A stretch of DNA of 40,601 nt from an uncultured Maricaulis sp. (GTDB lineage: Bacteria > Pseudomonadota > Alphaproteobacteria > Caulobacterales > Maricaulaceae): assembly GCF_905480005.1 (NCBI RefSeq), contig NZ_CAJQOO010000026.1, positions 1-40,601 of the forward strand, in the 5' to 3' direction. This document shows, piece after piece, positions 1 through 40,601 of this stretch. Below the pieces are notes generated by a model that was given only the letters and a program-made list of their open reading frames with translations, was not told where the DNA came from and did not search any database. The position numbers and the translations under genes were made by a program. Within the stretch, counting starts at the first letter, position 1. Each line of letters opens with the position of its first letter.

Positions 1-111
1 CGCGACCGGGCCCTGTCTGGCGGCCGAGAGGCTTTCCGTATCTGGGAAGACGAGCGGAGTCGGGAAAAGCCGTCTGATCATGCACCGGTGGTCCTGACCT
101 TCGGCGACTGA
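1..111 (+). CDS. xth: Exodeoxyribonuclease III, C-terminal fragment (5' truncated by window edge)
   Basis: An open frame runs in from the left edge and stops at TGA 109-111. Its last residues include EKPSDHAPVVLTF, which matches the C-terminal KPSDHAPV motif of the ExoIII/APE1 family. In that family the Asp-His pair belongs to the catalytic site for 3'-5' exonuclease and AP-endonuclease activity in base excision repair. Only about 36 residues are visible, so the call rests on this one motif. The gene converges on cenR with a 17-base gap. Confidence 0.7.
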   Translation, partial: RDRALSGGREAFRIWEDERSREKPSDHAPVVLTFGD

Positions 112-128
112 TCCCGGGCAGGTCGACT

Positions 129-815
129 TCAGTTCTGTAGCCGGTAGCCGCCGCTTTCCGTAACCAGAAGCCTTGCGTGCGCGGGATCGGGTTCGATTTT
201 CTGGCGCAGGCGATAGATATGGGTTTCCAGCGTGTGCGTGGTCACCGCGGGATTATAGCCCCAGACCTCGTGCAGAAGCTCGTCCCGCGGCACCGGTTTG
301 CCGCCAGACCGATAGAGATATTTGAGAATATTCGTTTCTTTCTCGGTCAGGCGGATTTTCTTCTCATCCGACGTCAGCAAGAGCTTCATGGCCGGCCGGA
401 ATTCATAGGGTCCGACCTGGAAAACGGCATCCTCGCTCTGCTCATGACTGCGCAAATGAGCCCGCACGCGCGCGAGCAGAACCGAAAATTTGAACGGCTT
501 GGTGACATAGTCATTGGCACCGGATTCAAGGCCAAGGATCTGATCGGCGTCCGTATCCTGACCTGTCAGCATGACGATCGGCGCGGTAATCCCGTTCTTG
601 CGCATGAGGCGGCAGGCCTCGCGCCCGTCCATGTCCGGCAATTCGACATCCAGCAGAATGAGGTCAGCGCGCTCATTGCGGGCGACGCCCATACCGCCAC
701 CAGCCGTGTCTGCCGACAGGGTCCGGAATTCCTCATGCAGGGCGAATTGCTCGACGAGCGCTTCGCGAAGGTCTTCATCGTCATCGACGATCAGAATGGT
801 TTTTTGCGCGTTCAT
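129..815 (-). CDS. cenR: OmpR/PhoB-type response regulator, CenR-like envelope regulator
   Basis: A 228-residue two-component response regulator. The N-terminal receiver has the acidic cluster DDDED at 11-15, the phospho-acceptor Asp56 in LILLDVELPDMDG, Thr84 and Lys106 (VTKP). The C-terminal half is a winged-helix DNA-binding domain with the signatures RLTEKETNIL, ELLHEVWGY and THIYRLRQKI. In Caulobacter, CenR is an essential regulator of envelope integrity and lies in the same neighbourhood, before an L,D-transpeptidase and ntrZ; the name comes from that context and from similarity. The ATG at 815 starts just before the receiver fold. An in-frame extension to 974 lacks conserved sequence. 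The partner kinase (CenK in Caulobacter) is not in the window. The 5' region holds a strong hairpin at 853-880. Confidence 0.8.
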   Translation of the reverse strand: MNAQKTILIVDDDEDLREALVEQFALHEEFRTLSADTAGGGMGVARNERADLILLDVELPDMDGREACRLMRKNGITAPIVMLTGQDTDADQILGLESGANDYVTKPFKFSVLLARVRAHLRSHEQSEDAVFQVGPYEFRPAMKLLLTSDEKKIRLTEKETNILKYLYRSGGKPVPRDELLHEVWGYNPAVTTHTLETHIYRLRQKIEPDPAHARLLVTESGGYRLQN

Positions 816-852
816 GCGTTGATCATGCCCATTTCGTTTCACAAGGCAATTC

Positions 853-885
853 CTGCCGGGCGGCAGAATGTGCCCGGCAGTTTTT
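853..885 (+). terminator. Terminator-shaped hairpin in the cenR leader
   Basis: A perfect 9-bp stem, CTGCCGGGC (853-861) and GCCCGGCAG (872-880), has a 10-base loop and is followed by TTTTT at 881-885. Read rightward it is a classic intrinsic terminator, yet no sense gene precedes it on that strand; it would stop antisense transcripts crossing cenR from xth. Read leftward it is a GC hairpin in the cenR leader, ending about 38 bases before the cenR ATG. Confidence 0.55.
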
Positions 886-956
886 GCTGGTACGGCCAAA
901 ATTGCCCAGTTTTGTGTGTGCCTGGTCTGGCCTTGAACTTGCTTGGTTAATGACAG

Positions 957-972
957 GTCCGGTTGCCCGGAC
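957..972. repeat. Short inverted repeat between cenR and the L,D-transpeptidase gene
   Basis: GTCCGG-TTGC-CCGGAC is a perfect 6-bp inverted repeat in the 251-base divergent intergenic region. It could be an operator or a small hairpin. No confident promoter was recognised beside it. Confidence 0.4.
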
Positions 973-1066
973 AAACCTCCGTGGTGGGGGAGGCGAAGTG
1001 GACAGCCGCACTTTCCAGTGCCGTTCGTCCCTCGCCGACCACCGCGTTACCCGCTACGATTCCCGA

Positions 1067-1567
1067 ATGGATTGGCAAGTCAGCCGAAATGGCCACCTCA
1101 CGCTGGAAAACCGCAAGGTACGCGCAGCCCTTGGTCGCGCGGGAGTCACGAAGGCGTCAGACAAGTGTGAAGGCGATGGTGCAACCCCGCTCGGTACCTA
1201 TGCGGTGCGACGCGTCCTCTATCGTGCGGATCGCCTAAGTCGGCCGCAAACAGTGCTTCCATGCCGCCCCCTGCAAGCCAATGATGGCTGGTGTGATGCC
1301 CCGGAGGACCCGGCCTATAACCGGCCCGTCCGTCGGCCCTATCCGGCCTCCCACGAGGCCATGTGGCGAGAGGACGGGCTTTACGACATCATCCTGGTGC
1401 TCGGCCATAATGATGATCCGCCCATAGCGGGTTCCGGTTCGGCGATTTTCCTGCACTGCAAGCGGGACGACTACAAACCGACCGAGGGCTGTATTGCGCT
1501 CGACCCGGACGATGTCCGGGCCTTGCTCAAGGCGCTCCAGCCGGGCGACACGCTGACAATCGCCTAG
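1067..1567 (+). CDS. L,D-transpeptidase (YkuD) family protein
   Basis: A 166-residue protein with the YkuD-fold catalytic signature: His130 in IFLHCK, then TEGCIAL with the presumed nucleophile Cys142. A second conserved stretch, LGHND, lies at 112-116. The family forms 3-3 cross-links or attaches proteins in peptidoglycan through a cysteine acyl-enzyme. The sequence resembles the COG3786 branch, which often lacks a PG-binding or LysM domain, as here. No signal peptide follows the chosen ATG, so export is unexplained. In-frame upstream starts exist (884, 950), but the added sequence is not signal-like. The start was chosen because MDWQVSRNG directly opens the domain. It is divergent from cenR, an envelope regulator, which fits a cell-wall role. 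Confidence 0.72.
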   Translation: MDWQVSRNGHLTLENRKVRAALGRAGVTKASDKCEGDGATPLGTYAVRRVLYRADRLSRPQTVLPCRPLQANDGWCDAPEDPAYNRPVRRPYPASHEAMWREDGLYDIILVLGHNDDPPIAGSGSAIFLHCKRDDYKPTEGCIALDPDDVRALLKALQPGDTLTIA

Positions 1568-1579
1568 CCGTCCCGGCGG

Positions 1580-2257
1580 CTAGCTGTCCCTGGGACCGAA
1601 AAACCCTGTTCCGACCCGCACCGAAGTCGCGCCCAGGCGTATGGCGGTCGGATAGTCCGAACTCATGCCCATCGACAATTCCGGCACGCCCAGATCGGCC
1701 GCGAGCTTGGCGAGCAGCGCAAAATGCAGACCGGGCGGCTCCTCGACCGGAGGGATGCACATCAGCCCATCGATCGTGAAACCGTATTGCGTGCGCATTC
1801 GGCCCACGAAATCGGGCAGTTCGGCGGGTGGGACCCCGGCCTTTTGCGGCTCCTCACCGGTATTTACCTGAACGAGGAGGCGCGGCGCACGCTTCTGGGC
1901 ATCCATTTCCTTGCGCAGGGCCCTGGCCAGTTTTTCCCGATCGAGCGTCTCGATGACATCGAACAGGGCAACAGCGTCCGCCGCCTTGTTGGACTGCAGG
2001 GGCCCGATCAGGCGCAATTCGAGATCAGGCCAGCCGGCGCGCCGTCCGGCCCAATGCGCCTGAGCTTCCTGGACCCGATTCTCGCCGAAGACACGCTGGC
2101 CGGCTGCCAGGGCTGCCTCCAACCGCGCTTCGGGCTGGCGTTTGGAGACCGCGACCAGTTTGATGGTATTCGGTTGACGGTTCGCATCCTGTGCGGTCGC
2201 GAAAATATCGTTGAGGAGGGCCTGACGGCGTGCCTGTATATCCGGAGCATCAGTCAT
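1580..2257 (-). CDS. yggS: YggS/PLPBP family pyridoxal-phosphate homeostasis protein
   Basis: A 225-residue single-domain PLP-binding protein with an alanine racemase N-terminal-like barrel. Family landmarks are the PLP lysine Lys39 in LVAVSK, FGENRVQEA, LIGPLQSNKA, VQVNTGEEPQKAG, GLMCIPP and the C-terminal LSMGMSSDYPTAI followed by VRVGTGFFG. Members have no known catalytic activity and act in vitamin B6 and amino-acid homeostasis. Length is normal for the family. Its ATG overlaps the possible ATG of the ThiE-like gene on the other strand, so the two genes are head to head. It converges on the L,D-transpeptidase gene with a 12-base gap. Confidence 0.92.
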   Translation of the reverse strand: MTDAPDIQARRQALLNDIFATAQDANRQPNTIKLVAVSKRQPEARLEAALAAGQRVFGENRVQEAQAHWAGRRAGWPDLELRLIGPLQSNKAADAVALFDVIETLDREKLARALRKEMDAQKRAPRLLVQVNTGEEPQKAGVPPAELPDFVGRMRTQYGFTIDGLMCIPPVEEPPGLHFALLAKLAADLGVPELSMGMSSDYPTAIRLGATSVRVGTGFFGPRDS

Positions 2258-2891
2258 GACGTCGCCCTACGATGCAGCGCGACAGATGGCAAGCGCGGCC
2301 GCGCGTGTCCGCGGCGAAAATCGTGCCATGACGCCAGCCCTGCTTGCCCTCACCGACCCGCAACGCCAACCTGACCCCCTCGCCCTCGCTCGAAACCTGC
2401 CGGCGGGCAGCGCCCTGATCTTTCGGCATTTTGGCGCGCCCGATCGCGTCGCCCTGGCGCGTGAAACCGTGCGCCTGGCGCGGGCCCGTGGCGTGCGGGT
2501 CCTGGTTTCCGGCGACGCTGTGCTCGCCCGGGATTGCGATGCCGACGGGGTTCACTGGCCGGAACGCATGCTGGCCCGCGCCCATCATGAACGCGCTTGC
2601 GGGAATACCGGGCTATTTACAGGGTCGGCGCACTCACCGCTGGCGCTTTCGCGCGCGCAGGCGAGCGGGCTGGACGCGGTATTGATCTCCACCGTCTTTT
2701 CCAGTGCAAGCTCAAGCGCCGGACATCCGATGGGCCCTTTGTCGCTGGCAGCGTGGGCGAAGCGCTCGCGCATACCGGTCTATGCACTTGGCGGCGTCAA
2801 TTTGCGCACTGTCAGACGCTTGGCAGGCTTTGGAATTTCAGGAGTTGCTGTGGTCGGCGCGATCAGAAGCGCAGGGCCGACTCAAACTTGA
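2256..2891 (+). CDS. ThiE/TenI-like protein (thiamine phosphate synthase superfamily)
   Basis: A 211-residue protein of the ThiE/TenI fold. Recognisable blocks are ALTDPQRQPDP, the beta-strand motif DADGVHWPE, SAHSPLAL, LDAVLISTVF, VYALGGVN and the phosphate-binding SGVAVVGAI. Thiamine phosphate synthase joins HMP-diphosphate and thiazole phosphate in the cytoplasm. Two ThiE hallmarks are altered: the QLRxK strand reads LIFRHFG, and the TxTK loop reads SSASSSAGHPMG. The true activity is therefore uncertain. The start at 2256 overlaps the yggS start on the opposite strand; an internal ATG at 2328, opening MTPALLALTDP, is an equally good start and leaves a leader. The 3' end overlaps ntrZ by 29 bases in convergent orientation. 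Confidence 0.72.
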   Translation: MTSPYDAARQMASAAARVRGENRAMTPALLALTDPQRQPDPLALARNLPAGSALIFRHFGAPDRVALARETVRLARARGVRVLVSGDAVLARDCDADGVHWPERMLARAHHERACGNTGLFTGSAHSPLALSRAQASGLDAVLISTVFSSASSSAGHPMGPLSLAAWAKRSRIPVYALGGVNLRTVRRLAGFGISGVAVVGAIRSAGPTQT

Positions 2892-3294
2892 TTTCCGGCT
2901 GACGCTCTTCCTCGTCGTTATTGCGAACGAAGAAGCTGTCATCGGGAGAGGCGAAGCGAACCTGGCCACCCAGACGAATGCGATCACCAAAGGTCACGAA
3001 GGCGCCGGCCGTCAGATCATCATCAAAGCGCGGGTCCGACCGTTCCAGTGTGCCCAGCGTCACGCCCCAGCGCTCGCCGAACTCAAGATCATAGGTCGTC
3101 ACTTCATCCATTTCCGGGGTCGGGGCCTCGGCCATGGACAGCGTGAAAGCTTCATACCACGGGGCAACCGCATCGGTTTCCGCCGTACTGTCCTGTGCCA
3201 AAGCACCTGGCGCGCACAGGATAACCGCCGCAGCCGCACCGGCTACGGTCGATTTTTTACCAATGATTTCAAACGGATTGATCCGCCAGATCAT
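2863..3294 (-). CDS. ntrZ: NtrZ-like periplasmic regulatory protein
   Basis: A 143-residue protein with a signal peptide (basic start, hydrophobic stretch 18-29, likely cleavage after APGALA at residue 33). The mature part carries RWGVTL, LTAGAFVTFGDRIRLGG and the C-terminal EIKFESALRF, close to what I recall of the NtrZ family of Caulobacterales. In Caulobacter, NtrZ is a periplasmic inhibitor of the NtrY sensor kinase; the partner genes ntrY and ntrX are not in this window. Its place near cenR and the ThiE-like gene also matches the Caulobacter order. A good ribosome site (GAGGGAGAA) precedes the ATG. The terminal beta-rich segment could also be read as a small outer-membrane-like strand pattern, so the name is similarity-based. 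Confidence 0.7.
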   Translation of the reverse strand: MIWRINPFEIIGKKSTVAGAAAAVILCAPGALAQDSTAETDAVAPWYEAFTLSMAEAPTPEMDEVTTYDLEFGERWGVTLGTLERSDPRFDDDLTAGAFVTFGDRIRLGGQVRFASPDDSFFVRNNDEEERQPEIKFESALRF

Positions 3295-3398
3295 TGCACT
3301 TCTCCCTCACGCCCGATCTTTGTAGCGCAGCGAACTTGACCAACCCAAACAGAATCTGCCGCAAGGGTAAAAGAAGTCAGAGTCCTGTGGCGGATTTG

Positions 3399-4679
3399 TC
3401 AGTATCGCCAACCCAGTTCGACAAAGGCCGTCACATCGTCGGTCTCGACCTGGCGGCGCCCCGCACTGGTCAGCACCGGGCTGGCCGCCTCTGCAGACTG
3501 CAGACCAAAAGCGACCAGACCATGGTCACCAACCAGACGCGACGTGGCCGCCTGCCAGATCCCGGTGTCCTGGTGGATGAAATCGTCGCTCATGGCCGCG
3601 TATTCGAGCGTGGAGAGCCAATCGCCCTGTTCCCACCCGGCCGACACCGACCAGGCCTCCAGCGCACCGGTCCCGGCCACGCCATTATTGCTGCGCCGCC
3701 AACGCCCGCCAGCACGCCAGGCCTGCCAGCGCCAGGCCAGGCCCGCATCGACACTATTGACGGGGTCGAAGCCAGCCGGACCCTGCACGCCGCCAGCCTG
3801 GCTGGTGGCGAGGCTCGCCGCCCATTCATGATCGCCGCGCCGGATCTGATATGTCAGGGCGAGCTCCGAGACTGCCTCGCTGATTGACCCGGTCTGACCT
3901 CCCGGACCGGTTCGCCGCGGGCAGGTATCAACGCCGCACTGGCTGACTTCAGGCGTGAAGGAGACAGAGGCGCGAAGCGTCCCGACGCTGCTTTCCTGGC
4001 CCAGGGCAATGGAGCGGAAAACCAGCTTGGGGTCATGGCCGGACGCATGGCTCTCCGTGCGGATCGCCCCGGGAGCCGCCGCTACCAGATGGCCACCATC
4101 CGCCCGCACAAGGCGCGCAGTCGCCGGGCCGCCGACTGGATCAAGCCTGGCTGCGCCCGGTCCATAGCCGAGACGCAACTCGCCCCACCCGGTATCAGTG
4201 AAAAGGTAAGCTTCGGAAATCATGCCGCGAACGCGACTTCCGCCTTCAGCTCCATCGCTGAAAAATTCACTGTCTCCGGCAATCGGGGTCGAGGTTGTTG
4301 AGGCCAGCGTCGCGCAATCGCCGCGACCCGCCGGGCATGCGCCGGTACGCCCACCATGGGAAGAAATGTGTTGATCACGCTCGGCATGACCGGCGAGGAC
4401 CCAACCCCAGCGGCGGCCACCTTGGGTGAAGCCCTCGAATTCGACGCCCAGCTCGATATCGCCGAGCCAGGCAGGGCGCGCAGTCGGGGTATCCCCGGCC
4501 AGCAGAACCAGGCCGAGATCGGCTCGCCAGTCGAGACTGTACTCGGCGCCCAGATCAAATGGATCCGACGCTGACGAGACTGAATTGTCTGGAATAACTG
4601 GGCTTTGAGGGAATGCCGGCGGGCCCGCAAGTGTTCCGGACAGAGCGGCGAAGAAAATCGCGCTGGTTGTCCTTCTCAT
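3399..4679 (-). CDS. Porin-like outer-membrane beta-barrel protein
   Basis: A 426-residue secreted protein: signal peptide about 1-24 (ends near PPAFPQ), then alternating aromatic and polar strands such as WGWVLAGHAER, GELRLGYGPGAARLD and AWRWQAWRAGGRWRR. It ends in VELGWRY, the aromatic C-terminus recognised by the BAM machinery. The pattern resembles Gram-negative porins of the porin_4 type; substrate is unknown. Loop segments contain CPAGRGDC and CGVDTC, suggesting disulfide pairs. It lies 104 bases upstream of ntrZ on the same strand. The 264-base region 4680-4943, divergent to the DUF3576 gene, should hold both promoters, but I see no convincing boxes there, only a TTATAC at 4856-4861 without a matching -35. 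Confidence 0.7.
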   Translation of the reverse strand: MRRTTSAIFFAALSGTLAGPPAFPQSPVIPDNSVSSASDPFDLGAEYSLDWRADLGLVLLAGDTPTARPAWLGDIELGVEFEGFTQGGRRWGWVLAGHAERDQHISSHGGRTGACPAGRGDCATLASTTSTPIAGDSEFFSDGAEGGSRVRGMISEAYLFTDTGWGELRLGYGPGAARLDPVGGPATARLVRADGGHLVAAAPGAIRTESHASGHDPKLVFRSIALGQESSVGTLRASVSFTPEVSQCGVDTCPRRTGPGGQTGSISEAVSELALTYQIRRGDHEWAASLATSQAGGVQGPAGFDPVNSVDAGLAWRWQAWRAGGRWRRSNNGVAGTGALEAWSVSAGWEQGDWLSTLEYAAMSDDFIHQDTGIWQAATSRLVGDHGLVAFGLQSAEAASPVLTSAGRRQVETDDVTAFVELGWRY

Positions 4680-4943
4680 CGCTCGCGGTCCCGCCGATCG
4701 GCCCCGTCCCCCCGGACGTCGCGCCTTACAGGAGGTGAGCGCGCGCCTCCGGTCAAGCGCCGGGAAAGAGTTGAACGCGTGTTCACCAGAATATGTTGCA
4801 GGTTTGCCACGCCCGGCCGGGTGCCTTTCGCCGCTGGCGCGCGCGAATTCGCGTGTTATACAAGTCGTTCAAAACCTGAGGCGCATTCGCGTCCTGCAGT
4901 TTCTCGCGCGTTTTCGCCGTTTGTTTCGAAGGAGTCACGGCAC

Positions 4944-5438
4944 ATGTCGGACCGTCGGATTCTTGGATTGATCCTTTCTGCCGCCATTCTCACACTTCCG
5001 GCTTGCGCCTCGCGCAATGCCGACACGGCGGAATCGTCGTCGGAGTCATCCGGATTGCGTCTGCCATCACTGCCAAACCCGCTGGCTGGCAATCGCGTCG
5101 CCGAGCCGGAAGGCATCGGGGTGAACGGCTTTCTCTGGCGTGCCAGCCTGGACACGATCAGCTTTATGCCACTGGCTGAAGTCGATCCGTTCGGCGGCGT
5201 CATCGTGACCGATTGGTATGCCAATCCGCAGATGGCGAGCGAGCGCTTCAAGCTCACAGTCTACATTCTCGATACGCGCCTTCGTGCTGATGCACTGGCC
5301 GTCAGTGTCTTCCGTCAGGTTCGCAGCGAGAGCGGCGAGTGGATTGACGCCGAAACCGGTGGCCAGACGGCTTATGATATCGAGAACGCTATTCTGACCC
5401 GCGCGCGTCAGCTGCGAATCTCGCAACTGGAAAACTAG
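4944..5438 (+). CDS. DUF3576 family lipoprotein
   Basis: A 164-residue lipoprotein with a type II signal peptide; the lipobox LPAC puts the lipidated cysteine at residue 21. The mature protein matches the alphaproteobacterial DUF3576 family: [39 protein letters not shown] and [13 protein letters not shown] are typical blocks. Function is unknown; the protein is expected in the outer or inner membrane leaflet facing the periplasm. A strong AAGGAGT at 4929-4935 fixes the ATG at 4944. It opens a rightward run with leuS, lptE and holA, an arrangement conserved in related genomes as far as I recall, and may share a role with LptE in envelope assembly. Confidence 0.85.
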
Positions 5439-5456
5439 TCAGGCTAATCAGCCTGA
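5439..5456. repeat. Small hairpin between the DUF3576 gene and leuS
   Basis: TCAGGCT-AATC-AGCCTGA is a perfect 7-bp inverted repeat immediately after the lipoprotein stop codon and 37 bases before leuS. There is no T-run, so it is not a standard terminator. It may stabilise the upstream mRNA end or attenuate read-through into leuS. Confidence 0.45.
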
Positions 5457-5493
5457 TCGATTACCGGGGGCGCGGCGCGGCCGCGGGCCAGAC

Positions 5494-8091
5494 ATGACAC
5501 GATACAATCCTCGCGAGGCCGAGCCCAAATGGCAGGCGGCCTGGGATGCCTGTGATGCGTTCAAGGCCCTCGGCCCCCACGCTTCCGGCGGCAAGCCGAA
5601 ATACTATGTGCTCGAGATGTTTCCCTACCCGTCCGGGCGGATTCATGTCGGCCATTCCAGAAACTACGCCATGGGCGATGTTGTCGCGCGCTACAAGCGG
5701 GCGCGGGGCTTCGACGTCTTGCATCCCATGGGCTGGGACGCCTTCGGTCTTCCCGCCGAGAATGCGGCGCGAGACCGCAATGTGCACCCCGGCGCCTGGA
5801 CCTATGACAATATCGACGCCATGCGCGGTCAGTTGCAGCGGCTCGGCCTGGCGATCGACTGGAGCCGTGAGTTCGCGACCTGTGACCCGGCCTATTACCG
5901 CCACCAGCAGGCGATCTTTACGCGCCTGATGGACCGCGGTCTGGTCTATCGCAAGACCGCCAAGGTGAACTGGGATCCGGTCGACCAGACCGTGCTGGCG
6001 AATGAACAGGTCATCGATGGACGGGGATGGCGCTCGGGCGCCCTTGTTGTCCAGCGCGAGCTGGACCAGTGGTTCTTCAAGATCACCGAATATGCCGACG
6101 AGCTGACCGACGCGCTCGATGAGCTGGATCGCTGGCCGGACAAAGTCCGCACCATGCAATCAAACTGGATTGGTCGCTCGCGTGGTGCAGTAGTGCGTTT
6201 CCCGCTGAGCCAGGCGGATCTGGCGTCTCAGTTCGGCGACACGATCGACGTCTTCACAACGCGGCCCGACACGCTGTTTGGAGCCAGCTTCCTGGCCCTC
6301 GCGCCGGATCATCCCATCGTCAAGGCGCTGGCCGCGGACGATCCGGAGATTGATCGCTTCATGCATGAATGCGCCCGCATGGGTACGACGGCAGAAGAGA
6401 TCGAAAAGGCCCCCAAACGGGGTGTAGACCTTGGCATCACTGTTAAGCATCCCTTTGATGATAGTTGGGAATTGCCGGTATGGTCGGCCAATTTCGTACT
6501 CTCGGGCTATGGGACTGGCGCCATCTTTGGCTCGCCTGCCGGTGATCAGCGCGACCTCGATTTCGCCCGTAAATACAAGCTCGCCGTCAATCCGGTCGTG
6601 CTGCCGCCGAATGCCTCTGCCGAGGAGCATGTAATCGAGGATGAGGCCTATACGGGGCCGGGCACGATCTATAATTCCCGCTTCCTCGACGGCCTTTCAA
6701 CGGATGAGGCAATCGAACGAGCCATTGCCGAGCTCGAGACATTGAAGCTAGGCGAGGGCGCGACCAGCTATCGTCTGCGCGACTGGCTGGTCTCCCGTCA
6801 GCGCTATTGGGGCTGCCCGATTCCGGTCGTCCATTGCGATGATTGTGGTGTTGTTGCTGTTCCTGATGATCAATTGCCGGTCAAACTGCCGGAAGACGTC
6901 ACTTTTGATCATCCCAGCAATCCTCTGGAACGTCATCCGACCTGGAAAGACACCGAATGCCCGACCTGCGGCAAGCCGGCCCGGCGGGAAACCGACACGC
7001 TGGACACATTTGTCTGCTCGTCCTGGTATTTCCTCCGCTTCACCTCGCCCTGGGATGAGGACACGCCCTTCCTGGCAAGCGATGCCGAACATTGGATGCC
7101 GGTTGACCAGTATGTCGGCGGGGTCGAACACGCGATCCTTCACCTGCTCTATGCTCGCTTCTTCACCCGGGCGCTGAACGATGCCGGCCTGATGAACATG
7201 ACGTCGGGCGAGCCCTTTGCGGGCCTTTTCACCCAAGGCATGGTGACCCACGAGACCTACAAGTCAGCCGATGGCAAGTGGCTTTTGCCCGATGATGTCG
7301 ACCAGGGTCCGGAGGGTCCGGTCGAGATCGCCACGGGCAAGCCGGTGACGGTTGGCGCCATCGAAAAAATGTCGAAGTCGAAGAAGAATGTTGTCGACCT
7401 CGATGCCTTTATCGAGAATTACGGAGCCGATGCGGCGCGCTGGTTCGTCCTCTCCGACTCCCCGCCCGAGCGGGACGTCGAGTATACGGATAGCGGTGTC
7501 GAGGGTGTCTGGCGCTTTATCCAACGCCTCTGGACGACCGTGAATTCGCTGCCCGATGGCGCGCCTGGGCCACTTACGGTAGCCGGTGACGCCAGCGGCG
7601 AGGCGCTCGATGTACGCCGCGCTGCCCACAAGGCGCTGCAGACAGTCACTGATGCCATTGAGGGCTTCCGGTTCAACTCGGCCGTTGCCCAGGTCCATGA
7701 CCTCGTCAATGTCCTGCGCAAGTATGAGCCGGTCGATACGTCCGGTATCGCTGCCAAGGCTGAAGCGCTTGGCATACTCGTGCGCATGATCGCGCCCTTC
7801 ATCCCGCACCTTGCGGAAGAATGCTGGGAAAATCTTGGCGGCGAAGGTCTCGTCATCAATGCGGCCTGGCCAGAAGCGGAGTCCGCCCTGCTCGTGGACG
7901 ACAGCGTCGTCATGCCGATCCAGGTGAATGGCAAGCGTCGAACCGAGATCGAAGTACCCAAAGGGTCTACACAGGACGCTGTCCAGTCTCAGGCCATGGC
8001 GGATGAAACCGTCCAGCGGGCTCTTGAAGGGCTTACCGTTCGCAAGGTTATCGTGGTACCTGATCGTATCGTGAATATCGTCGCAGGATAA
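5494..8091 (+). CDS. leuS: Leucyl-tRNA synthetase
   Basis: An 865-residue class Ia aminoacyl-tRNA synthetase that charges tRNA-Leu with leucine in the cytoplasm. The HIGH motif is HVGH at 51-54 within [15 protein letters not shown], and the KMSKS loop is at 625-629. The CP1 editing domain lies between them, with the threonine-rich [12 protein letters not shown] and [15 protein letters not shown] blocks. A zinc-type knob has CDDCG and CPTCG. The C-terminal VQVNGKRR (here IQVNGKRR) region ends in [11 protein letters not shown]. Length is normal. It starts 55 bases after the DUF3576 gene and is followed by lptE after 4 bases, so the four genes likely form one operon. Confidence 0.98.
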
Positions 8092-8095
8092 GAAT

Positions 8096-8599
8096 ATGCG
8101 TTCCAGCCGCCGCGCTCTCCTCGCCAGCCTTGCCCTGTCGGCCGGGTTGTTCGTCTCAGGCTGCGGCTTTTCGCCAATGTATGGCAGCCAGGGCGTCAGT
8201 CAGGGCCTGTCAGACATTCTTGTCGAAACCGGTCGCGAGCAAGTGGATTTCCATCTTCAGGAAGCCCTGCTCGACCGGATGGGCGCACGTCATGCCAGCG
8301 GTCCTTACACATTGCGTACCGAAAGTGATGTGACCCGCTCAGCCCTCGGCGTCGGCGCCGATGCGGCTGTTTCGCGCTATGCGATCAGCCTGGAGGTCCA
8401 GTACGGCCTGTTCCGTGATGGCGATACAGATCCGGTCATGACCGGTACCGTGCGCTCGGAAGCGTCCTATAATGTGCCGCGTTCGGTCTACGCTTCCGTC
8501 GCCGCCGAACGGGATGCAACAGAGCGTGCCGCTCAGCTGGCTGCAGAGCGCATTGCCAATCAGCTCGTCCGGGCGCTGCAGGACGCCAACTCTCAGTGA
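8096..8599 (+). CDS. lptE: LptE-like outer-membrane LPS assembly lipoprotein
   Basis: A 167-residue lipoprotein with signal peptide and lipobox VSGC (Cys23), followed by the LptE signature GFSPMYG. The region VSRYAISLEVQYGLF and the C-terminal helix ATERAAQLAAERIANQLV are usual for LptE/RlpB. LptE plugs the LptD barrel and helps deliver lipopolysaccharide to the outer leaflet; lptD is not in the window. It follows leuS by 4 bases and its TGA overlaps the GTG start of holA. The leuS-lptE-holA order is widely conserved in proteobacteria, which supports the call. Confidence 0.88.
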   Translation: MRSSRRALLASLALSAGLFVSGCGFSPMYGSQGVSQGLSDILVETGREQVDFHLQEALLDRMGARHASGPYTLRTESDVTRSALGVGADAAVSRYAISLEVQYGLFRDGDTDPVMTGTVRSEASYNVPRSVYASVAAERDATERAAQLAAERIANQLVRALQDANSQ

Positions 8600-9648
8600 A
8601 GGCGACGGCCCGCGATGCCGACGCCCGGGTTCGCAAGCCCGACCAGTCGATCAGGGCCTATCTGATCTATGGTCCGGATCGTGGTCTCACGCATGAGCGC
8701 GCCCAAACCCTGGTCAAGGCCGTGCTCGAAGATCCCGACGACCCGTTCGCGCTCACCCAGCTGACCGAGGAGGACCTCAAATCAGACCCAGCCGGCCTTG
8801 CCGATGCGATGGCGGCCATGTCCCTGACCGGCGGCAAGCGCCTGGTTCGCGTCCGCCTCAATGGCGAGACCGGGAGTGGGCCGATCATCGAGTTGATCAA
8901 GGCGCTGGAAGACGGCTCTCTCGCGGCGGAAGCCGTGCTGTTGGTCGAGTCAGGCGATTTAACGCCGCGAGGGAAGCTCCGAAAAACCTTTGAACCCGCT
9001 AAAAACGCAATAACGATAGCATGTTACGCAGATACCACCCATTCACTCGAATCGCTATGCGAAGACATGCTCAAGGTTGAGAATTTGAATCTTGCTCGCG
9101 ATGCGCGTGACGCGTGGTTGCCGAGACTGGAAGGAGACCGGGCTCTTGCTCGCGGCGAGATCGAAAAGCTGATCCTCTACAAAGGGCTCGCCGGTCAGCG
9201 GGGAGAAGGAGAGGACACCGTCACGCGCGCCGATATTGAAGCGGTCGCGGCTGATCAGGGAGAGGCCCAGCTCGACTCGGTCCTTGCCCCCGCCCTGCTC
9301 GGTCAGCTGACGAAAGCAGACAGTGCCTATCACCGCTCGATTACCGCGGGCGGATCTGCTGTCGGCATTCTTCGGGCCCTGCAGCGGCGGCTCGACCAGC
9401 TCAGTGCCGTCCACGCAGCCGGCGGGAATGACGGGGCTCTGGCGCGCAGCGGTGCGCCGCGCTTCGGGCCCCAGGCCGACATGTTCAAGCGGCAGCTATC
9501 ACTTTGGCGTGGCCGGCGACTGGACCATGCGCGCCAACTCGCCTTCGATGCTGAGCGCTCTGTGAAGCGGTCAGGCGCCCCGACCGAAGCGCTGGTTGGT
9601 GATCTCTTGCTTCGACTGGCTCGGGGTGCGGCCCAGATTGGTCGCTGA
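8596..9648 (+). CDS. holA: DNA polymerase III delta subunit
   Basis: A 350-residue delta subunit of the clamp loader. Family blocks are the opening YLIYGPDRGL, VRVRLNGE, LLVESGDLTPRGKLRK, a central CYADT segment, WLPRLEGDRALARGEIEKL, and a C-terminal region with LLGQLTKADSAY, GILRALQRRLDQL and LARGAAQI. Delta opens the beta sliding clamp so it can be loaded at primed DNA. The GTG at 8596 overlaps the lptE stop in a GTGA arrangement, implying translational coupling. Its stop (9648) directly abuts the parB stop (9649) with no intergenic base, so no separate terminator exists between the two convergent operons. Confidence 0.93.
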   Translation: MKATARDADARVRKPDQSIRAYLIYGPDRGLTHERAQTLVKAVLEDPDDPFALTQLTEEDLKSDPAGLADAMAAMSLTGGKRLVRVRLNGETGSGPIIELIKALEDGSLAAEAVLLVESGDLTPRGKLRKTFEPAKNAITIACYADTTHSLESLCEDMLKVENLNLARDARDAWLPRLEGDRALARGEIEKLILYKGLAGQRGEGEDTVTRADIEAVAADQGEAQLDSVLAPALLGQLTKADSAYHRSITAGGSAVGILRALQRRLDQLSAVHAAGGNDGALARSGAPRFGPQADMFKRQLSLWRGRRLDHARQLAFDAERSVKRSGAPTEALVGDLLLRLARGAAQIGR

Positions 9649-10572
9649 TTATCCGCGCGTGGCGTCAGCGCTCAGACGCCGGCAAACATCGTCCAATTGC
9701 TCGAGCGTCTTGTACTGAACCCGCAATTCGCCGCCTTTTGCGCCGTGCCGGATATCGACGGTCAAACCCAGTCGGGCCGTGATATCGGCTTCCAATGCCC
9801 GTGTGTCAGCATCCTTGTCAGCACCCGATTTCGTGGCAGACTTGGTCTCCGGTGCGCTGGGATTCTGGGCCGTTCTAGCAAGCTTCTCCGCTTCACGAAC
9901 CGACAGGCCACCATCGATGATTTGCTCTGCCAGGACAGTCGGATCGGGCGCGCTGGCAATCGCTCGCGCATGACCTGCGGACAGCTTTCCTTCGGCCAGA
10001 TAGGTCAGCACGGAGTCAGGGAGTGACAGGAGGCGCATCATGTTCGCGACATGGCTGCGGCTCTTCGAAACAGCCTGCGCGACGTCTTCCTGTGTATGAC
10101 CAAAGCGGTCGATCAGCTGGCGATACGCCTGCGCCTCTTCAACCGGGTTCAGATCCGCACGCTGGACGTTCTCGACTATTCCGATCTCGAGCGTTTCGCG
10201 ATCGGTGAGATCGCGAACCAGGGCAGGAACTTCATGCAGGCGTGCCCGCTGCGCCGCCCGCCAGCGGCGTTCGCCGGCGACGATCTGGAACTTCCCGCCA
10301 CCATCGATCGGGCGAACGAGGATGGGTTGAACAATGCCCTTGTCGGCAATGGAGTCGGCCAATGCATTGAGCTCTGGCTCGGTGATCGTCTTGCGCGGCT
10401 GATCCGGATTGGGGGCGATCAGCTCGATCGGAATCATGCGAACGCCATCACGGGACGGCCGGCGGGATTCCGTGGTCTCCGCTTCCGGTGCGCTATAGCC
10501 CTCTGTATCGGTTTCGCCGAGCAGGGCCGACAATCCGCGCCCGAGACGCTTGTTCTTTTCGCTGGCGCTCAT
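9649..10572 (-). CDS. parB: Chromosome partitioning protein ParB (parS-binding CTPase)
   Basis: A 307-residue ParB. The N-terminal KRLGRGLSALLGE helix is the usual ParA-contacting segment. The CTP-binding core has PNPDQPRK and GERRWRA (100-106); the latter is the GxRRxxA nucleotide box. A helix-turn-helix follows in HTQEDVAQAVSKSRSHVANMM (within about 150-175), giving parS recognition, and the C-terminal dimer domain ends the protein. Loaded at parS, it spreads as a sliding clamp and activates ParA to segregate the origin. The ATG overlaps the parA stop by 4 bases, so the two are translationally coupled. Cognate parS sites lie 1.4 and 3.4 kb upstream in this window. Confidence 0.98.
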   Translation of the reverse strand: MSASEKNKRLGRGLSALLGETDTEGYSAPEAETTESRRPSRDGVRMIPIELIAPNPDQPRKTITEPELNALADSIADKGIVQPILVRPIDGGGKFQIVAGERRWRAAQRARLHEVPALVRDLTDRETLEIGIVENVQRADLNPVEEAQAYRQLIDRFGHTQEDVAQAVSKSRSHVANMMRLLSLPDSVLTYLAEGKLSAGHARAIASAPDPTVLAEQIIDGGLSVREAEKLARTAQNPSAPETKSATKSGADKDADTRALEADITARLGLTVDIRHGAKGGELRVQYKTLEQLDDVCRRLSADATRG

Positions 10573-11414
10573 GCCACTTCACCTTGTTCTTCGCGTCGCC
10601 GCTTGCGTTCCTGCTGAACGATTTCCTTGGCCAGACTGATATAGGCTTGGGATCCGGAGCATTGCAGATCGTAGAGCAGAACCGGCTTTCCCACAGACGG
10701 CGCCTCGGAGACACGCACATTGCGCGGGATCACCGTCTTGTAGACCTTGTCCCCGAAATGCTCCCGGACATCGGCAGCCACTTCTGCGGAGAGGTTGTTG
10801 CGGCTGTCATACATTGTCAGGACGACACCCTGGATATCCAGACGGGAATTGAGATGCCCCCGAACCCGATCAATCGTCTTGAGGAGTTGGGACAGGCCTT
10901 CAAGAGCGAAAAACTCACACTGAAGGGGCACCAGAATCGCGTCGGCGGCGGTCAGGGAATTGACCGTGAGCACGTTCAGAGAAGGCGGGCAGTCGATCAG
11001 TATATAGTCGAGACCGGCCGCATCCGTGCCCAAGGCCTGCATACTCTGGTCGATTGCGCGTTTGAGCCGGTAGGATCGCCGCTGATCATCTGCCAGTTCG
11101 AGTTCGGCTCCTGACAAAAGCTCATCTGACGGGACGATGGAAAGCCCCGGCACGACCGTCGGCACCATGGCAGACTTGAGGGAATCCCCGCCCACGAGCA
11201 CGTCATAGGATGTCAGGGTCCGCTTGGCAGGCGGGACGCCCAACCCCGTCGAGGCATTGCCCTGCGGGTCAAGGTCGATAATCGCGACCTTTTGCTTGAT
11301 CGCCGCCAGAGCGGTTCCGAGATTGATGGCGGTCGTGGTCTTGCCCACGCCCCCCTTCTGATTGGCAACAGCAATGACTCGGGGCGCCTTGGCGCGCTGG
11401 ACGTCAGTTAGCAC
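10569..11414 (-). CDS. parA: Chromosome partitioning ATPase ParA
   Basis: A 281-residue deviant Walker ATPase. The P-loop is KGGVGKTT with the signature lysine, switch I is [13 protein letters not shown], and the Walker B-like strand is [14 protein letters not shown]. ParA dimers bound to nucleoid DNA pull ParB-parS complexes and separate sister origins. The start is ambiguous: GTG at 11414 has a good AGGTGG ribosome site six bases away inside the rsmG tail, while an in-frame ATG at 11426 adds four residues but has no such site, so I chose the GTG. It overlaps the end of rsmG and belongs to the leftward mnmG-rsmG-parA-parB run. Confidence 0.97.
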
Positions 11415-12027
11415 GTTCCACCTCATGAATACGCAGGATCACACCGTCACTGGTCTGACTGGGTATGACTTCATGATCGAATGTCCAGTTTTTACGGGCC
11501 TCGGTCAATTCATCCCGATAGTTTTGCCCTTTGAAGAAAAGGCCTTGAGCCTTGTTTTTCAACAAAGGCGCGACATAGCCCAATAATTTATTCAAAGGGG
11601 CGAAGGCCCGCGCTGTCACCAGGTCGAAGTTTTCCGCCGGATCGAGTGTTTCCACGCGCACCGAACGCGCCTCCGCATTGAGCTCCAGCGCCGCGATCGT
11701 CTTGCGCAGAAAGGCCACTTTCTTGCCAACGGAATCCACCATGACTACCGAGGCTGATTGTCCGCGATCACGGAAACCGAGGGCCAGGGCTATTCCGGGA
11801 AAGCCTGCTCCGGCGCCCAGGTCCGCCACCCTGCTCACATCCGTCGATATATGCTCAAGAAGCTGGAAACTATCGAGCGCATGACGATGCCAGAACTGGT
11901 CGAGCGTCGACCGGCCGACCAGATTGGTATGGGCATTGGTCTCCATCAGGAGCGTCCGCCACTGATCAAAAGCGGCCAGTGTTTCACGTGAAACACCGGT
12001 CTGACGGCCGAAGGCCTCGCGATCCAT
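11404..12027 (-). CDS. rsmG: 16S rRNA (guanine527-N7) methyltransferase RsmG
   Basis: A 207-residue SAM-dependent methyltransferase (former GidB). Motif I is [17 protein letters not shown]; the acidic [15 protein letters not shown] and the VTARAFAPL block follow. It adds the m7G527 mark to 16S rRNA; loss gives low-level streptomycin resistance in other bacteria. Codons for GVSRETL near the N-terminus are part of a perfect parS site (11980-11995), so this segment is under both protein and DNA constraint. The gene begins directly at the mnmG stop codon and its 3' end overlaps parA, typical of the gidA-gidB-parAB cluster near origins. Confidence 0.97.
11980..11995. promoter_or_regulatory. parS: parS centromere site (perfect), inside rsmG
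   Basis: TGTTTCACGTGAAACA is a perfect 16-base palindrome identical to the universal ParB-binding consensus. It lies in the rsmG coding sequence, encoding VSRET, about 1.4 kb upstream of parB. It should nucleate ParB loading and spreading. Confidence 0.95.
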
Positions 12028-13887
12028 CTAGCTCGCCTCCCGATCACGGCGTTTCACGTGGGCCAGAACCGCCGTCAAAGCGCCAGGCGTGACACCTTCA
12101 ATCCGCGCAGCCTGCCCCAGCGTCTCGGGTCTGGCGGTCTCCAACTTCTCTCGGGCCTCATTGGAGAGACCACCAATGCCGCGATAGTCCAGATCCCGCG
12201 GGAGACGAACCGCCTCGTCCTTCCGAAAGGCCAGAATGTCCGCCTGCTGTCGATCGATATAACCTGCATAGAGCGCATCGATCTCGATCTGCTCGGCGAC
12301 AGCCGGCGAGGCGCCTGCCAATTCCGGCCATATCTCACAAATCCTGGCCCAGTCCACATCCGGATAGGCCAGCAGGTCAGACACGCTCCGGCGCTTTCCA
12401 TCCGCATTTACAGCCACACCGTGAGCGGCGGCTTCATTGGGCGTAAGCGACAATCCAGAGACGAGTGAGCGCAGTCCTTCGAGCTCTGCCAATTTGGCAG
12501 CGAAGGCCGCATTCCGTGTCGCTCCGCTGAGCCCCAATGTCTCTGCCATTCCCGTCAAGCGTTGATCGGCATTATCCGCCCGCAGCGTCAGGCGATACTC
12601 GGCGCGAGATGTGAACATGCGATAGGGCTCGCTGACCCCACGCGTCACCAGGTCATCGATCATCACGCCGATATAGGCTTCCGACCGGCTCAACACGAAG
12701 GGTGCCCGCCCCGTGGCCGCCAGAGCCGCATTGGCGCCCGCCATCAAGCCCTGTGCAGCGGCCTCTTCATAACCCGTCGTTCCATTGATCTGACCCGCCA
12801 ACCAAAGCCCGGCCCGTTTGCGCAATTGCAGGGTCGCATCCAGTTCGCGCGGGTCGACATAATCATACTCGATCGCATAGCCATACCGCTTCACTTCAAC
12901 CTGTTCGAGGCCGGGAATGGTTTCCAGAAAGGCCTGCTGAACATCATCCGGAAGCGATGTGGAAATCCCGTTCGGATAGACCGTGTCATCTGCAAGACCT
13001 TCCGGCTCCAGGAAGACCTGGTGCTGGGACCGGTCCGCGAACCGAACGACCTTGTCCTCGATCGAGGGACAATAGCGCGGGCCGCGCCCCGCAATCGCTC
13101 CGGAATACACGGCAGACTGACCCAGATTATCCGCGATGATCTGGTGCGTCGCTTCCGTCGTCCGGGTAATCGCACAGGTGATCTGGGGGACAGCTATCGC
13201 CTCGGTCAGAAAGGAGAACGGCACAGGTGCCTCGTCGGCAGATTGCTGTTCCAGAGACTCCCAGTCGATGGACGATTTCCGCAAACGCGCCGGCGTACCG
13301 GTCTTCAGCCGACCCATCCGCAAATCGAGGCCGTAAAGCGTGTCCGACAAGCCGATCGATGGCGCTTCGCCGGCCCGGCCCGCCGGAATACGTTCCCGAC
13401 CTTTGTGGATGAGACCGCGCAGGAAGGTGCCGGTCGTCAGAACCACCGCCCTGGCGTTATAGACCACGCCCTCCGCATCAACCGCGCCAGTACAGACATC
13501 CCCATCAAAGACGAGATCCTCAACGGCGGCTGCGACAATCTCGAGATTATCCGTCGCCGACAACTCGCCCTGCATGGCTGACTTGTAGAGCGCGCGGTCA
13601 GACTGGGTCCGGGGGCCTCGGACGGCCGGCCCCTTGGACCGGTTGAGCAAACGAAACTGAATCCCGGAGACATCGGCAACCCGACCCATCACGCCGTCCA
13701 GGGCGTCAATCTCCCGCACGAGATGTCCCTTGCCCAGACCGCCAATGGCCGGATTGCAGGACATCTCTCCAATGGTCTCCAGCTTGTGGGTCATCAACAG
13801 GGTATCGGCGCCCAGTCGGGCCGACGCCGCCGCGGCATCACAGCCAGCATGGCCACCGCCAATGACAATAACATCCCAGGTTTTCAT
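12028..13887 (-). CDS. mnmG: tRNA uridine 5-carboxymethylaminomethyl modification enzyme MnmG
   Basis: A 619-residue FAD protein (former GidA). The dinucleotide fold [10 protein letters not shown] is at 10-19; [21 protein letters not shown] is the conserved block after it, with [51 protein letters not shown] and FTSRAEYRL further on. With MnmE it modifies the wobble uridine of several tRNAs. The ATG at 13887 gives the usual start [12 protein letters not shown]; an in-frame extension to 13980 would run over a parS site and is not conserved. Adjacent rsmG begins at the next base. The gene is separated from mnmE by 122 bases that include a perfect parS. Confidence 0.98.
12050..12065. promoter_or_regulatory. 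Degenerate parS-like half site at the mnmG 3' end
   Basis: CGTTTCACGTGGGCCA matches 12 of 16 parS positions, with the left half and centre intact and the right arm broken. It sits 70 bases from the perfect site, in the codons for AHVKR near the end of mnmG. It may be a decayed or weak ParB site, or the match may only reflect conserved MnmG codons. Confidence 0.4.
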
Positions 13888-13972
13888 GGGAGCGCTTCCG
13901 ATCCGAGACAGGGTAGATTGAGGCCGGTCTACATAGGGCTTTCGCCGAATAGAGTCGAGATCACGCAGGCGA

Positions 13973-13988
13973 TGTTTCACGTGAAACA
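13973..13988. promoter_or_regulatory. parS: parS centromere site (perfect), between mnmG and mnmE
   Basis: A second exact TGTTTCACGTGAAACA lies in the 122-base gap between mnmE and mnmG, 1978 bases from the first copy and about 10.3 kb from the putative origin. It lies upstream of the mnmG ATG, so ParB spreading from here may affect mnmG transcription. Confidence 0.96.
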
Positions 13989-14009
13989 GGCGCCAGGATT
14001 AACTCCGCC

Positions 14010-15326
14010 CTATTTCCCGATACAGAATTGCGAGAACACACGATCCAGAATGTCCTCGACATCCACCCGACCGGTCAGACTCTCCAGGGCCCGCACCGCC
14101 AAGCGCGCATCCTCACCCGCAAGCTCCGGAGCAAGTGCCAGATTGTCCCGGCAGCGTACCAGCGCTTCAAGCGCCGACTCGACGGCACGCCGGTGACGCA
14201 CCCGACTGAGTGCGGGCATCTCACGTGTGGAGAGACGATCCCGGACGATACCCTCAATCCGCTCCTCAAGCGCTTCAACGCCCTGACCCGACTTGGCGCT
14301 CAGCGGATAGGCTCCGTCCCGATCCGCATTCGGCGAAAGGTCGACCTTGTTCAGAACAAGAAGATCACCGTCGGTGAGGCGCCCACGCAGGTCGGATAAC
14401 TCTTCCTCCTCCCGCACATCAGCGACACCAATCCGCAAATCAGCATGTTCGGCCCGATCCAGCGCCCGACGGACACCTTCAGCCTCGATCGCATCAACAG
14501 CTTCACGCAGCCCCGCCGTATCCGAAATCACAACCGGGAATCCCGCCAGGGTCAGCTGGACCTCCACAATGTCGCGCGTGGTCCCCGGGATATCGGTGAC
14601 AATCGCGGCCTCACGCCGTGCGAGACAATTCAGGAGACTCGATTTTCCGGCATTGGGCGCTCCGATCAGGGCAATCGAGAACCCCGTCCGAACCCGCTCG
14701 CCGCGCCGACCATCATCGAGATGGGCAAACATGGACGAGACCAGCTCACTCAGCGGAGCATGCGCGGAGTGGGATAGCGCATCCGGCACGTCTTCCTCGT
14801 CCGGAAAATCAATCTCGCCTTCAATCGACGCCATCGCGGAGATCAAACGATCCCGCCATCCATCATAAAGTTCACGCAGCGATCCTGACATCTGGGCCAG
14901 GGCCTGCTTCCGCTGACCTTCGGTCTCCGCCTCGATCAGATCGGCCAGGCCTTCGGCCTCGGTCAGATCGATTTTCTCATTCTCGAAAGCGCGCCGCGTG
15001 AACTCGCCCGCCTCAGCCGGATGGGCGCCAGCCTCGTCAAGCGCGTGAAGAACGGCCTCAATAACCGCCGGCCCGCCATGCACGTGAAACTCGACACTGT
15101 CCTCGCCGGTAAAGCTCGCTGGGCCCGGGAACCAGATCACCAGACCCCGATCCATCACCGCGCCATCGACCGACCGCAAGGCTCTCAGCGACGCTTTCCG
15201 CGGTGACGGGCGCGGGAGACCGGCGAGCGCATCAAGAATTGGCCCGGAACTGCCTCCTGACAGCCGAATAACCGCAACACCCGAACGCCCAGGCGGCGTC
15301 GCCAACGCATAAACAGTTGTATTCAA
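14010..15326 (-). CDS. mnmE: tRNA modification GTPase MnmE
   Basis: A 438-residue GTPase (former TrmE). The N-terminal folate-binding domain opens NTTVYALATPPGRSGVAV and contains ASFTGEDSVEFHVHGG. The G domain has GAPNAGKSS (G1), DIPGTTRD (G2), DTAGLRE (G3) and NKVD (G4). The protein ends FCIGK, carrying the catalytic cysteine of the family. It works with MnmG on tRNA wobble uridines. I chose TTG at 15326, because its product starts as MnmE proteins normally do. A GTG at 15359 would add 11 residues and overlap the upstream DUF6489 gene by 29 bases. Confidence 0.95.
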   Translation of the reverse strand: MNTTVYALATPPGRSGVAVIRLSGGSSGPILDALAGLPRPSPRKASLRALRSVDGAVMDRGLVIWFPGPASFTGEDSVEFHVHGGPAVIEAVLHALDEAGAHPAEAGEFTRRAFENEKIDLTEAEGLADLIEAETEGQRKQALAQMSGSLRELYDGWRDRLISAMASIEGEIDFPDEEDVPDALSHSAHAPLSELVSSMFAHLDDGRRGERVRTGFSIALIGAPNAGKSSLLNCLARREAAIVTDIPGTTRDIVEVQLTLAGFPVVISDTAGLREAVDAIEAEGVRRALDRAEHADLRIGVADVREEEELSDLRGRLTDGDLLVLNKVDLSPNADRDGAYPLSAKSGQGVEALEERIEGIVRDRLSTREMPALSRVRHRRAVESALEALVRCRDNLALAPELAGEDARLAVRALESLTGRVDVEDILDRVFSQFCIGK

Positions 15327-15330
15327 TGGA

Positions 15331-15579
15331 CTAACTGCCCTTGCCGGACCCGGGAACACCCCCCGCCTGGCGCATCATGTCCATGAATTGATTGGTCATT
15401 TGACCCCCAACGGCGGACCATTGACGCATCAAGACCTCAGGCTCCATGGATTCCAGATTGGCTTCGGTGCGGCGCACAACCTCGTCCACCATGGCTTCAT
15501 TGATCCGGGTCACATCCGGAAGGCCCAGAAAGCTCCGGGCTTCTTCCGGACTGCACTCGATGTCGATCTTGACCTTCAT
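15331..15579 (-). CDS. DUF6489 family small protein
   Basis: An 82-residue protein with the opening MKVKIDIECSPEEARSFLGLPD, a conserved alphaproteobacterial family placed next to mnmE. It is predicted soluble, mostly helical after residue 20, with MRQWSAVGGQ and a Gly/Ser-rich tail. No function is known to me. The ATG at 15579 was preferred over an in-frame upstream one at 15639 because it opens the conserved beta strand; the extension would overlap the divergent hydrolase. Its stop is 4 bases before the TTG start chosen for mnmE, so the two genes are probably cotranscribed. Confidence 0.8.
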   Translation of the reverse strand: MKVKIDIECSPEEARSFLGLPDVTRINEAMVDEVVRRTEANLESMEPEVLMRQWSAVGGQMTNQFMDMMRQAGGVPGSGKGS

Positions 15580-15627
15580 ACCGGCCTCGCTTGAACTGGC
15601 TGCAAGAGCACTCAACAGGAGCCTCCC

Positions 15628-16326
15628 ATGGCAGGTCAATATATCCCCATCAAGGGACGTGATGGGGATTTTTCCGCTTACCGCGCCGTGCCCGCATCAG
15701 GGACAGGGCCGGGCGTGTTGGTCTTGCAGGAGATATTCGGCGTCAACGCCAATATGCGCCTGATTTGCGACGGTCTTGCCGAAGCCGGTTTTGTCGCCTT
15801 GTGCCCGGATCTCTTCTGGCGCATCGAGCCCGGGATCGAACTCGACGATCATATCGATCCGGACCTGAAGCGCGCCTTCGCCCTGTTTACCCGGTTCGAT
15901 GTCGAGACCGGCATGCGCGACATCGCCGACTCGCTGTCTGCCCTCCGCGCGGATACGGCCTGCACCGGCAAAGCCGGCGCCATGGGATACTGCCTTGGCG
16001 GCCTGCTGGCGTATCTGACCGCCTGCAGAACCGATAGTGATGCGAGCGTCGGCTATTATGGCGTCGGCATAGACGCCCGCCTCGACGAGGCCCGTGACCT
16101 TGATCGCCCCCTGCTGCTCCACATCGCGGGGAAGGATCAATTCGTGCCGCCTGACGCGCAGGCCAGAATTCACGACGCTCTGGACGCCCATCCTGCAATC
16201 AGGCTCGAAGACTACCCGGATGATGACCACGCCTTCGCACGCCCGGGCGGGCTTCATTACAACGAAACCAGTGCCGGTCAGGCCAACGGCCTCACCATTC
16301 GCTTCCTTCATGACGCCCTGAACTGA
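15628..16326 (+). CDS. Dienelactone hydrolase family protein
   Basis: A 232-residue alpha/beta hydrolase. The nucleophile is Cys122 in GYCLGG, as in carboxymethylenebutenolidase; Asp170 (GKDQFVP) and His201 (DDDHAF) complete the triad. The oxyanion strand is VLVLQEIFGVN. Dienelactone hydrolases open the lactone ring in chlorocatechol breakdown, but many genomic members have other ester substrates, and no catabolic genes are near, so the substrate is unknown. A ribosome site CAGGAG at 15617-15621 precedes the ATG by 6 bases. It is divergent from the DUF6489 gene with a 48-base gap. A small hairpin at 16337-16357 follows the stop. Confidence 0.88.
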   Translation: MAGQYIPIKGRDGDFSAYRAVPASGTGPGVLVLQEIFGVNANMRLICDGLAEAGFVALCPDLFWRIEPGIELDDHIDPDLKRAFALFTRFDVETGMRDIADSLSALRADTACTGKAGAMGYCLGGLLAYLTACRTDSDASVGYYGVGIDARLDEARDLDRPLLLHIAGKDQFVPPDAQARIHDALDAHPAIRLEDYPDDDHAFARPGGLHYNETSAGQANGLTIRFLHDALN

Positions 16327-16336
16327 GCCGGCATTG

Positions 16337-16357
16337 GCGAGCGCCAGGACGGCTCGC
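16337..16357 (+). repeat. Hairpin downstream of the dienelactone hydrolase gene
   Basis: GCGAGC and GCTCGC form a 6-bp stem around a 9-base loop, 11 bases after the stop codon. The following sequence is GCAATTGTT, not a T-run, so termination is possible but not convincing. Confidence 0.3.
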
Positions 16358-16439
16358 GCAATTGTTAGCGTAAAGTCACTTGCCCATTCGAGGCCCGATA
16401 CGGCACTAAGGTTGTCAACATCCAACCCGGACAAGACCC

Positions 16440-17264
16440 TTGGCCCTCGTCGACGATCTCCGCGAAGTCCGCATCACCGGCTTCCCGCTTCGCTCACCAT
16501 TTCTGGTCATCACCACACTCTTCTGGGTGAGTACGGTGTGGTTGTTCGCCACCGCAAGCTGGTTCGATGCCATGCGCGTCCAGTCGGCTGCGCCCTACCA
16601 CGCCTATCTCCTGGGATGGACGCGGGGCATGCTGCCCTGGCTTTTCCTGTTTCCGATTGTGTTCAAGATTGGTGCCCGCCACAGCAATTCAGATTTCGTC
16701 GAGACCGCCAAGTCGGCGGCGATCGCCTGCTTCCTCGGCATGGGCGGCGTCGTGGTCTATGCCGCATTCGCATTTTCAATCGGCACCGAGCTGACGCCAC
16801 TGCAGACATTGAGCAGTCTGGGTGTGCGGGCCTTCCTCTGGGATATGGTCTTCTTCATCCTGGCCTTCCTTTTCGGTCGGCAGATGCGCCCGGCGATCGA
16901 TCCACGCCAATTCCATGCGCCCGACCTTGGCACACTGGCCGTCAAATCAAGTGGCAGCGTCGAATATGTGCCGGTCCGCGAGATCCTCGGCGCGACAGCG
17001 CAGGGCAATTATATCGCCTTGCATCTGGTCGACCGCGACGTCCTGCACCGGACGACCATGGCCAATCTCGAAGACGCCCTGTCCACGGCCGGCTTTGTCC
17101 GAATTCACAGATCGCATCTGGTCAATCCGGCCCGGATAAGCGTCGCGCGCTCCCGCGGCGAGAGCTTCCGGATTGTCGAATTGACGAATGGAATTCAACT
17201 GCCCGTATCGGATCGATATCGCTCCGAGGTTCGAGAGCAACTGGACCAGCGGGCGCTCGCCTGA
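16440..17264 (+). CDS. Membrane-anchored LytTR-domain DNA-binding regulator
   Basis: A 274-residue protein with four hydrophobic segments (about 22-42, 62-79, 90-112, 126-146), then a LytTR DNA-binding domain (about 165-268) recognised by VEYVPVREILGATAQGNYIALHL-like beta strands, FVRIHRSHLVNP and ISVARSRGESFRI. This is a LytTR one-component regulator tied to the membrane; the signal is unknown. Such proteins often pair with a small membrane inhibitor, but none is adjacent. No ATG lies near the N-terminus. The frame is closed upstream by TAA at 16407, leaving TTG 16440 as the best start before the first membrane segment, with a poor ribosome site. A strong terminator follows at 17405-17455. 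Confidence 0.85.
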   Translation: MALVDDLREVRITGFPLRSPFLVITTLFWVSTVWLFATASWFDAMRVQSAAPYHAYLLGWTRGMLPWLFLFPIVFKIGARHSNSDFVETAKSAAIACFLGMGGVVVYAAFAFSIGTELTPLQTLSSLGVRAFLWDMVFFILAFLFGRQMRPAIDPRQFHAPDLGTLAVKSSGSVEYVPVREILGATAQGNYIALHLVDRDVLHRTTMANLEDALSTAGFVRIHRSHLVNPARISVARSRGESFRIVELTNGIQLPVSDRYRSEVREQLDQRALA

Positions 17265-17404
17265 CGGCATTCGTCACCGCAACCAGCTCATTCATCACAT
17301 GCCGCCCGGGACGAGCTTCCGGGATCAATCCGACCCGCCTAAGCAGGACGAACGGTTTCCGTTGGGCGCCGTTCCGACCGGTGCGAAGTCCGGACGGAAT
17401 TTGG

Positions 17405-17455
17405 GCGGTTCATGGACAGGCCCCCTTTCAACCAATCCATGAACCGCTCTTTTTT
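17405..17455 (+). terminator. Intrinsic terminator after the LytTR gene
   Basis: A perfect 12-bp stem, GCGGTTCATGGA (17405-17416) and TCCATGAACCGC (17436-17447), encloses a 19-base loop and is followed by TCTTTTTT. It lies 140 bases after the LytTR stop and 18 bases before the end of the convergent GST gene. It is the clearest terminator in the window. The rest of the gap 17265-17404 holds no recognisable gene. Confidence 0.85.
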
Positions 17456-17473
17456 CATACGTCAGGCAAATCT

Positions 17474-18106
17474 TCAGTCGGTCGCACTTGCGATCGCCCA
17501 GCTCGGCCTGGCCGTGATCCGAGCGAAATAATCCTTCACCGCTTCCGGCGCGTCATCGAATTGTTTGATGATCTTCAGCAGGAAGAGCATGTAGCCGACC
17601 GAGATGTCAGCAGCGGTAAAACGGTCACCGGCGAGGTAATCCCGATCCTTCAATCCATGCTCAGCCAGCATGATCAGGGCTTTTGTCGTGTCCGCCCGCG
17701 CGGATGCCGCAATACCTGGATTCCGCACTTTTTCCGGCAGAAGCATAGTATGGGCCAGCAAGAGCGAGACCGGCATGATCATCCCGCTCTCGCCGAAATG
17801 CAGCCATTGCAGGTAGAGGTCATAATCCGTCTCATCCGGCCGGACATCCAGTTCGGTCGGCCCGTAGCGGCCCATAAGGTACTGAAGGATGGCGACGGAT
17901 TCGAACATGACCCGACCGTTATCCTCGAGCGCCGGGACCTTCCTCAGCGGGTGGATTTCGCCATAGCGCTCATCCCCCGCAGGCCGCTTTGTAAAGGCGA
18001 CCGTTTCGAGTGAATACGGCAGCCCCATTTCCTCGAGCAACCAGCGGACCCGCACTGAACGGGTCCGAGGCGCGTGATAGAGACGAAGTGGTGATGTATC
18101 GACCAT
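17474..18106 (-). CDS. Glutathione S-transferase family protein
   Basis: A 210-residue protein with an N-terminal thioredoxin-fold GST domain: LRLYHAPRTRSVRVRWLLEE, then the cis-proline motif KVPALED and the glutathione-binding ESVAILQYL. The helical C-terminal domain includes DRDYLAGDRFTAADISVGY, the usual N-capping box. Likely role is glutathione conjugation or peroxide detoxification in the cytoplasm; the substrate cannot be read. The ATG at 18106 has a GGGAGAGAA ribosome site; an in-frame ATG at 18160 lacks family sequence. It ends next to the LytTR terminator and is divergent from the glycerophosphodiesterase gene. Confidence 0.92.
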   Translation of the reverse strand: MVDTSPLRLYHAPRTRSVRVRWLLEEMGLPYSLETVAFTKRPAGDERYGEIHPLRKVPALEDNGRVMFESVAILQYLMGRYGPTELDVRPDETDYDLYLQWLHFGESGMIMPVSLLLAHTMLLPEKVRNPGIAASARADTTKALIMLAEHGLKDRDYLAGDRFTAADISVGYMLFLLKIIKQFDDAPEAVKDYFARITARPSWAIASATD

Positions 18107-18168
18107 GAAATTCTCTCCCCGATGATCGACAAGCCGATCATTCTTCTGATTGATAGCCATTGAAGCCT

Positions 18169-18199
18169 GACAATTGGCCGCCGACCATCAGGAATTGTC
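18169..18199. repeat. Inverted repeat in the GST / phosphodiesterase divergent gap
   Basis: GACAATT (18169-18175) and AATTGTC (18193-18199) form a 7-bp inverted repeat with a 17-base spacer in the 147-base divergent region. It may be an operator for one of the two genes; no regulator is implied by the sequence. Confidence 0.3.
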
Positions 18200-18253
18200 G
18201 AATGTCATCCATACAGGTTCAACTGACAGTGACCTCGCAACCCGGATCTTGAA

Positions 18254-19123
18254 ATGCTCAGAACCCTGCCCGCCCTCCTCCTCATTCTTGGCGCCTGCAA
18301 CCCGCCCGGCCCGACACCGGATACCGAGCTGTCGGCCCAGGCCACAGCCCTGACCTGTTACCGGGAGAGCGGCTTTGCCATGCTGGCGGCGCATCGGGGC
18401 GGACCCGCACCTGGCTATCCCGAAAACGCCCTGTCCAGCTTGCAGCGTCTCGCGGACAATGGCGTGCTTTATGCCGAGATCGATGTCCGCCGCACGGCGG
18501 ACGACGTCTATTTCCTGCTCCATGACGACACGCTCGAGCGCACCACAACGGGTAGCGGCGATCTGGAGGGGCGGGTCTGGTCCGACCTTTCAAGCGAGCG
18601 CTTGCTCGACAGCAATGGCGAGCTGACCAACCAGACCATTCCCCGCCTGGAAGCTGTCTTCGCGCTGGCCCGGGAAACAGGCCTGGTTCTCAATCTCGAC
18701 CTCAAATCCGTCACACCAGCCGAGATCGTCGCGCTGGTCGACGCGAACAATGCCCGCGATCACGTCGCCATTATCGCCTATACTGTCGAGGATGCTGCCG
18801 CGATCCATGCATTGGACCCTGGCCTTGTCCTGTCGGTCCCCGACGAGCTGGACGCTTTGAGCGCCTCCGGTGTCAATCTCGATGCCAGCTATATCTGGCT
18901 CGGTACCGGCGCCCTGAATCCCGCCCGTGACACCGAGCTGGCGAGCCGCGGGCTGGAAACATCCGTCGGCCTGTTTCGCCGTGAAGACGGAAGCGCAACG
19001 CCCTATCTCGAAGCGGCGGAAGCCGGCGTCGAGCTCTTGTCCATCGACAATGTCGACGCCGCAGTCTCGGCATTGGGTGGATCAGATGTATTACAGGCCC
19101 GGATCGAGCAATGCCGGATCTAG
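18254..19123 (+). CDS. Glycerophosphodiester phosphodiesterase family lipoprotein
   Basis: A 289-residue lipoprotein with lipobox ILGAC (Cys15). The GDPD barrel shows AAHRGGPAPGYPENAL (His47-Arg48 with Glu-Asn), EIDVRRTADDVYFLLHDDTLERTT (general acid His and metal acids), NLDLKS and the C-terminal GVELLSIDNVDA strand, all typical of UgpQ/GlpQ proteins. It would cleave glycerophosphodiesters from lipid turnover into glycerol-3-phosphate and an alcohol, in the periplasm. No glpT or ugp transporter is nearby. Standard length. It is followed by a quinone oxidoreductase gene after 59 bases. Confidence 0.9.
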   Translation: MLRTLPALLLILGACNPPGPTPDTELSAQATALTCYRESGFAMLAAHRGGPAPGYPENALSSLQRLADNGVLYAEIDVRRTADDVYFLLHDDTLERTTTGSGDLEGRVWSDLSSERLLDSNGELTNQTIPRLEAVFALARETGLVLNLDLKSVTPAEIVALVDANNARDHVAIIAYTVEDAAAIHALDPGLVLSVPDELDALSASGVNLDASYIWLGTGALNPARDTELASRGLETSVGLFRREDGSATPYLEAAEAGVELLSIDNVDAAVSALGGSDVLQARIEQCRI

Positions 19124-19182
19124 CCGGTCGCGACGATCCGCACCCATGATAGACACGTAATCAAGGAGACAAGGCGAAACCG

Positions 19183-20157
19183 ATGAGCCAGGCCATCCGC
19201 ATCCACCAGACTGGTGGTCCCTCCGTCATGCAGCTCGACTCCGTCCGGCCTGAAGAACCCGGCGCCGGTCAGGTTCGGATCCGCCATGAAGCGATCGGGG
19301 TGAATTACATCGACACCTATCACCGGTCCGGCCTTTATCCCGTCCCCCTGCCAAGCGGGATCGGGTTGGAAGCCGCCGGCCATGTCGATGCGATTGGCGA
19401 CGGGGTAACCCAGTTCGCGATTGGCGACCGGGTCGCCTATGGGAACGGCCCGATTGGCGCGTATGCCGAATTCAACACAGTCGCGGCGGGCCGTCTGGCG
19501 CGTATTCCTGATGCCGTGTCGCTGGAGCAAGCAGCCGCCATCATGCTGAAAGGCATGACGGCTCGCTATCTCCTCAAGGAAACCTATCCGGTCAAAGCTG
19601 GAGACACGGTCCTCTATCATGCTGCTGCAGGCGGGGTGGGTTTGTTGATGTGCCAATGGGCGCGCGATCTGGGAGTCACCCTGATCGGGACCGCCAGCAC
19701 GTCGGAAAAATGCGCGCTGGCCCTCTCCATGGGCGCAGCCCACATGATCAATTCATCGCAGGAAAACATCGCGATGCGAGTCCGCGAAATAACAGACGGT
19801 CAAGGCGTTCCCGTCGTCTATGACGGCGTCGGACGAGACACGTTCGAGATATCGCTCGATTGCCTGCAGCCGCGCGGATTGCTGGCCAGTTTCGGCAATG
19901 CGTCCGGCGCCGTGACCGGTGTCGATCTCGGTATTCTGACACAAAAAGGATCGGTCTATGTCACGCGGCCCTCGCTCGCTCACTATGTAGCAAGCGACCG
20001 AGCCCTGGCGGCGAATACGGCCGATGTCTTCGACGCCGTGGCACGCGGGGCGGTATCGATACAGATCAATCAGCGCTATGCGCTGAAAGACGCCGTTCAG
20101 GCCCATATCGATCTTGAGGGCAGAAAGACGACGGGAGCCAGCATTCTGGCTCCCTGA
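19183..20157 (+). CDS. Quinone oxidoreductase (zeta-crystallin type, zinc-free MDR)
   Basis: A 324-residue medium-chain reductase. The GroES-like domain has GVNYIDTYHRSGLYP and GLEAAGHVDAIGDGV; the nucleotide fold has the quinone-reductase form of the Rossmann loop, AAAGGVGLLMCQWA, with NADPH-favouring GTASTSEKCALA. Zinc ligands of alcohol dehydrogenases are absent. Members reduce quinones by one or two electrons using NADPH. ATG at 19183 follows AAGGAGA at 19164-19170. It converges on rho; only 15 bases separate the stops and they contain no terminator. Confidence 0.93.
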   Translation: MSQAIRIHQTGGPSVMQLDSVRPEEPGAGQVRIRHEAIGVNYIDTYHRSGLYPVPLPSGIGLEAAGHVDAIGDGVTQFAIGDRVAYGNGPIGAYAEFNTVAAGRLARIPDAVSLEQAAAIMLKGMTARYLLKETYPVKAGDTVLYHAAAGGVGLLMCQWARDLGVTLIGTASTSEKCALALSMGAAHMINSSQENIAMRVREITDGQGVPVVYDGVGRDTFEISLDCLQPRGLLASFGNASGAVTGVDLGILTQKGSVYVTRPSLAHYVASDRALAANTADVFDAVARGAVSIQINQRYALKDAVQAHIDLEGRKTTGASILAP

Positions 20158-20172
20158 TCGCAATCGTCGCTG

Positions 20173-21483
20173 TTACGTGTTCATCGAGTCGAAGAACTCG
20201 TCATTGGTCTTGGTCTGGCGCAATTTGTCGAGCAGGAACTCGATCGCATCCTGGGCGCCCATCGGGTTGAGGATACGGCGCAGGACGTACATTTTCTGCA
20301 ACTGACCCTTGTCGACCAGGAGTTCTTCTTTTCGGGTGCCGGACTTGAGAATGTCGATCGCCGGGAAGACGCGCTTGTCAGCCACTTTCCGGTCAAGGAC
20401 GACTTCCGAGTTACCCGTACCCTTGAACTCTTCGAAAATGACTTCATCCATCCGCGAACCGGTATCGATCAAAGCGGTCGCGATAATGGTCAATGAGCCG
20501 CCATGCTCGATATTCCGCGCAGCGCCAAAGAAGCGTTTCGGGCGCTGGAGTGCATTGGCATCGACACCACCGGTCAAAACCTTGCCCGAGGATGGAACCA
20601 CTGTGTTGTAGGCACGGCCGAGACGGGTGATCGAATCCAGCAGAATGACGACGTCACGGCCATGCTCGACCAGACGCTTGGCCTTTTCGATCACCATTTC
20701 AGCCACCTGGACATGGCGCGTTGCCGGCTCGTCAAAGGTGGAGGAGATGACCTCACCCTTCACGGTCCGCTGCATGTCAGTGACTTCTTCCGGCCGTTCA
20801 TCGATCAACAGCACCATCAAGTAACAATCCGGATGATTGCTCTCGATCGCGTGGGCGATGTTCTGCAGGAGTACGGTCTTGCCGGTCCGCGGCGGTGCCA
20901 CGATCAGGCCCCGCTGGCCCTTGCCAAGCGGTGAGACAATATCGATCACCCGACCGGAGCGATCCTTCACGGTCGGATCGGCCAGCTCCATGTTGAAGCG
21001 GCTTTCGGGATAGAGCGGCGTGAGATTGTCGAAGTGAACCTTGTGGCGCGCGGATTCAGGATCCTGGAAATTGATCGCGGACACTTTCAGCAGGGCGAAA
21101 TAACGCTCACCGTCCCGCGGACTGCGAATTTCGCCTTCGACCGTGTCACCCGTGCGCAGACCGAATTTCCGGATCTGGGTCGGCGACACGTAGATGTCAT
21201 CCGGACCCGCGAGGTAATTGGATTCCGGCGAGCGGAGGAAACCGAAACCGTCCTGCAGGACTTCCAGGACGCCGCCGCCATGAATTTCAACATCCCGCTC
21301 GGCCAGGGCCTTGAGAATGGCGAACATCATGCCTTGCTTGCGCAGGGAAGACGCATTCTCGATCTCGAGCGCCTCGGCGAACTCCAACAGCTCGGTCGGC
21401 TTCTTTTCCTTGAGGCCCTGGAGCGTCATGCGCTCCACACCTTCAAGCAGGGCAGGCACAGGTACGATGGTTTCGTCGGTCAT
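20173..21483 (-). CDS. rho: Transcription termination factor Rho
   Basis: A 436-residue hexameric RNA-dependent ATPase. The N-terminal RNA-binding OSB/CSD part has [22 protein letters not shown]-like residues (about 80-102). Walker A is APPRTGKT, Walker B is [16 protein letters not shown], and the R-loop region is [20 protein letters not shown]. Length and spacing are normal. Rho ends many transcripts, and in other bacteria represses its own gene by attenuation. A 236-base leader (21484-21719) lies between hemJ and rho. It holds TTGACG but no clear -10, and no gene. The ribosome site is weak. Confidence 0.98.
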
Positions 21484-21719
21484 GGTTTTACTATCAGCTC
21501 AAACAGAAGCGCTGGGTTCGAAGCGAACCTTGCGCGATCAGGCAGACCGGGTGCCGCCAGAACGGAGGTAACCCGAGAATTGTGGAGCAGACGGGCGCGC
21601 TGTGGTTCACGCGTCTCACGTCACGAAGGAGGGATCCTGAAAAAGGAGTCGAGAAACCCTTGCCATGCAGGGTCAGGATCGTCAAGCGCGGCCTGATCCG
21701 GACTTTAGCAAACAACGCC

Positions 21720-22175
21720 TCAGGCCAAAGCGACAACAGCAATCAAAACAATCGCGATCGCGAACACGAACGGGATTTCATTCAGCATGCGATAGCGTGT
21801 GTGGGGCCAATCATTGGTGCCCGCCTCGAACCGCTTGAACCGAGCGGAAAACACGTGGTGAAGCCCGGTCATCGCGAAGACCAGGAGAAATTTCGCCACC
21901 CAGCCCCACTGCAGGAAAATCGACCATCCACACGCTCGTTCCATATTGGCCCAGACCAGGGCCAGGCCAAACAGCCAGGCGACAATCATGGCCGGGTTCA
22001 TGATGACCTTCAAAAGACGCCGTTCCTGGAGTTTGAGCGTCTTGTCCAGTTCGCCCCCCGGTATGGCCTCGCAATGATAGACATAAAGCCGTGGCAGATA
22101 GAGCAGACCGGCCATCCAGGCGATTACCGCGAGGATATGGAAGGCGCGCAACCAGTCATAAGCGGCAATCAGCAT
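21720..22175 (-). CDS. hemJ: Protoporphyrinogen oxidase HemJ
   Basis: A 151-residue inner-membrane protein with four hydrophobic helices. The start DWLRAFHILAVIAWMAGLLYLPRLYVYH carries the conserved histidines; KVIMNPAMIVAW, GWVAKFLLVFAMTGLHH and the end MLNEIPFVFAIAIVLIAVV match the UPF0093/HemJ family. HemJ oxidises protoporphyrinogen IX to protoporphyrin IX, the step before ferrochelatase, and hemH lies just upstream (32-base gap). The hemE-hemH-hemJ order therefore puts three late haem steps on one leftward transcript that runs into rho. Confidence 0.95.
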   Translation of the reverse strand: MLIAAYDWLRAFHILAVIAWMAGLLYLPRLYVYHCEAIPGGELDKTLKLQERRLLKVIMNPAMIVAWLFGLALVWANMERACGWSIFLQWGWVAKFLLVFAMTGLHHVFSARFKRFEAGTNDWPHTRYRMLNEIPFVFAIAIVLIAVVALA

Positions 22176-22207
22176 GGCGAACGAGGTCCTGGCCCGAAGT
22201 GATCAGA

Positions 22208-23248
22208 TCAGGCTGCAGACTTGCACGGACAAGCTGAACAGTCAGCCGGACAAATCCGCTCTCCGACCTCGGATCGCAGCCCGGCCGGGCCATTCAAGGC
22301 CTGCCCGACCATGCTGGCCAGGCCTTCAATAAAGACCGGGTCATTCCCCAGGGCGGGAACGCGAACATAGGTTTCGATCCCCAGTTCTTCCGCGATTTCC
22401 GCATATTCTTCATCCAGCTCCACCAGCGTTTCGATGTGCTCGGATACGAAGGCGATCGGCGTCAGAAGAATGGATTTACCGTCCTTGGCAGCTTTCTCGA
22501 TCGCATCCTCGGTAGACGGACCAATCCACTCCAGCGGACCTACCCGGCTCTGATAACAAATCTGGTGGTCCGGAAAGTCCGGCAATTGCTTCATGACCGC
22601 AGCCACGGTCTGCTCGACCTGCCACTGATAGGGATCGCCGGCATCAATGATTTTCTTGGGCAGGCCATGGGCCGAAAAGAGCAGGCGCGCATCCTTGGGT
22701 CGACCTGATTTCTCCCAGGTTTTGCGGATCAGCGCCGCGTGCGCATCCACAAAGGCGGCCTCGGTCGGATAACAGCACAAGGCTCGGGTTTCCGGCCCAC
22801 CCGCCTTGCGCCAGGCCCCCAGTGACGAGCCCGTCGTTGTGGTCGAGAAATGTGGATAGAGCGGCAGGAGCACCGTCTCATCCGGCTGCCAGGCTTTCAC
22901 TTCATCAGCCACATCCTCGGTGAACGGATGCCAGTAGCGCATCGCCGGCCAGACACGCACATCAAAGTCGGGCCATTGCGGTGCCAGGCTATCGGCAAGG
23001 GCATTGGCTTGACGGATGGTTGCCGGCAATAGCGGAGAGCCGCCGCCCATCTTGGCATAATTCGCCTGGGCTTCCTTGGTCCGTACCGTCGAAATGAACA
23101 GGGCCAGCGCTTCGCGGATCAGGCCGGGAGCCTGGATAATCGCTGGATCCCGAAACAGATTACGCAAGAAGGGGCGCACCGATTCCGGTCCGTCCGGTCC
23201 GCCGAGATTGAAAAGGACAACAGCCAGTTTCTTGCGCGCTTCACTCAC
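22208..23248 (-). CDS. hemH: Ferrochelatase with C-terminal cysteine cluster
   Basis: A 346-residue enzyme that inserts iron(II) into protoporphyrin IX. Landmarks are VVLFNLGGPDGPESVRPFL, LPLYPHFSTTTTGS, FSAHGLPKKI with the metal-binding His, YQSRVGPLEWIGP and PIAFVSEHIETLVELDEEY with the second acidic-histidine site. The last 15 residues hold Cys333, Cys337, Cys340 and Cys342, as expected for [2Fe-2S]-containing ferrochelatases, one of which is known from Caulobacter. The start is GTG at 23248, six bases after AAGGAG (23255-23260) and 25 bases after hemE; a longer frame to 23344 would overlap hemE. Confidence 0.96.
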   Translation of the reverse strand: MSEARKKLAVVLFNLGGPDGPESVRPFLRNLFRDPAIIQAPGLIREALALFISTVRTKEAQANYAKMGGGSPLLPATIRQANALADSLAPQWPDFDVRVWPAMRYWHPFTEDVADEVKAWQPDETVLLPLYPHFSTTTTGSSLGAWRKAGGPETRALCCYPTEAAFVDAHAALIRKTWEKSGRPKDARLLFSAHGLPKKIIDAGDPYQWQVEQTVAAVMKQLPDFPDHQICYQSRVGPLEWIGPSTEDAIEKAAKDGKSILLTPIAFVSEHIETLVELDEEYAEIAEELGIETYVRVPALGNDPVFIEGLASMVGQALNGPAGLRSEVGERICPADCSACPCKSAA

Positions 23249-23254
23249 CCTTGG

Positions 23255-23260
23255 CTCCTT
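23255..23260 (-). promoter_or_regulatory. Ribosome binding site that fixes the hemH GTG start
   Basis: AAGGAG on the minus strand, six bases from GTG 23248, decides for the short form of ferrochelatase over an overlapping upstream ATG. Confidence 0.8.
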
Positions 23261-23273
23261 CAGCTCAGGCAGA

Positions 23274-24311
23274 TCAGGCGCGGTTGCGGATCCGCGCCAG
23301 TAATTGTTCGACATGGGCAACCGGCACATCCGGTGTGATTCCATGGCCGAGATTGAAGATATGGGGCCGACCTTCCCAACTATCCAGCAAGCGATCGACC
23401 TCGCTGTTCAAAGCGGCACCGCCGGCGCGCAATGCGGCCGGATCAAGATGACCCTGGACCGGCATCCCCTGGGGAAGAACGGACTGGATCCAGGCCGGGT
23501 CAACACCTGTATCGACCGCTATCGCCGTCACTCCGGTTTCCCGGGCATAGCGGGGATAGAGCGTCCCGGCGCCGCGCGGAAAGCCGATGATTGGAACGTC
23601 TACTCCCGCGGCGCGGACAGCATCGATGATACGCCGCGTCGGTCGAATGATAACGCGCTCGAAAAGAGGTTCAGGCAGACCTTCTGCCCAGCTGTCGAAA
23701 AGTTTGAGGACTTCGGCCCCGCAACGCGCCTGCATGATCAGGTATTCCGCAGTCACGTCGGCAATCCGGTCCATCATGCCATCAAAGGCCTCGGGATGCT
23801 CCCAGGCAGCGACGCGTGTCTTGAAACGGTCCTTCGATCCGCCCCCCTCGACCATATAGGTCGCAACGGTCCAGGGGGATCCCGCAAAGCCGATCATCGT
23901 CGTCTGGTCAGGGAGCTGTGGCACAACCTGTTTGAGCGTCTCACCGATGGGTGAGAGCACGGCCTCGGTCTGATTGAGTGTGAGTTGTTCGAAATCGAGC
24001 ACGTTGAAGGGTTCAAGCTTCGGGCCTTCACCGGTCACGAACCAGACTTTCCGACCCAGCGCGATCGGTACCAGCAGGATGTCGGCAAACAGGATCGCTG
24101 CGTCGAAACCGAACCGGCGGATAGGCTGCAGAGTCACTTCTGCTGCCAGATCCGGAGAGAAACAGAAATCGATGAAGTTCTTCGCCCGGGAGCGAACTTC
24201 CCGATATTCAGCGAGATACCGGCCAGCCTGGCGCATGAGCCAGACAGGTGGTGGGCTGACGGTTTCACCAGCGAGAACGCGAAGGAGTGGTTTTTCAATC
24301 ATGTCATTCAT
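23274..24311 (-). CDS. hemE: Uroporphyrinogen decarboxylase
   Basis: A 345-residue decarboxylase that converts uroporphyrinogen III to coproporphyrinogen III in the cytoplasm. The substrate motif PPVWLMRQAGRYLAEY is near the start, followed by DAAILFADILLVP with the catalytic aspartate, GFAGSPWTVATYMVEGGGS, LKLFDSWAE, IGFPRGAG and FNLGHGI. Length is standard. The first gene left of the putative origin, it is transcribed away from it; in Caulobacter the hemE promoter lies within the origin. No certain promoter could be placed here. Together with hemH and hemJ it forms a late-haem operon. Confidence 0.98.
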   Translation of the reverse strand: MNDMIEKPLLRVLAGETVSPPPVWLMRQAGRYLAEYREVRSRAKNFIDFCFSPDLAAEVTLQPIRRFGFDAAILFADILLVPIALGRKVWFVTGEGPKLEPFNVLDFEQLTLNQTEAVLSPIGETLKQVVPQLPDQTTMIGFAGSPWTVATYMVEGGGSKDRFKTRVAAWEHPEAFDGMMDRIADVTAEYLIMQARCGAEVLKLFDSWAEGLPEPLFERVIIRPTRRIIDAVRAAGVDVPIIGFPRGAGTLYPRYARETGVTAIAVDTGVDPAWIQSVLPQGMPVQGHLDPAALRAGGAALNSEVDRLLDSWEGRPHIFNLGHGITPDVPVAHVEQLLARIRNRA

Positions 24312-24363
24312 CCGCCCTGCTTAGGCATCTCTTCTCACCGGATCAATCTGTCGCCTTCATCTC

Positions 24364-24397
24364 TCTAAAAAGAATATATTGATTGTAGAAGATTGTT
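24364..24397. promoter_or_regulatory. AT-rich stretch with IHF-like site, possible unwinding element
   Basis: A-rich and T-rich bases dominate here in an otherwise GC-rich region. GAA-TATA-TTGATT at 24372-24384 matches the reverse IHF consensus YAANNNNTTGATW with one mismatch. It also contains TATATT, which could serve as a leftward -10 for hemE. Confidence 0.45.
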
Positions 24398-24428
24398 GGG
24401 GCGTGGAAGACGTGGATGAATGCGGTTC

Positions 24429-24446
24429 TACCCGCTTTTTCGGGTA
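24429..24446. repeat. Hairpin within the putative origin
   Basis: TACCCG-CTTTTT-CGGGTA is a perfect 6-bp inverted repeat with a T-rich loop, between the AT-rich stretch and the DnaA-box cluster. Confidence 0.5.
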
Positions 24447-24593
24447 TCCGGCACGTGATTTATCCATTCACAAGCTTGCAGGAAGCTGGATTGGTATAAT
24501 TGAAATCAGTGATACCTTCCAACAAGATGAGAGTTGTGGCGGATGTGGAATGACAGTGGAAAAACGATCCTGACCCGTCGATCTCATCTCGGA

Positions 24594-24602
24594 TCATCCA
24601 CA
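24594..24602 (+). promoter_or_regulatory. Best DnaA-box-like site in the putative origin
   Basis: TCATCCACA differs from the TTATCCACA consensus at one base. A 7/9 partner in the opposite orientation, TGTGGACAG, lies 23 bases further at 24626-24634. Confidence 0.6.
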
Positions 24603-24719
24603 GCCATTTCCACGGTCGCGGAGACTGTGGACAGGGCTGTGGGTTGTTCATGGTAAGACCGGGTACTACTCACAGCTTGTCGGTGCCGATTGCGGCGCTG
24701 GGGAAAACAGCCCAACTTA

Positions 24720-24734
24720 TTAACAATTGGTAAA
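24720..24734 (+). promoter_or_regulatory. CtrA-like site upstream of ppsR
   Basis: TTAA-CAATTGG-TAAA fits the CtrA full-site pattern TTAA-N7-TTAA with one mismatch and correct spacing, 22 bases before the ppsR ATG. In Caulobacter, CtrA bound at the origin blocks replication; here only this one candidate is seen. Confidence 0.45.
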
Positions 24735-24756
24735 CGCGAACCCGGTGACCGGCCTC

Positions 24757-25596
24757 ATGCCCCCCCTGAACTCTCCTTTCGACACCTGTTTCCATATTCA
24801 CATGGTTTCCGACTCCACAGGCGAAACGCTGATGGAGGTCATGCGGGCCTCGGTTGCCCAGTTCGAAGGAACGAGCCCGCTTGAACATCTTTACGCCTTG
24901 GTTCGTTCGTCCAGGCAGCTCGATCGGGTTCTCGACGAGGTCGCGGCTTATCCCGGGGTCGTCATGTACACGATCGTCAATGCTGATCTGCGACGTGAAC
25001 TGGAAACCCGTTGTGTCGAGCTCGGTGTACCGGCGATCGCGATTCTGGACCCCATGCTGGCGACATTGAGCTCTTATCTGGGACGCCCAGTCGCCAGCCG
25101 TGCCGGTGCCCAGCGCTCCCTGGATGCTGACTATTATCGCCGGATTGATGCGCTGAATTACGCGATGGCTCATGATGATGGCCAGGGTGATGATTTTGAG
25201 GGAGCCGATATCGTGCTTCTGGGTGTCAGCCGCACGTCAAAGACGCCGACCAGCGTCTATCTCGCCCATCGCGGTTATCGCGCAGCCAACATACCTCTGG
25301 TCAAGGGAGTGCCCCTGCCGACTGAAATCTTCAATCTGCGCAATCCGCTGGTTGTTGGTCTGTCCGCCTCGCCAGAGCGGATCGTCCAGATCCGTCGCAA
25401 TCGCCTGCTCAGCCTGAATGAGGACCGTGACACCAATTACATTGATGACTTCGCTGTTCGGGAAGAGATCCTCTACGCCAAGCGTCTGTATGCAAAACAC
25501 AAATTGCCGACGATTGATGTCACGCGCCGATCGATCGAGGAAACGGCTGCGAAGATCATCAACCTCCTTATGGAAAAGCGGAACATGACGGCATGA
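24757..25596 (+). CDS. ppsR: PEP synthase regulatory protein (bifunctional kinase/pyrophosphorylase), DUF299
   Basis: A 279-residue protein of the PpsR/PDRP family, which phosphorylates (with ADP) and dephosphorylates phosphoenolpyruvate synthase or pyruvate phosphate dikinase. It opens FHIHMVSDSTGETLMEV. The nucleotide loop is GVSRTSKTPTSVYLA, followed by NIPLVKGVPLP and VGLSASPERI, all standard. The ATG at 24757 was chosen; a TTG at 24727 would overlap the CtrA-like site. It is the first gene right of the putative origin, as in Caulobacter, and overlaps maf by 4 bases (ATGA), opening an operon of five genes. The target kinase-like enzyme is outside the window. Confidence 0.95.
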   Translation: MPPLNSPFDTCFHIHMVSDSTGETLMEVMRASVAQFEGTSPLEHLYALVRSSRQLDRVLDEVAAYPGVVMYTIVNADLRRELETRCVELGVPAIAILDPMLATLSSYLGRPVASRAGAQRSLDADYYRRIDALNYAMAHDDGQGDDFEGADIVLLGVSRTSKTPTSVYLAHRGYRAANIPLVKGVPLPTEIFNLRNPLVVGLSASPERIVQIRRNRLLSLNEDRDTNYIDDFAVREEILYAKRLYAKHKLPTIDVTRRSIEETAAKIINLLMEKRNMTA

Positions 25597-26183
25597 CCCG
25601 CTTTATTCTCGCCTCCGGCAGCCAGATCCGCGCCGATATACTCTCCCAGGCCCATATCCCCTTTTCCGTTATCAAGTCGGATGTGGATGAGAGTGTGATC
25701 AAGGCCGACCGATCCGACCTGTCACCGCGCGATATGGCGCTTTGCCTGGCGGAGGCGAAGGCCGGGCCGGTTTCGCAAGCCCACCCCGATGGTCTGGTGC
25801 TGGGCGCCGACCAGACCATGGAGCTCGATGGTGAGCTCCTGGACAAGCTTCCTGATGCAGCTCTGGCGCCGGATCGTTTGCGTCGCATGCGGGGTCGACC
25901 TCATTGTCTCCACTCGGGCCTTGCATTGCTGCGCGATGGCAAGCCTGTCTGGACGCACCAGCAGACATCAACCATCCATGTTCGTGATTTTTCAGATGAA
26001 TTCCTGACGCATTATTTGGCCGAAGCAGGCGATGCCCTGACCAAGAGCGTGGGCGCCTATGCTTATGAAGGCCTCGGTGCGCAATTGTTTGAACGCGTCG
26101 AGGGTGATTATTACGCCATTCTTGGTTTGCCGCTTCTGCCACTGGCACAGGTGCTGCGTGATGAAGGGGTGTTGGCGCGATGA
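25593..26183 (+). CDS. maf: Maf-like nucleotide pyrophosphatase
   Basis: A 196-residue Maf/YceF-type protein. It opens FILASGSQIRADIL, the Ser-x-x-Arg substrate site; GADQTM carries the catalytic aspartate; RMRGRPHCLHSGLALL, LTKSVGAYAYEG and DYYAILGLPLLPL close the fold. Maf proteins hydrolyse modified or canonical nucleoside triphosphates and so protect nucleic acids. It overlaps ppsR by 4 bases at the start and aroE by 4 bases at the end, so the chain is translationally coupled. Confidence 0.93.
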   Translation: MTRFILASGSQIRADILSQAHIPFSVIKSDVDESVIKADRSDLSPRDMALCLAEAKAGPVSQAHPDGLVLGADQTMELDGELLDKLPDAALAPDRLRRMRGRPHCLHSGLALLRDGKPVWTHQQTSTIHVRDFSDEFLTHYLAEAGDALTKSVGAYAYEGLGAQLFERVEGDYYAILGLPLLPLAQVLRDEGVLAR

Positions 26184-27022
26184 CCACTACCGGCGCTGCC
26201 AGGCTTGCTGGTGTAACCGGTGATCCGGTCAGCCATTCCCTTTCCCCCATCCTGATGGGGCTCTGGATCGACGCTGCCGGCCTGGATGCGCAATACGTCC
26301 CCTTTCCAATCGCGCCGGAGAATTTCGACCGCGCCGTATCGGGTCTCGCAAGCGCCGGCTGTGTTGGGCTGAATGTGACCTTGCCGCACAAGGAAGCGGC
26401 TCTGGATCTGGCTGATAGTGCAGCTGCGGCAGCGCGCGCGGTCGGCGCCGCGAACCTCCTGACAATGACGGACGGAAAAATCCATGCGGACAACACGGAT
26501 ATCGCCGGTTTTCTTTACGCCTTGGAACCCGCAAATATCAATTATAACAAAGCCAGGGTTCTGGTTATAGGCGCTGGTGGAGCCGCCCGTGCTCTCGTCT
26601 ATGCACTCCTGACAGTTGGGGTCTCCGACCTGGCCCTGTGCAATCGCAATCTACCGCGGGCCGAAGGATTGGCGCGCGACCTGGCGCCTGGCGCCAGTCT
26701 CGTCCCCTGGGAGGCGCGTGATGATGTGCTCTCTGATCGCACCTTGATCATCAACGCGACATCGCTTGGCCTCAGGGGGCGCAATGACTTGTCTCTCGAC
26801 TGGGACCGGGTCAGCCCGGGTAGCGTTGTCTTTGACAGTGTCTATACGCCCTTGAACACAGGCTTTTTGACCGGCGCGGCGGCGCGCGGTCTGACCGCGA
26901 TTGACGGATTGGACATGCTGATTGGCCAGGCGCGGCCGAGTTTTCAGGCCTTCTATGGCCAGCCGGTGCCGGAATTGCCGGATCTGCGCGGACAACTCGT
27001 CCGGCATCTGGAGCAGTCGTAA
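26180..27022 (+). CDS. aroE: Shikimate dehydrogenase
   Basis: A 280-residue NADPH-dependent enzyme that reduces 3-dehydroshikimate to shikimate. The substrate pocket motif is GDPVSHSLSPILM near the start, the catalytic lysine lies in NVTLPHKE, with DNTDIAGF and the nucleotide loop VIGAGGAARALVYAL. NATSLGL and the C-terminal GLDMLIGQARPSFQ are also typical. It overlaps maf by 4 bases and abuts coaE (TAATG). The maf-aroE-coaE-dnaQ order is conserved beside the origin in alphaproteobacteria. Confidence 0.97.
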   Translation: MTTTGAARLAGVTGDPVSHSLSPILMGLWIDAAGLDAQYVPFPIAPENFDRAVSGLASAGCVGLNVTLPHKEAALDLADSAAAAARAVGAANLLTMTDGKIHADNTDIAGFLYALEPANINYNKARVLVIGAGGAARALVYALLTVGVSDLALCNRNLPRAEGLARDLAPGASLVPWEARDDVLSDRTLIINATSLGLRGRNDLSLDWDRVSPGSVVFDSVYTPLNTGFLTGAAARGLTAIDGLDMLIGQARPSFQAFYGQPVPELPDLRGQLVRHLEQS

Positions 27023-27630
27023 TGCTGCGTGTCGGGCTCACCGGTTCCATTGGCATGGGCAAATCCGCCACTGCGCAATTGCTGCGAGAGGCTGGTATTC
27101 CGGTCTTTGATTCCGATGCTGCTGTTCATGCGCTGTATGCGCCCGGCGGCGCAGCTGTCGAACCGGTCGGGCGGGCCTTTCCGGGGGTTGTCATCGATGG
27201 CGCCATTGATCGCGGGCGGCTGTCCGAGGCCCTGAAAATGGATCCGGACGGGTTCGAGCTTCTCGAGGAGATCGTGCACCCGCTTGTCAGCGCGGCGCGG
27301 GAGGCCTTTATCGCCGATGAAACGGCCTCGGGGCATGACATATTGGTGTTTGACGTGCCCCTCCTGTTTGAAACCGGCGGCGAGAAGCGGGTCGATGCGG
27401 TGATTGTGGTACATGCACCTGACGAGGTGAGGCGCGCCCGCGTGATGCAGCGACCGGGCATGACCGAGGCCAAGCTGGACGCCATAATCGCGCGGCAGCT
27501 GGACGATTCGATCAAGCTGGAACGGGCGGATCATCGCGTTGAGACGTCGGGCGGAATTCCCGATGCGAAGCGACAAGTAGATGAAATCGTTAAGGCACTG
27601 AAAGCCCGAGCGGCAGAAACCAATTCTTGA
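27022..27630 (+). CDS. coaE: Dephospho-CoA kinase
   Basis: A 202-residue kinase that makes the final step of coenzyme A synthesis. The P-loop is GLTGSIGMGKSATA at 5-18; DSDAAVHALYAPGG is the substrate motif; HPLVSAAREAF, FDVPLLFETGGEKRVDAVIVV and RQLDDSIKLERADH follow. Standard length. Its ATG overlaps the aroE stop by one base, and its stop overlaps an alternative dnaQ start (TGATG). Confidence 0.97.
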   Translation: MLRVGLTGSIGMGKSATAQLLREAGIPVFDSDAAVHALYAPGGAAVEPVGRAFPGVVIDGAIDRGRLSEALKMDPDGFELLEEIVHPLVSAAREAFIADETASGHDILVFDVPLLFETGGEKRVDAVIVVHAPDEVRRARVMQRPGMTEAKLDAIIARQLDDSIKLERADHRVETSGGIPDAKRQVDEIVKALKARAAETNS

Positions 27631-27659
27631 TGGCAGCAAACTCAGGCGGGGCGGCCGGA

Positions 27660-28352
27660 ATGCGCGAAATTGTCTTCGATACCGAAACCACAGGGCTTGA
27701 TCCCAATACGGGTGATCGCATTACCGAATTGGGCGCGGTCGAGGTTATCGACTACATCCCTACCGGGAAGACCTTCCACGCCTATGTGAACCCGCAGCGG
27801 TCCGTACCCAAGGAAGTGGTCGACATTACCGGACTGACCACGGAATTCCTGTCCGACAAGCCGTTGTTTGATGAGGTCGGGCCGGATTTTGTGGCCTTCG
27901 TCGGTGACGCAACCCTGGTTGCCCACAATGCGCCGTTTGACCGCGGATTCATCAATATGGAATTGGCGCGCCTGGGGATGGATATCTACGCCGATGACCG
28001 GTTCAAGGACACGGCCCGGATCGCCCGGGCGAAATTCCCCGGTTCCTACGTCTCGCTGGACGCGCTCTGCAAGCGTTTCGATATCTCGCTCGACACGCGT
28101 GACAAGCACGGAGCGCTGATCGACTCCCTGCTTCTGGCGGAAGTCTATCTCGAGCTCATGGGGGGGCGAACGCGGGCGCTGGATCTCAGCGGCAAGGGCT
28201 CGGCAACCAGCAATGCGGTCGAATTTCCCGCCCGGTCGCCGCGTCCGGTTGCGTTGAACCGGGGCCAGACAGAGTCAGAGCGCGCCGCCCATGACGCCTT
28301 TGTAGACGAGATGGGCGATAACGCGCTCTGGAAGAAACTCTCGTTTCAATAG
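27660..28352 (+). CDS. dnaQ: DNA polymerase III epsilon subunit (proofreading exonuclease)
   Basis: A 230-residue 3'-5' exonuclease of the DEDDh type. ExoI is FDTETTGLDP with catalytic Asp and Glu, ExoII is AHNAPFDRGFINMEL, and ExoIII is KHGALIDSLLLAEVYLEL with the general base histidine. The tail (about 170-230) probably contacts the alpha subunit and ends LWKKLSFQ. ATG at 27660 opens MREIVFDTETTG, the usual family start; ATG 27630, overlapping the coaE stop, would add ten unconserved residues but couple translation. Its stop begins a small tandem repeat. Confidence 0.95.
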   Translation: MREIVFDTETTGLDPNTGDRITELGAVEVIDYIPTGKTFHAYVNPQRSVPKEVVDITGLTTEFLSDKPLFDEVGPDFVAFVGDATLVAHNAPFDRGFINMELARLGMDIYADDRFKDTARIARAKFPGSYVSLDALCKRFDISLDTRDKHGALIDSLLLAEVYLELMGGRTRALDLSGKGSATSNAVEFPARSPRPVALNRGQTESERAAHDAFVDEMGDNALWKKLSFQ

Positions 28353-28382
28353 GACTGTGCGGATAAATAGGACTGTGCGGAT
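28349..28382. repeat. Tandem 16-base repeat at the dnaQ / secB convergent junction
   Basis: ATAGGACTGTGCGGAT occurs twice, at 28349-28364 and 28367-28382, with an 18-base period; the first copy includes the dnaQ TAG. The second TAGGACTG (28368-28375) can pair with CAGTCCTA (28387-28394) over an 11-base loop, so the duplicated unit may act as a bidirectional hairpin between two convergent genes. No T-run follows. Confidence 0.75.
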
Positions 28383-28391
28383 CGGCCAGTC

Positions 28392-28916
28392 CTAGTTTGC
28401 GGCGGCCGGATCGCCATTGCCATTGCTATTGCCTTCCGAACCCGGAACTGCGGCAGCCCGCTTGGCCAGCTGGGCGCGGTACAGGCCAGCAAAATCAACC
28501 GGATCCAGCATGAGCGGCGGGAAATTGCCGTCACGCGTGGTGTCGCCGAGCACGCGGCGCGCAAACGGGAAGATCAGGCGCGGGCATTCGATCAGCAGGA
28601 AGGGCTCGCGCTCGGCATCCTGGACATTGGCAAGCTGGAAGAGGCCGGCATAGGCGAGCTCGGCGATGAAGACCACGGTCTCCTCGCGGCTTGCCTTGGC
28701 ATTCACGGTCAGAACAACCTCATAGGTGTCTTCGCCAACCGCGCGAGCCTGGACATCAATTCCCAGATCAATCGCCGGGGTTGCCTGGCCAGGACGCAGG
28801 GTGTCGGGAGCGCCCGGATTTTCGAAGGAGAGATCCTTCACGTATTGCGCAAGGACGCGCAGTTGCGGCTGTTGGGCGGCCGCGTCGTCGGCGGGCATGT
28901 TGGGTGCGTCGGTCAT
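28392..28916 (-). CDS. secB: Protein-export chaperone SecB
   Basis: A 174-residue SecB. The core shows LRVLAQYVKDLSFENPGAP, VVLTVNAKASREETVVFIAELAYAGLF-type strands, LLIECPRLIFPFARRVLGDTTRDGNFPPLMLDPVDFAGLY. SecB is a tetramer that keeps preproteins unfolded and hands them to SecA. N- and C-terminal tails are Asp/Ala- and Asn/Gly-rich and probably flexible. ATG at 28916 has a GGGGAG ribosome site; a long in-frame extension to 29216 is not family sequence. It is divergent from tim44, with which it shares a 213-base promoter region. Confidence 0.96.
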   Translation of the reverse strand: MTDAPNMPADDAAAQQPQLRVLAQYVKDLSFENPGAPDTLRPGQATPAIDLGIDVQARAVGEDTYEVVLTVNAKASREETVVFIAELAYAGLFQLANVQDAEREPFLLIECPRLIFPFARRVLGDTTRDGNFPPLMLDPVDFAGLYRAQLAKRAAAVPGSEGNSNGNGDPAAAN

Positions 28917-29031
28917 GGAACTCCCCGGATGGGTCTGTAAACGGCTGGCCGTGGGCGGCCGGGTCAATGAGAGCGCGCCCGTTAGCATGGCCACAGTCCA
29001 GCGGCAAGCTGGCAAGACCACAGCGAAGAGG

Positions 29032-29060
29032 CTGACGACCGGGCAAATAGGGCCTATATC
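29032..29060 (+). promoter_or_regulatory. Candidate promoter for the tim44-mltA-smr operon
   Basis: CTGACG (29032-29037) and TATATC (29055-29060) are separated by 17 bases, 69 bases upstream of the tim44 ATG. Both match the housekeeping consensus at four of six positions. The call is tentative. Confidence 0.3.
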
Positions 29061-29129
29061 AGGGGAAGGAACGAGGCTTTGGCGCGTGGCGCCCGGGCTT
29101 GTCAGCGCAGCAAAGGTGTAGCGGGCCGT

Positions 29130-29750
29130 ATGGATATCTGGACACTTCTCAGCGGTGTGGTCGCGATCTTCTTCGCTTACCGCCTTTATACGGTCCTGGG
29201 GCGCCGGGAAGGTCACATGGAGGCTCCGACGCCTCCGGAGGAAGTGGCAAAGACCGGCGATGCAGGCCGCACGCCGGGACTACGTCCGGCCTTTGAAGGG
29301 CCGGCCGCCGCAGGCCTGGAAGCAATCGCAGCGGCTGACACGCGCTTTGACCCGAACGCCTTCGTTGAGGGCGCTCGCAGCGCTTATACAATGATCGTCG
29401 AGGCCTTTTCCGCGGGTGATCGCAAGACCCTCGAACCGCTCCTGGCCGCCAAGGTTCTCGACCGATACACCACTGCGATCGACCAGCGGGCGGATCGTGG
29501 CGAGACGGTACGGACCGAAATCGAGCGCATTCGTTCTGCCGAAATCACCGAGGCCGGTCTCGATAATGAGACTGCGCGCATCAAGGTGCGCTTCGTGGCC
29601 GAGATTGCCACGGAAACCCGGGATGCCGATGCGGTCGTCATTGCGGGTGATCTGGGCCATCTCTCGACCGTCACCGAAGACTGGATGTTCGAACGCCGTA
29701 CCGATACCGGCAATCCCAATTGGGTACTGACCCGTGTTGCGGCGGTTTGA
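29130..29750 (+). CDS. Tim44/TimA-like inner-membrane protein
   Basis: A 206-residue protein with one N-terminal membrane segment (about 5-21), a Pro- and Gly-rich linker (32-60) and a Tim44-like domain from FVEGARSAYTMIVEAFSAGD to EDWMFERRTD-NPNWVL. The family is alphaproteobacterial and related to mitochondrial Tim44, the import-motor scaffold; the bacterial role is not settled, though an envelope adaptor is likely. The ATG was preferred over TTG 29079. It overlaps mltA by 17 bases. Confidence 0.87.
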   Translation: MDIWTLLSGVVAIFFAYRLYTVLGRREGHMEAPTPPEEVAKTGDAGRTPGLRPAFEGPAAAGLEAIAAADTRFDPNAFVEGARSAYTMIVEAFSAGDRKTLEPLLAAKVLDRYTTAIDQRADRGETVRTEIERIRSAEITEAGLDNETARIKVRFVAEIATETRDADAVVIAGDLGHLSTVTEDWMFERRTDTGNPNWVLTRVAAV

Positions 29751-30975
29751 TCGGCTCGCCCTGATCGGTGTCGTCTTGCTGGCAGCCTGCCAGCCCACGA
29801 CACCGGAACCCGAGCCCGAACACGACGTACCGGTCGTTGAGCGCCCGGAAACCCTTGATTTTCAACCTGTCCTCTGGACCGATTTGAGCGGTTGGGACGA
29901 TGAGGATCTGGCGCCTGCCCTGCAGGCCTTCCGACGCAGTTGTCAGCGGCTCGACCGCCGCGCCGACGCGGACGCGCTCAACCCGCGGGTGGAATGGGCC
30001 GGACGGGTCGAGGATTGGCGCGGAGCCTGTGCTGCCGCCGCCATGACTCGTGAGGGGTCGGACGCTGCCCGAGCCAGCCTGGAAGCTGTCTTTACGCCGG
30101 TGCGCCTGCTCGCCCGCGAGGCGGAGACCGGCGAAACCCGCGAGACCGGCCTTATGACCGGCTATTACGAGCCCTTTGTCGAAGTGCGCCGCGCACGCCA
30201 ACCCGGCTTTACCCAGCCGCTTCGTCGTCGCCCGGATGATCTGGTGACCGTGGACCTGGGCCGGTTCGATGACAGCCTGTCCGGTCGCCGGATTGTCGGT
30301 GAAGTCCGCAATGGCCAGCTTGTTGAGTACAAGGACCGCACCACGATCGAGACAAGCAATGCCGGCGAGGTCTTCGCCTGGGGGCGGCCGATTGATGTTT
30401 TCTTTCTGCAGATCCAGGGCTCGGGCCGCCTCGTCTTCGCCGACGGACATGAAGAACGCGCGGCGTTCGCGGCCCATAACGGGCTCCCCTACCGTTCCAT
30501 CGGACGCGAGCTGATCAATCGAGGCGAGCTGGAAGCCCATGCCGCGTCCAAGCAGGGCATTGAAGCCTGGCTGAACGAGAATGGTCCTGACGCCACGGCC
30601 GAATTGTTCGGCGTCAATCCGCGCTATGTTTTCTTTCAGAGCGAGAATCTGGATGACCCGACGCTGGGGCCACGCGGCTCGGCTGGTGTGCCGTTGACGC
30701 CGATGGCGTCAATCGCGGTGGATACCGGCGTCATGGCGCATGGTGTTCCAGTCTGGCTTTCGGCCGACTTGCCCGAACTGGAAGGGTGGCACGGTCTCGT
30801 CGTGTCGCAGGATTCCGGCGGTGCCATCAACGGGCCGCTGCGCGGAGACTTCTTCTGGGGCTGGGGAGAAACGGCTGAGCGTCGGGCAGGCACAACCCGG
30901 GCCCAGGCCGGCTGGGTCGTGCTCCTGCCGCATACGGTCGTCGCGCGCCTTTTCGCCGACACCGAGCCGGCCTGA
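29734..30975 (+). CDS. mltA: Membrane-bound lytic transglycosylase A
   Basis: A 413-residue lipoprotein, lipobox LAAC (Cys19). The MltA domain contains TGYYEPFVEVRRARQPGF and the beta-barrel stretch VFFLQIQGSGRLVFADG; the C-terminal 3D domain ends with MAVDTGVM-like strand, VVSQDSGGAINGPLRGDFFWG carrying the catalytic aspartates. MltA cleaves peptidoglycan glycan strands to make 1,6-anhydroMurNAc ends. GTG 29734 lies inside the tim44 end; no ATG is closer to the signal peptide. The smr gene begins 3 bases after its stop. Confidence 0.95.
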   Translation: MLRRFDRLALIGVVLLAACQPTTPEPEPEHDVPVVERPETLDFQPVLWTDLSGWDDEDLAPALQAFRRSCQRLDRRADADALNPRVEWAGRVEDWRGACAAAAMTREGSDAARASLEAVFTPVRLLAREAETGETRETGLMTGYYEPFVEVRRARQPGFTQPLRRRPDDLVTVDLGRFDDSLSGRRIVGEVRNGQLVEYKDRTTIETSNAGEVFAWGRPIDVFFLQIQGSGRLVFADGHEERAAFAAHNGLPYRSIGRELINRGELEAHAASKQGIEAWLNENGPDATAELFGVNPRYVFFQSENLDDPTLGPRGSAGVPLTPMASIAVDTGVMAHGVPVWLSADLPELEGWHGLVVSQDSGGAINGPLRGDFFWGWGETAERRAGTTRAQAGWVVLLPHTVVARLFADTEPA

Positions 30976-30978
30976 TCC

Positions 30979-31569
30979 ATGTCGCGCAAACGCACTATGC
31001 GCCCGGAAGAGCGCGCCTTGTGGACGCGCGTCGCCAAGTCTGTGAAACCCCTGTCAGACGACCGCATGACAGCGCTGGAAGCGCCAGAACCCAAGCCGCC
31101 CGCAGCGCCCGAGAAAAACAAGATGGACACGGCGGCCCGTGCCTATGAAACCGGCTTGCGCCTGCCGCCCACGCCGCGCGCACCGGCGGCCTATGACCCA
31201 CCCGTGCCGCATGACCGCTCGGGCGAGAAGCGGGTACGCCGCGGCCGGGTAGATATTGATGGACGGATCGACCTGCACGGCCTGACCCAGGACCAGGCTC
31301 TGCGCTCCTTGCGTCACTTCCTTCAAATGGCTTTCGCCAGCGGCTATCGCACGGTTCTGATCATCACCGGCAAGGGTTTCAAGTCGCGCGAGCGCGATGT
31401 TGCGCCGTGGGAACAGGTCGAGGAGCCCGGCGTGTTGCGTCGCAAGTTACCGGAATGGCTTGGACTTTCCGAATTTAGTCAGTATGTGTCAGGGTTCGCG
31501 AAATCCCATGCCCGTCATGGCGGGAGCGGCGCCTTTTATGTCACGCTCAGGACGCGCAACCGCGACTGA
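30979..31569 (+). CDS. Smr/MutS2 domain protein
   Basis: A 196-residue protein with a charged, Pro-rich N-terminal half (basic start, 36-80) and a C-terminal Smr domain: IDLHGLTQDQALRSLRHFL (His100-Gly101), VLIITGKGFKSR and the closing RHGGSGAFYVTLR. Smr domains nick nucleic acids; small Smr proteins (YdaL-like) may act in RNA cleavage or ribosome rescue. The gene is last in a tim44-mltA-smr operon and converges on hslU with 10 bases between. Confidence 0.9.
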   Translation: MSRKRTMRPEERALWTRVAKSVKPLSDDRMTALEAPEPKPPAAPEKNKMDTAARAYETGLRLPPTPRAPAAYDPPVPHDRSGEKRVRRGRVDIDGRIDLHGLTQDQALRSLRHFLQMAFASGYRTVLIITGKGFKSRERDVAPWEQVEEPGVLRRKLPEWLGLSEFSQYVSGFAKSHARHGGSGAFYVTLRTRNRD

Positions 31570-31579
31570 CCCCGGCTCG

Positions 31580-32887
31580 TCAAAGTATGAATTTCGACAG
31601 GTCGGCATTCTTTGCGAGTGTGCCGACATGCTCGGCGACATAGTCGGCATCGATCGTGATGGCCTCACCGGAGCGATCAGACGCGGAAAAGGATATGTCC
31701 TCGACCAGTTTTTCCATGACGGTCTGAAGTCGCCGGGCGCCTATATTCTCCACGCTGGCATTGACCTCGGCTGCCAGGCCGGCAAGCGCGTCGATCGCGT
31801 CATCGGTGAACTCCAAAGTCACGCCTTCCGTGCCCATCAGGGCCACATATTGTTTGATCAGGCTGGCTTCCGGCTCAATCAGAATGCGCTTGAGATCGGC
31901 TTCGGTCAGCGCGGAAAGCTCAACCCGGATCGGCAGACGCCCCTGCAATTCCGGCAGCATGTCCGACGGCTTGGCGACGTGAAAGGCGCCGGACGCAATG
32001 AAGAGGATATGATCCGTCTTGATCGCGCCATGCTTGGTCGTGACCGTTGTCCCCTCGATCAGCGGCAGCAGGTCGCGCTGCACGCCTTCCCGGGACACAT
32101 CGCCGCCGCGGGCATCGGCGCGCGCCGCGATCTTGTCGACCTCATCGAGAAAGACGATGCCATCATTCTCTGCCAGCTTGATGGCATCGGCAGTGATCTG
32201 GCCATCATCGAGCAGTTTGTCGGCCTCCTGATTGATGAGGGGCTCATAGGCATCCTTGACCTTCAAGCGCACGGCCTTGGTTTTCTGGCCGAAGCCCTTG
32301 CCCAGGATATCCCCCAGATTGATCACGCCGGCACCGCCCGACGGCATGCCTGGAATATCCATCATCTGCATGGGAGAGGCATTGTCGGCCAACTGGATCT
32401 CGACTTCCTTGTCGTCCAGATCGCCGGCCAGCAGGCGTTTACGGAAGCTTTCGCGGGTGGCTTCGCTGGCGCCGGGCCCGACCAGCGCATCGACAACCCG
32501 GTTTTCGGCTGCGGCATGCGCTTTCGCTTTCACGTCTTCACGCTTCTTCTCGCGCACGATGGAGATGGCGATTTCCACAAGGTCGCGGGCGATCTGGTCG
32601 ACATCGCGACCGACATAACCGACTTCGGTGAATTTGGTGGCCTCAACCTTGATGAAGGGGGCGCCGGCCAGCTTGGCCAAGCGGCGTGAAATCTCGGTCT
32701 TGCCGACACCGGTCGGCCCGATCATCAGGATGTTTTTCGGCGTGACTTCCTCCGCCAGCGTCTCGTCCAGCTGTCGCCGGCGCCAGCGATTGCGCAGGGC
32801 GATGGCAACCGCCTTCTTGGCATCGCCCTGTCCGACGATGAAGCGGTCGAGTTCGGAGACTATTTCGCGAGGAGAAAAATCGGTCAT
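31580..32887 (-). CDS. hslU: ATP-dependent protease ATPase subunit HslU
   Basis: A 435-residue AAA+ unfoldase. It starts [34 protein letters not shown]; Walker A is GPTGVGKTE, with the GYVGRD pore loop, the I domain (about 110-240), Walker [14 protein letters not shown], and the C-terminal FIL tail that activates HslV. HslU threads substrates into the HslV chamber. Unusually the hslV gene is 3.4 kb away on the same strand, with four other genes between. It is divergent from the VOC gene, with a 19-base palindrome in the 80-base gap. Confidence 0.98.
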
Positions 32888-32913
32888 TATTGTCTTTGCG
32901 TTGCTTGCGCGGT

Positions 32914-32932
32914 CCCCTGATGTAATCAGGGG
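32914..32932. repeat. 19-base palindrome between hslU and the VOC gene
   Basis: CCCCTGAT-GTA-ATCAGGGG is a perfect 8-bp inverted repeat with a 3-base centre, in the 80-base divergent gap. Its symmetry suits a dimeric repressor operator, though a hairpin is also possible. Confidence 0.6.
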
Positions 32933-32967
32933 CGATAGGCAAAACCAGTCCTGAAAGGCATAAACCG

Positions 32968-33387
32968 ATGACCCGACCGCGATTTCACCTGGCCTTCCCC
33001 GTCAATGACCTGGCCGCGGCCCGGCATTTCTACGGGGAGCTTCTGGGCTGTCGTGAAGGTCGGTCGAGTGCGAGTTGGGTCGATTTCGATCTGCATGAAC
33101 ACCAGATAGTGGCTCATTTGGCCCCGGAAGACTGCAAGGCGGCGGCAGTTGGTGCAGTCGATGGCAAACAGGTCCCTGTTCGTCATTTCGGGCTTTTGCT
33201 CGATTGGGCCGACTGGGAAGTCCTCGCCGCCCGCCTCAAGGCTGCCGGTCAGGATTTCATCATTGACCCCTATGTCCGGTTCGAAGGCGAGCCTGGCGAG
33301 CAGGGCACTTTCTTTGTTCGTGACCCTTCCGGCAACGCGCTGGAATTCAAGACATTTCGGGACGAAGCCCAGGTTTTTGCGAGTTAG
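32968..33387 (+). CDS. VOC (glyoxalase/extradiol dioxygenase) family protein
   Basis: A 139-residue two-module VOC protein. Metal or substrate ligand regions are [51 protein letters not shown] and [16 protein letters not shown] with the final Glu. This matches a single-domain-length member that would dimerise to build active sites; the reaction is unknown, and VOC enzymes include isomerases, dioxygenases and resistance proteins. It has an AAAGG ribosome site. It shares the divergent region with hslU and is followed by 294 gene-free bases. Confidence 0.88.
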
Positions 33388-33681
33388 CTGGCGACGGGCG
33401 AGCCGCAGCTCTCCCGCGTGTGAGCTATGGCATGTGCGGTCGATCCGCTTCGGCGTAGCCGGAGCCGGCCCCGTTCAGGTCTAAGGCGATGTCATCATTA
33501 TGGTTGTTGTCGGGAAAAGCCTTGCTCGTTCCACTCGGCACCAAGCGGACCAGAGCCATTTTCGCAGATCCAGGCCGGATCATGGGTTTCGGGGCGTTTC
33601 GGGATGCAATTCGGGCGATGGCGCGCTAGGCTGAACCTGTTCCGGAGACCGATTGTCGGCCTCGACAGGAGATGGGCCCGC
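33388..33681. other. Gene-free stretch after the VOC gene
   Basis: No recognisable gene, RNA or terminator is visible in these 294 bases. AGGAG at 33667-33671, near the right end, is well placed as a ribosome site for an ATG at 33682 and supports the longer form of the following gene. Confidence 0.4.
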
Positions 33682-33741
33682 ATGACGCCGAGCGTTCAAA
33701 GCCAAACGCCCTATGTCCGATGGCTGGCGCGCATATAAATT

Positions 33742-34170
33742 TTGTTATTGCTCGCCCAATCGGCGTATGTGACCGGCTGGGCCTTTGTGGACATCATGGT
33801 GCGCCTCGGGGTCTGGCCTCGCAGCACCGAAGGCTGGGACGCCTACGGTTTCTTCGCGTCGCTCTCTTTCTGGCAGGAAGCCGCCTTCTTCAGCTCGACC
33901 CTATTGGCGCTGGTCAGTGTCTGGCTGCACTGGCGCCGCAGTTTCTGGGTCCTGCCCGTCTATTTCCTGTCCTACCTCTTATACCGGCTCGACAGCTTCC
34001 TGCTCACGCTCAACAGCCTGTTCAATGGCATTGCCGGTGTCGAAACATTCGCTCCCATGCTGATCCTGCAACTGGCACTCCTGCTGGCGCTTATCCTGCT
34101 TTGGGGCGAAGGCTATTTCGATCAGGACCGGTTCCGCTTCTGGCGCAAAGGCCCGCCTGCTGATCGCTGA
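33742..34170 (+). CDS. Small membrane protein of unknown family, possibly interrupted at its start
   Basis: The open part has 142 residues with about four hydrophobic segments (about 1-22, 41-62, 70-88, 103-121) and a basic C-terminal tail. I do not recognise the family. Two starts are possible. ATG 33682, with a good AGGAG, opens 18 codons in the same frame but ends at TAA 33736; beyond it ATT and TTG 33742 carry the frame on. If the TAA replaced a sense codon, one protein of about 162 residues would be natural. Otherwise translation begins at TTG 33742, without a ribosome site. The gene lies in the hslU-hslV gap. Confidence 0.55.
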   Translation: MLLLAQSAYVTGWAFVDIMVRLGVWPRSTEGWDAYGFFASLSFWQEAAFFSSTLLALVSVWLHWRRSFWVLPVYFLSYLLYRLDSFLLTLNSLFNGIAGVETFAPMLILQLALLLALILLWGEGYFDQDRFRFWRKGPPADR

Positions 34171-34242
34171 TCTCTGCGACCCTCGGATTACCCGTGGAGA
34201 CGCTGGCCCGGTCGCTGACGACACCGTCATTGCGTCCAATGC

Positions 34243-35097
34243 TTACCGGCCCGCTGACGCCGTGAAACGGGCCATGTCCGGCACCCAATCAAGCATCACC
34301 TGACCGGTTTCCACATTCAGGAAATTGTGGTCCGCCTGCTCAACGAGAATGTACTGATAGGGCTGTCCTGCCGAAGCGAGGGTTTCAATTATCTCGATAT
34401 CAAGCCTCGACGGGTTGCTGTCATCGCGCTCGCCCAGAACCCAGAGCATCGGAATTGACGCCTGTGCCAGGTCGCAAGCCGGATCATATCCGACCGCCCC
34501 GGCCTGGTTCGGTGTCATTTCAAGCGCGGCATCGATCGACAGGCCCGTATCGGTCAAGGCGTCGAACGTATCGGAGATCGAAACCGAGCTCGCACCGCCA
34601 ACCAGGCTGACGGCAAAGTCAATCGAGTCCGAGCGCGCCGCTGCCGCGGCATTGATCCATCCACCCATGCTCGAACCGACAATTCCGATCCGGTCATAGC
34701 CCAATTCATCGAGATGGTCGGTGATCGCGACCAGGTCTGCGCCGAGGGCGGGAATCAGCCAAGCGCTATTGGACGTATTGGGGACAGTCGAACGCCCGGA
34801 TGAGCCGCCAAAGCCTCGGCGATCATAAATGGCGACAGCGGTTGTTTCATTCAGGAAGAGACCGATCGCCGCAGAGGTGTCGGTGCGCACGCCAACCCCG
34901 GATCCGCCGGAGATGACGAGGACGGTTTCCGGGTCAGAACCTGGCAATTGGTGCACTTCGCCGGCTATCCGGCCCTCCGGTGAGGGCGCTTCAAACGGGA
35001 TGACCGGATTTTCGACCGGCGGCTCGGCTCGCAGGGTCGCAGGCAAGGCGAGACTGGCAAATGTTGCAAGGAAGAGAGGGCGCAGCAGATTAGGCAT
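34243..35097 (-). CDS. Secreted alpha/beta hydrolase (esterase/peptidase-like)
   Basis: A 284-residue exported hydrolase: signal peptide about 1-24 ending TLRA, then TVLVISGGSGVGV with the oxyanion strand, AIYDRRGFGGSSGR, the nucleophile elbow GSSMGG, a late GERDDSNPS aspartate loop and the histidine in EQADHNFLNVETG. These are the alpha/beta hydrolase triad; substrate is unknown. The ATG at 35097 has GGAG 8 bases upstream; ATGs at 35109 and 35160 are less well placed. It follows the membrane AraC gene on the same strand by 59 bases, which may regulate it. Confidence 0.83.
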   Translation of the reverse strand: MPNLLRPLFLATFASLALPATLRAEPPVENPVIPFEAPSPEGRIAGEVHQLPGSDPETVLVISGGSGVGVRTDTSAAIGLFLNETTAVAIYDRRGFGGSSGRSTVPNTSNSAWLIPALGADLVAITDHLDELGYDRIGIVGSSMGGWINAAAAARSDSIDFAVSLVGGASSVSISDTFDALTDTGLSIDAALEMTPNQAGAVGYDPACDLAQASIPMLWVLGERDDSNPSRLDIEIIETLASAGQPYQYILVEQADHNFLNVETGQVMLDWVPDMARFTASAGR

Positions 35098-35156
35098 CGG
35101 GGACTCCATGACCGGTTGTGTCCCGCACTCTTGCCGCAAAGCGTGCGCCGAGCGCC

Positions 35157-36239
35157 TCACTTTGCAAAGTGAGACGCGCGAAACTCGGTTGGAGATTGTC
35201 CCGTCACGGATTTGAAGGATCGGTTGAAGGCAGCCTTGCTATTGAATCCGCATGACAGCGCGATGGCCAGAATGGTTTCATCCTGATCGCTGACCAGGCG
35301 TCGTTTGGCATCCTCGACCCGCAAAGTATTGAGCCAGGCCTTCACATTGAGTCCGGTTTGCGCGTTGATCACATAGGACAGGTAGTGCGGCTGGAAACCG
35401 GTAAGCTCGGCAAGGCGGGACACCGTCAATTGCGGCTCCAGGTGCAGGCGCGAATCCGCCACCGCGTCCCGGATGTCGGCAAAGAGCCGCTCGGTTGTTC
35501 CCGTATCCAGCAAGGCCTCGCTGTCCCGGGAGGGCGTCGTTTGATCACGACTGTCGGGGATGAAGGCGAAGGCGCGCCAATTGGTCAGAGCAACCAGCGA
35601 GAGACTGTACAGGAAGACGGCGAGCCCGATCGTGGCAAGCAGGTCGGAGGACACGGGTAGTCGGTCGACCAGGTGCTCGGTGGCAAAACTGGCAGCAACC
35701 AGAAGGACGAAGGCGAGGAAGCCCAGGATCGACCAGAAAGCGCAGCGGCCAAGTGTGGAGCGGGGCAATTGCCAGAGCACCCAGAGCGTCGCGATCAGAT
35801 AGCCCAGCAGTCCAACCGCTTTGGACAGGCCAAGCAGGCTTGTTTCGATCGGTATGGAATGGGTGGCGTTCACGAAGGCGATCTTGTCCGCTCCGGAGAG
35901 CGCATAGAAAGGCAGGAAGTAGACCAGAGCCAGCGCGGCCGGAAGGGCATGCAAGGCGGACCAGCGCAGTTCGAAGGGCTGGACAAGGGAGCGGGCAAAT
36001 AACCAGATGCCCGGCCCGATCAGGTATGGCATCCAGGTCGTCGCGCGCAGGATATGGGGAAATTGCCGCCAGCCGCCGCTCTCGACAATCCATTCTTCGA
36101 TGACAATCGCCATCGCAGCGATCAACGCTGTCAGAAGGGCGGCGAATCCCACCGGATTGCGATTGCGGGCCCGTAACAGCGCCGCCGCGAGGACCAGACC
36201 CTGGATCAGTCCAAGCGCTGCGAGAATGTGAAGAATCAC
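35157..36239 (-). CDS. AraC-family regulator with N-terminal multi-pass membrane domain
   Basis: A 360-residue protein. Residues 1-220 contain about seven hydrophobic segments (for example LHILAALGLIQGLVLAAALL at the start, then WMPYLIGPGIWLFA, LPAALALVYFLPFYAL). The C-terminal 110 residues form an AraC-type double helix-turn-helix: LAELTGFQPHYLSYVIN, LRVEDAKRRLV, AIALSCGFNSKAAFNRSFK and TGQSPTEFR. This one-component, membrane-bound type is common in Gammaproteobacteria and Alphaproteobacteria, usually near an envelope or hydrolase gene. The hydrolase gene downstream is a plausible target. The ligand is unknown. hslV lies 80 bases upstream, on the same strand. Confidence 0.9.
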   Translation of the reverse strand: MILHILAALGLIQGLVLAAALLRARNRNPVGFAALLTALIAAMAIVIEEWIVESGGWRQFPHILRATTWMPYLIGPGIWLFARSLVQPFELRWSALHALPAALALVYFLPFYALSGADKIAFVNATHSIPIETSLLGLSKAVGLLGYLIATLWVLWQLPRSTLGRCAFWSILGFLAFVLLVAASFATEHLVDRLPVSSDLLATIGLAVFLYSLSLVALTNWRAFAFIPDSRDQTTPSRDSEALLDTGTTERLFADIRDAVADSRLHLEPQLTVSRLAELTGFQPHYLSYVINAQTGLNVKAWLNTLRVEDAKRRLVSDQDETILAIALSCGFNSKAAFNRSFKSVTGQSPTEFRASHFAK

Positions 36240-36319
36240 AGCGCTCTACCTCGCATTCATGGCTCGATCCGGAGAGCCGGACAACGCATGGCCGGGTTTG
36301 CGGGGCCCGGTTTCATGAC

Positions 36320-36886
36320 CTAGCTGATCTCTTCGATCGTCAGATTTTCGTTCGTGTAGACGCAGATCCGGGCGGCAATCGCCATCGCCTTCCGGGCGAT
36401 GATTTCCGGATCGGCCTCATACTCATAGATGGCACGGGCGGCAGAGAGCGCGAAATTGCCGCCGGATCCGACCGCGACGACACCGTCTTCGGGTTCCAGC
36501 ACATCCCCGGCCCCGGTCAGCAGATAGGTCGCATCCTTGTCGCCGACGATGAGCATGGCTTCGAGGCGGCGCAGATAGCGATCGGTGCGCCAGTCCTTCG
36601 CCAGTTCGACACAGGCGCGGGCGAGTTGTTTGGGATATTGCTCCAGCTTGCCTTCCAGACGCTCGAACAGGGCGAAGGCATCGGCCGTGGCCCCGGCAAA
36701 ACCGGCAATCACATCGCCCCCGGCAAGACGGCGGACCTTTTTGGCATTGCCCTTCATCACTGTCGGTCCGATCGAGACCTGACCGTCACCCGCGACGACC
36801 AGGCGGCCATCCTTGCGCACGGCGATGATCGTGGTGCCGCGCCACAGGCTGGCATCGGCATAGTCGGGGGAAGAAGCGTGCGTCAT
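36320..36886 (-). CDS. hslV: ATP-dependent protease peptidase subunit HslV
   Basis: A 188-residue proteasome-like peptidase. The catalytic threonine is Thr18 in [12 protein letters not shown] after a short leader MTHASSP-; processing should expose it. Other landmarks are [71 protein letters not shown] and [16 protein letters not shown]. It forms double hexamers with HslU. The ATG at 36886 is the only one near the leader; a longer frame to 37033 is not family sequence. hslU is not next to it, contrary to the usual hslVU pair. Confidence 0.97.
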
Positions 36887-36983
36887 GGACCGGTCTCCGG
36901 ATGATGTCGTCACAAGGATGTGGCCGACACGGCGGAGCGGATCAAGGGGTCTTGCTGCCGGATGTCCGACAACACGGTCCGCC

Positions 36984-39077
36984 TTATTCGTTGACGGCGC
37001 GATCGGAATAGCTGTCCGAGGCAAAGGCGACAAAGTCGGTTGCCGGCATCGGGCGGGCGAACAGGAAGCCCTGGGCCAGGGTCGCGCCCTGACTGCGCAG
37101 CATCTCGTACTGCTCTGCCGTTTCCACGCCTTCGGCGACGGTTTCCAGTTTCAGGGACTTGGCCATGGCCAGAATGGTCTCGACAACGATGCGGGCATGA
37201 TGATCGGTGGTCATGTCGCGCACAAAGCTCTGGTCAATCTTGAACACGTCGAACGGCATGCGCGTCAGATAGGCGAGCGAGGAGTGACCGGTTCCGAAAT
37301 CATCGATGGCGAAATTGACGCCGCGGTCGCGCAATGGCTGAACCTGTTCGATCACGCGCTCGGGGTTTTCCATGGCAATGGATTCGGTCAGTTCCAGTTC
37401 GAGCAGGTGCGGCGGAAGATTGGCCGCGGCCAGCGCATCGAGCACAGAGTCCGAGAAACCGTCGCGATCAAACTGCATCGCCGAGACATTCACCGCGACC
37501 GGAATTTCAAGACCACGCTCGCGCCAGGCGGCAGCTTCGCGGCAGGCGGCGCGCAGGACCCAGTCACCGATCTCACCAATCAGGCCACATTCCTCGGCGG
37601 CTTCGATGAAGGCGCCTGGGGAGAGAAGTCCTGCGGTCGGGTGCTGCCAGCGCACAAGCGCCTCGGCCCCCGCGCAGGCCCCGTCCTTCATGAGGACCTT
37701 GGGCTGGTAAAAGACGACCAGCTGGTCCTGGGCGACGGCATCGCGCAGTTCATTTTCCAGCACCAGGCGCTCGAAAGCGGACTGGTTCATGCTCGGTTCG
37801 AAGAATTGTGCGGACGATCCACCGGCGCGCTTGGCATGAGCCATGGCGAGGTCGGCATGGCGCATCAGTGTCTCCGGATCGGCCCCGTCCTGCGGGAAGA
37901 CTGCGACCCCGATCGACACACCGAGAAAGACCTGGTGGCCGGAGATCTCGAAGGGCAGACGGATGGCATCGACCAGCTTGTTGGCGACCCGGGCAGCGTC
38001 GGCGCTGTCCTGGATATTGGGCAGCAGCGCGGTGAACTCGTCTCCACCGAGGCGGGCCACCATGGACGGGTCCTCGACACTGCCGGCAGCGAGGTCACAG
38101 CCACGTGTGACTTCGGAGAGCCGACGTCCGACCATTTCCAGCAGGCGATCGCCTTCGCCGATACCCAGCGAGTCATTGACCCGCTTGAAGCGGTCGAGGT
38201 CCAGGAAGAGCACGGCACCCGAGGAGCCGACTTCCAGCGACTTGCGGGCCACGCGCTCGGTTTCCTTGCGGAAGCGTTCGCGGTTCGGCAGCTCGGTGAC
38301 AAGGTCCACATAGGCGAGGCGATGGATGCGTTTCAGATTGCCGTCGAGGCGGGCGAACATGCGATTGAACGCATTCGCCAGAACTTCCAGCTCGTCGCCG
38401 GTCTTCACCTTGATGCGCATGTCGAGATTCTTCGACGAGGCGAGGCGGGCGGCATCGGTCAGGGTCTGAACAGGGCGCAGGGCACGACCGACGATCAGCG
38501 CCGCCAGCGGCAGGAAAATACCCAGCGCGAACAGGGCAATCAGGGTCTGGCGCTGGATTGCGGCATTGCGTGAAGCCGCGAGCTCGACCAGCGGCTGCTG
38601 CATGTAGACGACGCCGACCAGGCGGCGCGACTGGGTATAGACCGGAGCCGAAACCTCAAGAAGACCGTCATGGAGATCATAGCGAAGATCGCCGGCGCCG
38701 AGTGACATGACGGCGATGTCGGCCGCGCGAAGCTGACCCTGCTCGCGCTCATCACCATAGGCTTCACCGAGGACTTCACGGCGATTGTTCAGCACGTAGA
38801 GCTGGGACGCGCCGATCGAGGTGATCAGTTCTTCGATATAGAGGTCGACATGGGTCGCGTCATTTGTGGAAACAGGAATGGCGAGCCGGCTGGCCGAGGC
38901 CTGCAATGTGGCTACCGAACGCTCGATGAGGAGGTTTCGCGTCTCGCGTTGGGCGGACACGCTTTCCAGCGTCATCAGCATGAGTGTTGTCGCAAAGATC
39001 AACGCGCCGGTCAGAAGCGTGAACTTCATCACCAGCGAGCGCATGACTCGAGCAACCGCTTTGCGGATGGGTGCCAT
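36984..39077 (-). CDS. Membrane HAMP-GGDEF-EAL cyclic-di-GMP protein
   Basis: A 697-residue signalling protein: N-terminal membrane segment (about 17-36), a periplasmic sensor (about 45-175), a second membrane segment (about 180-200), HAMP (200-250), GGDEF and EAL. The diguanylate cyclase site is intact (ARLGGDEF), as is the phosphodiesterase site: [33 protein letters not shown] and DQSFVRDM. Both are complete, so net activity is unclear. Between RGCD (I-site-like RxxD) and [10 protein letters not shown] lies a 10-residue insert. The 168-base upstream gap contains several TTAA motifs, one as TTAACCAC on the minus strand, a possible CtrA half-site. Confidence 0.93.
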
Positions 39078-39187
39078 ATTAACCCCTGAACGCGCCCCCG
39101 TGAGGTCGCGTAATCGCCACCAAACTCCGGATGAATATCGCTACTCACCCGTTCTCAGTGACAAGCATCTCAGCAACCACTTGAATT

Positions 39188-39217
39188 GTGGTTAAAGTGC
39201 CGGAGTTAAATCGTTAA
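39188..39217. promoter_or_regulatory. TTAA cluster upstream of the GGDEF-EAL gene
   Basis: TTAA occurs at 39192-39195, 39206-39209 and 39214-39217, and TTAACCAC on the minus strand covers 39188-39195. The last resembles the CtrA half-site TTAACCAT with one mismatch. The spacings (10 and 4) are not the standard N7, so this is a weak candidate. Confidence 0.25.
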
Positions 39218-39244
39218 GTTTTTAGGCAAATGCCCTGAATACCT

Positions 39245-40252
39245 TTATTCAAAGGTGACCCCGCCGGACTCCGCGAGTGATTTCAACCCCGTTTCGGGTC
39301 TTGCGCCATAGTGCGAGATGATTTCCGCGGCACAGATCGCCCCCATTCGACCCGCTTCGGTGAGGGGCCGGTCCTGGGCCAGACCGAGCAGGAAGCCAGC
39401 AGCAAAGAGATCGCCGGCGCCGGTGGTGTCGACCAGTTTGGAGACCGGTACTGCCGCGACCGTGACCATCTCTGCGCCGCGGGCAATGACGGCGCCCTTC
39501 TCCGAGCGTGTGACGGCCACCACGGCCACGTCCTCGCGGGCCTGGGCCATGGCCGTGTCGAAATCCTCGGTCTCGTAGAGCGCCTTGATCTCTGCCTCAT
39601 TGGCCAGAAGGATGTCGATATGATTGGCGACCAAGTGGCGGAATGCTGCCCGGTGACGTTCCACGCAGAACAGGTCGGACAGGGTCAGAGCGGTGCGGCG
39701 CTTGTGGGCAGCGGCCATCTCGGCGGCGGCAACATAGCCGCGCTTGGCTTCCTCGCGATCGAAGAGGTAGCCTTCCAGATAGATGATTTCAGAGGCTTGA
39801 AGGGCTGCGGCACCGGCCGCGACGTCTTCCTCGGTCACCAGGGCAGCCGCGCCCAGGAAGGTCGACATGGAGCGTGCCGCATCCGCTGTGACATTGATCA
39901 GGCAGCGCGCGGTTGCCGGGCCGTTCTTCAGCGGAGGCGTGTCAAAAAATACGCCAACCGTGCGGATATCATGGGTGAAAATCTCGCCCAGCTGATCGTC
40001 CGCGACCTTGCCGATATAGGCCGCCTTGCCGCCCAGTGAGGCGATCCCGGCGACGGTATTTGCCGCCGAGCCGCCCGAGGCCTCCTTGCCGGGCTGCATG
40101 CGTTCATACAGCGTGCGGGCCCGATCCTCATCGATCAGTGTCATGGCGTCCTTGGCGATGCCCTCGGCGGCCAGGAAGGCGTCGGTGGCGGGCGAGAGAA
40201 CGTCGACAATGGCATTGCCCACGGCAAGCACGTCAAAACGGGTATCGGACAT
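39245..40252 (-). CDS. Adenosine kinase-like PfkB family carbohydrate kinase
   Basis: A 335-residue PfkB/ribokinase-fold kinase. It opens FDVLAVGNAIVDVL; the substrate glycines are SGGSAANTVAGIASLG; late blocks are LLANEAEIKALYE, VVAVTRSEKGAVI and the ATP/anion hole DTTGAGDLFAAGFLLGL with the catalytic aspartate. Proteins of this type are often annotated as adenosine kinase in alphaproteobacteria; the substrate is inferred, and other nucleosides or sugars are possible. It starts 101 bases from the divergent ATP-grasp-like gene and ends 168 bases before the GGDEF-EAL gene. Confidence 0.88.
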   Translation of the reverse strand: MSDTRFDVLAVGNAIVDVLSPATDAFLAAEGIAKDAMTLIDEDRARTLYERMQPGKEASGGSAANTVAGIASLGGKAAYIGKVADDQLGEIFTHDIRTVGVFFDTPPLKNGPATARCLINVTADAARSMSTFLGAAALVTEEDVAAGAAALQASEIIYLEGYLFDREEAKRGYVAAAEMAAAHKRRTALTLSDLFCVERHRAAFRHLVANHIDILLANEAEIKALYETEDFDTAMAQAREDVAVVAVTRSEKGAVIARGAEMVTVAAVPVSKLVDTTGAGDLFAAGFLLGLAQDRPLTEAGRMGAICAAEIISHYGARPETGLKSLAESGGVTFE

Positions 40253-40353
40253 CGGTAAAATCCATTTCGGCTGGCAAGAACGGCAGGGTTAAACGCAGCG
40301 CCCGTCGAGAACAAGGCTTGCCGTCACGAAGCGCTCCGGCTAGCCAGCCTCTC

Positions 40354-40601
40354 ATGACCCGGATCGCCTTTCTCACAGCGAGCTGCATGCTTCGCGACCA
40401 TCCCGATGCCCGCAAGGACTATTGGGAATATGAGCTTGAAATTGCCGCGCTTCAGCCGGCCTGTGCCCAGCGCGGCATCGATCTCGAGCCGGTGATCTGG
40501 GATGCGCCCGATTTTGATCCCGCGCACTTCGACGCGGTCATGATCGGCACGTGCTGGGACTATATGGAAAAACCGGACGCCTTCATGGCAACGCTGGAGC
40601 G
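40354..40601 (+). CDS. ATP-grasp-like protein, N-terminal fragment (3' truncated by window edge)
   Basis: At least 82 residues from ATG 40354 to the window end with no stop. The opening MTRIAFLTASCM, the block IDLEPVIWDAPDFDP and FDAVMIGTCWDYMEKPDAF resemble the pre-domain of ATP-grasp ligases of the RimK/glutathione-synthetase kind, where a VIRSTWDY-type motif is common. The ATP-binding part lies beyond the edge, so neither the enzyme class nor the substrate can be confirmed. No strong ribosome site is visible. It is divergent from the kinase gene. Confidence 0.55.
   Translation, partial: MTRIAFLTASCMLRDHPDARKDYWEYELEIAALQPACAQRGIDLEPVIWDAPDFDPAHFDAVMIGTCWDYMEKPDAFMATLE

Follow-up and report, generated by a model that had tools for sequence, protein, structure and literature searches.

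Reading frame of the membrane-protein gene

The question raised by this locus is whether a membrane-protein gene of an uncultured Maricaulis sp. has been cut short by a real nonsense mutation, or whether the in-frame TAA after its eighteenth codon is a sequencing error, part of a reinitiation device, or irrelevant to a gene that starts at a TTG just beyond it. The DNA analysed was the whole of positions 1-40,601 on the forward strand of contig NZ_CAJQOO010000026.1 (GCF_905480005.1), 40,601 nucleotides referred to here as the window. The assembly consists of 189 contigs with 94% completeness. The closest syntenic orthologue of the gene, L004, lies in the Maricaulis genome G015 and matches at 68% over the body of the gene; two further syntenic orthologues are L005 and L006. 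The features of the interrupted gene are as follows.

33667-33671, + strand: AGGAG, the likely ribosome-binding site of the original gene, with a 10-base spacing to ATG 33682
33682-33735, + strand: 18-codon leader MTPSVQSQTPYVRWLARI, read as the true ancestral N-terminus (the tail and the start of helix 1) and colinear with L004
33736-33738, + strand: in-frame TAA, at a position occupied by Ser in L004 and by Ala in L005 and L006
33733-33750, + strand: AT-rich patch spanning the stop, with 2 G+C of 18 and including the rare codons ATA and TTA
33742-34170, + strand: remaining membrane-protein gene, an open frame from TTG 33742 to TGA 34168-34170 with four predicted membrane helices

The original prediction of 18 codons, a TAA at 33736 and a frame that continues beyond it was confirmed, as the body downstream of the TAA contains no further stop before the TGA at 34168-34170. 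The AGGAG ahead of ATG 33682 is present, but its 10-base spacing is rather long for the good ribosome site that had been described. As predicted, no ribosome site was seen before TTG 33742. This TTG had also been called the only late start, which did not hold, since in-frame TTG 33748, GTG 33769, GTG 33787 and ATG 33796 follow it; use of any of these except TTG 33748 would remove part of the first membrane helix.

The AT-rich patch is one of three such places across the 40.6-kb window, and the gene is otherwise GC-rich. The codons flanking the stop are rare, with ATA accounting for 12 and TTA for 4 of the 5,593 codons in 13 window genes. Relaxed selection at this place and chance could each account for the patch, and neither is preferred.

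Comparison of the leader and the stop position with relatives

L004 starts at its own ATG just after a GGAGG. The codon alignment with L004 runs ungapped from the Met past the stop, and the TAA faces TCA (Ser), from which it is one substitution apart. Consistent with this, a blastn comparison of the window with G015 gave a single alignment that begins at 33705 and runs through the stop. L005 and L006, which belong to Maricaulis parjimensis DSM 16078 and a Maricaulis MAG, carry GCC (Ala) opposite the TAA, so that all three syntenic orthologues have a sense codon at this position (TCA, GCC and GCC). Compensating indels were considered in view of the AT-rich patch and dropped, because the conserved Arg and Tyr on either side of the stop are equally many codons apart in L004, L006 and the window; L005 has no such Arg ahead of the stop, yet is ungapped there too.

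After the Met, the leader shares seven of its 17 residues with L004, a score reached in 15 of 200,000 permutations. Of 81,096 stretches of 17 residues taken from the window in six frames, the leader was the best match to the L004 leader, and the runner-up reached 6 identities. Similarity to the more distant orthologues was weak (5/16 in L006, and 4/18 in L005 with one gap in the leader). The proposed homology of the leader is drawn mainly from L004, from its position and from the open frame. Because L004 aligns without gaps from its own ATG and has a Ser at the TAA, the leader is taken to belong to the gene.

The comparison was extended to 30 loci drawn from the 43 other family matches described below. 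Each of the 30 stays open over the interval that begins five codons ahead of the stop position and ends where the match starts, the stop position being an ungapped projection for distant paralogues. An in-frame ATG lies upstream of the TTG position in 27 of them by hand count, the exceptions being L006, L028 and L029. Where the original prediction had looked for relatives that start at the TTG position and share nothing with the leader, the opposite was seen: the leader of G015 is colinear and similar, and the 30 frames extend upstream. The leader, together with the sense codons of the relatives, therefore points either to a nonsense mutation or to an error of sequencing or assembly. Of the four readings initially offered, these two are favoured, and a native TTG start and a conserved reinitiation device are unsupported. 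A conserved leader-peptide, attenuation or reinitiation device was dropped because none of the 30 family loci has a stop there.

Membrane-protein family and predicted structure

Hydropathy analysis of the window protein yielded four segments, in agreement with the four-segment membrane protein described originally; the same rule applied to L004 gave five overlapping peaks. A structure model of the TTG-started form, built from a three-sequence alignment (mean pLDDT 72), predicted long helices at residues 2-21, 43-64, 70-93 and 104-122. Comparison of this model with solved structures returned no match at E <= 0.001 (best E 3.4). Pfam gave no match for the window protein at E 0.1 and none at E 1 for three orthologues; the paralogue L020 had a single weak match that fell short of the cut-off (E 0.13). 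NCBIfam gave none for the window protein at E 1, and two orthologues produced weak matches that were far below the cut-off.

Matches turned up in 17 of the 61 genomes searched, counting that of the window, and all 17 are Maricaulis; besides the gene itself there were 43 matches. A profile search based on 13 members placed the family in 18 of the 137 genomes of the taxonomic family, all Maricaulis and amounting to 18 of the 19 genomes of the genus. Four of the profile matches lie in the window genome. At the DNA level only the window copy matched, and no second copy that might have carried an intact allele was found in that genome at E <= 0.001. A scan of viral contigs found no relative, and a viral origin of the membrane gene was dropped on this result. 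By these searches the gene belongs to a four-helix membrane family seen in Maricaulis alone and lacking a Pfam match, and its product would by inference be an accessory inner-membrane protein.

Other members of the family show irregularities of their own. Those at G002:C11:6645-7072 (L041/L042) and G007:C70:12155-12557 look split between two frames and are probably broken too, and L017, one of the 30 loci, is also broken, further downstream. Close same-strand pairs of family members occur at G001:C13:170989-171895, G012:C137:3265-4167, G011:C7:18850-19734 and G015:C1:883959-884988, which suggests tandem duplication or a two-subunit form.

Distribution of the gene at its locus in Maricaulis

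Three neighbouring genes were used to describe the locus.

32968-33387, + strand: glyoxalase-superfamily gene (PF00903), the conserved upstream neighbour and the anchor for finding the locus in relatives
34243-35160, - strand: alpha/beta hydrolase gene, the downstream neighbour, common to G016 and G009 here and not found in the corresponding syntenic segments of G015, G005 and G001
35157-36239, - strand: AraC-type regulator gene (PF12833), with the same distribution as the alpha/beta hydrolase gene

The neighbourhood is syntenic with G015, G005 and G001, and the membrane gene lies beside the glyoxalase gene and between genes that we take to be hslU and hslV. Apart from the glyoxalase, the neighbours are presumably mltA-like, smr-like, hslU, hslV and GGDEF genes. 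Identity of hslV to its relatives is 85-98%. The hydrolase and AraC-type genes (34243-36239, - strand) sit between the membrane gene and hslV; their identities with G016 and G009 are 73-75% and 80-81%, and at E <= 1e-40 the AraC-type gene was found in 3 of the 19 Maricaulis genomes, counting that of the window.

The glyoxalase gene was located in all 19 Maricaulis genomes, and the 1.5 kb downstream of it was scanned with the family profile. The membrane gene was found within this distance in 4 of the 19 (the window genome, G015, G001 and G005) and was not at that place in the other 15, one of which, G010, is represented by a contig that begins inside the glyoxalase gene. A tree was built from HslU and the glyoxalase of 18 genomes, G010 being left out because its contig lacks HslU. 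G016 is the sister of the window genome (support 95/96), and G009, G015, G016 and the window genome form a group of four whose inner order was not resolved. The sister G016 lacks the gene, with 83 bases between blastn alignments where the window has 869. G009 lacks it as well, with 1,352 bases that contain no family match where the window has 864. The roughly 1.35 kb that replaces the gene in G009 (L044, 5598-6951) has frames that, on inspection of the translation, resemble a membrane protein and a small regulator of winged-helix type.

Presence of the gene on the tree requires four changes, and its clustering does not exceed that of shuffled data (500 of 500 as low). Because its position is identical and the proteins are similar in both halves of the tree, the pattern suggests an old gene with several losses; gain through exchange at one and the same site could also account for it. 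With the gene present at the locus in 4 of 19 genomes and missing from the sister G016 and from G009, it looks dispensable.

Nonsense codons elsewhere in the window

Thirty-nine stretches of the window (11,655 aa) were matched to open frames of G015 and screened for stops. Six of these hold stops, 13 in all. Two of the six, 1722-2888 with four stops and 39069-39308 with five, look like shadow or non-coding frames. In three others the stop falls within the first ten alignment columns and was read as sequence before the start. Of these five readings, the one checked was that of 3399-4679, whose ATG comes after the stop. On this reading, the membrane gene would hold the sole clear nonsense codon among the 39 G015-matched stretches. 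On this evidence, nonsense errors do not look frequent in the assembly.

Initiation context of TTG 33742

The first start codon beyond the TAA at 33736-33738 is TTG 33742, at a distance of three bases. The predicted structure of the 60 bases around it (-20.0 kcal/mol) is stronger than that of about 81% of windows along the gene, compared with -16.6 kcal/mol at ATG 33682, -16.0 kcal/mol at TTG 33748 and a gene average of -15.7 kcal/mol. An evolved initiation region at the TTG, sought as low structure, was not found, despite the AT-rich DNA.

TTG is an allowed start in bacteria, and UUG can serve as a restart codon. In E. coli lacI, restarts that follow early nonsense codons are classical and were reportedly described by Platt et al. 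in 1972. For E. coli gene pairs, termination-reinitiation requires overlap or very short distances and drops steeply with distance; at 2 nt, three pairs lost 5, 20 and 70% (PMC10666635). For reinitiation, 15 nt from the end of the upstream gene are enough (PMC10666635). Since reinitiation works at very short distances, the three-base gap at this locus would be permissive.

Selection on the remaining frame

Over the body, comparison with L004 gave dN 0.30 and dS 1.85 (136 codons, with dS near saturation), and over the leader dN 0.50 and dS 1.04 (18 codons only). When amino-acid changes were polarised with two outgroups, 15 fell on the window lineage and 13 on that of L004 under a relaxed rule, and 6 and 4 under a strict one. 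Codon-position counts were 10/8/13 for the window and 8/5/13 for L004. These comparisons gave no clear sign of relaxed selection after the stop, the excess being too small to mean anything. The lack of clear extra decay therefore indicates that the event is recent, that a truncated protein is still selected, or that the stop is an error. The claim made here is limited to a disrupted gene and does not extend to an old pseudogene, because relaxed selection was not seen and a recent event would not show it.

Discussion

We propose that this is an ordinary Maricaulis gene for a four-helix membrane protein, cut after codon 18 by a nonsense codon and now either a pseudogene or a poorly expressed truncated gene. 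We give this reading a probability of about 0.78, a figure that includes a weak accidental restart and so overlaps in part with the restart explanation considered below. Ribosomes that start at ATG 33682 would end at 33736 with the release of an 18-residue peptide; a few of them may resume at TTG 33742 and produce an N-truncated protein of 142 residues that would lack the positively charged tail. The gene would then be a pseudogene or a poorly expressed truncated gene that is being lost. We infer that a real mutation of fairly recent date, and not a base error, put the stop into a weakly selected accessory gene. Against this proposal, the body shows no sign of long decay, which fits a recent event, a working truncated protein or a base error equally; the similarity of the leader to the two more distant orthologues is weak; and an assembly of 189 contigs and 94% completeness leaves room for error.

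It is unlikely in our judgement that the real gene is intact and that the TAA reflects a mistake in sequencing or assembly, or else a minority allele in a mixed assembly, although a single substitution separates the TAA from the L004 codon, the body is intact in other respects and shows no clear acceleration, and the genome is a draft. The absence of another clear nonsense codon from the G015-matched stretches makes the local error rate look low. A sister genome without the gene at this locus makes real inactivation unsurprising. The ATA, ATT and TTA codons around the stop also differ from L004, so that the stop does not stand out as a single odd base in otherwise conserved sequence. We regard the stop as probably a real mutation.

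If the mutation is real, ribosomes that terminate at the TAA might resume at TTG 33742 at a rate sufficient for a working N-truncated protein, and the gene would remain functional. The three-base distance and the lacI precedent are in keeping with this, the TTG-started form would, in the predicted model, keep most of helix 1, and the body is not clearly decaying faster than L004. However, no ribosome site was seen before the TTG, the surrounding region is predicted to be more structured than most of the gene and does not look like an evolved initiation region, the family frames extend upstream with an in-frame ATG in 27 of 30 loci, and the positively charged tail would be lost. Such reinitiation is improbable, and slightly less probable still is a functional stop-restart, made up of the stop and the TTG, in place of the former normal start, which would leave the gene shortened and not killed. 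A weak accidental restart at the TTG is possible, and a selected restart device is unlikely. The remaining explanation, that TTG 33742 is the native start and the 18-codon leader ORF arose by chance, agrees with TTG being an allowed start and with the mechanical listing of a 142-residue ORF from that codon. It was ruled out as highly implausible by the leader shared with L004, which is colinear and similar to the N-terminus of that protein, and by the upstream-running frames of the family with their upstream ATGs, and here too the missing ribosome site stands against it.

As a gene interrupted by a nonsense codon, the locus resembles the single-stop pseudogenes generally described in bacteria, in having intact relatives, one in-frame stop, a still recognisable gene, a patchy presence and absence from the sister genome. 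It differs from them in the very early position of the stop, with a start codon three bases on, so that the coding loss may be partial, and in that no decay of the remainder was seen. It shares with the lacI restarts an early nonsense codon followed by an in-frame start that is able to give a truncated protein, whereas the candidate start here is a TTG with no visible ribosome site. The close or overlapping genes of the E. coli study likewise have a stop and a start a few bases apart, but they are pairs of separate genes (PMC10666635); here both pieces belong to a single gene, and the arrangement is absent from all 30 family loci compared. A broken accessory membrane gene is ordinary in kind.

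The most useful result is that the 142-residue TTG-started ORF appears, from comparison with its relatives, to be a truncated gene and not a native one. A gene finder could list it as an intact 142-residue protein, hiding the interruption. If a stop-restart does operate, each ribosome would make an 18-residue peptide and some would then make the tail-less protein, perhaps with an altered topology or at a lower dose, and the locus would be a natural test of how far termination-reinitiation at a weak codon softens early nonsense mutations. For Maricaulis itself, the finding would mean one more accessory membrane gene that is apparently going, at a locus that is empty in the sister genome.
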